IMG/VR virus record: IMGVR_UViG_3300037264_000486
Location: 1-41,345 of that record
From: a virus
DNA: 41,345 nucleotides
Direction: 5' to 3' (one strand)
The position numbers and the translations under genes were made by a program. The notes beneath the pieces were generated by a model that was not told the DNA's origin, ran no database searches, and was given only the letters and a program-made list of their open reading frames with translations. Positions 1-41,345 of this stretch are shown here, in pieces (position 1 is the first letter of the stretch; each line of letters opens with the position of its first letter).

Positions 1-127
1 TTAGAAACTAAATCTGAAACTGATTACCGACAAGGGCATGAAATGTGGCCGCCAAGCTACGCAGAATTTCGCGCACTGGCTTTTCCGAAGTCTGGCCATG
101 ATGCACTAGCACACAAACCGTTTGAGC
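1..127. repeat. Left copy of 127-bp exact terminal repeat
   Basis: Bases 1-127 are identical to 41219-41345. A gene is open through the repeat in the same frame at both ends, so the two copies are one locus seen twice. The length 127 equals a common maximum assembly k-mer, which favours an assembly overlap of a circular or circularly permuted genome over a physical terminal redundancy. Confidence 0.95.
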
Positions 128-234
128 TCGTAATCGGCATTGAGGACTTAACAGCAAAGGCCAAGCGCTACGAAGAAGGTGTAAAGCAAACAACACAAAT
201 ATTATCAATGTTAAATAGCGAGGATGAGAAATAA
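1..234 (+). CDS. Lambda P-like helicase loader, C-terminal part (continues from 40934)
   Basis: This is the 3' part of a gene that starts at ATG 40934 and crosses the circular junction. Joined, it encodes about 172 residues. Frame 1 is open from base 1 with no start needed, and the coding text continues from 41218. The visible tail contains WPPSYAEFRAL, a tryptophan/proline-rich motif that I associate with the C-terminal part of phage replication protein P homologues. Such proteins load the host DnaB helicase at the origin bound by the O-type initiator. The upstream partner is the DUF1376-type gene at 40207, as expected for an O/P pair. The family call is from the motif and gene order, not from a search. 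Confidence 0.7.
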   Translation, partial: LETKSETDYRQGHEMWPPSYAEFRALAFPKSGHDALAHKPFELVIGIEDLTAKAKRYEEGVKQTTQILSMLNSEDEK

Positions 235-237
235 AGC

Positions 238-266
238 TTGCATTGTGTCGCGACACAGCATATACT
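238..266 (+). promoter_or_regulatory. Sigma-70 promoter with palindromic operator in spacer
   Basis: A -35 box TTGCAT (238-243) and a -10 box TATACT (261-266) are separated by exactly 17 bases. The spacer holds the perfect 14-bp palindrome TGTGTCGCGACACA (244-257), placed where a bound dimeric repressor would block RNA polymerase. It lies just after the replication gene and drives the small genes from 292 onward. Which regulator binds is unknown; the Cro-like protein at 34194 is the only visible candidate. Confidence 0.7.
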
Positions 267-291
267 TTGTTAAGTCAAGTAAGGGCGCAAA

Positions 292-456
292 ATGAAATTC
301 ACAAATGCAGAGCGACAGGTAAGAAAGCGTGAGAATAAGATTCTTCGCGGGGTTAAGCAGGTTCTAGGCATATACGTTCCCGAAGATTTGCACGATGAGC
401 TTAAACCAAAGATTATCAAGTACGCTGAAAAATTAGCAGGTGAAAAGAATGAATGA
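292..456 (+). CDS. Small basic hypothetical protein (54 aa)
   Basis: This is the first gene after the 238-266 promoter. The protein is lysine/arginine rich (starts MKFTNAERQVRKRENKI) and has a short amphipathic C-terminal half. A weak purine stretch lies upstream of ATG 292. Its end overlaps the next gene, whose ATG is at 449, suggesting coupled translation. No family recognised. Confidence 0.55.
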   Translation: MKFTNAERQVRKRENKILRGVKQVLGIYVPEDLHDELKPKIIKYAEKLAGEKNE

Positions 457-565
457 CTCGCATGAATTTGCAACGCGTACACCGGCTCAAGTGGTTCTGG
501 CTATATTCGATATTTTAGGAATACAGCTAGACAAAGTTAACTTATATTATGATTTTTACGAGTAG
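449..565 (+). CDS. Tiny hypothetical protein (38 aa)
   Basis: ATG 449 follows a GGTGAA ribosome-binding sequence and overlaps the end of the preceding gene by 8 bases. The 38-residue product is acidic and aromatic at its C-terminus (ends LYYDFYE). No family recognised. The overlap and good ribosome site are the main support. Confidence 0.45.
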   Translation: MNDSHEFATRTPAQVVLAIFDILGIQLDKVNLYYDFYE

Positions 566-574
566 GGGAATGGC

Positions 575-709
575 ATGAGTTTTTACCAGTGGTTTGACGC
601 CGAGTTTGATCTGATCGCAGCGTATGACTACGGGGTGTATGAGTATGATCATGCTTATCTGCACTGCTTCAGAACTGCAAGAAGCATGATTTTTATCGCT
701 AAAATTTGA
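575..709 (+). CDS. Tiny hypothetical protein (44 aa)
   Basis: ATG 575 is preceded by GGGGA at a suitable distance. The product is rich in aromatic and acidic residues (FYQWFDAEFD, then YDYGVYEYDHAY). It sits in the same tightly packed run as its neighbours. No family recognised. Confidence 0.45.
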   Translation: MSFYQWFDAEFDLIAAYDYGVYEYDHAYLHCFRTARSMIFIAKI

Positions 710-725
710 TAAAGGTGATATTGAA

Positions 726-932
726 ATGGGGACAATTAATTCAAAAGAACAAAAAATTAAAGAGTGTGCTGCGATTGTTTTTAATGCTGAAAATAAAATG
801 TATTGCCTTGGGTTAATGAACACGCATGGCAAAACTTACGAAGAAAGAAAGTTGCAGCATGAGATATACGAATTGGCAGATTCTGAGTTAAGGGCTGCGC
901 GTCAAAACTTGGAAGTAGCCAAAAGTTTATAA
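726..932 (+). CDS. Hypothetical protein (68 aa), cassette-like module
   Basis: ATG 726 follows AAAGGTGA. The protein is predicted mostly helical, with many charged residues in its second half. Its TAA stop (930-932) lies inside the TAAC box of the attC-like site at 928-1012, the usual arrangement of a cassette gene whose stop abuts the site. Function unknown. Confidence 0.6.
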   Translation: MGTINSKEQKIKECAAIVFNAENKMYCLGLMNTHGKTYEERKLQHEIYELADSELRAARQNLEVAKSL

Positions 933-1012
933 CGCAAAGTACAGCGGTGCCAACGCTGTACTAATTAAAAACCACGGCCTACGCAGCGTCGCGTTGCTAC
1001 GCCTTGTTATGT
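928..1012 (-). repeat. attC-like site 1 (reverse polarity)
   Basis: Outer boxes TATAACG (928-934) and GTTATGT (1006-1012) are complementary. After a 5-nt spacer GTA pairs with TAC, then CAGCG pairs with CGTTG (one G-T wobble). A single extra C sits between these paired blocks in the right arm, 9 nt before GTTA. This is attC architecture with the site's top strand on the minus strand. A separate perfect 9-bp hairpin (AGTACAGCG / CGCTGTACT) lies inside. Confidence 0.6.
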
Positions 1013-1033
1013 GCAGCTTTAACGGGAGGTATT

Positions 1034-1237
1034 ATGTTAAAAAATACAGGTGCTATGTGTATGGTAGAAGTGCCAGATTCAAGCAGAGAAGAAGGGTTTA
1101 GGTTGATAGATATGGGAAACTACTATGCAGACGGAAAAGGTGAAAACTACCTCATTACCTCTTTGGATCTTGCCAAGAAATACGGGCACTTAGTAAAAGA
1201 AAAGGTTTATACACCTAAAGCAGCATTTAACAAGTGA
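1034..1237 (+). CDS. Hypothetical protein (67 aa), cassette-like module
   Basis: ATG 1034 is chosen because GGGAGGT lies directly upstream; the frame is open from TTG 1004, inside the attC-like site. The product begins MLKNTGAMCMVEVPD, is probably soluble and contains several glycines and tyrosines. It lies between attC-like sites 928-1012 and 1328-1445. No family recognised. Confidence 0.55.
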   Translation: MLKNTGAMCMVEVPDSSREEGFRLIDMGNYYADGKGENYLITSLDLAKKYGHLVKEKVYTPKAAFNK

Positions 1238-1327
1238 GTGGCGGCGAAGCCGTCACATGGTTTTTATTTACAGTTTGTGTATTTGGAATTTTCTATTGCC
1301 TAAAGAAAATACACGAACTTTGGTAAC

Positions 1328-1445
1328 ACATAACGCTCGGATAACTGCGCAAGCAAATGAACAACTAATAACACGGTGAAATTTATGGAGCTTGAAACGA
1401 AAAACAGCAACGCCTTGGTTTGTCCAGTTGATACGCTTGTTATGT
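1328..1445 (-). repeat. attC-like site 2 (reverse polarity)
   Basis: ACATAAC (1328-1334) pairs perfectly with GTTATGT (1439-1445). Inner arms AACTG and CAGTT are perfectly complementary, and the right arm has one extra G 9 nt before GTTA, the attC extrahelical-base signature. At about 118 bp it is in the range of long attC sites such as VCR. The 1238-1327 stretch just before it, after the preceding gene, holds a short GGCGGCGAAGCCGTC hairpin and otherwise nothing I can support. Confidence 0.7.
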
Positions 1446-1642
1446 GCTGGAAGCCGTGCAAAAACTGGAAGGATTTACCTGCTGGTAAATGGCTGGTAAA
1501 GATAGCTAATAAACGCAAACCGTACCATGTGGCGGATGTTTTTGAACACACGCAAGGCGATAAAATTATAATTGCCGGCGGTTGTTTTTATTTCGATATG
1601 GGTGAGCTGATAGCATTTACTCCATTTCAAGAGTACACATAA
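1442..1642 (+). CDS. Hypothetical protein (66 aa) starting inside attC box
   Basis: The frame opens at 1376, but that part is attC stem sequence. I choose ATG 1442, which lies inside the GTTATGT box, as is common for integron cassette genes. The product starts MCWKPCKNWKDLPAGKW and contains KIIIAGGCFYFDMGEL, suggesting a small beta-rich fold. Its stop overlaps the next TAAC element at 1637. Function unknown. Confidence 0.5.
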   Translation: MCWKPCKNWKDLPAGKWLVKIANKRKPYHVADVFEHTQGDKIIIAGGCFYFDMGELIAFTPFQEYT

Positions 1643-1714
1643 CAGCGATATACACGGACTGCGCCGTGTATTAACGAAATTATTTATCAATAACGAACCA
1701 ATGAGGTGCAATTA
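1637..1714. repeat. Palindromic intergenic element, copy 1
   Basis: This begins ACATAAC (1637-1643) at the upstream stop codon. It contains the hairpin ATACACGG-ACTGCG-CCGTGTAT (1650-1671), then an AT-rich stretch with ATAACGAAC and AGGTGC before the next ATG. The same design recurs at 36898-36972. Bases 1640-1672 are repeated exactly, in inverse orientation, at 31016-31048. It resembles an attC site whose GTTA box has decayed. Confidence 0.65.
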
Positions 1715-1912
1715 ATGACTTTTTACAATTACACGAAAACAGCTAAGCCAAAAAAGCCAGCCTCAGGTTTTAGCAATTTTTATATACGCAATGGCCGCAC
1801 TGGGCTTAAAATTGGGTGTGTGGATTATGGTTTAATGCAGATAAACGCGGAAACAATCCATTTCCGTGATAGAGCACTCGAAAAGCAAAGTCTGCCGCGT
1901 GCGATTTATTAA
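1715..1912 (+). CDS. Hypothetical protein (65 aa)
   Basis: ATG 1715 is preferred over GTG 1706 because AGGTG (1704-1708) is its ribosome site. The product is basic and begins MTFYNYTKTAKPKKPASG; a central stretch NFYIRNGRTGLKIG looks beta-rich. It is preceded by the palindromic element that also precedes ninG at 36973, so the leader, not the gene, is what is shared. No family recognised. Confidence 0.5.
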   Translation: MTFYNYTKTAKPKKPASGFSNFYIRNGRTGLKIGCVDYGLMQINAETIHFRDRALEKQSLPRAIY

Positions 1913-1930
1913 TAATTAAGGGGAATAAGT

Positions 1931-2392
1931 ATGAGCGGTTTAGTTAGTTTTTTAGGTGGGTCGGCGTTTAGATCGATTTGGGGTGAGTTTTCTCACTGGT
2001 TTACAGCGAAGCAAGAGCACAAGCAAGAAATGGAACGGATGCAGCTATCAAACGCCGAAGCAGCGGCTCAGCATGCGCGCAATCTCGAAGCGCAACGCCT
2101 ACAAAGCGATCTTGGCGTGCAAGTAATAAGAGTGCAAGCCGAGACTAACATTGATGAGATTGATGCAGACGGGCGCAACGAGGTTGTTAAAAGCACGACA
2201 CGCATCATCGGCATCAAGTGGATTGACGCATGGAATGCCAGCATACGCCCAGCCGTAGCAAGTTGGGCGGTGATAATGCTAACACTTGGCGACTTACATT
2301 TGATCGTGATTAGCGCTGTAGTAATGGAGATAGCGGGCGCAGCACTAGGTATCTATCTTGCTGATAGAGTATTAATGAAGCGAGGTAAATAA
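1931..2392 (+). CDS. Holin-like membrane protein (3TM GTA-holin type)
   Basis: The 153-residue protein has an N-terminal part with HWFTAKQEHKQEME, then a long charged, coiled-coil-prone helix (residues about 28-75). WIDAWNASIRPAVASW follows, then two hydrophobic segments (about 110-125 and 127-145). This helix-then-membrane layout with an AWN.SIRP motif matches what I know of the GTA_holin_3TM family used for cell exit. It stands before a tiny membrane protein and the lysozyme, a lysis-cassette arrangement. SD GGGGAATA precedes ATG. A second holin candidate is at 4523, so the assignment of the true holin is open. Confidence 0.55.
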   Translation: MSGLVSFLGGSAFRSIWGEFSHWFTAKQEHKQEMERMQLSNAEAAAQHARNLEAQRLQSDLGVQVIRVQAETNIDEIDADGRNEVVKSTTRIIGIKWIDAWNASIRPAVASWAVIMLTLGDLHLIVISAVVMEIAGAALGIYLADRVLMKRGK

Positions 2393-2532
2393 TGACTTTA
2401 TTATTATTGATTAGTAGTGTTAATTTTGCCTTTGTCATTTTATGCGGTGATCAGCACGTAGCAGCGTGTCATGTTTTTATTGGGGTTTTATTTTTAGGGC
2501 TGTTTATTAAAAAGCTAAAAAATGGACATTAA
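2392..2532 (+). CDS. Tiny membrane protein in lysis cassette (46 aa)
   Basis: ATG 2392 overlaps the preceding stop (TAATG). The product has two hydrophobic stretches (LLLLISSVNFAFVILC and VFIGVLFLGLFI) and a basic tail KKLKNGH. Its end overlaps the lysozyme start. Position and topology suggest a holin or antiholin partner, but no family is recognised. Confidence 0.5.
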   Translation: MTLLLLISSVNFAFVILCGDQHVAACHVFIGVLFLGLFIKKLKNGH

Positions 2533-2986
2533 TCGCTCGGTAAGACTAATGATGGCTCTTGCGATAAAAAGCGAGGGTGTATACTTAACGCCATACTTGT
2601 GTCCAGCAGGCGTTCCGACCATTGCAGTCGGGGCTACTTTTTACAAAGACGGCACTATAGTAAAGCTAACTGATCCCGCAATGACAAAGGCGGCGGCGCT
2701 GGATTTGCTAGAGTGGATGGTCAGAACTATCTTTTTGCCGAAACTTTTAAAGCTATGTCCATGCATAGATACCGATGAGCGCTTAGCGGCAATTCTAGAT
2801 TTTGTATTTAATCTAGGTGCTGGTGCGCTCGCATCATCCACGCTACGCAAGCGGATCAACGCCGGTGATTGGGATGACGTCCCTGCACAATTGCGCAAGT
2901 GGGTTTATGGTGGTGGCAAAAAGTTAGGTGGGCTCGTAAAACGCCGCGAAGAAGAGATAAAACTCCTTTGGAGTAAAGTACTGTAA
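2522..2986 (+). CDS. Phage lysozyme, GH24 endolysin
   Basis: This is a 154-residue muramidase of the T4-lysozyme/GH24 type that cleaves the glycan strand of peptidoglycan at the end of infection. The catalytic triad spacing Glu-8-(Asp/Cys)-5-Thr is present as E18, C27 and T33 (EGVYLTPYLCPAGVPT), so the usual Asp is Cys, a variant known in this family. The C-terminal half has the family's FVFNLGAGAL...STLRKRINAGDW region. There is no signal peptide or N-terminal anchor, so export should depend on a holin. It overlaps the preceding small membrane gene by 11 bases. Confidence 0.85.
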   Translation: MDINRSVRLMMALAIKSEGVYLTPYLCPAGVPTIAVGATFYKDGTIVKLTDPAMTKAAALDLLEWMVRTIFLPKLLKLCPCIDTDERLAAILDFVFNLGAGALASSTLRKRINAGDWDDVPAQLRKWVYGGGKKLGGLVKRREEEIKLLWSKVL

Positions 2987-2993
2987 AGGCTCT

Positions 2994-3021
2994 AGCGTTA
3001 GCGCTAACGCTTTGCTATAGT
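2994..3021 (+). promoter_or_regulatory. 18-bp perfect palindrome with adjacent extended -10
   Basis: AGCGTTAGCGCTAACGCT (2994-3011) is a perfect 18-bp palindrome. It is followed by TTGC and TATAGT (3016-3021), an extended -10 element (TGC before the hexamer). No good -35 is visible, and the palindrome occupies that region. It looks like an activator- or repressor-controlled promoter for the genes from 3061. There is no T-tract, so a terminator is less likely. Confidence 0.5.
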
Positions 3022-3060
3022 TACATCACTGAAGCAATAACGCGACAGAAAAACGAACAG

Positions 3061-3228
3061 ATGATGAAGATGACTAAATCAAACGCTGAACGGCAAGCAG
3101 CGCTAAAAAAATCTCGAGGCAAAAGAGGTATTTTTAAACGCTACTTCTGGCTAACGGATGCGGAGCACGTCGAAATGGCGACAACTTATAAAATTTTACT
3201 GGAGAAGAGAGATGACAACACTTTTTGA
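3061..3228 (+). CDS. Small basic hypothetical protein (55 aa)
   Basis: The start could be ATG 3061, 3064 or 3070; none has a strong ribosome site. The protein is basic (KSNAERQAALKKSRGKRG) followed by a helix LTDAEHVEMATTYKILLEKR, like small phage proteins with a DNA- or RNA-binding look. It overlaps the next gene by 17 bases. No family name can be given. Confidence 0.45.
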   Translation: MMKMTKSNAERQAALKKSRGKRGIFKRYFWLTDAEHVEMATTYKILLEKRDDNTF

Positions 3229-3382
3229 TGTTACCAAGGCTGCCAAGTTTTGTGACTTGGCCGAGCAGCGCTTTAACGCGCTAGTGCTGTCAGGCACCTC
3301 CATTTACAGTGCTAAGATAGCCCTAGCGACAAGAGAGCTAGAGCGCCGACAAATGGCGCTTAGGCTAATGAGGGAAGCTTAG
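3212..3382 (+). CDS. Small helical hypothetical protein (56 aa)
   Basis: ATG 3212 is chosen over the upstream in-frame 3158 because GGAG sits 8 bases before it. The product is almost wholly helical (MTTLFDVTKAAKFCDL, then ATRELERRQMALRLMREA). Its stop shares a base with the GTG of the NinB-like gene. Function unknown. Confidence 0.5.
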   Translation: MTTLFDVTKAAKFCDLAEQRFNALVLSGTSIYSAKIALATRELERRQMALRLMREA

Positions 3383-3849
3383 TGGGGGAGGCGTGGACAA
3401 TAAATTCAGAAACCTCAAAGCGTGCTTTTTTAGTCGACTTTGAGGCGAAGTATCAAGAGCATAAATATTTAACGTATGACGCCCCACGAATTGGAGCCGA
3501 TAGATCGTTAGGTCAAAATGCGCTGTTCCACGTTTTTTGCACGGAGTGGATAGCGTTTAAGCTAAAAAAGCACGTGAGCGCGGTATCTGCGGCAGAACTG
3601 CAGGGGATGAAACGGACAGCAAAAAAAATGTTTTATGTCGCCCATCCGGCAGAAAAGTGGATTGTACACAGGATAACGGACTACACTACCGGAGAGACAA
3701 AGCTAGATTATACAAGCTCAAAAAGCTGGAAGCACGGAGAAATGTATATGGCCTTAGAGTTTATGCAGCTTATCGCAGCCGATCAAGGCTTGATATTAGA
3801 GTCGAGAGGTGTGTTTTTAAAGCTACAGAGAGAGGCGAGCCTAAGATAG
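3382..3849 (+). CDS. NinB-like recombination mediator
   Basis: The 155-residue protein resembles lambda NinB/Orf, a recombination mediator that acts with single-strand binding protein on phage DNA. The support is DRSLGQNALFHVFC in the N-terminal half (lambda has RSLDQNRKLWA) and a C-terminal SSKSWKHGEMYMALEFMQLI helix before ADQGL, in the same relative position as lambda's TSRMRVGEFAELLELIQ. The start is GTG 3382, with AGGGA upstream and one base of overlap with the previous stop. A NinG homologue lies elsewhere (36973), so the two nin-type genes are separated. Similarity is partial. Confidence 0.5.
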   Translation: MGEAWTINSETSKRAFLVDFEAKYQEHKYLTYDAPRIGADRSLGQNALFHVFCTEWIAFKLKKHVSAVSAAELQGMKRTAKKMFYVAHPAEKWIVHRITDYTTGETKLDYTSSKSWKHGEMYMALEFMQLIAADQGLILESRGVFLKLQREASLR

Positions 3850-3889
3850 TTAAATTAAAAGCGCCAATTTAAATTGTTCTCCCCTGCTT

Positions 3890-3911
3890 GCCCTATCGAT
3901 AGGGCTTTTTT
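3890..3911 (+). terminator. Rho-independent terminator
   Basis: GCCCTATCGATAGGGC (3890-3905) is self-complementary and followed directly by six T. It closes the transcript carrying the lysozyme and NinB-like genes. There is no clear terminator between it and the gene at 3925, only a short leader. Confidence 0.8.
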
Positions 3912-3924
3912 AAGGTGTCCAAAA

Positions 3925-4041
3925 ATGAAAAAGTATTACATTATATTAGCAATGCTAGTTATCCCGTTGCTGGGTTTAATTGCTTATGGGATAGATACAC
4001 AGTGCGAAGGGGTAGTGCCATATACCCGCTGCGTTAAGTAG
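3925..4041 (+). CDS. Tiny exported or membrane protein (38 aa)
   Basis: ATG 3925 follows AAGGTG. The N-terminus MKKYYIILAMLVIPLLGLIAY is a signal or anchor helix. The remainder GIDTQCEGVVPYTRCVK has two cysteines that could pair in the periplasm. No lipobox is apparent. No family recognised. Confidence 0.5.
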   Translation: MKKYYIILAMLVIPLLGLIAYGIDTQCEGVVPYTRCVK

Positions 4042-4046
4042 CAAAA

Positions 4047-4526
4047 ATGACAATAAATTGTTTAAACAGGCACTTAATAGCGATTTTTGTAACGATTATC
4101 TTTTATAAAATTCCTACCATGGCCGCGTGCATACTTATTGCTAATGCGTTAAACGAGTATAAAATAGCAATACCGCCAGATTTTATTTACTGGCCGCTGC
4201 ACGCCGCATGGTCACCATTTTATATCGTGATCGTGTACAACTTCGCAAGTTTGCGGATAACTTATCTACTGATAATAATAGAAATAGCCTCTATACTTTT
4301 AACAATTTCCGCCTACATTCAGTGGTTCTTGTCGCTTAAATCACAATGGTTTTATGCCAACTTTGAACATATAATGACCTTATGTTTCATTCTAGAAATT
4401 GCTGTTATAATAATCGGAGCTACGCATGGGGGAATATTGCAGCTATATTTATCTATGCGTAAGTATATTATTCATGCTATTTTTAGCGCTAAGACTAACA
4501 TATTGGGTCATCGGAATCATTTATGA
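4047..4526 (+). CDS. Multi-pass membrane protein (159 aa)
   Basis: Hydrophobic segments lie at about residues 10-33, 55-66, 70-95 and 108-124, with a basic C-terminus, so this is probably a four-helix inner-membrane protein. Its last codons overlap the start of the next gene (ATGA). A second frame inside its 3' end (ATG 4426) also reads as a short one-helix peptide, but I do not call it. The role is unknown; superinfection exclusion or lysis control are possibilities from topology only. Confidence 0.5.
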   Translation: MTINCLNRHLIAIFVTIIFYKIPTMAACILIANALNEYKIAIPPDFIYWPLHAAWSPFYIVIVYNFASLRITYLLIIIEIASILLTISAYIQWFLSLKSQWFYANFEHIMTLCFILEIAVIIIGATHGGILQLYLSMRKYIIHAIFSAKTNILGHRNHL

Positions 4527-4828
4527 ACGAATCAATTTCACAGCTAGAAAGCTCGGCAAGCTCTGTAAATGCAATCGTAACCAGTAAAGCAGTGGTAATA
4601 AGCACGGCGTCACTTGGCGCTGGCGAGATTGCAAAAACTGGCGGGGGCTGGATGATCACATCATTCTTTCTTGGTGTTAACACGGTTCAGCTTTGTCAAC
4701 TTATTGCAGCTGTGTATATGCTGATAATGATTTACAAGTATTTTGACGAAAAGAAAAAGATTACTAAAGTCGCAAAAAGAGTTCAAGTTATACAAGCGGG
4801 CGGCGATGATAAGCCGAAACCGAGATAA
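4523..4828 (+). CDS. Putative class II holin (T7 gp17.5-like layout)
   Basis: The 101-residue protein has a short N-terminal amphipathic region, a Gly-rich segment SLGAGEIAKTGGGWM, then hydrophobic FFLGVNTVQLCQLIAAVYML-IMIYKYF and a strongly basic tail (DEKKKITKVAKRVQ). This topology and the FFLG...N...AAVY pattern resemble T7-family class II holins. It overlaps the upstream membrane gene and precedes the tail esterase, away from the lysozyme at 2522. The assignment competes with the 3TM holin-like protein at 1931. Confidence 0.5.
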   Translation: MNESISQLESSASSVNAIVTSKAVVISTASLGAGEIAKTGGGWMITSFFLGVNTVQLCQLIAAVYMLIMIYKYFDEKKKITKVAKRVQVIQAGGDDKPKPR

Positions 4829-4869
4829 GCTAAGCGCAATTACGAAATAAATTGGTGGGAGTGGAAATA

Positions 4870-6312
4870 ATGAACATCACAGGCAGAAGAATAACCGGCC
4901 TAGACACAGGCGAAACTGTAAATTCTCTAAATGCTAGAGTTTACAATATGCAAAATGCGCAAAATATAATTGGTGGTGCGATTAAGAGTAACCATAACTG
5001 TAATATTGTTGTTGTTGGTGATTCAATCACGCAGGGCGTTGGATCTACATCTGTTTCAATTGATTCGTGGGCTTCAAAATTTAGGGATATTTTAAATGAA
5101 AATGGCGCTGGTGCGTACGGTTTTGAAGATAGTTACAATTTTGATGTATCTGCGAATTGCTCGGGATTAACATCGACAAGTGGAGTTTTAACGGGCACGC
5201 AGGGCGCTCTAAAGCAATCATTAACATTAACGGTTGGTCAAACTTTGGTTTTTGGTGGCAATTATCACTTTATAGATTTTTTCTATGAGCGTTCTGCTGG
5301 TGCAGGAAGTGCGCAGATAGCAAGAGATGGTGTAACTGTATCAACAAAATCAATGGCGGGCGCAACGGCTAGTGACATTTGCACATACGATGGGACGACA
5401 GTAAGCATAATCAATAAAAACTCTACATGGACTATAACCGCAACAGTTGGCACAATTATTATAACCGGCTTGATTCGGCGCAGAATAACACCCGCAAGCT
5501 CCAAATATGCTTGGTTAAGCAGAGTTGGCAAGGGAGGCTCTAACACTGCCGACTTTGCGGGGGCAGCACAATTAGCAAGCCTTGCTGCTATCGGTGCGTA
5601 TGATTCAGCAAAAACCGTTTATGTGCTGGCACTGGGAACGAATGATATTTATAACACGGGCGGTAAAGCTCTATCTAGTTCAGCATATATAACCAATTTG
5701 AGAACTCTTATTTCTGGATTAACTACTACAATTGCAGAATGCGTTATAGTCGTTCCACCACTTTCTGATCCTGCGCTAATTAGCCCATTTTACGAGGCTC
5801 ATTCGACATACAGAGCAAGAGCAATAGCGCTTGGGGCAGAGCTTGGCGTTGGTGTTATTGACTTATCAAATATTGATCTTGAAGCACAAGCTGGATTTTT
5901 TGATAACTTGCACCCAAACGATTATGGACATACATTATTTTGCCAGCAGTTTATCCACGCGCTAGGAATACCGGCGTTGCGTCCAATTTTCAGAATGATT
6001 GATGATCTTACAGATTCTGACGTATGGACAAAAGTTGACACGGCTAGCCAGCCGCGCGTTGTGGTAGTAGGTAATCGCGCCACATTGCTTGGCGGATCAC
6101 TTAGTAATGGTTCCGCATCATTAGTGTCAGCAAATATAACAGCTCTCGCTCGGCCGGATGTCAATAGATCTTACTCTGCTGTCGGTGGCGGGGCAGACGG
6201 AAATTTTAAAGCAACTGTAGGAACTACCGGCAATATTACAATGGGAACTGCCGGTCGCGCCGCCTGTTGGTATGACGGCATGAGCTGGCCGATTGTAAGT
6301 AACTTGGGTTAG
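4870..6312 (+). CDS. SGNH/GDSL-type esterase tail protein
   Basis: This is a 480-residue protein with an SGNH hydrolase core. Block I is VVVGDSITQGVGS with nucleophile S52, block III is LGTNDIYN with N258, and block V is DNLHPNDYGH with D345 and H348. Such domains deacylate or deacetylate surface polysaccharide, so this is probably a receptor-modifying tail fibre or spike component. The N-terminal 45 residues (RRITGLDTGETVNSLNARVYNM) may be the attachment part. A Gly/Thr/Val-rich C-terminal region follows the catalytic core. ATG 4870 is chosen over 4852 because GGGAGTGGA precedes it. Confidence 0.85.
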   Translation: MNITGRRITGLDTGETVNSLNARVYNMQNAQNIIGGAIKSNHNCNIVVVGDSITQGVGSTSVSIDSWASKFRDILNENGAGAYGFEDSYNFDVSANCSGLTSTSGVLTGTQGALKQSLTLTVGQTLVFGGNYHFIDFFYERSAGAGSAQIARDGVTVSTKSMAGATASDICTYDGTTVSIINKNSTWTITATVGTIIITGLIRRRITPASSKYAWLSRVGKGGSNTADFAGAAQLASLAAIGAYDSAKTVYVLALGTNDIYNTGGKALSSSAYITNLRTLISGLTTTIAECVIVVPPLSDPALISPFYEAHSTYRARAIALGAELGVGVIDLSNIDLEAQAGFFDNLHPNDYGHTLFCQQFIHALGIPALRPIFRMIDDLTDSDVWTKVDTASQPRVVVVGNRATLLGGSLSNGSASLVSANITALARPDVNRSYSAVGGGADGNFKATVGTTGNITMGTAGRAACWYDGMSWPIVSNLG

Positions 6313-6370
6313 ATACTGCGGCAGGAGTAACGCGATAATGGGCATAACAAGCAATGGGGTTACAAGGTAA

Positions 6371-7555
6371 TTACTTAATAAGCTCAATAAACAGGGTCAT
6401 GTATTCAACTGTGATATTGTTAGATCCTGTTGTGTTTACTACCCATAAATCCACTACGTCAGTAGATACTAAGTCGGAAGTTATGAGGCAGGCGGCATTT
6501 TCTGAGCGTCCCGCTCCGTTTGTTGTTGTGTAATTAACAGAATTTGCAATGACTGTATTATTTTTAGCAATGTAAATTCCGACTACATTATTATTTATAC
6601 TAGTGAGCGTCGCGTGTGCGGTAATTTTATACGATTGAAGTAACGCGCTATTACAAACTAATTGATTTGATGACTGGGAAAAACGTTGAGAAATAGATTC
6701 TAAAGTGTAAGTCCCTGCTGCTTTAATTGGCACGTTTACGGTGATTGTTGTAGCAGTCGCATTGGCTGTAATTAAGGCCAGCCCGATCGTATTAGAGTTG
6801 TTAATGCCTGAGCACTCAAGGAACTTAGATTTATTGTCGTTATACGCAACACCCGCAAGATAAGTACCGCCACCGCTAAAAACTACAGTATCTAAAATGT
6901 AGCCCTCATTGGGAACGGTGGTTGAGGTGCTAAAGTCTATCCCAGTGCCTCCGGTTATTCTGATCGAGCAATAATTGATTCTCAATCTACGCGAGATAGT
7001 AAGGGTCGGCGCAAGAGTTATCACTGTGCCAGTTGAGCTATTAATTAATGTATTGTTTAAACCGATTGTCCCAATGGTTCCGTCAAAAGTTAATCCGGCG
7101 CTACTTAAGAATGCAGAGTCATTAATAATGAAGTTGTTAAACCCTGAGATGGCTCCAACTGTTTCGCAATTGACAAAATTCACTGATGTAAAATCTACCG
7201 CTTGTGTGCTATCAGCAGTAACAAGACTAAACACTTTAGCGCCTGCTGGAGACGTTAGAGAGATATCACGCATAGGCAAAGAATAAGCGCTGGTGATCAT
7301 TGCAAGGCCAGCGCCTAGGCCGGTCGATTTAATAAGAGATGTTTCTGATGACGTGCCAAAAATCGCCACAATGCCAGTGCAAAGTATTCGAGAGCCTAGC
7401 AAGTCAATTGTAGTAGTTATCATGTAAGCGCCACTTGTCAAAGTGATAACGCCATTTACAGCGCTCGGCAAGTCACGCAATGTTGAGACTGTTTTAAAGT
7501 CAGTGACATCAATAGAGCCGCCACGATATCCAGTTATTCCGCTTGACGTAATCAT
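6371..7555 (-). CDS. Beta-helix tail fibre-like protein on minus strand
   Basis: The 394-residue protein opens ITGYRGGSIDVTDFKTVSTL, then has short beta-strand repeats rich in T, S, I, N and G (for example GFNNFIINDSAFLSSAGL), a pectin-lyase-like right-handed beta-helix pattern. The C-terminal 100 residues look like a jelly-roll trimerisation or binding domain (TINNN and WVVNTTGSNNITVEYMTLFIELIK). It is the only virion-like gene on the minus strand and stands between the esterase and the terminases. It may be an accessory, independently expressed receptor-binding protein. No catalytic motif seen. Confidence 0.6.
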   Translation of the reverse strand: MITSSGITGYRGGSIDVTDFKTVSTLRDLPSAVNGVITLTSGAYMITTTIDLLGSRILCTGIVAIFGTSSETSLIKSTGLGAGLAMITSAYSLPMRDISLTSPAGAKVFSLVTADSTQAVDFTSVNFVNCETVGAISGFNNFIINDSAFLSSAGLTFDGTIGTIGLNNTLINSSTGTVITLAPTLTISRRLRINYCSIRITGGTGIDFSTSTTVPNEGYILDTVVFSGGGTYLAGVAYNDNKSKFLECSGINNSNTIGLALITANATATTITVNVPIKAAGTYTLESISQRFSQSSNQLVCNSALLQSYKITAHATLTSINNNVVGIYIAKNNTVIANSVNYTTTNGAGRSENAACLITSDLVSTDVVDLWVVNTTGSNNITVEYMTLFIELIK

Positions 7556-7694
7556 GATTTATGTGCCTTAGAGTATTTTATATGCGTGATTATAATATAC
7601 GCGCAAAAAATATACCGTTGTTATTTGTAGGGATTATCTTATTGCATGGAATATGGTAAACTACATGTGTTAACACACACTAACACGGTGAAAA
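7556..7694. promoter_or_regulatory. Divergent promoter region between minus fibre gene and TerS
   Basis: On the minus strand a TATAAT (7594-7589) lies about 35 bases before the fibre gene, without a good -35. On the plus strand an extended -10 TGGTAAACT (hexamer 7657-7662) precedes TerS. The palindrome TGTGTTAACACA (7666-7677) lies just downstream of it, an operator-like position. Its half-sites TGTGT/ACACA match those of the palindrome at 244-257, with a spacing of 2 instead of 4. Confidence 0.45.
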
Positions 7695-8120
7695 ATGGCA
7701 TTTACATCTGAGTTTCAACCGGCCCCAGAAAAACGCAGCGGCGGGCCTTCAAGCATCAAGCGCAAGATTATAGAAGCGTTAGGTAGGGCTAATCTAAGCG
7801 AAGAACAATTCATTGATATGCTAGTTCTAAAGGCTCTTGATGAGGGCGGCATATATCTACAAGAACTATTAAAGCGATACTCACCGATAACAAAGCAAAC
7901 ATTTGAATCAATCGCGATAGTTGACTGGCCAAAGAGCGGCACCCCCATTCAAAAAGCTGAAGTAATCTTAAACGCAATGGCTAGTGGTGATATACCGCCA
8001 GACCTAGGCGCACTTTTTATTGAGTCTATTAGTAAATCATTAGGCATAGAAGAGATTACAGAGTTAGCTAAACGACTTGAAGCACTAGAGGCTATCATTG
8101 CGCAAAAAACTAACGCATGA
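7695..8120 (+). CDS. Terminase small subunit
   Basis: The 141-residue, mostly helical protein lies directly before and overlaps the large terminase, the standard place for TerS. The N-terminus is basic and Gly/Ser rich (EKRSGGPSSIKRKIIEALG). A helical region (EQFIDMLVLKALDEGG...) follows, and the C-terminus is a charged helix (ITELAKRLEALEAIIAQK) suited to oligomerisation. TerS rings recognise the packaging site and regulate the ATPase. The call rests on position, size and composition. Confidence 0.7.
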   Translation: MAFTSEFQPAPEKRSGGPSSIKRKIIEALGRANLSEEQFIDMLVLKALDEGGIYLQELLKRYSPITKQTFESIAIVDWPKSGTPIQKAEVILNAMASGDIPPDLGALFIESISKSLGIEEITELAKRLEALEAIIAQKTNA

Positions 8121-9750
8121 AGCAATCAAAGCTTGTGAGCAGTATGCACAATCGATATCAGGCGATAGGCATAGCTCAACATTCGGAATAGTGTCACCTG
8201 ATGGCGAACTACTTAAGATTATTGAAAGAGTAGATGGCGAGTGGACAGAAACAGATAAGCCGCCATTATTCTATATAGCTGAAAAGCTGGAGAGAGTATT
8301 AAGCACCAAGAAGCGTTTTGTCGTTGTGATAGGTGGGCGCGGATCGGGTAAGTCCGTAGGTGTTGGGGACATAATGCTAGCCGGAATTATGGATGATGGC
8401 GATAAGGTTTATTTTCTGCGTGAGTATCAAGAGTCAATTAGTGAGTCAGTACACGCTCTACTGAAAGAAGAGATTAGCAGAGTTAAGTTAAATGACTTCA
8501 CAATTCAGCAGGCAGCAATTTATCATGCTGGTGGTGGCGAGGCTAAATATAGGGGGCTAGCAAGAAGCCCAGAATCTATTAAGTCTGCGCATGGGTTTAA
8601 GCGATTCGAGGTGGAAGAGGCTCAGTTTATTAGTGCCGACTCGCTCAAGAATTTAACGCCTACTGCACGTAACACCGCTAGATATGGATTGCCTGGCGCT
8701 TTGGCAGAGGAAGAAGTGGATGAACTGTCAGGCGTTCAGATGTTCTTTGTTGGTAACCCGCGATCAAGTGCAGACCCATTTAGTCAAAGATTCATCAACC
8801 CATATTTGCCTGATATTTTAAAGAATGGATACTACGAAGATGATTTACATTTAATTGTTCAGATGAATTACACGGATAACCCGTGGTTTGGTCTTAGTGG
8901 ATTGGATAAAGAGAGGCTATTCGATTTTGAGCATAAGAGTAGGGCCGAATATGACCACGTTTGGAAGGGTGCATTCTTGGACGATGTAGAGAATTCTATT
9001 ATCATTGGTGAATGGTTTGATGCGTGTGTTGATGCGCATATCAAATTAGGTTTTGAGCCATTGGGGCAAGAGAAAATAAGTTATGACCCCGCTGATAGTG
9101 GTGACGCCAAGGCTATAGCGTACATGCATGGAGCCGTATTGTTGGACGTTAGAAGCACAAAGCATGGATTGATCGATACGGCAACAGACTGGGCCTTGAC
9201 GCACGTTCAGAATATTAAGCCTGATGTATTCACATGGGACGTAAACGGCATTGGCGGAGGTCTAAAGAGGCAGATAACGGATGCATTGGGTAAGAAGAAA
9301 ATTCACTTGTCAGCTTTTAATAGTTCGTATGGGCCAGACAACCCAGACGAGATATATGATGCGGTAGAGGGTGAGGTAGAAGGCTCCAAGACTAACGCTA
9401 ATATGTTTGCTAATATGCGCGCTCAATGCTATTGGAAGCTGCGCGATAGGATGATTAGAACCTACTTGGCAGTCATCCACAAGAAGCACTTTATACCTGA
9501 TAATATGATTAGTTTTAGTTCAAACATCAAAGAATTAGAGGCGTTTAGGTCTGAACTATGCAGAATTCCCCGCAAATATGTAAGTTCTGGTAGAATACAA
9601 ATTATGAGCAAAGAAGAAATGCGCAGTAAAAAGATCAAATCACCAAACATGGCAGACGCGGTAATGATGTTGCAGCGCAATGTTGACGTAGATGATCCCC
9701 AAGACGATTACGACGACGAACCGCAAACAGCTAACTCAAGGTGGGCATGA
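8098..9750 (+). CDS. Terminase large subunit
   Basis: This 550-residue packaging motor has a Walker A GGRGSGKS (79-86), a Walker B-type FEVEEA (170-175) with the catalytic Glu pair, and a coupling-motif-like FFVGNPRS. The C-terminal RNase H-like nuclease shows acidic positions in YDPADSGDAKA, TWDVNGIGGG and NMADAVMML. It cuts concatemers and pumps DNA through the portal. The start is probably TTG 8098 with AGAGG upstream, overlapping TerS by 23 bases; no in-frame ATG exists near the N-terminus. P22-like virion gene order suggests headful packaging, consistent with a permuted genome. Confidence 0.93.
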   Translation: MRKKLTHEAIKACEQYAQSISGDRHSSTFGIVSPDGELLKIIERVDGEWTETDKPPLFYIAEKLERVLSTKKRFVVVIGGRGSGKSVGVGDIMLAGIMDDGDKVYFLREYQESISESVHALLKEEISRVKLNDFTIQQAAIYHAGGGEAKYRGLARSPESIKSAHGFKRFEVEEAQFISADSLKNLTPTARNTARYGLPGALAEEEVDELSGVQMFFVGNPRSSADPFSQRFINPYLPDILKNGYYEDDLHLIVQMNYTDNPWFGLSGLDKERLFDFEHKSRAEYDHVWKGAFLDDVENSIIIGEWFDACVDAHIKLGFEPLGQEKISYDPADSGDAKAIAYMHGAVLLDVRSTKHGLIDTATDWALTHVQNIKPDVFTWDVNGIGGGLKRQITDALGKKKIHLSAFNSSYGPDNPDEIYDAVEGEVEGSKTNANMFANMRAQCYWKLRDRMIRTYLAVIHKKHFIPDNMISFSSNIKELEAFRSELCRIPRKYVSSGRIQIMSKEEMRSKKIKSPNMADAVMMLQRNVDVDDPQDDYDDEPQTANSRWA

Positions 9751-10010
9751 TGAAGGCGTACACTTTTGAGCAACTAGCGTGGTTTAATCGTTGCCTATAT
9801 CCTGATGATTTTGCTGATGACTTGCATAAGATCGGCGGAATGGATGCGAACGATGCAGGCTTATTAAAGTTAAGTTTTCGGATGCACGTAAAAAGCACCG
9901 GCAAAGGCTTGGATATAGTTGGCATATATCAAGAATATGCGATTAATGACAAAGAAATGCAGAAGAGTATTTGTTTGGTTATAGATTATTTTTTAGCGGG
10001 GGTGGCATGA
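9747..10010 (+). CDS. Small hypothetical protein (87 aa) after TerL
   Basis: ATG 9747 or 9750 (ATGATG) overlaps the TerL stop and is served by AAGGTGG. The protein is helical and includes MKAYTFEQLAWFNRCLYPDDFADDLHKIGG. Three consecutive genes here start with ATGATG across the preceding TGA, so they are translationally coupled. No family recognised. Confidence 0.55.
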   Translation: MMKAYTFEQLAWFNRCLYPDDFADDLHKIGGMDANDAGLLKLSFRMHVKSTGKGLDIVGIYQEYAINDKEMQKSICLVIDYFLAGVA

Positions 10011-10168
10011 TGACTTACAAGAAATACAACAACGCCAAAAAGTTAGCTATGTGCAGAAAGAACAATAGAGATTATATAGTTAGCTTTGATATTGTGTCTG
10101 CGCCTTTAACCTATTATACAAATGAAGGCGTGCGCAAGGCGCTTACAAGATCAATGAGGATTGTATGA
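10007..10168 (+). CDS. Small basic hypothetical protein (53 aa)
   Basis: ATG 10007/10010 overlaps the upstream stop; GGGGGTGG is the ribosome site. The product is basic (TYKKYNNAKKLAMCRKNNRDY) and ends in a strand-helix segment. The frame is open further upstream, but that part overlaps the previous gene. Function unknown. Confidence 0.5.
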   Translation: MMTYKKYNNAKKLAMCRKNNRDYIVSFDIVSAPLTYYTNEGVRKALTRSMRIV

Positions 10169-10347
10169 TGGATATTAAAAGCTTTAATGAACGCCAAAAG
10201 CATGACATATACTTGCTTGAGCTGGTAATTGATGCGTTGCAACAAAACCCAGTATGGTCAGGCTTTGATATTCGTGACGTCATCGATATGCGCGATAGAA
10301 TGATTGTAACTTATGGGAATTATAAACAGCTATTAGCAGTGGAATAA
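10165..10347 (+). CDS. Small hypothetical protein (60 aa)
   Basis: ATG 10165 overlaps the previous stop. The product is helical and acidic (MDIKSFNERQKHDIYLLELVIDAL, then FDIRDVIDMRDRMI). It is the last of the coupled trio between TerL and portal. A 46-base gap follows before the portal gene. Function unknown. Confidence 0.5.
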   Translation: MMDIKSFNERQKHDIYLLELVIDALQQNPVWSGFDIRDVIDMRDRMIVTYGNYKQLLAVE

Positions 10348-10393
10348 TGATTTAGTTGCCAAAAACACGGGTTTTGACTAGAAGAGAAGAATT

Positions 10394-12736
10394 ATGAGCG
10401 TGAAAAGCCTTATAGCAATGATGGACAAAACAAATATCGCGGCTGATCTTGACGAGACAGAGCTGCATATTATTGCGACTGATGTGCTTAGACGCGCTGA
10501 TGAAGACTTATTGTCGATGAAGGATTGGATCGACTCGGTAGAAGAAGGTTTAAAGCTCAATAAGCCTGAGTTTCTTGGTAGATCGGAACCTTGGGAAGGG
10601 TCAGCTAATTACAAATCTACACTCTTAACGGAATCATCGAATAACTTTGGTAACCGTGGCGCTATTGAAATTATGCGCAACATGGCCTTAGTTAAAGCAG
10701 ACATTATAGGGCTAACCACGCTTCAGAATGTAATCGACAAGAAGTCTGATGAAGTGCTAGAGATGAAAGAAGCGTTCGAGGCTATCAATCAGGAAGTTCA
10801 GCAGATGCAAGAAGCACAAGAGCCAATTGACCCTAAGATACAGCAGCAATTAAAAGAGATTCCAGACGCTATTAGTGAGCGCGAAGCTACTATCAAGGAG
10901 AAGAAAAACGCAATCAAGGATAAGATTCGCCGCGCTAACCGTGTTACTGAAGTAATGAACTGGCAAGTCAACAGTCAAATGAAAGAATGGCGCCGTGACA
11001 TGAAGCGCTTGCTTTACACATTGCCAAATGTTGGTACTTTATTTAAAAAGCCTCACTATGATGAATCGATTGGCCGATGCGTTAGTGACGTAATTAATTA
11101 CCCTAATTTTATTGTTAATCAGGCCACTGTTGATCAAAATTCTTGCCGCTCATTTACGCATGTCATTGCGGTAGACAAAAACAAAGTGGTCATGAATGTT
11201 AGTAGTGGTTTATGGATTGAGCCAAAAATCACAATGGCCGGTAAAGATATCAAAGGCGACACGGGAAGCAATGAGGCTAATGGCGTAGAAAGCGCATTCG
11301 AAAATGAGGATTGCTTCTTTGAGCAATACTGCTGGATAGATTTAGACAAAGACGGCTATGAAGAACCCTACATTGTCACATTACATAAATCATCGGCAAG
11401 CGTTGTGCGTATCGTTGCCAGGTTCAAATATAAAGGTTTGATTGTCAAATACAAAGACATGAAGCCTATGCCAATACTTGATGCTCAGCGTGCGCGTGCG
11501 GCTGACATCATGAAAGATGATGAAGAGTTTGGCACTAAGTCTGAATTGCCTGATGCTGAAGATTTAAAGGGGTTTAAAGTTGTCCGCATTGATCCGTGTG
11601 GCGTGATTGTTAAATACGGATTTATCCCTAGTTACAACGGAACCTATTTGGATGTTGGATTCTTCCATTTGATTGGTGGGGCAACGCTTGGCGATAACAG
11701 GGTCACTAACGATTTATTAAACTCTGGCACATTGGCTAATCAGCAAATAGGCATGAGCGCGAAAGGATTTAGAAAGCGTCAGGGTGAGTTCAAGTTCAAG
11801 ATGGGACAGATAATGTCCACTGAGATACCGGCCGAGCAATTGCAGAATTCAATCTATATGCTGCAATTCAAAGAGCCGAGTATTACGCTATTGAATTTAC
11901 GTGATTCAATTAGGCAGGGAGCGGCTGGCTTTGCTGCTAACGTAGATATTGGCAACCAATTAACAGCCAACACAGCGCCGACAACAGCTTTAGCGATGGT
12001 TCAGGAGTCACTTGTACCGCAATCCGCGCATATGAGTATTATATTTGATTCGATGGGCGATGAATTCGAAATACTATTCGATCTTAATTCTGAGTATTTG
12101 GACAACGATGAGTATAGAAAAGTAGTTGGTGATGACGAGGCCAGCTATGAAGATGACTTTGCGACTGATGGGCTCTCTATTGTGTGCGGCGCAAATCCTG
12201 AAATGTCATCACGCACACAACGAATGATGCTGGCCGAAGCAGAGATGTTACACCTACCTGAATTAATGCAGGCTGGTGGTAATGGGTATGCTGTGCTTAA
12301 AAATTATTACAAAGCAATGGGCTCTCAAAACCTGCAAGAATATTTCCCGAATGAAGCTGAAATGTCGCGTACTGACAAGGCCAACATGCAGCAAATGAAG
12401 CAAGCTCAAGAGCAGGCCAACCAATTACAAGAACAACAAAACAAAATACAAGAGCTGCAAGTTGCATTATTGGGTCGTGCCGAAGATCGCAAAGACTTAG
12501 AAGCGCAAGTTAAAAAGCTTGAAACATTGGCGAAGGTTGAGAAAACCGACAAAGAAACCAAGCTCACTGAAGCTCAAGAATTGTTAACCCTTGAGCAAGC
12601 TGAAACTGAAGCAACCAAGAACCAAACGAGTATGTATGTAACTCACAGCGATATCACCGCACGTACTGAAGAGTTAAGGCTATTGGCAGAGAAACAAGCT
12701 AACGATAGAGAAATGGCAAACAGGCAAAAAGAGTAG
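10394..12736 (+). CDS. Portal protein (large, P22-like)
   Basis: At 780 residues, next after terminase, and with a P22-like downstream order, this is the dodecameric portal through which DNA is packed and ejected. The N-terminal 60 residues are helical; RSEPWEGSANYKSTLLTESSN recalls P22-type portals. A coiled-coil insertion (about 120-185, EVQQMQEAQE...IKDKIRR) precedes the beta-rich wing/stem region (FKVVRIDPCGVIVKYGF). Residues about 655-780 form a long Gln/Glu/Lys helix, like a C-terminal barrel extension but unusually charged. Confidence 0.8.
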   Translation: MSVKSLIAMMDKTNIAADLDETELHIIATDVLRRADEDLLSMKDWIDSVEEGLKLNKPEFLGRSEPWEGSANYKSTLLTESSNNFGNRGAIEIMRNMALVKADIIGLTTLQNVIDKKSDEVLEMKEAFEAINQEVQQMQEAQEPIDPKIQQQLKEIPDAISEREATIKEKKNAIKDKIRRANRVTEVMNWQVNSQMKEWRRDMKRLLYTLPNVGTLFKKPHYDESIGRCVSDVINYPNFIVNQATVDQNSCRSFTHVIAVDKNKVVMNVSSGLWIEPKITMAGKDIKGDTGSNEANGVESAFENEDCFFEQYCWIDLDKDGYEEPYIVTLHKSSASVVRIVARFKYKGLIVKYKDMKPMPILDAQRARAADIMKDDEEFGTKSELPDAEDLKGFKVVRIDPCGVIVKYGFIPSYNGTYLDVGFFHLIGGATLGDNRVTNDLLNSGTLANQQIGMSAKGFRKRQGEFKFKMGQIMSTEIPAEQLQNSIYMLQFKEPSITLLNLRDSIRQGAAGFAANVDIGNQLTANTAPTTALAMVQESLVPQSAHMSIIFDSMGDEFEILFDLNSEYLDNDEYRKVVGDDEASYEDDFATDGLSIVCGANPEMSSRTQRMMLAEAEMLHLPELMQAGGNGYAVLKNYYKAMGSQNLQEYFPNEAEMSRTDKANMQQMKQAQEQANQLQEQQNKIQELQVALLGRAEDRKDLEAQVKKLETLAKVEKTDKETKLTEAQELLTLEQAETEATKNQTSMYVTHSDITARTEELRLLAEKQANDREMANRQKE

Positions 12737-12792
12737 TATAATCATCTAGTCGGCAAGTGTCGGCTAAGCAGTTCCAACCGCTCACAGTGAGC
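12737..12792 (+). promoter_or_regulatory. Possible internal promoter and hairpin
   Basis: TATAAT (12737-12742) directly follows the portal stop, with a weak -35 (TGGCAA) 17 bases upstream. GCTCACAGTGAGC (12780-12792) is a perfect 6-bp inverted repeat around one base, 22 bases before the next ATG. Either an internal late promoter with an operator, or a leader hairpin. Weak evidence. Confidence 0.35.
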
Positions 12793-12814
12793 ACAAAAGC
12801 GAAGGTATACAGTA

Positions 12815-13195
12815 ATGAGTGTATTACAGCAACAGAAAATAGCAGCACTAGAAACGCAAGTATCAAAACTAATCCAGTCAAATAACTCCCTACGTGGAGA
12901 GCTAAAAAAACGCCCGTCATTAAGCACATTGCACACTTCTGGCGCTAGATTTCATTTTTCTAAAGGGAAGGTTCACGTAACTACCGCAACACCTGAAGAA
13001 TCCCCGTTTCCATTTACCGAATATGGTAAGACAGTAACATTAAGCCCCAATGCTGTTGAAGATGAGCAGCTAGAAAACCATCAGAGAAAACACGCAGAGC
13101 TAATGATAAGCGCTGAAAAATACTTCAGCTTATCAATATTGCTTAGCGGCATTGCCATCTCAATAATTTTAGTTATTGCGAGGCATTTTGTATGA
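12815..13195 (+). CDS. Coiled-coil protein with C-terminal anchor (126 aa)
   Basis: The N-terminus is a coiled coil (VLQQQKIAALETQVSKLIQSNNSLRGEL). A probably disordered or beta middle (residues about 33-80) precedes a charged helix, and the protein ends in one transmembrane segment (SLSILLSGIAISIILVIARHF). It lies between portal and scaffold genes, where podoviruses often carry non-structural inserts. ATG follows AAGG. No family recognised. Confidence 0.55.
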   Translation: MSVLQQQKIAALETQVSKLIQSNNSLRGELKKRPSLSTLHTSGARFHFSKGKVHVTTATPEESPFPFTEYGKTVTLSPNAVEDEQLENHQRKHAELMISAEKYFSLSILLSGIAISIILVIARHFV

Positions 13196-13485
13196 GCCTA
13201 TTTCGCATTGAGTCTTCACTCGCAGCAGCCAATCATCATGAAATATTAGAGCGCAGACGATTAGTAACACCGCTTTTCTATGTAAGACTTAAACCCAATC
13301 GATACATTTTCTGTAAAGGAGCCTATGGTTATTTATTCGGCATTAAGCTAAAAGTTTCTGCCGGTTGGTTCCATTGCAAAAAATCAGGGCAAGAACGATG
13401 CGATCCTGAAAAATCAAATCAGTTAATTTCGTTCATGCAAACAGAACTTGGTGAAAGCGATAAAAAGGTGGTGCAAATAAGATGA
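13192..13485 (+). CDS. Hypothetical basic protein (97 aa)
   Basis: ATG overlaps the preceding stop (ATGA). The product is basic with aromatic patches (PLFYVRLKPNRYIFCKGAYGYLFG), probably a small beta fold with two cysteines in HCKKSGQERC. No membrane segment. It overlaps the next gene by four bases. Unrecognised. Confidence 0.5.
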   Translation: MSLFRIESSLAAANHHEILERRRLVTPLFYVRLKPNRYIFCKGAYGYLFGIKLKVSAGWFHCKKSGQERCDPEKSNQLISFMQTELGESDKKVVQIR

Positions 13486-13676
13486 AAAAGATAATCAATC
13501 TATTTGTTGGTACAATCCTGATAGCCCTAGGCGTAATGCTTTGGTCTTTTGGTTGGGTTGTCGCCATATTTACTAAAGCATACAAACATCTAACTCGCCC
13601 AAAACTAACGCCAAAACAAACGCCGTGGGCTGACCATCACGAAGCAATAACTAAAGACAAGGAGCAATCACAATGA
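13482..13676 (+). CDS. Small single-pass membrane protein (64 aa)
   Basis: KKIINLFVGTILIALGVMLW then SFGWVVAIF form one long or two short hydrophobic helices, followed by a basic, proline-rich tail (HLTRPKLTPKQTPW). ATGA overlap with the previous gene. With the membrane protein at 12815, this makes two membrane genes inside the head operon. Unrecognised. Confidence 0.5.
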   Translation: MKKIINLFVGTILIALGVMLWSFGWVVAIFTKAYKHLTRPKLTPKQTPWADHHEAITKDKEQSQ

Positions 13677-13933
13677 CTATACGCGCTGAAGATATAGAAA
13701 CAGCAATCAAAGCCCTGCAAATATCTCCCGACGCTTACATGATGTGGAAAGACAACATGGTGACTAAGCGCTTCATGCTTGAAGCAGAATTAGAGTTATT
13801 AGATCGCCGTGCAGACGTGCCACATGGAACTACGTGCGAAGCTATTGCATTGGATCACGTTAAGAATCGTAGCGCGTGCGAGCAATTAGAAAATGTATTG
13901 ATGTGGAAGCCGCAAGAATTACAAGTAGATTAA
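13673..13933 (+). CDS. Helical hypothetical protein (86 aa)
   Basis: ATG overlaps the previous stop, with AAGGAG just upstream. The protein is acidic and helical throughout (DIETAIKALQISPDAYMMWKDN, then FMLEAELELLDRRAD). It probably belongs with the following head-assembly genes. Family unknown. Confidence 0.5.
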   Translation: MTIRAEDIETAIKALQISPDAYMMWKDNMVTKRFMLEAELELLDRRADVPHGTTCEAIALDHVKNRSACEQLENVLMWKPQELQVD

Positions 13934-13964
13934 TAGTTTTTAAACAAGCAGAGGTAAAAAGCGA

Positions 13965-14333
13965 ATGACAGAAACAATCGTACCATTAGGGTTTCAGGTG
14001 TTATTAGAAATGGAAGAGGTGAAAGATGTAAGCGCGGGCGGTGTTTTCATGGGCGATGTTCGGCGAGAACAATCAAATGTCGATATTGGCTATGTTCGAG
14101 CATTCGGTAATACAGCATTTAGAGGGTTTCCAGGCTGTGACCCAGAATCATACCCGCCAAGCCATCAATTTCATTCTATGCAGCCTCACCAAATATGGGG
14201 AATCAATATAGGTGATAAGGTCGAATATCACCACCTTGAGGGCCAAACCTCACGCACAAAAGGCTACGAGCGTTTTAGAGTTGTTCCAGACTCGCAGATA
14301 ATTATTAAGATAGTGGAGAAAGCGAATGACTGA
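13965..14333 (+). CDS. GroES-like co-chaperonin (phage Cpn10-type)
   Basis: At 122 residues it reads as a Cpn10-type beta-barrel. VPLGFQVLLEMEEVKDVSAGGVFM corresponds to the first strand and the GroEL-contacting mobile loop of GroES, followed by VDIGYVRAFGNTAF, then GINIGDKVEYHHLEG and a closing RVVPDSQIIIKIV. GroES itself has the order PLHDRV...SAGGIVL...GEVLAVG...VKVGDIVIF...IMSESDILAIV. Phage versions (for example T4 gp31) pair with host GroEL to fold the coat protein, and this gene precedes scaffold and coat. The middle carries an insertion of about 25 residues (FRGFPGCDPESYPPSHQFHS). Confidence 0.7.
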   Translation: MTETIVPLGFQVLLEMEEVKDVSAGGVFMGDVRREQSNVDIGYVRAFGNTAFRGFPGCDPESYPPSHQFHSMQPHQIWGINIGDKVEYHHLEGQTSRTKGYERFRVVPDSQIIIKIVEKAND

Positions 14334-15123
14334 TCAAGCAGAAGTAATCAATGACGAGTTAGATATTGAAGAAGCCGAAGAGGTAGAGGCCTTACCAGAA
14401 AAGATAGAAGTCGATGAAGCCTTACGCGGGCACATGTCTAAAGCTGATTGGATCGCTAGCGGTAAAGATGCTGACGAATGGCGCTCACCTCGTGAGTTCA
14501 AAGAGCGTTACGACTTAATTGAAAGCAATAAAGCTTTGCGTAAAACTGTAGAGCGACTGAAAGACGACACCGACAATCAGATTAAAAATCTTAACGCTCT
14601 GCATGAAATTAAGCTTCAAAACGAGCTTGAAGAATTGCTATCACGTCGTGATGATGCCATTGATGTAGCTGATAGGGGCGAAGTTAAACGTCTTGATGCA
14701 AAGATTGCTGCTAATCAAGAGCAATCTGGATTAGTTAAGGCTGAACCTGCGCCGCAACAACCACAGAAAGCTCGCGAGGTAGAAGAGTTCATGGAAGAAA
14801 ATCCGTGGGCTAGAGATGTAAATGATGTGCGCACAATATACGCCAATAAGATTATCAATGATGCGATGAATAACGGCAAAACATTATCCAGCGCATTGAG
14901 ATTAGCTGAGAAAGGCGTGTTAGATAAGTTTACAACTCCAAAAAAGAGCGCGTCACCAATGGTTGAGGCGTCACGTACTGCTGGTAGCGCTAAGCAGACA
15001 AGCAGCACTTTATCGTGGTCTCAGCTAACGCCAGCAGAAGAGAAGTGTTATCAGCCAGCCATGTGGAAGAGCGAAGCCGAGTTCCTAAGAGCCGTAGCTA
15101 ATGATCGTAAGGGGTCTAAATAA
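14326..15123 (+). CDS. Scaffolding protein
   Basis: The 265-residue protein has a very acidic N-terminus (ELDIEEAEEVEALPEKIEVDE), a long helical middle with coiled-coil character (residues about 65-125), a Pro/Gln linker, and a basic C-terminal end (WKSEAEFLRAVANDRKGSK) of the kind that binds coat protein. It sits directly upstream of the coat region. Scaffold proteins direct procapsid assembly and leave before maturation. The call rests on composition and position. Confidence 0.7.
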   Translation: MTDQAEVINDELDIEEAEEVEALPEKIEVDEALRGHMSKADWIASGKDADEWRSPREFKERYDLIESNKALRKTVERLKDDTDNQIKNLNALHEIKLQNELEELLSRRDDAIDVADRGEVKRLDAKIAANQEQSGLVKAEPAPQQPQKAREVEEFMEENPWARDVNDVRTIYANKIINDAMNNGKTLSSALRLAEKGVLDKFTTPKKSASPMVEASRTAGSAKQTSSTLSWSQLTPAEEKCYQPAMWKSEAEFLRAVANDRKGSK

Positions 15124-15392
15124 TGATTAATCAACTGTCATTTGAAACTCCCATGCTTCCTAGTATTGACCATGCAAAAATCGTTATTCAAAAAATTAAA
15201 GAAGGTGACATAGTCTTAAGGCCTAGCAAAAACACAAAGCTTGATCGCTTGGTTCTTGAAGGCTTTAAGCAGAGGCACGCTTGGTTTTTTAATGACGAGA
15301 AATTTTCGCATAATCAAAAGATGGAGTATTTATACCAGCTGGCGAATTCCATGCTTAACGATAAAACCATTCAAAGAGGCTATATGCAATGA
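15123..15392 (+). CDS. Hypothetical protein (89 aa)
   Basis: ATG 15123 shares a base with the scaffold stop (TAATG). The product is helical and basic (LDRLVLEGFKQRHAWFFNDEKFSHNQKMEYLYQLA). It lies between scaffold and coat, so a role in head assembly is plausible but unproved. Unrecognised. Confidence 0.5.
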   Translation: MINQLSFETPMLPSIDHAKIVIQKIKEGDIVLRPSKNTKLDRLVLEGFKQRHAWFFNDEKFSHNQKMEYLYQLANSMLNDKTIQRGYMQ

Positions 15393-15919
15393 ACGAAGAA
15401 CTACCATTAAACACCTCAGTTAGAGCTAAGCCAGGCCCCAAAGCTGGAACACGCAGAGCTAGCGGCGCACAGCATGGCGGAATGACTGCGCACACTGATC
15501 ATTCCTTAGGTAATCTAAGCCGAGAAGAAGAAGCTCATGGTGAAGGTCGAGCGCCACGTAGATCAATGAATGGGCTTGACCTAAAGTTGTACTTTGCACC
15601 TAAATACATGGCTAATAAAAACATGTATTACCGTATTTTCATTGATCGTGATAGCCGAATAGAGAAAGCTAAAGATGCTTACTATGAGCATGTATTTGAT
15701 GAGAATGGCGCCAAATTAAGTGCTATCAGTGGAAACACTAGAATGTATTTGATGGCGCTTGACAAAAAATACAGAGCAGAGGATGACAAGTTGAAAATGG
15801 AACGTCACAATGCTATGATGAGGACTGAGAAGTCTAAGAAGCTTTCCGTTGAAGGCATCGAAGACAGTGATTATGAAGGCTCATCAAGCAAAGAGTCGCA
15901 AGATAGATTTTCAAGCTAA
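15389..15919 (+). CDS. Hypothetical head-region protein (176 aa)
   Basis: The N-terminal 50 residues are basic, Gly/Ala/Arg rich and probably disordered (KPGPKAGTRRASGAQHGG). The rest is helical with a central LKLYFAPKYMANKNMYYRIFIDRDSRIEKAK segment. Its placement after scaffold suggests a minor head or assembly protein. ATGA overlap with the preceding gene. Family unknown. Confidence 0.5.
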   Translation: MNEELPLNTSVRAKPGPKAGTRRASGAQHGGMTAHTDHSLGNLSREEEAHGEGRAPRRSMNGLDLKLYFAPKYMANKNMYYRIFIDRDSRIEKAKDAYYEHVFDENGAKLSAISGNTRMYLMALDKKYRAEDDKLKMERHNAMMRTEKSKKLSVEGIEDSDYEGSSSKESQDRFSS

Positions 15920-15952
15920 TGCAGTAACCCGTCAGGCGGTAAGCAATACCGG

Positions 15953-15992
15953 AATTGATTAGGGGAAGTTAACACAATTCTTTTAATCAATT
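15953..15992 (+). promoter_or_regulatory. Leader hairpin before decoration/coat genes
   Basis: AATTGATTA (15953-15961) and TAATCAATT (15984-15992) are perfect 9-bp arms; flanking CCG/CGG can extend the stem with bulges. The stem ends one base before the CGGAGG ribosome site of the gene at 16006. It could stabilise the transcript of the most highly expressed genes or tune initiation. No T-tract on the coding side. Confidence 0.4.
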
Positions 15993-16005
15993 TTCGGAGG
16001 CTACT

Positions 16006-16563
16006 ATGGCTGGCGGATTCAAATATGTGGGCACTGACGCCCAAGACTCAATGGGCAAAATCAAACGTTTCAATGTCGATGTTGGTCATGCTTCACGCAT
16101 AGCTATTGGCGATGCTGTACGTATCACAGGCACTGCAACTGCCGCAACTGGCATCCCAGAGGTCGACGCGGCTGCTGCTGCTCAATCGATTACCGGCATC
16201 GTTTCTGGTCTGGTTCCTAGCTATTCAACTGAAGCACTTACTGATACTGGCCTTGTAGCTAGTGTTGCGGGCGCTGTTTTGGTTCAAATCGACCCATTAG
16301 CACTTTATGAAGCTGATGTATCAAATGGCCCACTTGCAGTGGCTGACGTAGGTTTAAACGTTGATCTAGTTGCGACTGCCTCTACCCTTTCAGGCGGTAT
16401 GAGCTTGTCCAACATGACGATTAATGCAACTGGCAAAGCAACTACAAACACCCTTCAATTCCGCGTGGTGAAATTACTTACCGGAAGCGATGGCGTTTTA
16501 GGTAGTCGCGTACTTGTTCGCATTAATCACACCACAACTTCAACCGGCGTAACGGGAGTATAA
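16006..16563 (+). CDS. Head decoration-like protein
   Basis: The 185-residue protein is low in charge and rich in A, T, G, V and S (VDAAAAAQSITGIVSGLVPS), typical of capsid decoration or stabilisation proteins. It lies directly before the coat gene with a strong CGGAGG site. The N-terminal MAGGFKYVGTDAQDSMGKIKRFNV is basic and may contact the capsid. No catalytic motif. The name is an inference from position and composition. Confidence 0.55.
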   Translation: MAGGFKYVGTDAQDSMGKIKRFNVDVGHASRIAIGDAVRITGTATAATGIPEVDAAAAAQSITGIVSGLVPSYSTEALTDTGLVASVAGAVLVQIDPLALYEADVSNGPLAVADVGLNVDLVATASTLSGGMSLSNMTINATGKATTNTLQFRVVKLLTGSDGVLGSRVLVRINHTTTSTGVTGV

Positions 16564-16565
16564 CC

Positions 16566-17486
16566 ATGAGTTCAACTATTACACGTGGCAGTATTCCTCG
16601 CTTACTGCAAGAAGGCGTTAAAAATGTATTTGGCGCCAACTACAAAATGCTTGATCCGATCCACTCAAAACTGTACGAAGTTATAGGTTCCAAAAAGGCT
16701 TATGAGTTAGCGGTTATGCTGGAAGGTTTCGGCCCTGCTTCTGTTAAAGAAGAAGGTGATGACATTACTTTTGATAGCCGCCAACAAGGCACTACTCCTA
16801 AGTATGTTCATGTAACTTGGGGTAAAGGCTTCATCATGACTCGTGAAGCGATTCGTGATGAGTTATATGGCCAGTTGACTTCAGGCGCCAAAGCTCTTGC
16901 GCGCTCGATGGCAATCACTAAAGAGATGAACGCGGCTACTCTTTTCAACACCGCATTCTCAACCACTTCGGCCATGCCGGGCGGTGATGCTCTCCAGATG
17001 ATTTCTACTGCGCACTTGAATGGCACTTCTGGCGGTACTTACTCGAATCGTTTAGCAGTAGATGCTGATTTTTCGGAAGCTTCACTTGAAGACATGCTGA
17101 AGATTATCTCTCGTGCTACTGACCCTCGCGGGTTACCTTTGGCTTTACAGGCGAATATGCTTGTAGGTCACAGTGATCAACAGTTCGAGTTCCAGCGCGT
17201 ACTTAAATCAGATGGTCAAAACGATACCGCTAACAATGCACTGAACGCTGTAAAAAGCTTAGGAAGCATTAAAGGCATTATCGCTAGCCCTTACTTGAGT
17301 ACAGACGTTGATGCTTGGTTTATTACTACAAACGCACCTGATGGCTTAAAAATGTATCAGCGTGAAGATGTAACTTTTGACCAAGACTTAACGTTTGCTA
17401 GCCGTAATTCTCGCTTCTTAGCATTTGAGAGCTACGTGTTTGGCTACGATGATCCGCGTGCTGTATACGGTAGTTCGGGCGCTTAA
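16566..17486 (+). CDS. Major capsid protein
   Basis: At 306 residues it is followed by a terminator and preceded by scaffold and decoration genes. The N-terminal helix RGSIPRLLQEGVKNVFGANYK is followed by EGDDITFDSRQQGTTPKYVHVTWGKGFIMTREAIRDELYGQ, and the C-terminal part has LGSIKGIIASPYL...DAWFITTNAPDGLKMYQRE. This resembles HK97-fold coat proteins of the Mu gpT or Phage_capsid type. The abundant product builds the icosahedral head. Family assignment is by pattern. Confidence 0.75.
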   Translation: MSSTITRGSIPRLLQEGVKNVFGANYKMLDPIHSKLYEVIGSKKAYELAVMLEGFGPASVKEEGDDITFDSRQQGTTPKYVHVTWGKGFIMTREAIRDELYGQLTSGAKALARSMAITKEMNAATLFNTAFSTTSAMPGGDALQMISTAHLNGTSGGTYSNRLAVDADFSEASLEDMLKIISRATDPRGLPLALQANMLVGHSDQQFEFQRVLKSDGQNDTANNALNAVKSLGSIKGIIASPYLSTDVDAWFITTNAPDGLKMYQREDVTFDQDLTFASRNSRFLAFESYVFGYDDPRAVYGSSGA

Positions 17487-17494
17487 TTGATATC

Positions 17495-17512
17495 GGGGGT
17501 TCGCCCCCTTTA
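17495..17512 (+). terminator. Terminator after coat gene (GGGGG-TTCG-CCCCC)
   Basis: A 5-bp GC stem closed by a UUCG tetraloop is followed by TTTATT. It probably ends or attenuates the coat transcript; genes downstream have the same orientation and no obvious new promoter, so it may work partly. Confidence 0.65.
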
Positions 17513-17566
17513 TTACAAACACAGAAATTTTCTCACGACCGCACGCGGTTCTGATGGAGTAATAAA

Positions 17567-18502
17567 ATGGCTAGTTCATATCCTAACGGTATTAAAGATT
17601 TAGTATTGCGTGGCACACCTATCACGCAATTACATCCCGGCGAAGTATTTTTCGTAAACAGCACTACTGTTATAGCAAAGGGTGGTGTTGGTAGCTCTAA
17701 CGGTAATCCCGGCACATACCACAAACCATTTGCCACTATTGACTATGCAATAGGCCGTTGCCTTGCAAGTCGCGGTGATATTATCGTTGTTATGCCCGGC
17801 CACACTGAAACTATCAGTGCTGCTGCTGGTATTGCGTTAGATGTTGCAGGCGTTGCTGTTATCGGTCTTGGTGATGGCTCATTACGTCCAACTATCAACT
17901 TTACTGCTACCGCTTCAACATTAACTATGTCAGCGGCTAACTGTAAGTTAATGAATATTTTGTTGACCGGTGGTATTGATGCTGTTGTGTCTCCAATCGT
18001 CGTAAGTGCTGCTGATTGCATGATCATAAATTGCGAATTGCGTGACGTGACCGGCCAAATGACTGACGGCATTTTAACCACTGCCGCAGCAACCCGATTG
18101 AGAATATTAAACCATCGTCATGACGGTGCTTCGGCTGCTGGTACAAACGCTGCTATTGCGATTGTTGGCGGTGATGATATTGAGATTACAATAGATCGCA
18201 TGGACGGAAACTTTGCTGTCGGCGGCATTGATGTTCGCACTACTGCAACAACTGATTTGCTAGTGCATGATGTTGTTTCATTCCGCACTCGTAACGCTGC
18301 TGATATATTCCTAGTTGATACTATTACAGCGTCTACTGGTCAAGTTGGGCCAAACATCAATATACGCTTACAAGACAATGCAGCAAACGTAACTGAAGCA
18401 ATTACCGGCGCTACATTTGTCGTAATTGATCCCGTTTATGTTGTTAACCTTGCGGGCGAAAAAGCGATGTTGATTAACTGGACAGCATCAACTGATGCGT
18501 AA
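17567..18502 (+). CDS. Beta-helix virion protein (311 aa)
   Basis: The sequence reads as a right-handed parallel beta-helix: repeated short strands with conserved V, I, T, G and N (IIVVMPGHTETISAAAGIALDVAGVAVIGLG, then CKLMNILLTGGIDAVV). The N-terminus NGIKDLVLRG..ITQLHPGEVFFVNS is a separate cap. It is flanked by two UUCG terminators, so it is expressed as a near-independent unit next to the coat gene. It is possibly a head fibre or decoration spike. No enzymatic residues recognised. Confidence 0.6.
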   Translation: MASSYPNGIKDLVLRGTPITQLHPGEVFFVNSTTVIAKGGVGSSNGNPGTYHKPFATIDYAIGRCLASRGDIIVVMPGHTETISAAAGIALDVAGVAVIGLGDGSLRPTINFTATASTLTMSAANCKLMNILLTGGIDAVVSPIVVSAADCMIINCELRDVTGQMTDGILTTAAATRLRILNHRHDGASAAGTNAAIAIVGGDDIEITIDRMDGNFAVGGIDVRTTATTDLLVHDVVSFRTRNAADIFLVDTITASTGQVGPNINIRLQDNAANVTEAITGATFVVIDPVYVVNLAGEKAMLINWTASTDA

Positions 18503-18507
18503 TGCTT

Positions 18508-18527
18508 GGGGGATTCGTCCCCCTTTT
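18508..18527 (+). terminator. Terminator after beta-helix gene (GGGGGA-TTCG-TCCCCC)
   Basis: A 6-bp stem with a UUCG loop and TTTTAATTTT tail, nearly the same stem-loop as that after the coat gene. Both flank the 17567 gene. Confidence 0.7.
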
Positions 18528-18547
18528 AATTTTATGCAGAGGTTCAT

Positions 18548-19165
18548 ATGGCATATTCGCAAATCACTTACACCCCCGCAAATGTTAGCTTAACTGGCTT
18601 CGCGTCTAACGTGACAGGCGCAGCTTTTACGCTTACTGCAACCTCAAGCGGCGACTCACTCGCTCATCAAATTAGCATTAGAAATGACTCTGCAACCGAT
18701 CATAGCGGTAAAACACTAGCGGCTGTTGGTACGGATGAGCGCGGCTTGGCACAGACTGAAACAATAACTGCACCCGGTGTTTCTGCAACGGTTGAAAGTA
18801 CTAAGTATTGGATGACACTAACAAGCCTTACGCCTTCTGCTACGATCGGTGCAGATACTTTTGATATAGGCTGGGTGGACGAATTCGTAACGCCTATTTA
18901 CCCTATGAATTGGCGCGGTGGCAATGGGGCGTTAGATATTAATGTTACCGGTACCATTAACTACGATTTAGAGCAGACATTCGACGACATTCAGTTTAAA
19001 ACAACTGCATTTAGTTGGGCTGTTGACGATACAGCTACGCAATCAGCACAAACAGCTGATCAAACTGTTTTGTATGAAGGCTTTCCAAAAGCTATTAGAT
19101 TAAAAATCAATTCGTACACTGATACAGCAACAATAGTATTGAGCTTCACGCAACGCAATGCATAA
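18548..19165 (+). CDS. Structural protein (205 aa)
   Basis: This is a beta-rich, Thr/Ala/Ser-rich protein without membrane or catalytic motifs (LTGFASNVTGAAFTLTATSSGD, then FDDIQFKTTAFSWAVDDTATQ). Its place between head and neck genes suggests a minor virion component. AGAGG precedes ATG, and its end overlaps the next gene by 8 bases. Family not recognised. Confidence 0.55.
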   Translation: MAYSQITYTPANVSLTGFASNVTGAAFTLTATSSGDSLAHQISIRNDSATDHSGKTLAAVGTDERGLAQTETITAPGVSATVESTKYWMTLTSLTPSATIGADTFDIGWVDEFVTPIYPMNWRGGNGALDINVTGTINYDLEQTFDDIQFKTTAFSWAVDDTATQSAQTADQTVLYEGFPKAIRLKINSYTDTATIVLSFTQRNA

Positions 19166-19457
19166 CCGAGACGGCGACTATCTTGTAACTTGTGCGCGCA
19201 GTGGGTTTACCTGCTACAGAAGCGAGTGTCGCCGCACTTGGGATAACAAACTAGTAAGGGCTGACTTTTGGGAGCCTCGGCACCCTCAAGATATAATTAG
19301 GTCTTACGCTGACAATCAAAGCGTGCCTGATGGCAACCCCGAGCCGGTTGATCCTCCATTATTTGAGGCTGGGTGGTATTACGACATCTGGCTCTCTTAT
19401 GACGAACCTACATCCTACGAAATCCAGTCTGTGTTTAATGTGAGCATGGTTATATGA
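19158..19457 (+). CDS. Conserved phage head/neck protein (99 aa)
   Basis: The motif GDYLVTCARSGFTCYRSECRRTWDNKLVRADFWEPRHPQD is a pattern I recognise from many tailed phages beside connector genes (R.DFWEPRHPQ). The cysteines at 12, 19 and 24 could bind a metal or be structural. Its function is unknown; position suggests head completion. It overlaps both neighbours by a few bases. Confidence 0.6.
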   Translation: MHNRDGDYLVTCARSGFTCYRSECRRTWDNKLVRADFWEPRHPQDIIRSYADNQSVPDGNPEPVDPPLFEAGWYYDIWLSYDEPTSYEIQSVFNVSMVI

Positions 19458-20380
19458 GTACAGGCGTATACACAAAGACATTCGGTGATATTTGCCGCGC
19501 TGCATTACGAGATGCTGGAATTAGTGCAGTAGAAATGCCAATACAAGCCCCACATTTTACCATTGCTCAAACAGCTGGTAATGATGTGCTTTCCCACTGG
19601 CAAGCGCAGGGAATCCACTTATGGTCAGAAACAGAGGCGTTATTGCCACTTAATCCTAGCCAAACAGAATACAGCTTAGGTGTTGGTGGTGATCATTGTT
19701 TTACTAATTACGTTTACTCTACCGCATCAAGTGCTATTGCTGCATTGGCTATTGTAATTCCATGCTCGACAACTACAGGAATGACTATCGGTGATTTCGT
19801 TGGTGTTGAGCTAATTGCAGGAACTAGACACTGGTCAACGATTAGTTCTATTTCTGCCGGTGTAAGCGTAACTATCGGCACTGGGGTCATAAGTGCTGCG
19901 GCTAGTGGTGCTTCTATCTACACATACACAACTAAAATAGATCGTCCTGTGCGCGTGTTAGATGTGAGATTTGCAACGACTCAAACTAATAACGAGATGC
20001 TCGTTAATCAAGAATCCAGACAAAGATATTACCAATCATCGAATAAAACACAGACAGGGTCTAATGTATCGGCGTGGTATTACTCACCACAGTTAAATAA
20101 TGGTAAACTATCCGTATGGTCGCCAGTATCTACTTGTGTCCCACTGTTGAGATTCACCTTTGTTAAACCTCAATACGTTAACGAAGACCAAAGCGAGAAT
20201 GTTTTAATCCCTAGCGAATGGTTTTTACCTTTAAAATGGGCTATAGCTAGTGAACTTGCGGTAACTTACGCAATTGATCCAAACCGCTTAATCGCTATTG
20301 CACAAAAAGCAGAAACAACCCTACAGCAAGCGCTGTCAAATGATACCGAAATCGAATACTTCTCTATTCAACCGGGTTAA
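19454..20380 (+). CDS. P22 gp4-like head-completion/tail accessory protein
   Basis: At 308 residues it lies immediately before the gp10-like gene. The helical N-terminus (YTKTFGDICRAALRDAGISAV...IAQTAGNDVLSHWQAQGIHLWS) is typical of gp4-type adaptors that bind under the portal. A beta-rich middle follows and the C-terminal part has ALPLKWAIASELAVTYAIDPNRL-like helices (here WFLPLKWAIASELAVTYAI). In P22, gp4 closes the head after packaging. The catalytic muramidase activity reported for P22 gp4 cannot be judged here. Confidence 0.55.
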   Translation: MSTGVYTKTFGDICRAALRDAGISAVEMPIQAPHFTIAQTAGNDVLSHWQAQGIHLWSETEALLPLNPSQTEYSLGVGGDHCFTNYVYSTASSAIAALAIVIPCSTTTGMTIGDFVGVELIAGTRHWSTISSISAGVSVTIGTGVISAAASGASIYTYTTKIDRPVRVLDVRFATTQTNNEMLVNQESRQRYYQSSNKTQTGSNVSAWYYSPQLNNGKLSVWSPVSTCVPLLRFTFVKPQYVNEDQSENVLIPSEWFLPLKWAIASELAVTYAIDPNRLIAIAQKAETTLQQALSNDTEIEYFSIQPG

Positions 20381-20382
20381 TT

Positions 20383-21846
20383 ATGCCACGCGTAGCGCTA
20401 AATATTGCACAAGGCTTCTATGTTGACGAATCGCTTCCGATTTCCTCTCAACAGTGTGTGAACTTATACCCTCATACTCCCCAGACTAAAACCATTACTG
20501 ATGGCTCTCTAATCGGTGTTAGTGGTATTTCTCTTGCCATTACTGCAGGCCTAGTAAATAGGGGGGCATTTACAATTGCTGGCATAGCATATTTTCTTAA
20601 TGCGCAAAATATCTATGTTGTTAATTTTACTACAGATGCCTTTGGAGTTAGGACATACAACATTAGCTACATAAATCCCTCAATACTTGGATCGTCTAAA
20701 GTTGTTATGGCAGACAATGGGGATCAGTTATGCATTGTTGCGCCAGATGTTACGACACAATTTAATGCGTGGATCTACTCAGCAACACTTAGCAGCATAG
20801 TACAAATTTCTGACGCTGATTTTAACGGGCCAGTCAGTTATGTGTGTTACATGGATGGGTATTTTATTTTTGCAAAAGCCAATAGTAATATATTTTTTAT
20901 CTCTGATTTGCGCGATGGAATGACCTACAGCGCGCTTGATTTCGCTTCGGCAGAGTCCGACCCCGATGACATTGTAGCGCTAAAGCCACTTAATGGCCTG
21001 CTATATGTGTTTGGATCGAGAACGTATGAACAGTGGCAGAATGTTGGCGGTTCTGGTTTCCCGCTTACAAAAGCTACTAGCGGAAGCCAGCAAAAAGGCT
21101 GCACAGCTCCACTGTCATTAGCAGAGTTCAATGGTTCATTAGTTTGGATTGGTGGTGGAGTAAATGAAAAGCCTTCTGTCTGGGCTACAAAAGGCGGTGA
21201 GCCAATCAAGCTATCTACTCCTGCTGTAGATGTTTTAATTAATTCTGGAGGCTTAACATTATTAGCTCAAGCATTCCAAATGAATTGGGCCGAAAAAGGG
21301 CATAACTTCATGGCGTTTACTGTTCCGACTGTTTGCACCATAGTCTACGACGCATCGACTCAGTCATGGCACGAAAGAAAGTCACTTGATTCATCGTTAA
21401 ATCAATCGCCTTGGCGCGTATCATCATTGTTATCTGTCTATTCTGTTGTTTTGGTTGGTGATGAAACCACTGGTAAAATCGGAGTCTTATCCGACGAAGT
21501 ATTTACCGAATATGACAATACAATTAGCAGTTATTTTACTTGCCCGTCAATGGATAACAACGGCGATCCATTTACTGTCAACTCTGTTGAGTTGATGATG
21601 GAAACCGGGACTTGTCCTATATCTGGCGCGGGCTCAGCTCCACAAATAAGAATGGCGGTTAGCAGTGATGGAGGCAGGCTATTTAGTCCTGAGATATCGC
21701 GATTAATGGGCGTTACTGGCGCTTATGAGCAGCGCATTAGTTGGGATTTGCTCGGTCGGTATTCCAGATCATTTACGCCAAAGTTTTTAATTGATGAGCC
21801 TATTAAGCGAGTCATTGTTAAGGGGGAGATTGTAATTGGAAGTTAG
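20383..21846 (+). CDS. Packaged-DNA stabilisation protein, P22 gp10-like
   Basis: The 487-residue protein has the gp10 family signature in its middle: YMDGYFIFAKANSNIFFISDLRDG...ALDFASAESDPDDIVALKPLNGLLYVFGSRTYEQWQN, followed by SGFPLTKATSG. Family members form the hexameric tail hub between gp4 and the tailspike/needle. The N-terminal start MPRVALNIAQGFYVDESLPISSQQCVNLYPH also fits. Codons at 21614-21691 are part of a repeated DNA segment (second copy at 22222-22299). Confidence 0.8.
   Translation: MPRVALNIAQGFYVDESLPISSQQCVNLYPHTPQTKTITDGSLIGVSGISLAITAGLVNRGAFTIAGIAYFLNAQNIYVVNFTTDAFGVRTYNISYINPSILGSSKVVMADNGDQLCIVAPDVTTQFNAWIYSATLSSIVQISDADFNGPVSYVCYMDGYFIFAKANSNIFFISDLRDGMTYSALDFASAESDPDDIVALKPLNGLLYVFGSRTYEQWQNVGGSGFPLTKATSGSQQKGCTAPLSLAEFNGSLVWIGGGVNEKPSVWATKGGEPIKLSTPAVDVLINSGGLTLLAQAFQMNWAEKGHNFMAFTVPTVCTIVYDASTQSWHERKSLDSSLNQSPWRVSSLLSVYSVVLVGDETTGKIGVLSDEVFTEYDNTISSYFTCPSMDNNGDPFTVNSVELMMETGTCPISGAGSAPQIRMAVSSDGGRLFSPEISRLMGVTGAYEQRISWDLLGRYSRSFTPKFLIDEPIKRVIVKGEIVIGS
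21614..21691 (+). repeat. 78-bp direct repeat, copy 1 (inside gp10-like gene)
   Basis: This is identical to 22222-22299 except for one base (G/T in GCGGTT versus GCTGTT), with an offset of 608. It encodes ISGAGSAPQIRMAVSSDG and flanking residues in both frames. It marks the left edge of an old tandem duplication. Confidence 0.9.
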
Positions 21847-22093
21847 TCCACTTAATACATCAAGAGCAGTAATCGACACGGCTACAGGCAGACCCTTGCA
21901 GGTGCTGCAACTGTTTAGTGAGTTGGTGTCAAAGCTTCCTATCCTTATAGGTACTGGCTCTCCTGAAGGGGTTATTGAAGCTAAGCAAACACGTCTTTAT
22001 ATGGATGATGCTGGCGGCGTTGGTACAATTCTATACATAAAGAAAACGAACGACATTGCAGGAAACAGAAAAAACGGCTGGATTTTAGTATGA
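21836..22093 (+). CDS. Small tail-region protein, duplicate copy 1 (85 aa)
   Basis: The probable start is TTG 21836 with GGGGGAG upstream, overlapping the gp10 stop. The protein has TGRPLQVLQLFSELVSKLPILIGTGSPEGVIEAKQTRLYMDDAGGVGTILYIKK and ends IAGNRKNGWILV. The last 70 residues are clearly paralogous to the C-terminal part of the 22200 product. The GSPEG...GTILYIK..GW.LV pattern resembles phage proteins with a small tail-fibre beta domain. Function unknown. Confidence 0.55.
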   Translation: MEVSPLNTSRAVIDTATGRPLQVLQLFSELVSKLPILIGTGSPEGVIEAKQTRLYMDDAGGVGTILYIKKTNDIAGNRKNGWILV

Positions 22094-22212
22094 ATGATCT
22101 TTCTATCATTTCTGGTGGCGATTTAGAAAAAATTGAGCAATATGTAATTGCTCCAACATATAACGATCTTGATCCATCTTTATTAGTTGAGGTAATGCAA
22201 TGTCTTGGGTAG
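22090..22212 (+). pseudogene. Internally deleted copy of the cupin gene (40 aa)
   Basis: The reading frame MNDLSIISGGDLEKIEQYVIAPTYNDLDPSLLVEVMQ matches both ends of the 22520-22960 protein (MNNLSILSNGDA at its start, DLEKIESDIIAPTYNDLDPNLLLEVIQ at its end) but lacks the about 107 residues between them, including the whole cupin core. It then runs on into CLG because the stop was lost. It may still be translated (ATGA coupling) but should lack the cupin function. Confidence 0.75.
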
Positions 22213-22523
22213 CAGCAACTGGTCCTATATCTGGCGCGGGCTCAGCTCCACAAATAAGAATGGCTGTTAGCAGTGATGGAGGCAGGCTATTTAGTCCTGG
22301 AGTTGATATTAAGACGGGAAACCCATTACAGCCGCTGCAAATTTTGAGCGAAGAAGCTGCAAGACTTCCGCCACTGACTGGCACAGGCTCACCCGAAGGC
22401 ATTATAGAATCAAAACAGGGTAGATTTTATATCAATATCGCTGGCGGTGTAGGCACGATTCTTTACGTCAAGCGGCTTGATGACATTGCAGGTAACAGGA
22501 AAACAGGGTGGACATTAGTTTGA
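22200..22523 (+). CDS. Chimeric tail-region protein, duplicate copy 2 (107 aa)
   Basis: It has three parts of different origin. MSWVAA comes from the start of the ejection gene (compare MTWVAV at 22957). Next is PISGAGSAPQIRMAVSSDGGRLFSP, copied from the gp10-like gene (21614-21691). From GVDIKTGNPLQPLQILS onward it is a paralogue of the 21836 product. The frame stays open across all joints. It may be a functional new fusion, as the paralogous domain is intact to its IAGNRKTGWTLV end. Confidence 0.65.
   Translation: MSWVAATGPISGAGSAPQIRMAVSSDGGRLFSPGVDIKTGNPLQPLQILSEEAARLPPLTGTGSPEGIIESKQGRFYINIAGGVGTILYVKRLDDIAGNRKTGWTLV
22222..22299 (+). repeat. 78-bp direct repeat, copy 2
   Basis: This is the second copy of 21614-21691, differing at one base. 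The near identity contrasts with the roughly half-identical neighbouring duplicated genes, so this piece was copied or converted recently. Confidence 0.9.
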
Positions 22524-22960
22524 ACAATCTATCTATTTTATCTAATGGTGATGCAGTTACAACACGTAATAATATTTTGAGTTTTCAGGATAGATTGTCG
22601 GCAATGCCGCAAGTTGAATGTCCAGTTAAACACCATTTTTCGGAAGATAGCTACGGAAGAGAAATATTTTTGCCTGCTGATAGCTATGTTATTGGAAAGA
22701 TTCATAGGCATGCGCACCTTAATGTAATTTCTCAGGGTGAGTGCTATGTATTGACCGAGGATGGCATTAACCATTTAAAAGCACCGCTGACATTTGTCTC
22801 ATTGGCAGGCACAAAGCGTGTAGTTTATGCGGTTACTGATGTGGTTTGGACTACATGCCACGTAACTAAAGAGACCGATTTAGAAAAAATAGAGTCTGAT
22901 ATTATAGCGCCTACTTATAACGATCTTGATCCAAATTTATTACTTGAGGTGATCCAATGA
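22520..22960 (+). CDS. Cupin-fold virion-associated protein
   Basis: This is a small cupin-like protein of about 146 residues. DSYVIGKIHRHAHLNVISQGECYVLTEDG carries the His-x-His-type metal-site pattern (H-R-H-x-H-x-N), followed by APLTFVSLAGTKRVVYAVTDVVWTTCHVT, the second cupin motif region. It is a recurrent neighbour of phage tail genes, of unknown activity. The start is probably TTG 22520, the position that aligns with ATG 22090 in the decayed copy; GTG 22508 in the same frame is the alternative. Confidence 0.65.
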   Translation: MNNLSILSNGDAVTTRNNILSFQDRLSAMPQVECPVKHHFSEDSYGREIFLPADSYVIGKIHRHAHLNVISQGECYVLTEDGINHLKAPLTFVSLAGTKRVVYAVTDVVWTTCHVTKETDLEKIESDIIAPTYNDLDPNLLLEVIQ

Positions 22961-23640
22961 CTTGGGTAGCGGTAGCAGTAGCAGGCGCGGCGGTAGTTGG
23001 CGCAGTCGCATCAAACTCAGCGGCAAACAAATCAGCAGATGCGGCGAAGGCTGGAATTAAATCAACAAACGCACTATCGGCGCAATCTCGACAAGATGCC
23101 ATTAATTTATTTGGGCAGGGTAGAGAATCGGCACAGCTAGGCATTGGCAGCGCTTTAAATTTCTACAAAGATAATGCGCAGCAACGTAATCAGCCATTAA
23201 TTCAGGGCAATATGATGGCACAGCAGGCGATTGGTCAGGGTGGAATTCAGGCTAATAATGCAATCCTTGGCTTGCCGGTAGATATGAGCTTTGCGAATAA
23301 CCCACAGCAAGTAAGCGCAGATTACACAAATATCAATAGTGCGCAGTTACCCGTTCTTGGGATGAGTTTCGCTGACCAAGAGGCGGCACGTGCAGCGGCA
23401 GCACAGCCAGGAATTGACGCAGCTAATGCAGAAAAGGCCAGAGCAGCAGCAAAAGCGGCGGAAGCGCAGAAACGTTCTTTATATGATGGTTCTACTGGCG
23501 GCTTAACAATGGCTGCTTTCGATAAGAACAGATTGAAATTTGATAATGTTCTCGGGAACCCGCTAGGGATATCTGAAAAATACAACGACAAGATAAACCC
23601 GACCAAGAAGCTTAAAAAAGTATTGAAGAAATTATTCTAA
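22957..23640 (+). CDS. DNA ejection protein (P22 gp7-like)
   Basis: The 227-residue protein has an N-terminal hydrophobic/Ala-Gly segment (VAVAVAGAAVVGAVASNSAANKSADAAKAG), then Ala/Gln-rich helices and a very basic C-terminus (NPTKKLKKVLKKLF). This composition and its place after the gp10 hub match injected internal proteins that help DNA cross the envelope. It overlaps the cupin stop (ATGA). Confidence 0.6.
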   Translation: MTWVAVAVAGAAVVGAVASNSAANKSADAAKAGIKSTNALSAQSRQDAINLFGQGRESAQLGIGSALNFYKDNAQQRNQPLIQGNMMAQQAIGQGGIQANNAILGLPVDMSFANNPQQVSADYTNINSAQLPVLGMSFADQEAARAAAAQPGIDAANAEKARAAAKAAEAQKRSLYDGSTGGLTMAAFDKNRLKFDNVLGNPLGISEKYNDKINPTKKLKKVLKKLF

Positions 23641-23653
23641 AAGTGAGATAACA

Positions 23654-24766
23654 ATGCCAAGATATAATCAACTATTAGGATACGCGCCTCAACAAAATCA
23701 GGCTATAAATCAGCCTAGCGTGGGAAGTATTGCGCCACCCGCTACAGCTGCGCCGGTAGATCCGTTATTAGCAGCCCCAGTGCCGCAAACTAATCCAGCA
23801 CAATTGCCGCCTGTTGCATTACCTGCTCAATACGCCAACCCTCAGCAAATTAATCAAGGCGGGCAAGTTGCACCACCTACAGGATTGATAGGCAGTGAAT
23901 TAGCGATTCAGGGCGGCTTTAATGGTGCTTTGAATTCTATGAATGGCGGGGCTTCAAGTGCTGAACAAATTCTAGGTCAAACAGCTCAACAAGGCCAAAC
24001 AGCGGCGGATATGCAAGCGGCGTTAACTGATCCAACTAGTGGCGCGTCGTTTATACAGTCGCCAGCCGCTAAATACCAAATGGAACAAATGCAGAGGTCA
24101 GTTGAGCGTAGTGCGGCGGCTAGGGGCGGAGCTGTAAACGGCAACACGCTTCTTGAGCTGCAAAGAAATGCCGCTGGTATCGCGTCTCAGGATGCACAAA
24201 ACCAATTTAATAACCTTGGCACGGTCGCAGATAGGGGCACACAACTACAAGCCAAAATAGCGGATTTACGCAATAATTTAGGGTTGAATAAAGGCCAGTT
24301 ATTTACTCAAACCGGCTCAGAGCTTGCCGCTGGTAGAACTAATGCAGGATTGGCCATTGCGCAAAATGTATCTAATACTTCTAGCGGAATATCTAATTTA
24401 TTGCGTCAACAAGGCCTAGACGTCAGCGAAAATATGACCAAGGATGTCGACATGATTTCTAATTTGCTGCATGAGTCTGGCATGGGTGACAAGATCGACA
24501 ATTCAGCACTGGCACAGATTTTAGCCAATATTTCAGGCGGTCAGGCTTCTAATTTGCAGCAAGGCTATCAAAATATAGGCAATGCGCAAGCAGCTGGTAT
24601 ACTTGGCACTAATGCAGCCATTCAGAATGGTATGCAGCAAGCAGTTCAGTTGGGGGCTTTCTCACCGAAGCCTTCTACAACCACTTACGGATCCAACCCT
24701 TCTGCTTTTACGGCTGGTGGGACTACATATCAAACTAATCCAAACTTTACCCTTGGGGGCGGCTAA
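23654..24766 (+). CDS. Putative DNA ejection/internal virion protein (370 aa)
   Basis: A Pro/Gln/Ala-rich disordered N-terminus (residues 1-80) is followed by long Ala/Gln/Asn helices (AAKYQMEQMQRSVERSAAARGGAVNGNTLLELQRNAAGIASQ) and a Gly/Ser/Thr-rich tail. Central SAAARGG.N.GNTL.ELQ...GIA is a pattern I associate with phage DNA-transfer proteins. No transglycosylase motif is visible. Confidence 0.55.
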   Translation: MPRYNQLLGYAPQQNQAINQPSVGSIAPPATAAPVDPLLAAPVPQTNPAQLPPVALPAQYANPQQINQGGQVAPPTGLIGSELAIQGGFNGALNSMNGGASSAEQILGQTAQQGQTAADMQAALTDPTSGASFIQSPAAKYQMEQMQRSVERSAAARGGAVNGNTLLELQRNAAGIASQDAQNQFNNLGTVADRGTQLQAKIADLRNNLGLNKGQLFTQTGSELAAGRTNAGLAIAQNVSNTSSGISNLLRQQGLDVSENMTKDVDMISNLLHESGMGDKIDNSALAQILANISGGQASNLQQGYQNIGNAQAAGILGTNAAIQNGMQQAVQLGAFSPKPSTTTYGSNPSAFTAGGTTYQTNPNFTLGGG

Positions 24767-24768
24767 TA

Positions 24769-26022
24769 ATGGTAGATATTTTAGGCATGATCGCTAATCC
24801 TCAAATGGCCGATATTGCTGGGGCTATTGATTATCGCGAAAAGAAACTCGCAGAGGATGAAGCCAAGCGCAAAGAGATTCGCACCAATCAAATCATGGGC
24901 AAGGCTTTATCTTCAGGTTTGCGTGAAGGTTCGTTAATGCATCAACTTGCTAAAGAGAATCCCTCAGGTTATCTAACTATTGCAAAACATATGGGCATTG
25001 ATCCAAGTGATGGCAATGGCATGCATCAAATGACTGTTGATGTAAATACGATTAATAAATTAGCCAAGACTGACCCTCAACAAGCCATTGATTACATGAT
25101 GAGCGAAAAGGATCACAGGTCTAAATTAGGGTTGAATACCGATTATTTAGATAAAGGCTTGGCTGCTGCTCAAGCCAATGCGCCACAATTCTTTAGAGCT
25201 GTAGAGATATCGGATCAAACGTGGAACCCACCAAGTGCTAAAGAAGATTTTACGCTTGGTGATACGCGTTATGATGGCAACGGTGAGGTTATTGCAAGCA
25301 ATCCTAGAGCCAATGAAATGACACCATTCCAAAAAGCTCAGGTCGATCACTGGAATAATCCTGTTGGCGATGGTAGTGATGGCTTAAGCGAAGACGCCAA
25401 GAACATGCTGGCAGATAGGTTGTTGCAGGGCGAAAAATCAGGCACTGTTCTTGGAAATATTGGGCGCGGGGCTCAGGGCGCAGCTGACTTGCGCGATATT
25501 CAAAACATGGTTGCAGAGAAGGCAAAAGGTAAAGGGGTAGACGCGAATAAAATATTGCAGAATACGCAAAATGTTTACGCTGATAATCGTACATTCCTTG
25601 AGCTTGGCGCCAGAGAAGGTAAGATCGCATCACGGGTAGCTGAGGCGAATTTGTTTGCAAAAATTGCTCTCGAATCATCAAAGCAGGTTGATAGAGATAG
25701 TTTTGTGCCTTGGAATAAATTGTCTAATTATGGCAGCAAACAGCTGTCAGATCCGAAGCTGGCCGCATTACATGCCGCGACACAGTCACTAGTTAATGCT
25801 TACGCAAGCGCGGTAGGCGGCGGCCAAATGACAGAGGCCGGAAGGAAAGAGGCTAATGAAATGCTCTATGAGGCTCAAGGGCCAGAAGCTTACAATGCGG
25901 TCGTAAACCAAATGCTGGTGGAAACTCAAGCTGCTTTAGATTCTCCTAAAATGGTTAGGGAGCATATGCACGCACCAAAAGAAAATAAAAAATCAAAATA
26001 CACAATTGAGGTGCTTCCTTAA
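24769..26022 (+). CDS. Internal virion protein (417 aa)
   Basis: This is a soluble, mainly helical protein. The N-terminus DIAGAIDYREKKLAEDEAKRKEIR is a charged helix. The C-terminal half has WNKLSNYGSKQLSDPKLAALHAATQSLVNAYASAVGGGQMTEAGRKEANEML, a recognisable pattern in podovirus internal proteins. One base overlaps the next start (TAATG). Likely ejected with DNA; exact role unknown. Confidence 0.55.
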   Translation: MVDILGMIANPQMADIAGAIDYREKKLAEDEAKRKEIRTNQIMGKALSSGLREGSLMHQLAKENPSGYLTIAKHMGIDPSDGNGMHQMTVDVNTINKLAKTDPQQAIDYMMSEKDHRSKLGLNTDYLDKGLAAAQANAPQFFRAVEISDQTWNPPSAKEDFTLGDTRYDGNGEVIASNPRANEMTPFQKAQVDHWNNPVGDGSDGLSEDAKNMLADRLLQGEKSGTVLGNIGRGAQGAADLRDIQNMVAEKAKGKGVDANKILQNTQNVYADNRTFLELGAREGKIASRVAEANLFAKIALESSKQVDRDSFVPWNKLSNYGSKQLSDPKLAALHAATQSLVNAYASAVGGGQMTEAGRKEANEMLYEAQGPEAYNAVVNQMLVETQAALDSPKMVREHMHAPKENKKSKYTIEVLP

Positions 26023-28181
26023 TGCCTTCTTACGTTGTGACAAACCCTGCAACTGGCCAAAAGCTAAGGTTAACTGGTGATTCTCCACCTTCCGATGATG
26101 AGCTGGATGAGATTTTTGGGTCTATGCCAGATAATGCGCCAGCTCAATACCAAGACCCTGCAAGCGATATTCCACAGATTGGCGCTAGTGGTACGCCGCT
26201 GCCATTGCCGCCAGAAAGCCCCGCCGAATTTGAGGCGCGAAAGGCTGCTGTAAATGAGCCAACACTTTTTGATAAGGTTAAAGGTGTTGGTGAGGCGGCG
26301 TTAACTCTTGGCACCGGAGCTACAACCGGCTTATTCGGTACTATGGCTGGTGCAATATCTGGTATCGGTAAGTCAATGCTAAATGGTACTTATGGCACTC
26401 AGGCTGGCGCTGATGCAGCCGAACAAGAGGCACAAAGTACGGGCGCAAACTTGACATATGAGCCACGGACGCAAGTTGGTAAAGATATGGTTGGGTACAT
26501 TGGCGAAAAAGCCGCTCCATTGGTGGCACTATCACCATTTACGCAAGAGCTTAGTATTATTGGCCAATCCGCAAAAGCAGCTATTGGGCCGAAAGTGTCG
26601 GCCATGAAACGAGCTGAGCCAGCCAAAATAGAAAGGGCGCCAGAACCGACAAGAATTGAACAGGCGGCAGTTGAGCCGCTACAAGCAGATTTAACAAAAA
26701 ACTTAACATCTTCGTTTGCTGATGCTGGAATGAAAAACCGCATTGATGAAATAACAAAAAATGTTAATGTTGACCCTGGAAAAGTAGCTGCAGCAAAAAG
26801 ATTGGGAATTGAATCACCGATAGCTACGCTATCAAATGACCGATCCTTGCAAGAGATTGCCGGAGCGCTTGCATCCAGCCCAGGCTCTAAAGCGGCGGCA
26901 CAACTATCCGATTATCATGGCCAGCTAACAGCAAAGGCTCAACAGCTGATTAAGGACGCTGGCGGAGATATTGACAAAGGCCTAGTAAGTAACGAGCTTA
27001 AAGATAGTATGGACGCAAATATAAAGCTGCTGAAAAACCAAAGCTCAAATATTTACAAAGAAATTGAGAGCGCCGTTCCGGCTGACACAATCGTAAACGC
27101 CAAGCCTTTAATTAGAGAATTAAATTCGCGTGCAAATAAAAGCCAAAATGGTATAGATGGGCTATCTCAAGTTGAACAATCTGTATATTCAACATTGCAG
27201 GGTAGGCCAACCTATTTTGATTTGGATAATTTAAGGCGCTCAATTGGTAGTGCGATAAGCAAAGAAACAAAAGCTTATGAGAACACGTCCTCTGCCCAAC
27301 TAAAAGACATGTATTCAAAAATAACAGATTTGCAATCTGGCGTTGCCGACCAGGTTGGCGCTGGCGCTGGTAAATTATGGGATCAAGCAAAAACATTAGA
27401 TAAAAGCAGATTTGAATTACAGGAAAACAGCCAATTTTTGTTTGGCAAAGACTTGCAAGGCTCTGTTATGCCTAAGGTTGAGCAAGGATTAAAGCAACTA
27501 GCCAAGGGCAATTCAAAAACATTTAATGAGGTTCTTGATACGGTTCCTCCAGCGATGAGGCAAAAGGTTTTAATGTCCGGACTAGATACCGTACTTAGCA
27601 AAACAGCTCAAGGTGAGTCATCACTAAGTCCTGTTCAATTTAACAACTGGTACGGGGACTTATCAAAGTCAGCAACTAATAAAAAATTGCTTCACAGTAA
27701 TTTACCAGAAGGAGCAGGGCAAAGACTCGATGACTTATTCAAACTATCTCAAGGGCTGCAGAATGTTACAAGCAAGGTTGTTCGCACTGGAATTGTTCAC
27801 GATGCTTTCAAGAATTTCGATGCAAATGGCGGCTTGGTTGATAAGCTATATAATACTGCCGAGAAAGTGGCAAAAGTTCCAATTGTGGGCAATGCTGTTG
27901 GTGCTCCAGCCATTAGAATTGGTTCCAGTATTCTTAAAATGGCGCAAGCTGAAAAAACCCCAGCAATTCAGGCGGCTGATGATCTTTTGTCTAGCCCTGA
28001 ATTTAGAACTGCAGTTCTTGATTATCAAAAATCTGGAAAAGCAGTATCCTCTGCGCAACAGAAATTAAAAGCAACAACACAACTTAAAAATTATTTTAAA
28101 GCGCAAGATCCAAAAATAGCAGCTGAAATTATTGGCGTAGGGCTTTTACCTTATCTAGTATCGCAGGAAGATAAAAAATGA
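26022..28181 (+). CDS. Large ejection protein (719 aa)
   Basis: The N-terminus MPSYVVTNPATGQKLRLTGDSPPSDDELDEIF is a conserved opening of large phage injection proteins. A Gly/Ala membrane-active stretch (ALTLGTGATTGLFGTMAGAISGIGKS, residues about 85-112) may insert into the inner membrane. The remaining 500 residues are helical with coiled-coil portions. It is comparable in place and size to P22 gp16/gp20. I see no lytic transglycosylase ESG motif. Confidence 0.6.
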   Translation: MPSYVVTNPATGQKLRLTGDSPPSDDELDEIFGSMPDNAPAQYQDPASDIPQIGASGTPLPLPPESPAEFEARKAAVNEPTLFDKVKGVGEAALTLGTGATTGLFGTMAGAISGIGKSMLNGTYGTQAGADAAEQEAQSTGANLTYEPRTQVGKDMVGYIGEKAAPLVALSPFTQELSIIGQSAKAAIGPKVSAMKRAEPAKIERAPEPTRIEQAAVEPLQADLTKNLTSSFADAGMKNRIDEITKNVNVDPGKVAAAKRLGIESPIATLSNDRSLQEIAGALASSPGSKAAAQLSDYHGQLTAKAQQLIKDAGGDIDKGLVSNELKDSMDANIKLLKNQSSNIYKEIESAVPADTIVNAKPLIRELNSRANKSQNGIDGLSQVEQSVYSTLQGRPTYFDLDNLRRSIGSAISKETKAYENTSSAQLKDMYSKITDLQSGVADQVGAGAGKLWDQAKTLDKSRFELQENSQFLFGKDLQGSVMPKVEQGLKQLAKGNSKTFNEVLDTVPPAMRQKVLMSGLDTVLSKTAQGESSLSPVQFNNWYGDLSKSATNKKLLHSNLPEGAGQRLDDLFKLSQGLQNVTSKVVRTGIVHDAFKNFDANGGLVDKLYNTAEKVAKVPIVGNAVGAPAIRIGSSILKMAQAEKTPAIQAADDLLSSPEFRTAVLDYQKSGKAVSSAQQKLKATTQLKNYFKAQDPKIAAEIIGVGLLPYLVSQEDKK

Positions 28182-29107
28182 CACAGAGATTTCTAAACCC
28201 GCTCAGCAAATTTACAACTGACACATTGCAGTCATTACCCTATGCTACGTTAAGCTTTTTTGTGACCGCTAGCAGCACAACCAAGGCAGTCTACGCTGAC
28301 AAGGCCAAGGTTACATCTTTGGGTGTTGTTGTTACTGCTGACTCAGCTGGCAACTTTCCTGAAATTTGGCTCGATGGCACCTATCGCGCAACACTGAAAA
28401 GTAGATCAGCCAATCTAGCTGATAGCCCTGCCACAGGTACAACGCAAACAGGCTGGCCAATTGATACCGTTGGTGATGATGCTTTAACGGCTGCTTCTAT
28501 AGCGGTTACTGGTGCAATCACAGGCGCAAGTGTAGCAGTCACCGGCGCAGCAACGGCAGCTACATCGACAACAACAGGAGCAACTACAGGAGATACTCTT
28601 GTAGCAACGACGTCCGTAACATCTGCCACTGTAGTAGCTAGTGGCGCGATAACTGGAGCTAGTGTTGCCGTAACTGGAGCGGCTACAAGCGCTAGCGCAG
28701 CGGTTACCGGCGCAATTACAGCGGCCACAGTCGCTACTACTGGATCAATCTTATCAAGCGGATCGACGGGGATAGGGTATTCAACCGGAGCGGGTGGCGC
28801 GGTTATTCAAGCTACCTCAAAAGTTACCGCATTCACGTTGAGCAAAGTTTGCGGAACTATTGAGTTTGCCGCGGATGCGCTGGGGGCCGATACGACAACA
28901 GCGGGTGCAACGTGGACAAACACCACAATTGCCGCTACTGACCTAGTTGTTTTTACGCATAGGTCTGGCGGCACACTTGGCGCTTATAATATAGCATGCA
29001 CGCCCGCAGCCGGAAGCGCCACTATCTACATAAGAAACCTATCCCCCGGATCGTTATCTGAAGCGCCTATTTTTAGATTCGCAGTAATTAAAGGGGTGGT
29101 TGCATAA
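28178..29107 (+). CDS. Tailspike/fibre with head-binding domain and short repeats
   Basis: The N-terminal 100 residues (PYATLSFFVTASSTTKAVYADKAK...VVVTADSAGNFPEIWLDGTYRATLKS) match the head-binding domain of P22-type tailspikes. Residues about 105-190 are degenerate tandem repeats built on GAITGASVAVTGAATAA, giving an elongated fibre. The C-terminal domain (FAADALGADTTTAGATWTNTTIAATDLVVFTHRSGG) is a beta-sandwich typical of fibre tips. It may be the adaptor carrying the following spike. ATGA overlap with the previous gene. Confidence 0.65.
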   Translation: MTQRFLNPLSKFTTDTLQSLPYATLSFFVTASSTTKAVYADKAKVTSLGVVVTADSAGNFPEIWLDGTYRATLKSRSANLADSPATGTTQTGWPIDTVGDDALTAASIAVTGAITGASVAVTGAATAATSTTTGATTGDTLVATTSVTSATVVASGAITGASVAVTGAATSASAAVTGAITAATVATTGSILSSGSTGIGYSTGAGGAVIQATSKVTAFTLSKVCGTIEFAADALGADTTTAGATWTNTTIAATDLVVFTHRSGGTLGAYNIACTPAAGSATIYIRNLSPGSLSEAPIFRFAVIKGVVA

Positions 29108-30984
29108 TGCCAATTCAAACGATAGACCGTGGAACTGCTGGCGACACAGGCGATAAATTCAAAGCTGGAGTAGCGTTTGATACTTGCCAAGCTAATGATG
29201 ATTACTTAGAACTAAATAAAGTAGGAACAGTAGCCACATTCGCCGCGCTAGCCTCTACTGCTGCAACAGTTGGGCAGATAGTTAAAACAGCTAGCCATAC
29301 TAGTGATGGCATCGGCGGTGGTGATTTTGAGGCTTACGCGGCTACTCATGCAGCGACAGATGGCGGGATTAATATAAATTCGGCTACAGTAGGAATTAGA
29401 TTTAGGAGGATAAACTATTCCGACATAACTGTCGAAATGTTTGGTGCGCTAGGCGATGGTGTAACGGATGACACGGCAGAAATACAGCTTGCTATTAATT
29501 ACATAGGTGGGCGGCAAGGTTATCAGACAATAGATGGTGCGGTGACGGGTGGGTACGTTAGCACAGCTTTGCCTTTGCATTTTTATTCTTCTAAATATCT
29601 CATTGGCGACACTCTAGCGTGTCCAAGCTATTTTATTGCAATAGGGTACAATTCTGTTATTACGCAAAGCAATTCAGCAAAAGATATTTTTAGTTGCGCC
29701 ACAGCTTATCAATGGGATATTCGCGGGTTTAATTTCTCAAAAGGTCGTCACCAACTTTATTTAGAAAACAACAACATTGATGTTACTAGATGGAATGTGG
29801 AGGGTTGCACATTCAGCCTTAGCTATAATTATGCAATAAAAACATGGCCTACACTCGGTGCAACTTCACACCTATCTGCGATTTTACAGATTAAGAACTG
29901 TGCATTTTACAAACCCAAGCAAATTTTACTTAACTACTGTGACAACGCGACAATTGAAGACTCGTGGGTTTTTGTGTCAAAGGATAATTTTACGGCAAAT
30001 ACCGCAGTATTTGTCAATGCTAGTACAACATCTGACGGATTCCCAAAGCTCAACATGAAAAACATGTTTGGGGTTCCTTCAATGGGGACGCAAGGAGTTG
30101 ACAGGCTAGCAAATGTACGGTGGATTGATCTAAATAAAGGCGGAATATCGGCGGTTGTGTGTCGCTTTGGCGGTGAGTTTGCAGGAATGCCGACGATATA
30201 CAATTACGCCGCCCCAAGTGCAACCACGCCATTTATCGGTGCATCCATTTTAGTTGATGACTGCCTTGTTTCGTCGGGCCCATCCGCAGCTTCTGATTCT
30301 GGGATCGTTGTATTAAACGGGCAAATTCCAAACAGTATTACTATTATAAATAACGCTGGTGCAGTAGAGGCTCCATACGTGATTAACTACGCTGCTGGAA
30401 TAGCGTCATTCCCAACATATTTCAGTAATTACGAAACTGCGACGGGTAGGAAAGCGTGGGAGTTAATCAAGATTAAAATTGATAACAACCAGAGTTTTGG
30501 GTCGGCGGGTACAATTTATTTTGAAAGCATTCCTAGCGGTATTCGTAACTATGTAAATAATTTCAGGCAAACAAAAATATCCCGCGCAACAACGCAAGTT
30601 CTAGCTAATGCGTTTGCGAATAATTATGTGTCGTTTTCTACCGTCGCCCATGATACACAAGGCGGGTTTGCGATAGCCAACCCAACGCGGATATTAATGC
30701 CGCCTGGTGCTACTCGGTTGCGCGTCAATGTTTATATGAATCTCGACGGCGGATGGACGGGTAACACTTTAGGAGCGCGACTAGAGAATTCGTCGGCTGT
30801 TATTGTTGCTGCATGGTCTATCGCAACAAATGCCAATGCAGACAATACAGCATATACATTTACGGCAGAAGTAGAGGGTATCGCAGGCGAGTATTATCAG
30901 CTTAATGTTCAGCAAAACTCAGCAGCCGGTCAAAATTTAATTGGCTGCGTTGTTACAACGTCAGCAGTCGATTTTATCTATTAA
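29107..30984 (+). CDS. Tailspike with pectate-lyase-type beta-helix
   Basis: The 625-residue protein shows DITVEMFGALGDGVTDDTAEIQLAIN at about 107-130, the conserved opening of the pectate_lyase_3 (Pfam PF12708) fold found in polysaccharide-cleaving spikes. A long beta-helix follows (repeat strands to about residue 420), then a C-terminal domain (residues about 500-625, ILMPPGATRLRVNVYMNLDGGW). It probably binds and cleaves capsule or O-antigen. The catalytic residues cannot be placed from sequence alone. The stop TAA overlaps TTAAC just before the cassette insert. Confidence 0.75.
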   Translation: MPIQTIDRGTAGDTGDKFKAGVAFDTCQANDDYLELNKVGTVATFAALASTAATVGQIVKTASHTSDGIGGGDFEAYAATHAATDGGININSATVGIRFRRINYSDITVEMFGALGDGVTDDTAEIQLAINYIGGRQGYQTIDGAVTGGYVSTALPLHFYSSKYLIGDTLACPSYFIAIGYNSVITQSNSAKDIFSCATAYQWDIRGFNFSKGRHQLYLENNNIDVTRWNVEGCTFSLSYNYAIKTWPTLGATSHLSAILQIKNCAFYKPKQILLNYCDNATIEDSWVFVSKDNFTANTAVFVNASTTSDGFPKLNMKNMFGVPSMGTQGVDRLANVRWIDLNKGGISAVVCRFGGEFAGMPTIYNYAAPSATTPFIGASILVDDCLVSSGPSAASDSGIVVLNGQIPNSITIINNAGAVEAPYVINYAAGIASFPTYFSNYETATGRKAWELIKIKIDNNQSFGSAGTIYFESIPSGIRNYVNNFRQTKISRATTQVLANAFANNYVSFSTVAHDTQGGFAIANPTRILMPPGATRLRVNVYMNLDGGWTGNTLGARLENSSAVIVAAWSIATNANADNTAYTFTAEVEGIAGEYYQLNVQQNSAAGQNLIGCVVTTSAVDFIY

Positions 30985-31015
30985 CACCATACCGATGATT
31001 AAAAAAGCGCCGGAC

Positions 31016-31051
31016 AATACACGGCGCAGTCCGTGTATATCGCTGTTAGAG
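31016..31051 (+). repeat. Inverted copy of palindromic element; left edge of cassette insert
   Basis: Bases 31016-31048 are the exact reverse complement of 1640-1672. The hairpin ATACACGG-CGCAGT-CCGTGTAT is followed by TCGCT and GTTAGAG (31045-31051), the R' box that starts the cassette carrying the coiled-coil gene. CTCTAAC at 31557 is its complement. On the minus strand the region also reads as a stem with a nearby T6, so it may end the minus-strand SSB transcript. Confidence 0.7.
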
Positions 31052-31056
31052 TAATC

Positions 31057-31547
31057 ATGCAAAACGACCATCACATTATAATTGCTAAATTTGAGGCCGA
31101 AGGCGAATCTAATGTTAGGTTTAATTTGGCTCATAAAAAATACAATGATATTAAAGCTCAGCTCGCTAAAGACTGGCTTGATTCGTTGGTAAATTACGTG
31201 AATCTGAACTTGAAGTTAAGCGTGAAGCACGAGAAGAGGAAACTCTATCTTTAGTAAAAGAGTCAAATCTAATCGCAAATGCAGCCAATTCAATTTCTAA
31301 TGAATCACGCCTAGCATCAACAGAAGCCAATCGAATTGCTAGCGAATCAAGTGCAGCGGCATTGGAGGCCAATCGAATTGCCAATGAAGCTAATGCAACA
31401 GCTCTTCGCTCTGAATCACATTCTAAGCGGCAAGCTATAGCGGCAGAGCGCGCTTCTCGGTACGCCATGTATGCGGCAGTCGTAGCTATAATTGCGGCAG
31501 CCATCAGCGTTAAAGAGCAAATAATATCAATCATATTTGGCACCTAA
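31057..31547 (+). pseudogene. Frameshifted coiled-coil membrane protein (cassette-type gene)
   Basis: The first frame (ATG 31057 to 31254) gives a soluble start (MQNDHHIIIAKFEAEGES...LAKDWLDSL). The second frame is open from 31182 to 31547 and carries REAREEETLSLVKES, then repeated EANRIA/NES heptads and a C-terminal membrane helix (YAAVVAIIAAAIS). The second frame has no ATG near its start, and REAREEETLS fits as a continuation of the first, so one indel between 31182 and 31251 has split a gene of about 163 residues. I recall this architecture from integron cassette proteins. A sequencing indel is the alternative. Confidence 0.6.
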
Positions 31548-31556
31548 AAATAAAAA

Positions 31557-31689
31557 CTCTAACAAGTCGCTCAAGCACCAGTCGCTTCGCTCCTTGGACA
31601 GTTTTTAAGTCGCAGTTTTGTGGTTTTGCTGCGCAAAAGTATTCCACAAAACTACAACTTAAAAACTGCCGCTTAGCTAGGCGTTATGT
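31557..31689 (+). repeat. Canonical attC site (59-base element), normal polarity
   Basis: CTCTAAC (31557-31563) and GTTATGT (31683-31689) are the outer R boxes. Inside, TAAC-AAGTC-GCT-C-AAGC faces GCTT-AGC-TAGGC-GTTA: GCT/AGC and AAGC/GCTT pair, with one extra C in the left arm, exactly as in VCR and aadA-type attC. The middle is a long near-perfect stem (CAGTTTTTAAGT...ACTTAAAAACTG, with TTTTGTGG/CCACAAAA). At 133 bp it is VCR-sized. It follows the coiled-coil gene, as an attC follows its cassette gene. Confidence 0.85.
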
Positions 31690-31709
31690 TCTACTTAGAA
31701 GCGGGTCAA

Positions 31710-32174
31710 CTAAAAAGGTATATCATCATCAAACGAATCAAAGCCTGCAGGTTGTTGTGGTGCGCTATGTGCTGGCGCTGGGTACTGTGACTGCTGATTG
31801 CGAGGCTGTAGCGCTTGTTCAGTGCGTTGCCCATCACCACGGCCATCGAGCATTTGCATTGCATTGGCAACGATTTCCGTTGTTTGTCGCTTAACGTTTT
31901 GTTGGTCGGTCCATTCTCTCGTTCTTAGTTCGCCAGAAATATAAATTTTGCTACCTTTTTTTAAATACTGCACAATAATTTCAGCAAGCTTGTCATATGC
32001 CACATACCGCACCCATTCAGTTTTTTCTTGCTTTTGTCCGGTCGTTTTATCTTTCCAGCTTGATGAGCAAGCAACAGATATATTTGCAACGGCGCTGCCA
32101 TTTGTTTGATATTTCAATTCTGGGTCTTGTCCTAGCCGCCCAATACATTCGTGTCTATTTAAATCGTTAGCCAT
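31710..32174 (-). CDS. ssb: Single-stranded DNA-binding protein
   Basis: The 154-residue OB-fold SSB has N-terminal LNRHECIGRLGQDPELKYQTNGSAVANISVA, the core KTEWVRYVAYDKLAEIIVQYLKKGSKIYISGELRTREWTD, a Gln/Pro-rich linker and the canonical acidic tip DDDIPF that binds partner proteins. It coats single strands during phage replication and works with the Sak4-like annealing protein upstream in the same minus-strand operon. AAGGT precedes its ATG. It is separated from the Sak4-like gene by a terminator-like hairpin. Confidence 0.95.
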   Translation of the reverse strand: MANDLNRHECIGRLGQDPELKYQTNGSAVANISVACSSSWKDKTTGQKQEKTEWVRYVAYDKLAEIIVQYLKKGSKIYISGELRTREWTDQQNVKRQTTEIVANAMQMLDGRGDGQRTEQALQPRNQQSQYPAPAHSAPQQPAGFDSFDDDIPF

Positions 32175-32214
32175 TTTTTAATACCTTCATTGAGTGATAT
32201 CTATCGTTTGCGCA

Positions 32215-32242
32215 GAAAAAAAATCGCCCCGCATAAAAGGGG
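32215..32242 (-). terminator. Terminator-like hairpin after Sak4-like gene
   Basis: On the minus strand, CCCC-TTTTATGC-GGGG is followed by CGA and eight T. It lies just after the Sak4-like stop and before the ssb leader, so it may reduce or separate ssb transcription. Confidence 0.6.
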
Positions 32243-32243
32243 A

Positions 32244-33164
32244 TTAAGACTCTATTTCCTGTTTTAGTTGTGCTGGTTTTTTGTTTAAAGTTGTTAATAT
32301 TCCGACAACCCAATCTTTGGGTAATAAATCAATTGCAGCTACTTTGTAATGCTGGCAGAATTTAGCTTCATCACTTCCGCGCGCGACTAATGCGGTACGA
32401 ATAGCTGAAATATCGGTAGCATTAACTAGCTCATAATCCAGTGCTTCTGGTTGCCGCTCCTGCTCAACAACTACGGCACCACTTTCAAGCCAATTGGCCA
32501 AAGCCTTTCCTGTGCTCTCACTGATAACAATAGGGTCGCCATCAAACAATCCAGTACGATCTTTTGACGCAATTGCATAATGATTTTCGTGAACGATATC
32601 CAGCACACAGGTGAACTCATATTCGAACCCGTCACGCTGCTCTGTTTTCATTCCAAGCTTAACCACTTTCTTTTTTCCGTTACCAGTATCTTCCTGGCTG
32701 GTTTCTGTCTTGCTGCGACCAGTAGCAATTACATGCATATTGCACTGAAGCATAGAATCAATAAATTTACGATGGCGGGGCGTTGTTTCATTCCACGCTG
32801 ACCATGTGTTACCACGGTATTTAGCTTGCGCTATCTGTTCGTTAATTTCCAAGCACCCGCCTGAACCGCTCCACTCGTGCGTAGTAGAGTCAACGATAAC
32901 AACATCATAACCGGCCTTATCAGCTGTCTGTACGGCCTGAATATAGCGTTCTGGTGAATATGGTGGCGTTAGCTCAAGACAATCGAAATCAAGCAAATCT
33001 GAGTAAAGAGAGGCGCTGCCGTGCTCAGTATCAATGACTGCAACCTTACCGCCTAAACCCTTGGCAATAAGTAGGGCGCTGTAGGTTTTGCCAGAACCGC
33101 TTGGGCCAGTTAACGCCAGCCTCAATTTAGACTTTTTGCGCACAGCTTTAGTAAATTGCATCAA
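32244..33164 (-). CDS. Sak4-like RecA-fold ATPase (recombination/annealing)
   Basis: The 306-residue protein has a Walker A GPSGSGKT at 20-27, the motif VAVIDTEHGSASLYSDL after it, and a Walker B-type DVVIVDSTTHEW at 87-98. This AAA_24/Sak4-type core acts in phage single-strand annealing and recombination with a phage SSB, which is the next gene. The C-terminal part (DYELVNATDISAIRTALVARGSDEAKFCQHY...LLPKDWVVGILTTLNKK) looks like the small helical domain found on such proteins. ATG 33164 overlaps the upstream stop. Confidence 0.8.
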   Translation of the reverse strand: MMQFTKAVRKKSKLRLALTGPSGSGKTYSALLIAKGLGGKVAVIDTEHGSASLYSDLLDFDCLELTPPYSPERYIQAVQTADKAGYDVVIVDSTTHEWSGSGGCLEINEQIAQAKYRGNTWSAWNETTPRHRKFIDSMLQCNMHVIATGRSKTETSQEDTGNGKKKVVKLGMKTEQRDGFEYEFTCVLDIVHENHYAIASKDRTGLFDGDPIVISESTGKALANWLESGAVVVEQERQPEALDYELVNATDISAIRTALVARGSDEAKFCQHYKVAAIDLLPKDWVVGILTTLNKKPAQLKQEIES

Positions 33165-33538
33165 TTAAACCCACCTTGTGATTGTTGTTGTTCTTTAGCG
33201 TGTTGCTCACTAAAGCCCTGATAGTATTTGTCGCCCATGCCTTGCTTTGCTGGATTGCCAAGCTCGCAGTCGCGGCGGCCCATTTCATATTTGAAATAAT
33301 CTTTCACTATCCTTCCACTATATTTAAGTTTCCGATATTTTTTAAGGTTACCGCAATCTGTATACGGCCTTGCAACATCATCATTTATATAATTACACTT
33401 TTCCTGCATGTTTTCGGTATGCCTGTGATCCATCTCCTCCCATCCAGATAAAACTATTGTGGATGTTTGCGCAGTCGGCCTGCTTTCGATTTCAGCGCCG
33501 CAGTTATCGCAGAATAATCCAAGCCTTAAAAACTCCAT
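33161..33538 (-). CDS. Hypothetical protein with CxxC (125 aa)
   Basis: Its N-terminus FCDNCGAE looks like half of a zinc knuckle, and a later HRHTENMQEKC could complete it. The rest is charged and ends in a Gln-rich tail (EQHAKEQQQSQGGFN). It is coupled to the Sak4-like gene by overlap. The function is unknown; a recombination accessory role would fit the operon. Confidence 0.5.
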   Translation of the reverse strand: MEFLRLGLFCDNCGAEIESRPTAQTSTIVLSGWEEMDHRHTENMQEKCNYINDDVARPYTDCGNLKKYRKLKYSGRIVKDYFKYEMGRRDCELGNPAKQGMGDKYYQGFSEQHAKEQQQSQGGFN

Positions 33539-33552
33539 TGCCGCCCCCTTAT

Positions 33553-33870
33553 TTAACCCACCACTATTGATGCTAACGTTTTAGCTTCTGCCCAAAACAA
33601 TTCATTAACAGTGCCGCAAAATTTGCCGCTCTTGAATTCCTGCATAAAATCAAAGTCAATATCAACGAAGTCGGCGAATTCTTGATACTGATCCGCCATT
33701 CTTTCCGATAAAGAAACACTAAACCCATTCTCGTTTACCGTTTTCCCTGCAAGTAAATCGTTAACTATACTAATCCATCGCTCCTCTTCTGCTACGAATA
33801 GAGCGGCCTCGGCACGATCCGTGCCTGTATCTCTGTCTATCTCAGACTGCGCGACGGGGCACTTACTCAT
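33553..33870 (-). CDS. Acidic hypothetical protein (105 aa)
   Basis: The protein is strongly acidic and helical (ALFVAEEERWISIVNDLLAGK, then EFADFVDIDFDFMQEFKSG). Its start overlaps the end of the first gene of the operon by 8 bases. No family recognised. Confidence 0.5.
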   Translation of the reverse strand: MSKCPVAQSEIDRDTGTDRAEAALFVAEEERWISIVNDLLAGKTVNENGFSVSLSERMADQYQEFADFVDIDFDFMQEFKSGKFCGTVNELFWAEAKTLASIVVG

Positions 33871-34057
33871 GTGTCACCCCATTAGCTGCGGCAATCTCTT
33901 GCGCAGCTGCTACCCATGCCGCCATTTCTGCGCCAACAAGAACAGATGGCGCCAAGGTGCTTCCGGTGTCGGCATATTTCTGCCGACACATGTCCGCAAG
34001 CAACTCGCACTTGCGCTGAGCTATAAGCTCACCTACTGCCGTTGATACATTACACAT
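33863..34057 (-). CDS. Hypothetical protein (64 aa), first gene of minus operon
   Basis: This small helical, Ala-rich protein (EMAAWVAAAQEIAAANG) with cysteines at residues 2, 17 and 24 is the promoter-proximal gene of the ssb operon. AGGGGGC precedes its ATG. A 9-bp inverted repeat (GTGTCGGCA/TGCCGACAC, 33966-33989) lies inside the coding region. Function unknown. Confidence 0.45.
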   Translation of the reverse strand: MCNVSTAVGELIAQRKCELLADMCRQKYADTGSTLAPSVLVGAEMAAWVAAAQEIAAANGVTHE

Positions 34058-34193
34058 TTAAAGCCCCCTAAATATTGTTCGGATGCAACAACATTAACAT
34101 AATAATTAATTATAGCAAGTGTTTTTATTAATATTTGACAAAATAAAATTAACTGGTACGATTGAGTCTAATTAATCAGTCAAGGCGTAAAAT
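34058..34193. promoter_or_regulatory. Divergent promoters of early control region
   Basis: Plus strand: TTGACA (34135-34140), 16-base spacer, TACGAT (34157-34162), then the Cro-like gene. Minus strand: extended -10 TGCTATAAT (34117-34109) for the ssb operon. The stretch is very AT-rich, with short inverted runs of TTAAT/ATTAA. This back-to-back layout beside a small helix-turn-helix gene is the lambdoid early-control pattern, and the AT-rich gap is the likely operator area. Confidence 0.7.
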
Positions 34194-34400
34194 ATGAATA
34201 AAGAGCAGTTTTTAGTTTTCGCACGCAAGCGCTTAAGGGCGTCGTTCAGCAGCTACAAGGACGCCGCTGAATACATGGGCATGAAGCCCTCGCGCTTGAG
34301 TTTAATATTGAGCGGGAAGGTTGACACCATCCCTAAAGAGCTATTAATAACAGTGGGCTGCGAAATTGTCGAGGCTCAGTATAGGAGCAAAAGAGGATGA
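34194..34400 (+). CDS. Cro/CI-type helix-turn-helix regulator (68 aa)
   Basis: A helix-turn-helix is readable at about residues 22-45: YKDAAEYMGMKPSRLSLILSG, matching the Cro/CI (XRE) pattern with the usual Ala and Gly/Leu positions. The size fits a Cro-like protein. It lies directly downstream of the TTGACA promoter and divergent from the ssb operon, so it probably binds the 34058-34193 operators. The N-terminal MNKEQFLVFARKRLRASF is basic. It overlaps the next gene by 4 bases. Confidence 0.65.
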   Translation: MNKEQFLVFARKRLRASFSSYKDAAEYMGMKPSRLSLILSGKVDTIPKELLITVGCEIVEAQYRSKRG

Positions 34401-34582
34401 CGAAAGGGCTTATTATAAGGTTAAAAGAGTGTGCGCAGTATCACACTTACCCGTACGCTCCGGGTGCAATGAAAAAGCTCCACGCGATGGGATTGGTTGA
34501 GCCATCCATAAGCCATTTTATGTTTGTTGGCTACAGAATAACCGATTCTGGCGTAGCTTTTTTAAAAAAATTGGAGGAATAA
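34397..34582 (+). CDS. Small winged-helix-like protein (61 aa)
   Basis: The protein ends AMGLVEPSISHFMFVGYRITDSGVAFLKKLEE. The YRITDSGVAFL part resembles the wing and last helix of small winged-helix proteins (LTEKG.....). It overlaps the Cro-like gene by 4 bases and may be a second regulator. Weak evidence for function. Confidence 0.5.
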   Translation: MTKGLIIRLKECAQYHTYPYAPGAMKKLHAMGLVEPSISHFMFVGYRITDSGVAFLKKLEE

Positions 34583-34843
34583 ATGAACGCAAAAATAGTG
34601 ATAGATTGCATGGCTCGTTACCAGCGTGGCGATCTTTTGATAAAAGAAAACCCTCTCGATATCAATATCGAATGCCGTAAAAATTCCGGCCGGTATGTGA
34701 ATATGAAGCGCATTAACGGCGACGACAGCGTTGCCACGCTATGTAAAGCGCTACAGCAGTACATAGCGCTTGAGCGCGGGATAGATGCCTGTAATGCGTC
34801 AATTGATGCGGCTGCAGGCGTCCAGTTTTTAGGTGGCAGTTAA
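34583..34843 (+). CDS. Hypothetical protein (86 aa)
   Basis: ATG directly follows the previous stop, with TTGGAGGA as ribosome site. The product has a beta-like middle (LDINIECRKNSGRYVNMKRI) and a helical C-terminal end. It is the last gene before the attC-like array. Unrecognised. Confidence 0.5.
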   Translation: MNAKIVIDCMARYQRGDLLIKENPLDINIECRKNSGRYVNMKRINGDDSVATLCKALQQYIALERGIDACNASIDAAAGVQFLGGS

Positions 34844-34860
34844 AAAGCGAGCCGCTAATT

Positions 34861-34904
34861 CCGTCCAGTTGCTGTGACTGGTTATATTTATTAATGGAGG
34901 TTTC
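34861..34904 (+). repeat. attC half-site plus duplicated leader, copy 1
   Basis: This ends GACTGGTTATATTTATT-A-ATGGAGGTTTC, and the matching 28-base stretch at 35227-35254 differs at one base. It contains the GTTATAT R box (34881-34887) and the GGAGG ribosome site. The left arm of the site is not clearly recognisable here, so this looks like a partial attC, or the right end of one, at the array's upstream edge. Confidence 0.6.
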
Positions 34905-35153
34905 GTGAGCAAAATAAAAGACAGCCTTTCAAAATTCATTGAAAGTAAGTTCGGAGTCTTAATTACTGCTGATGAAATTAAGCAGGTTAGGCACCGCTCA
35001 TGTACTGACGTGAGAATTTATTTGAAAGACAACCGTGGCGCTCATTACGAATGCTGCTGGACTATAACGGATCTTTGGAAATACCGTTCAACGATGACAA
35101 TTGTAGAACGTGAATTTCATGTTGATGACCGCCCTTGGCGAAAACCTAAATAA
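34905..35153 (+). CDS. Hypothetical protein (82 aa), cassette-like module
   Basis: GTG start 34905 has GGAGG seven bases before its first codon. The protein is soluble, with N-terminal IKDSLSKFIESKFGVLITADEIKQVRHRSCTDVRIYLKDN and a strand-rich end. It lies between the half-site at 34861 and the attC-like site at 35155. Function unknown. Confidence 0.55.
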   Translation: MSKIKDSLSKFIESKFGVLITADEIKQVRHRSCTDVRIYLKDNRGAHYECCWTITDLWKYRSTMTIVEREFHVDDRPWRKPK

Positions 35154-35154
35154 A

Positions 35155-35238
35155 TTTAACGCCGAGTTAAAAGGCGGCGGTACAAACGAATTTAAAACGC
35201 AAATGGGCAGACCGTCCATTTTGAACGACTGGTTATAT
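35155..35238 (-). repeat. attC-like site 3 (reverse polarity)
   Basis: Reads TAAC-GCCGA-GTT-AAAA on the left and TTTT-G-AAC-GACTG-GTTA on the right. GTT/AAC and AAAA/TTTT pair, with one extra G nine bases before GTTA. R boxes TTTAACG (35155-35161) and GTTATAT (35232-35238). The 84-bp length is typical of attC. Its reverse complement begins TAACCAGTCGTTCAAAA, close to the standard cassette-end sequence. Confidence 0.75.
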
Positions 35239-35256
35239 TTATTGATGGAGGTTTCA

Positions 35257-35451
35257 ATGATTGAAGTAAGGGCAGAGGGTCAAGAGTGGGCAAACGTAGT
35301 TCACGAAGATTGCATTTTTTGTTGCGGTGTTGCAAGGCATTGGCACAAGCCAAGCAATTCCCCTATTTGCAAAGAGTGCGCGAAGGGCCGAGAAGTTTCT
35401 GAAATTGCGGACGCCAAACTTTCAAAAGAAAAAACAATAGCGCCTTGGTAA
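35257..35451 (+). CDS. Zinc-ribbon-like small protein (64 aa), cassette-like module
   Basis: ATG 35257 follows the duplicated GGAGG leader. The frame is open upstream through the attC-like site, but that part is not counted. The sequence has CIFCCG...and PICKECA, two CxxC-type pairs about 20 residues apart, so a single zinc ribbon is likely. The C-terminus is a charged helix. The function may be nucleic-acid or protein binding. Confidence 0.6.
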   Translation: MIEVRAEGQEWANVVHEDCIFCCGVARHWHKPSNSPICKECAKGREVSEIADAKLSKEKTIAPW

Positions 35452-35462
35452 GATTTAATGAA

Positions 35463-35546
35463 TATAACGCTTAGCGCAATTCGCGCTGGGAGCAAGAGTT
35501 AAAAACCGATACTTAAACCGCGTCATTTTGACGCTACTTGTTAAGC
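35463..35546 (-). repeat. attC-like site 4 (reverse polarity)
   Basis: R boxes TATAACG (35463-35469) and GTTAAGC (35540-35546). TAAC-GCTTA-GCG-CAA faces TTG-A-CGC-TACTT-GTTA: GCG/CGC and CAA/TTG pair, and the extra base is A at the same 9-nt position. The right arm also has a perfect GCGTCA/TGACGC hairpin. Length 84 bp. Confidence 0.6.
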
Positions 35547-35565
35547 ATTTACGGGGATTAAGAAA

Positions 35566-35823
35566 ATGCCAGCACAAAAATATTTCACATATGACGCGAA
35601 TGAAGGCTACGAAACCTATGCAACCGAGGAAGATGCGAAGCACGCCGCAAGCACGATGCTCGAACATTATGCCGAGTACGCGCACGAAGGTTGGGCGGAT
35701 GAAGTTGATCAGGTTATGTGGGGCGAAATAAGGCAGCGTGTTATAGAAATCAAAACTGGGCACATGGTTGAGTTTGAAGGCGAGCAAGTCGAGTGCGTAG
35801 ATTACAAACTCGAAAATATTTAA
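35566..35823 (+). CDS. Conserved small acidic protein (85 aa), cassette-like module
   Basis: ATG follows ACGGGGATTAAG. The sequence KYFTYDANEGYETYATEEDAKHAASTMLEHYAEYAHEGWADEVDQVMWGEIRQR resembles small phage and cassette proteins with a YFTYD....E...T.EEA...A pattern and W.E.V.Q..WG. Probably a compact alpha/beta fold. Its end overlaps attC-like site 5 (35819). Biological role unknown. Confidence 0.6.
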   Translation: MPAQKYFTYDANEGYETYATEEDAKHAASTMLEHYAEYAHEGWADEVDQVMWGEIRQRVIEIKTGHMVEFEGEQVECVDYKLENI

Positions 35824-35901
35824 CGTTGAGTTAAAACGCTGCATTTTACAAATGAGAAATGCGCAAATTTCTAGACAGTCGCTTTGAGCGACTTGTTACA
35901 T
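35819..35901 (-). repeat. attC-like site 5 (reverse polarity)
   Basis: R boxes TTTAACG (35819-35825) and GTTACAT (35895-35901). TAAC-GTTGA-GTT-AAA faces TTT-G-AGC-GACTT-GTTA, where GTT/AGC pairs with one G-T wobble and the extra G is in the usual place. Reverse complement of the right arm is TAACAAGTCGCTCAAAG, nearly identical to the canonical site at 31561 (TAACAAGTCGCTCAAGC). Confidence 0.7.
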
Positions 35902-35932
35902 TTACATAGCAAACCTTTTTGGAGAGATAACC

Positions 35933-36115
35933 TTGACCATTTACAAAAATACTGATTTAAAATTTGAAATGGAATTTGCTGGTATGGGTGACAGAAATGA
36001 TACCCACTCGCTTGAATTTAATACAGAGGGCTTGGAAATATACTACGACACCATGCCTTGGGAAGATATTAAGAAAGCGTACAAATTGCTTTTTCACACT
36101 GAGATAGACCAGTGA
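35933..36115 (+). CDS. Small acidic hypothetical protein (60 aa), cassette-like module
   Basis: Start is TTG 35933, with GGAGAG eight bases upstream; no ATG is available near the N-terminus. The product (LKFEMEFAGMGDRNDTHSLEFNTEGLEIYYDTMPWEDIKKAYKLL) alternates beta strands and ends in a helix. It lies between attC-like sites 5 and 6. Unrecognised. Confidence 0.5.
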   Translation: MTIYKNTDLKFEMEFAGMGDRNDTHSLEFNTEGLEIYYDTMPWEDIKKAYKLLFHTEIDQ

Positions 36116-36116
36116 A

Positions 36117-36198
36117 TATAACGCCGTTATAAATTGCGGCTGCACGAACAAACTAAACGCGGAATTCTAATTCCGTCAATTTGATAACTTTGTTACAT
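36117..36198 (-). repeat. attC-like site 6 (reverse polarity)
   Basis: One of the cleanest sites. R boxes TATAACG (36117-36123) and GTTACAT (36192-36198). TAAC-GCCGT-TAT-AAATTG faces CAATTT-G-ATA-ACTTT-GTTA, with all nine arm pairs perfect and one extrahelical G. A GGAATT-CTA-ATTCC hairpin is in the middle. Length 82 bp. Confidence 0.8.
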
Positions 36199-36212
36199 TA
36201 TTGAGGTGATTT

Positions 36213-36473
36213 ATGTTAGGAGATATTGCGGAAATGACATTAGCAACAGAAATGATGCAAGCTAGATTTATGGAGGAAGAGCGAAAAATGTTTGAGCTAT
36301 CCATAGTCGATTTACCTGCCGAAGAAAAAGCAGTTGCAAGAGAAAAGCGACGACTTGAGCAGCGAGAAGACCGCAAGCGCCGCGAACTATGCCAAGCAAT
36401 ACGAGATAGCAAGCCAGGGCTTAGCTGGCTTGATGTTTGGTGGTTGTTTAACGACAAGTATGATAAACAGTGA
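36213..36473 (+). CDS. Charged coiled-coil protein (86 aa), cassette-like module
   Basis: ATG follows GAGGTGATTT. The middle is a long highly charged helix (PAEEKAVAREKRRLEQREDRKRRELCQAIRDSK), ending SWLDVWWLFNDKYDKQ, so it is probably a dimer-forming or nucleic-acid-binding helix. It lies between attC-like sites 6 and 7. No family recognised. Confidence 0.5.
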   Translation: MLGDIAEMTLATEMMQARFMEEERKMFELSIVDLPAEEKAVAREKRRLEQREDRKRRELCQAIRDSKPGLSWLDVWWLFNDKYDKQ

Positions 36474-36478
36474 CTAAA

Positions 36479-36615
36479 TGTAACGCCGAGTTGTGCGGCA
36501 GGCAGCCCAGACTAATTAGGAGAATAAAATGCAAGAAGTAAACGAAACACAAGAACAAAACCGCGTTGGGCTGACTGTCCAGCGCGAAGCGCGATGCACG
36601 AACGACTTGTTATAT
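36479..36615 (-). repeat. attC-like site 7 (reverse polarity), overlapping a gene
   Basis: R boxes TGTAACG (36479-36485) and GTTATAT (36609-36615). TAAC-GCCGA-GTT-GTGC faces GCAC-G-AAC-GACTT-GTTA: perfect arms and one extra G. Deeper, CAGCCCA pairs with TGGGCTG, and GCGC-GAA-GCGC forms a tip-like hairpin. At 137 bp it is VCR-sized. The 3' two thirds lie inside the reading frame that starts at 36529. Confidence 0.78.
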
Positions 36616-36903
36616 TGGCGGCCAATTGACGAAGAGGCCAAGAGCGGTAAAAAGCGATTGCTGTCATTGTTAAACGAAGCTGGTAAGCGCAGAACGATAG
36701 TAGGATTTTGGGTTAATAAATTCTCTATAGAAGACAATAGCGACGAATACGAACATGGCGACTTTAACGAAGCAGACGAGATTTATTACTGGGGTGAAGG
36801 CTGGTATGAAAGCATTGAATCAAGCGATGAATATTCATGCTGCTACGCGATAAAAACAGTAACACACTGGATGCCACTGCCCAAATTTGCAGAGGCAATA
36901 TAA
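36529..36903 (+). CDS. DUF551-like protein with attC-encoded N-terminus (124 aa)
   Basis: The strong AGGAGA site and ATG 36529 lie inside the attC-like site, so residues 1-29 (MQEVNETQEQ...) are translated attC stem. The conserved part starts about WRPIDEEAKSGKKRLL and ends THWMPLP, matching the DUF551 pattern (W.PI....G..ILL...THWMPLP). A TTG at 36605 in the same frame could be the ancestral start. The function of DUF551 proteins is unknown; they are common accessory phage genes. Confidence 0.6.
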   Translation: MQEVNETQEQNRVGLTVQREARCTNDLLYWRPIDEEAKSGKKRLLSLLNEAGKRRTIVGFWVNKFSIEDNSDEYEHGDFNEADEIYYWGEGWYESIESSDEYSCCYAIKTVTHWMPLPKFAEAI

Positions 36904-36972
36904 CAGCGGAATACACGGCGCAGGCCGTGTATTAACGATTTTATTTTAAATAACGAACTAAATAGGTGCGAA
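36898..36972. repeat. Palindromic intergenic element, copy 2
   Basis: It overlaps the upstream stop (ATATAACAG) and carries ATACACGG-CGCAGG-CCGTGTAT, then TAACGA, an AT-rich stretch, ATAACGAACTAAATAGGTGCG and ATG. It aligns over its whole length with 1637-1714, although the genes on both sides are unrelated. Confidence 0.7.
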
Positions 36973-37539
36973 ATGTTAAAAGCTAAGCCGCCTAAACTAC
37001 GCAGATGCGCATCTTGCAAAGATTATTTTATGCCAAAGCGCATAAAATTAAAGTTGCAGCAATGTTGCACAGCGGCGTGTGAATTGACGCATGCCGAAGC
37101 TACGGCTAATAAAGATTTTTTTGCTGAAACGCGGGCTATGCGTAAATGTTTTAATGACAAAGATCCTAAGTGGTGGGAAAACAAGACCGAGGCAAAATGC
37201 AATCAGTTTATTAGATTGCGTGATGCTGGGCGCCCATGTATATCCTGCGGCACAACTTCGCCGCTGGTAGAATATTGCGCTGGTCATTATGTACCGAAAG
37301 CCAGAAGCGCGGCATTGAGATTTAACGAATTTAATATAAATTTACAATGCAATGAACACTGCAACAGAAAAAACTCTGGTAATTTAATTCCGTATCGTAA
37401 GGCACTTATTGAGCGTTATGGAGTAGAAAAAGTTGATTGGCTTGAGATATCACACGCACGTCCGTGCTACAGGATCGACGATTATAAGCGCATTTACGCG
37501 TATTTTTCAGACAAGATTAAGGAATTAAAATGCAACTAA
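36973..37539 (+). CDS. ninG: NinG recombination protein
   Basis: The 188-residue protein is homologous to lambda NinG (Rap), a Holliday-junction/D-loop endonuclease. An N-terminal zinc knuckle (CASCKDYFMPKRIKLKLQQCC...C) is followed by a helical segment. The nuclease-like core is PCISCGTTSPLVEYCAGHYVPKARSAALRFNEFNINLQCNEHCNRKNSGNLIPYR, which parallels lambda's CISCG...DAGHYR...LRFNE.NIH.QC..CN..KSGNLVPYR. It should act with NinB, SSB and the Sak4-like protein in phage recombination. It is preceded by the palindromic element copy 2 with AGGTGCG as ribosome site. Confidence 0.9.
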   Translation: MLKAKPPKLRRCASCKDYFMPKRIKLKLQQCCTAACELTHAEATANKDFFAETRAMRKCFNDKDPKWWENKTEAKCNQFIRLRDAGRPCISCGTTSPLVEYCAGHYVPKARSAALRFNEFNINLQCNEHCNRKNSGNLIPYRKALIERYGVEKVDWLEISHARPCYRIDDYKRIYAYFSDKIKELKCN

Positions 37540-37661
37540 CAGACGAACAAAAAGACATCGAAGAAAGTAAGTTTATAAAAGTTTGGAATGAAAAGTATCC
37601 TTTTGTTGATACCACAATTGATTTTATTGAATTCCAAGGTTTCTCGGTGGTGACAAAATGA
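37530..37661 (+). CDS. Tiny hypothetical protein (43 aa)
   Basis: ATG 37530 overlaps the ninG end by ten bases, with AAGGAATT as ribosome site. The product begins MQLTDEQKDIEESKFIKVWNEKYPF and looks like an N-terminal helix plus a strand. It overlaps the next gene by 4 bases. This and the next four genes form a chain of small coupled frames (37530-38249). Unrecognised. Confidence 0.5.
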   Translation: MQLTDEQKDIEESKFIKVWNEKYPFVDTTIDFIEFQGFSVVTK

Positions 37662-37816
37662 CACATAAAGAACGTAGAAAGCTTGAAGTATCAGCTCTCG
37701 CAGACATTATTAAAGATTGCGCTTTGCATGACGCAGAGAAAACAATTAAAGAGCTACAAGCTGAAAATGAACAACTTAGAGATGCGTTGGAGAAATTGAA
37801 ATGTCAGAAAGATTAA
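37658..37816 (+). CDS. Tiny coiled-coil protein (52 aa)
   Basis: ATGA overlap with the previous gene. The last 30 residues form a strong coiled coil (TIKELQAENEQLRDALEKLKCQ) like many small phage accessory proteins. It overlaps the next gene by 16 bases. No specific function can be given. Confidence 0.5.
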   Translation: MTHKERRKLEVSALADIIKDCALHDAEKTIKELQAENEQLRDALEKLKCQKD

Positions 37817-37953
37817 ACATTGCGCGTAAAAACTGGTATTTAGCATACCAAGAGGGCGTAGATGCGCGTGCTAGAGAAGGCGCAATAAACCCCTATCGAC
37901 ACAATCAGATTGGCATGTTCTGCGCGTGGCAAGCAGGTTTTTTAAATTATTGA
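37801..37953 (+). CDS. Rmf/CrpP-like small protein (50 aa)
   Basis: The protein contains YQEGVDARAREGAINPYRHNQIGMFCAWQAGF, the short G.(D/A)A...G...NPY........W..GF pattern seen in ribosome-modulation-factor-like and CrpP-like proteins of gammaproteobacteria and their phages. GGAG precedes ATG 37801. In hosts, Rmf inactivates ribosomes by dimerisation; what phage versions do is unknown. The call rests on the motif in a 50-residue protein. Confidence 0.5.
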   Translation: MSERLNIARKNWYLAYQEGVDARAREGAINPYRHNQIGMFCAWQAGFLNY

Positions 37954-37960
37954 GGTGATT

Positions 37961-38107
37961 ATGCTTATAGAACACTGGATTTGCGGAAGGGTATTGATTC
38001 TCGATGAGTTAAAAAAATCGAGCACTTATACTGACATGATGCGGTTAAAAATTGCGGCTATTTTTGCCGATCAAATTTTAGCTAACATGGTGAAGCATGA
38101 TGAATAA
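37961..38107 (+). CDS. Tiny hypothetical protein (48 aa)
   Basis: GAGGTGATT precedes ATG 37961. The product is two helices (IEHWICGRVLILDELKKSS, then MMRLKIAAIFADQILANMV). It overlaps the next gene by 8 bases. Unrecognised. Confidence 0.5.
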   Translation: MLIEHWICGRVLILDELKKSSTYTDMMRLKIAAIFADQILANMVKHDE

Positions 38108-38249
38108 AATTGACGCAGAACTTCTCAAACAGCACTTAGAAGAGATTCGTAAAATTCGCGACCGTCAGCCTTCGGGTGATCCGCGCTATCTACTAAACGC
38201 GGCTTGTGACCGTCTGCACGTTGCTATATCACAACCCCCTACCAATTAA
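38100..38249 (+). CDS. Tiny hypothetical protein (49 aa)
   Basis: ATG 38100 overlaps the previous gene. The product is helical and charged (NKIDAELLKQHLEEIRKIRDRQPSGDPRYLLNAACDRLHVAI). Unrecognised, but the frame continues the coupled chain. Confidence 0.5.
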   Translation: MNKIDAELLKQHLEEIRKIRDRQPSGDPRYLLNAACDRLHVAISQPPTN

Positions 38250-38260
38250 ATAGGTGAAGT

Positions 38261-38536
38261 ATGGATTTAGAATGCTATAAAGGATATCCGTCATGCATGC
38301 ATGCAGAGCAGAGCGGACAATTCTGCAAAACGGCGTGTATTGCAAAACTTAACGTAGAAATAGAAAAACTACGGCTTAAGCAGAGCAAGATGAACGAACG
38401 GCACATGCTGAGATATCGTGATGGATCTGCATCTCGCGCTCTGACAACAACGCATAACGCACGTAGCTCATGGATTAATGACGAAATTGAGAGCATAAAA
38501 AAACAAATTGAAATTAGCATAGGTGAAAGAAGATGA
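38261..38536 (+). CDS. Cysteine-rich N-terminus plus helix protein (91 aa)
   Basis: ECYKGYPSCMHAEQSGQFCKTACIAK has four cysteines in a knuckle-like spacing, followed by a long charged helix (KLNVEIEKLRLKQSKMNERHML). TAGGTGAAG precedes ATG. It overlaps the next gene by 4 bases. Possibly a zinc-binding accessory protein. Confidence 0.5.
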   Translation: MDLECYKGYPSCMHAEQSGQFCKTACIAKLNVEIEKLRLKQSKMNERHMLRYRDGSASRALTTTHNARSSWINDEIESIKKQIEISIGERR

Positions 38537-38838
38537 AAGCAAGAAAAAAACCAGTAGAAATTGATTTCGTTATTTGGAATGGAAATAATCTTTTTGAGGT
38601 AGTTACTTTTACTGATGGTAAACCTGATTTGGCATCAAATATTGCGATGGAGCGCTGGGAACAATACGAAAATCTTGTGAAGCGCGAAGGATTACTAATT
38701 TTCACCCTAGAAGATGGGCCAAATAAAGAAGCGAAGCATTACGCAAGCATTGGAGACTATATCATTAAAGGTGTAAAGGGTGAGTGCTACCCATGCAAAC
38801 CTGATATTTTCGAGCTTACCTACGATATTTTACCATAA
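38533..38838 (+). CDS. Conserved phage protein, KARKKPVEI family (101 aa)
   Basis: The sequence opens MKARKKPVEIDFVIWNGNN and ends HYASIGDYIIKGVKGECYPCKPDIFELTYDIL, a pattern (K.RKKPV.I....W.G ... GD.I..G..GE.YPCKPDIF..TY) I recognise as a very common small protein in phages. Its function is not established. ATGA overlap with the preceding gene; likely the end of this early operon. Confidence 0.65.
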   Translation: MKARKKPVEIDFVIWNGNNLFEVVTFTDGKPDLASNIAMERWEQYENLVKREGLLIFTLEDGPNKEAKHYASIGDYIIKGVKGECYPCKPDIFELTYDILP

Positions 38839-39048
38839 CCCCTTTTAATTACCCGCTAACCGTACTAAAATTCAATCGTGTGGTTATTTCCATTTTGGAA
38901 ACAGCCACTAGTTTCACCCGCTGTGAGAAGCGGAAATAATGAGGTGATAAGTAGAACCCTGAAAAGTTTGGCTTGTTACCGTAACTTAGCCAGCTTGGCG
39001 ACATTACCTCGCGGTATTCTCACCAGGCCAAACTTTTCAGGGTTTTTT
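38839..39048 (+). promoter_or_regulatory. Long leader stem-loop with T-tract before antirepressor
   Basis: AACCCTGAAAAGTTTGGC (38955-38972) and its perfect complement GCCAAACTTTTCAGGGTT (39027-39044) form an 18-bp stem closing a 54-nt loop. The loop itself holds three small hairpins (GTTACcGTAAC, GCCAgctTGGC, TACCtcgcGGTA). TTTTTT (39043-39048) abuts the ATG at 39049, so the structure looks like an attenuator or terminator built into the leader. The rest of the stretch (38839-38954) holds no supported gene. Confidence 0.7.
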
Positions 39049-39714
39049 ATGTCTGCTATTTCTGTAATTCCGCAAGTTGCAACAATGACCACGCGAGAAA
39101 TCGCCGATCTAACCGAAAAAGAACATAAGCACGTTTATCGTGATGCTGTTCGCATGATGGAACAGCTCGAATATACACAAGATCAGATTGATAGGTGTCA
39201 CCAAAACTGGACACACCCCCAGAATAAACAAACCTATTATTTTATGTGCCTTAATCGCGAAGAAACCGAGTGTTTAATTGCCGGTTACAGCGTGCCTATT
39301 CGCATGAAAATAATAAAGCGTTTGCGCGAGCTGGAAGAACAACAAAAACCAGCACACATTTTACCACAATCATTCGCTGAAGCACTTCAATTAGCAGCTA
39401 ATCAGGCCGCGCAATTAGAAGCAGCTAAGCCCGCTATTGAGTTCGTTGAGCGCTATACCAATGCAGAAGGCCTAAAGGGATTCCGTGAGGTCTGCAAGCT
39501 GCTTAGTGCGAAAGAAAACGCATTCCGTGACTTTCTAACCGATAAGCGAATCATGTACCGGCTAAATGGTGCATGGACTGCCTACGCCTCTCACATTGAG
39601 GCTGGTCGCTTTGAAATAAAGACAGGACTATCAGATGCAGACCACAGTTTTAATCAAGCCATGTTTACACCAAAGGGCGTAGCGTGGATTAGTCAATTAT
39701 GGAGTGACAAATAA
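39049..39714 (+). CDS. Rha-type regulator / KilAC-domain antirepressor
   Basis: The 221-residue protein has an N-terminal Rha-like domain (MTTREIADLTEKEHKHVYRDAVRMMEQL...YYFMCLNREETECLIAGYSVPIRMKIIKRLRELEEQ, about residues 13-105). The C-terminal KilAC/antirepressor domain is EALQLAANQAAQLEAAKPAIEFVERYTNAEGLKGFREVCKLLSAKENAFRDFLTDKRIMYRLNGAW...FTPKGVAWISQLW. Such proteins counter host or phage repressors. I choose ATG 39049; the frame is open to GTG 38878 through the stem-loop (peptide SLACYRNLASLATLPRGIL), reminiscent of P4 Ash-type leader peptides. Confidence 0.8.
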   Translation: MSAISVIPQVATMTTREIADLTEKEHKHVYRDAVRMMEQLEYTQDQIDRCHQNWTHPQNKQTYYFMCLNREETECLIAGYSVPIRMKIIKRLRELEEQQKPAHILPQSFAEALQLAANQAAQLEAAKPAIEFVERYTNAEGLKGFREVCKLLSAKENAFRDFLTDKRIMYRLNGAWTAYASHIEAGRFEIKTGLSDADHSFNQAMFTPKGVAWISQLWSDK

Positions 39715-39950
39715 TGAACGAGTTGAAATGCGCAGAAAGGCAAGAGTCTCTAAAATGGCACATTAAGGAAGAATATTATTTATTCGAATCGGATTGGGAT
39801 TTTTCAGACTGTGATGATTTTCATGATGTAGCGGATGCTGTGTGCAAGCTGCTTATTGATAATTATGATGTTGGGCACAATGGCAGCTATATAAAAGAGC
39901 TTATACAAATAGCGTGCTATAAATCAGCACAAATTGGCGTTGTAGAGTAA
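39714..39950 (+). CDS. Acidic hypothetical protein (78 aa)
   Basis: ATG shares a base with the antirepressor stop (TAATG). The product is acidic and helical (YLFESDWDFSDCDDFHDVADAVCKLLIDNYD). Unrecognised. Confidence 0.5.
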   Translation: MNELKCAERQESLKWHIKEEYYLFESDWDFSDCDDFHDVADAVCKLLIDNYDVGHNGSYIKELIQIACYKSAQIGVVE

Positions 39951-39996
39951 ATAGCTCCACGGGTTCATTCGCTGAATGGTTGACACCCTAAAACGC

Positions 39997-40024
39997 TTGC
40001 AATTATTTGTTTATGTATTAGAAT
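39997..40024 (+). promoter_or_regulatory. Promoter of replication genes
   Basis: TTGCAA (39997-40002), 16-base spacer, TAGAAT (40019-40024). TTGACA at 39980-39985 is a second -35-like box without a good -10. The transcript would begin about 40031 and carry the 40101-40192 stem-loop before the O-like gene. Confidence 0.55.
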
Positions 40025-40100
40025 TAAATGGTGCTTAAGTTACCTTTAGAGGTTTTGCACAACCCTTGTGGCGAGGGATTACAAATCTTTCAACTAATCG

Positions 40101-40192
40101 AAAGAGTTTAAGTTTAGCGGTTTCTTTTAGTGTGGGCTTGTTGACCCATGTGCACTTTAAGAAAGCCACCCGCTAAACTTAAACTCTTTTTT
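40101..40192 (+). promoter_or_regulatory. Long leader stem-loop with T-tract before replication genes
   Basis: AAAGAGTTTAAGTTTAGCGG (40101-40120) is perfectly complementary to 40170-40189. The 49-nt loop folds further (TTTCTT with AAGAAA, then GTG with CAC and GGG with CCC). Six T follow (40187-40192), 14 bases before the ATG of the O-like gene. Same design as the leader at 38955, with unrelated stem sequence. With the preceding promoter, 39951-40206 is fully accounted for as regulatory. Confidence 0.7.
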
Positions 40193-40206
40193 ATTGGGAA
40201 AAATTA

Positions 40207-41124
40207 ATGCATTTCTACCCTCACAATATTGCCGATTTTAATAACGCTACCAGGCATTTAACACGTGTTCAACGGAGCGTGTACAGAGATGCTATAGATC
40301 GTTACTACGACAAAGAACAGGCTCTTGATGGTAGTGATTTTGCAAAGCTTTGCCGTGTGCTTTTGTGTGTCACTGATGAAGAAATTAGTGGTTTGAGCAT
40401 AGTTTTAGATGAGTTTTTCGTATTGGTTGATGGTAATTATACGCATGATCGATGCGACCTAGAAATAGAAAAATATCGTTCAAATACAACAGCTAAGGCT
40501 AAGGCTGGCAAGGCTTCAGCAGAGGCAAGAAAGAACAAACGTGTAACACCTGTTGAGCACACGTTAAATTCTGTTGAACAAACTAATAACCAAGAACTAA
40601 TAACCAATAACCAAGAAACAGTAACTAAGAGTAAAGAATTAAAAGATATTAAGCAGGACAGTCCTGCTAAAAAATCGAAAGCTGTAAAAACTGAATTAGA
40701 TTATTCAGTCTGGCCGCAAGAACCTGATAAACAAGTTTTTGAAGACTGGATAGCGATGCGTAAGGCCAAGAAGGGATCGTTTAGCCAAACTGTTATCGAT
40801 GGGTTTGGCGCAGAGTTCAGGCAAGCGATTACATTTGGTTACTCTGTTAACGATTGCCTAAGGGCCGCGATAATGTCCAACTGGACAGGATTTAAATTCA
40901 ACTGGTTACAAAATCAAAACGCTGGAGGTCAAAATGCAACAAATCAACGAGCTAATGGCTTTGGAAATGGCAAAGAAAAGATTAACCATGCAGACAGAGT
41001 GCGGGCGCAAGGAAAGCTTGCAATACAGCGAATTGACCAAGAAGCTGGTAACGATGTTATTCATCCGACTGGGGGACTTATTTGGGAGCAAGGCGGCCAC
41101 TCGGAGCTTGATAATCTATTTTGA
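40207..41124 (+). CDS. Replication initiator, O-like with DUF1376 (YdaU) domain
   Basis: The 305-residue protein has N-terminal MHFYPHNIADFNNATRHLTRVQRSVYRDAIDRYYDKEQAL...LCRVLLCVTDEEI, the DUF1376/YdaU winged-helix-like domain. A Lys/Asn-rich linker (residues about 105-165) follows. The C-terminal domain EDWIAMRKAKKGSFSQTVIDGFGAEFRQAITFGYSVNDCLRAAIMSNWTGFKFNWL is typical of phage O-type initiators. It should bind the phage origin and recruit the P-like loader, whose gene starts inside its 3' end. The origin may lie within the gene, but I see no clear iterons. Confidence 0.8.
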   Translation: MHFYPHNIADFNNATRHLTRVQRSVYRDAIDRYYDKEQALDGSDFAKLCRVLLCVTDEEISGLSIVLDEFFVLVDGNYTHDRCDLEIEKYRSNTTAKAKAGKASAEARKNKRVTPVEHTLNSVEQTNNQELITNNQETVTKSKELKDIKQDSPAKKSKAVKTELDYSVWPQEPDKQVFEDWIAMRKAKKGSFSQTVIDGFGAEFRQAITFGYSVNDCLRAAIMSNWTGFKFNWLQNQNAGGQNATNQRANGFGNGKEKINHADRVRAQGKLAIQRIDQEAGNDVIHPTGGLIWEQGGHSELDNLF

Positions 41125-41345
41125 CGAAGAGAAAGGCGTTTATTCAGAAACATTTGAACTTTGGTGCCGTAAGCTTAACGATTTGCAGCCAACAGATTTT
41201 AAACGCGGTATGCAGGGCTTAGAAACTAAATCTGAAACTGATTACCGACAAGGGCATGAAATGTGGCCGCCAAGCTACGCAGAATTTCGCGCACTGGCTT
41301 TTCCGAAGTCTGGCCATGATGCACTAGCACACAAACCGTTTGAGC
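40934..41345 (+). CDS. Lambda P-like helicase loader, N-terminal part (continues at 1)
   Basis: ATG 40934 is preceded by CTGGAGGTC at ideal spacing and lies 191 bases inside the O-like gene in another frame. The frame is open to the end of the window and continues from base 1 to the stop at 232-234. It opens MQQINELMALEMAKKRLTMQ (helical); the middle has DEEKGVYSETFELWCRKLNDLQPTDFKRG before the WPPSYAEFRAL motif. O/P overlap is the usual lambdoid arrangement. Total length about 172 residues, shorter than lambda P (233). Confidence 0.7.
   Translation, partial: MQQINELMALEMAKKRLTMQTECGRKESLQYSELTKKLVTMLFIRLGDLFGSKAATRSLIIYFDEEKGVYSETFELWCRKLNDLQPTDFKRGMQGLETKSETDYRQGHEMWPPSYAEFRALAFPKSGHDALAHKPFE
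41219..41345. repeat. Right copy of 127-bp exact terminal repeat
   Basis: Identical to 1-127. Removing one copy gives a closed genome of 41,218 bases in which the P-like gene is intact. Confidence 0.95.

Follow-up and report, generated by a model that had tools for sequence, protein, structure and literature searches.

Attachment-type (attC) sites separate small genes in a podovirus genome and probably form an integrase-less integron cassette array

The region at positions 34,861-36,972 of the window (the whole 41,345-bp stretch of viral DNA analyzed, IMG/VR record IMGVR_UViG_3300037264_000486) most likely represents an integrase-less array of integron cassettes, one of three such clusters in this genome; its cassettes probably belong to a pool shared by many phages, and a host integron integrase (IntI) would act on them in trans. 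The early regions of phages are patchworks of very small accessory genes, and how such genes are exchanged so cleanly has long been asked; in this genome, integron recombination sites that are common to many phages and enclose differing cargo form the gene boundaries. The original prediction that attC-type sites separate small phage genes, which would thus be integron cassettes, is supported by both a covariance model and the relatives of this phage.

A 127-bp terminal repeat marks the window as a complete circular genome, that of a podovirus. Profile searches of the complete genome revealed no match to TIGR02249 or PF00589, and the intI gene of a complete integron is absent. A cluster of attC sites without an integrase, or CALIN, comprises two or more attC sites in close proximity (PMC9024848). 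In the region under study (array A), five sites lie within 1.5 kb, and the array is classed as a CALIN because the genome has no integron integrase. Neither an Rfam search of the window and of the array region nor a blastn search of phage and plasmid records with a 4.5-kb query gave a match. A promoter-like site upstream of the array is a possible driver of array A but a weak one, since promoter-like sites in the region are fewer than the chance number. All features are listed in Table 1.

Table 1. Features of the three clusters and their surroundings (window coordinates; a slash within a sequence marks the junction)
Feature	Position	Strand	Remarks
attC site B1	930..1009	+	covariance model E 9.5e-12
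Cluster B cassette gene	1034..1237	+	67 aa
attC site B2	1331..1442	+	TAAC at 1331; covariance model E 0.034, weak
Cluster B cassette gene	1385..1642	+	85 aa, phrog_7252
Array-end element, cluster B	1640..1671	+	attI-like reading on -
Array-end element, cluster C	31017..31048	-	attI-like reading on +, ...ATATCGCTG/TTA
Cluster C cassette gene	31063..31547	+	one frameshift interrupts; canonical orientation
attC site C	31560..31686	+	R'' at 31560, R' at 31683; canonical polarity on +; covariance model match on -, E 1.7e-8
Promoter-like site	34135..34162	+	TTGACA-16-TACGAT with TG; upstream of Cro-like gene
Half attC site	34861..34885	+	R1 3' arm only; far end of array A
Cassette gene	34905..35153	+	82 aa, ORF between sites; no match in Pfam or PHROG
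attC site A1	35157..35235	+	motif scan; covariance model E 1.2e-16
Cassette gene	35257..35451	+	64 aa, cysteine-rich (CxxC pairs), ORF between A1 and A2
attC site A2	35465..35543	+	covariance model E 7.8e-12
Cassette gene	35566..35823	+	85 aa, phrog_21696; homologues in Klebsiella and Vibrio phages
attC site A3	35821..35898	+	covariance model E 1e-13
Cassette gene	35933..36115	+	60 aa, ORF between A3 and A4
attC site A4	36119..36195	+	covariance model E 1.3e-14
Cassette gene	36213..36473	+	86 aa, ORF between A4 and A5
attC site A5	36481..36612	+	covariance model E 5.5e-9
Cassette gene, DUF551	36529..36903	+	124 aa, PF04448 E 1e-5
Array-end element, array A	36901..36932	+	attI-like reading on -, ...ATTCCGCTG/TTA
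ninG (Rap-type)	36973..37539	+	PF05766 E 1.5e-39; downstream neighbour of array A

attC-type sites of array A

The five complete sites were found at the predicted places, with the predicted starts lying 2 nt before TAAC. They have the predicted common layout of TAAC, 5 nt, 3 base pairs followed by 3-6 further pairs, a middle, the arm again, 5 nt, and GTTA, and in the repeated arm a single additional base (G, A, G, G, and G in A1 to A5) is always located 9 nt ahead of GTTA. Each interval contains one small gene, as had been described, and the anatomy of 65 cassettes also agrees with the cassette reading. TAAC-to-TAAC distances are 298-362 bp, and the originally given upper value of ~420 bp is that of the last interval. 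Most array A sites are ~78 nt long. The long loop of A5 contains the ribosome-binding site and ATG of the DUF551 gene. The half site at the far end shares 84% identity over 44 nt with the 3' half of A1; no matching 5' arm was found by eye.

A strict motif scan of the window recovered the five sites and two more, compared to a chance level in dinucleotide shuffles of 0.10 per 41 kb and 0.003 per 2.2 kb. The covariance model, trained only on sites from other contigs with the window sites left out, recovered five of five (E 1e-16 to 6e-9), far above background, which confirms independently that they are of the attC type. The same model detected further sites in the window, B1 and C, and weakly B2.

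The attC is defined by an L''/L' stem in which one arm bears an extrahelical G and, at a distance of 6-8 nt, a T (PMC2727003). The extra base is present in all sites, the stem covaries, and a second bulged base, absent from the original prediction, is a near-invariant T. Covariation of the paired arms includes five pairs and the bulged T that played no part in site selection. In seven window sites, the unpaired central spacers of the two arms are each 5 nt long, and B2 fits with 6. TAAC and GTTA are invariant and paired in all sites; the full GTTRRRY is only partly kept (GTTAAGC in A2, GTTATAT and GTTACAT in others). The canonical fold lies 1.2-10.8 kcal/mol above the minimum energy in the window sites compared with 0.1-2.6 kcal/mol in four host sites, and this weak folding of several window sites counts against the cassette reading. 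When sites were folded singly by minimum energy, the attC fold was not recovered, and the case thus stands on covariation rather than on single-sequence energies.

A cassette pool shared among phages

If the sites delimit exchangeable cassettes, related phages should have them around other genes; this was observed in at least 11 other viral contigs and in the phage-like contigs of one MAG, which share the attC families of the window. Copies of attC are up to 100% identical between contigs; five other contigs contain copies of A2 that are 91-95% identical but differently flanked, with no relation between the flanks, and a near-copy of B2 is present in contig L099. A few whole cassettes occur in more than one phage, and their breakpoints fall on the triplet at which IntI crosses over (CGACTTG/TTA). 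The DUF551 cassette was also found in phage contig C205 with 88% DNA identity, bounded by G/TTA and TAACAGCG. The cargo of relatives includes a DNA methylase and, in one related cassette, a Tad2-type anti-defence gene (Tad2-like anti-Thoeris). A genome-wide 22-mer scan matched one phage-like MAG contig and two unrelated places, and the DNA fetched for relatives found via the NinG, Hc3, and Sak4 proteins contained no convincing array (two Hc3 relatives were fragments). IntI is encoded in 13 of 15 tested genomes, which are relatives of the MAG holding the related phage contigs.

These patterns could also arise if the sites are true attCs by descent, but most present-day shuffling of the arrays is due to homologous recombination between the ~80-bp repeats, with IntI playing a minor part. 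The phage encodes its own recombination genes (a Sak4-like annealing protein, SSB, and NinG), the identical attC copies could act as homology, and some sites fold weakly. Moreover, the DUF551 and VGTG cassettes share the gene but differ in the 5' attC, which a model of reversed units does not predict. However, the visible breakpoints lie within ~10 nt of G/TT rather than being dispersed over the attC, and the junctions of the array-end element are exactly TAA/C. Homologous recombination requires neither arm pairing nor bulged bases, yet covariation keeps both. We consider this explanation unlikely, although it deserves to be taken seriously.

Additional clusters and orientation of the cassettes

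Array A is not alone: the genome contains three clusters, each closed by the same attI-like element. In cluster B, the long loop of B2 contains a ribosome-binding site and ATG, and 6-nt spacers give 7 pairs and a bulged G. Site C is of the chromosomal integron type; it is identical at 126 of 127 positions to a chromosomal attC (G025 C1:2364482-2364608), and the bacteria carrying this near-identical copy encode IntI. Three-frame reading of the cluster C gene gave open frames at 31033-31254 and 31362-31547, and its product has a coiled-coil and a hydrophobic stretch at the C-terminal end.

Polarity was assessed as the side of the attC bearing the bulged bases, judged against gene direction. It is reversed in 43 of 47 phage cassettes compared to 3 of 33 host cassettes (counted along R1), the latter being chromosomal cassettes from the bacterial group around MAG G016, which may not be the host of this phage. 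The class 1 aadA1 control showed canonical polarity. In cluster C, the gene stop lies beside the bulge-bearing arm, as in the canonical arrangement, whereas the sites of arrays A and B are reversed, since their extra bases are on the arm adjoining the start of the following gene. A canonical orientation, in which start codons within attC loops would fuse a leader to the following cassette, was considered and dropped after the polarity test, because the attC 5' of a gene is part of that gene's own cassette. The reversed polarity looks new: a consistent reversal is, to our knowledge, undescribed, and the parts of PMC9892861 consulted contain no discussion of it. It provides a sharp prediction of which DNA strand recombines.

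Orientation also bears on whether the arrays are pieces of a host chromosomal integron, taken up by imprecise excision or packaging as described for Vibrio anguillarum phages (PMC9892861). Cluster C, with its chromosomal-type attC and canonically oriented gene, would suit such an origin. For A and B it is already disfavoured: the array A sites are short, the genes of both are reversed with respect to host cassettes, phage-type genes are among the cargo, and a 6-kb query had high-score matches in host genomes only to site C and phage contig C205. As an account of the arrays, we find it highly improbable.

An attI-like element at the array ends

The 32-bp array-end element has three copies in the window, with none expected by chance. 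It closes 12 arrays (reverse complement ...CGCTG/TTA) in the position expected for attI. The exact pattern matched no viral contig, and matches were obtained only after it was loosened. Similarity to host attI was limited to the core and to two of six host intI loci, which counts against the attI reading. At cluster C, the end element has a normal host-type cassette. The 3' hairpin was first read as a terminator; the attI-like reading suits its position and junctions better, and the element may have a terminator role. The shared attI-like element at array ends looks new. The wider idea that the sites are ordinary terminators or leader repeats of the early operon, resembling attC by chance, agrees with the excess of terminator-like hairpins (10 found, 3.8 expected from shuffles) and with the hairpin and following T-rich stretch of the array A end element, but is refuted by the R boxes, the 5-nt spacers, the two bulged bases at fixed places, the covariation, the model matches, and the near-identity of site C to a chromosomal attC in an IntI-encoding genome.

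Proposed mechanism

We propose that a host chromosomal integron integrase acts in trans on the phage cassettes. IntI would bind the folded bottom strand of the attC, here the coding strand, and recombine at the R box adjoining each gene's stop, with cassettes added or removed at the phage attI-like element. The cassette genes would be transcribed by read-through from phage promoters rather than from an integron Pc promoter. Small phage genes that can replace one another would make up the cargo, which in relatives includes some counter-defence genes. Such action in trans would make the variable regions of phages landing platforms for exchanged cassettes, the exchange partners being other phages and, at cluster C, also the host chromosome. 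More generally, phages of an integron-bearing bacterial group might keep a platform of their own, comprising an attI-like anchor and arrays of small, reverse-oriented cassettes, and exchange counter-defence genes via the host integrase, a proposal to which we give an even chance. In this reading, the reversal would make the coding strand the recombinogenic strand of each attC, and the genes could follow the direction of the phage operon without closing the sites to the integrase. If host IntI really moves the cassettes, phages obtain accessory and counter-defence genes via bacterial gene-storage machinery.

Comparison with known systems

The original prediction knew of no such array in a P22-like phage. 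This does not hold, as Qi et al. (2023, PMC9892861) report 17 CALINs in 10,705 phage genomes, including MW202573 with a P22-like portal annotation, and also that IntI1 recombined attCs from other phages in E. coli. The CALINs described there (Tetrasphaera phage TJE1, Pseudoalteromonas phage PH101/H101, and MW202573) are likewise attC clusters without an integrase, some with methyltransferase cargo. The window differs from these in having three clusters within a single genome, in the attI-like end element that they share, in a many-phage cassette pool, and in one near-chromosomal attC. The sites of Pseudoalteromonas phage H101 have reversed polarity, like the window arrays, whereas TJE1 is canonical, unlike arrays A and B. 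Cassettes can also be inserted away from integrons, at non-classical attG sites of a simple GTT type (Loot et al., 2024, as cited in PMC11389934); the end element, in contrast, is a recurring sequence in many phages and not a scattered secondary site.

The sedentary chromosomal integrons of the MAG G016 group share the attC architecture, and site C is of their type. Their cassettes are longer and have the customary orientation (30 of 33), with attCs mostly of 105-135 nt, whereas the phage attCs are mostly ~78 nt and reversed. Class 1 aadA1 (plasmid R100) resembles the window sites in its R boxes, spacer, paired arms, and extrahelical base, but has canonical polarity and adjacent attI1 and intI1, unlike the window array. 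The nin region of lambdoid phages is a string of small variable early genes beside ninG with known mosaicism; in array A, by contrast, attC sites form the gene boundaries.

attC sites in the phage genome

We scanned the window for TAAC followed by 5 nt, 3 pairs, at least three further pairs whose 3' arm carries a single extra base, another 5 nt, and GTTA. On the + strand of the array A region, the scan recovered precisely the five attC-type sites of the original prediction, which are present as described, and the whole window yielded two additional sites, B1 and the cluster C site, whereas dinucleotide-shuffled sequence gave on average 0.10 sites per window and 0.003 per 2.2 kb. A search of viral contigs with a degenerate attC pattern gave seven loci. 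A covariance model was constructed without the window's own sites, from 24 sites taken from one MAG contig and six of these viral contigs. In a covariance search of the kind proposed with the original prediction, the five sites obtained E-values of 1.2e-16 to 5.5e-9 under this model. Array A is real and, by definition, a CALIN (an attC cluster without an integrase).

attC sites and related features of the window and other phages
Feature	Location	Strand	Remark
attC A1	35157-35235	+	
attC A2	35465-35543	+	
attC A3	35821-35898	+	
attC A4	36119-36195	+	
attC A5	36481-36612	+	long loop
attC B1	930-1009	+	covariance model E 9.5e-12
attC B2	1331-1442	+	covariance model E 0.034, weak; long loop
attC, cluster C	31560-31686	-	covariance model E 1.7e-8
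Long-loop attCs, elsewhere	C205 (piece L053); piece L018; end of array in piece L099		
Array-end element	1640-1671; 31017-31048; 36901-36932		32 bp
Cluster C cassette gene	31063-31547	+	one frameshift
H101 CALIN	76532-77984 (piece L103, 31532-32984)		
Tad2-like gene	C205 (piece L053, 15505-15768)	-	PF11195, E 5e-26
Other cargo in relatives			C5 DNA methylase; NT5C nucleotidase; NUMOD4/HNH endonuclease

Pairing of the first stem pairs is partly circular evidence because those pairs served for site choice. Five extra pairs independent of site selection (columns 17-21 with 63-68) are paired in almost all rows, and four of them show changes on both sides. The near-invariant T bulged between them matches the second extrahelical base of Bouvier et al., a T that they place 6-8 nt away from the extrahelical G (PMC2727003). 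Energy calculations with DNA parameters put the canonical fold of window sites 1.2-10.8 kcal/mol above the minimum, versus 0.1-2.6 kcal/mol for host sites, suggesting that several window sites may be poor recombination substrates. Each long-loop attC (112-132 nt) contains a ribosome-binding site and an in-frame ATG for the following gene; the recombination site itself thus encodes the first residues of the protein.

The window ends in a 127-bp terminal repeat and thus represents a complete circular genome of ~41.2 kb, which encodes a P22-type head closure protein, large terminase, NinG, and Ant. A profile search of this genome for an integron integrase (TIGR02249) found none; the phage encodes an Ant-type antirepressor, yet no tyrosine integrase domain was detected.

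Cassettes shared among phages

Further viral contigs and phage-like contigs of the MAG G016 contain arrays with 2 to 11 of these sites, and related phages carry matching sites with other genes between them, as the original prediction had anticipated. Among 65 cassettes, the gene usually starts soon 3' of GTTA, and its stop overlaps or closely precedes TAAC; in the second set of these cassettes, the median GTTA-to-start distance was 26 nt and the median length including attC was 325 bp. Copies of A2 in five other contigs are 91-95% identical, with flanks on both sides lacking similarity. Array A ends with the DUF551 cassette, which shows 88% identity to a cassette of C205, a G016 contig, the high identity extending from ~9 nt before G/TTA through ~20 nt beyond the stop. 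Three phages share the VGTG cassette, each with a different attC in front of it, and its identity begins at CGACTTG/TTA. Because the upstream attCs of both cassettes differ between copies, there must be attC replacement or homologous recombination as well. Homologues of one window cassette gene, phrog_21696, are present in phages of Klebsiella and Vibrio. The Tad2-like (anti-Thoeris) gene of C205, a P22-like phage, forms a lone cassette flanked by two attCs.

Reversed polarity of the phage arrays

The extrahelical bases of an ordinary cassette sit on the R''-L'' arm, adjoining the gene stop (PMC2727003). The control aadA1 attC showed the R1 orientation (extra base on the 3' arm) only on its reverse complement; in R100, aadA1 has the usual orientation, with intI1 divergent. 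Among sites recovered by the strict scan, 30 of 33 genes in host chromosomal arrays run against R1, as expected, whereas 43 of 47 genes in phage arrays run along it (Fisher p 2e-14, sites of one array not being independent). Arrays A and B are therefore reversed, their + coding strand corresponding to the attC bottom strand. Of 54 near-identical, non-independent attC pairs drawn from different contigs, five share the gene after the attC and none the gene before it, which is consistent with a reversed unit made up of an attC and the gene that follows.

Of the published phage CALINs, that of Pseudoalteromonas phage H101 is reversed relative to its genes and that of TJE1 is canonical; no report of reversed arrays was found in the open-access papers searched. 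The attC bottom strands fold and recombine more readily on the lagging-strand template (PMC8946536), and we propose that reversed polarity could be advantageous through this effect.

An attI-like element at the array ends

All three window clusters terminate in TAA/CAGCG...ACGG...CCGT. This or a related element was found in 12 arrays from 10 records, joined to different genes precisely at TAA/C, with two arrays retaining just CAG of the core. On the other strand it reads ...ATTCCGCTG/TTA, and it lies where attI is expected from attC polarity. Similar cores occur at two of six host intI loci (ACCGCTG/TTAAAGC and ATTCGCTG/TTAGC). In cluster C, the element is followed by a + strand gene, split by a single frameshift (sequencing error or decay), and then by a chromosomal-type attC, in canonical order and polarity. 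From this anatomy, we infer that cluster C holds a host-type cassette inserted at a phage attI-like site.

Positions 36901-36975 of array A and 1640-1709 of array B share ~71 nt at 80% identity, the likeness continuing beyond the end element to the ribosome-binding site of the next gene (ninG; 1706-1912 ORF). This stretch is a duplicated array boundary.

Host and proposed mechanism

A bona fide IntI (E 2e-114) is encoded by the MAG containing C205 and a second phage-like contig, C55. The same covariance model detected long chromosomal attC arrays in relatives of this MAG, and IntI is present in 13 of 15 genomes tested in this bacterial group. The cluster C site matches a chromosomal attC of the related genome G025 at 126 of 127 positions and many more chromosomal attCs at 85-98% identity, which suggests that the group around G016 and G025 hosts the phage.

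Beyond what the sequences document (site structure, shared sites and cassettes, polarity, the recurring end element, no phage intI, and IntI in a bacterial group with a near-identical attC), cassettes would be moved by IntI acting in trans, with the coding strand as the recombining strand; their genes would be read from phage promoters, and cargo would be selected for counter-defence and host takeover. The original prediction knew of no such array in a P22-like phage; phage-borne CALINs and IntI1 recombination of phage attCs are already published (PMC9892861). Apparently new here are the reversed gene polarity, the common attI-like end element, and the evidence for a cassette pool spanning many phages.
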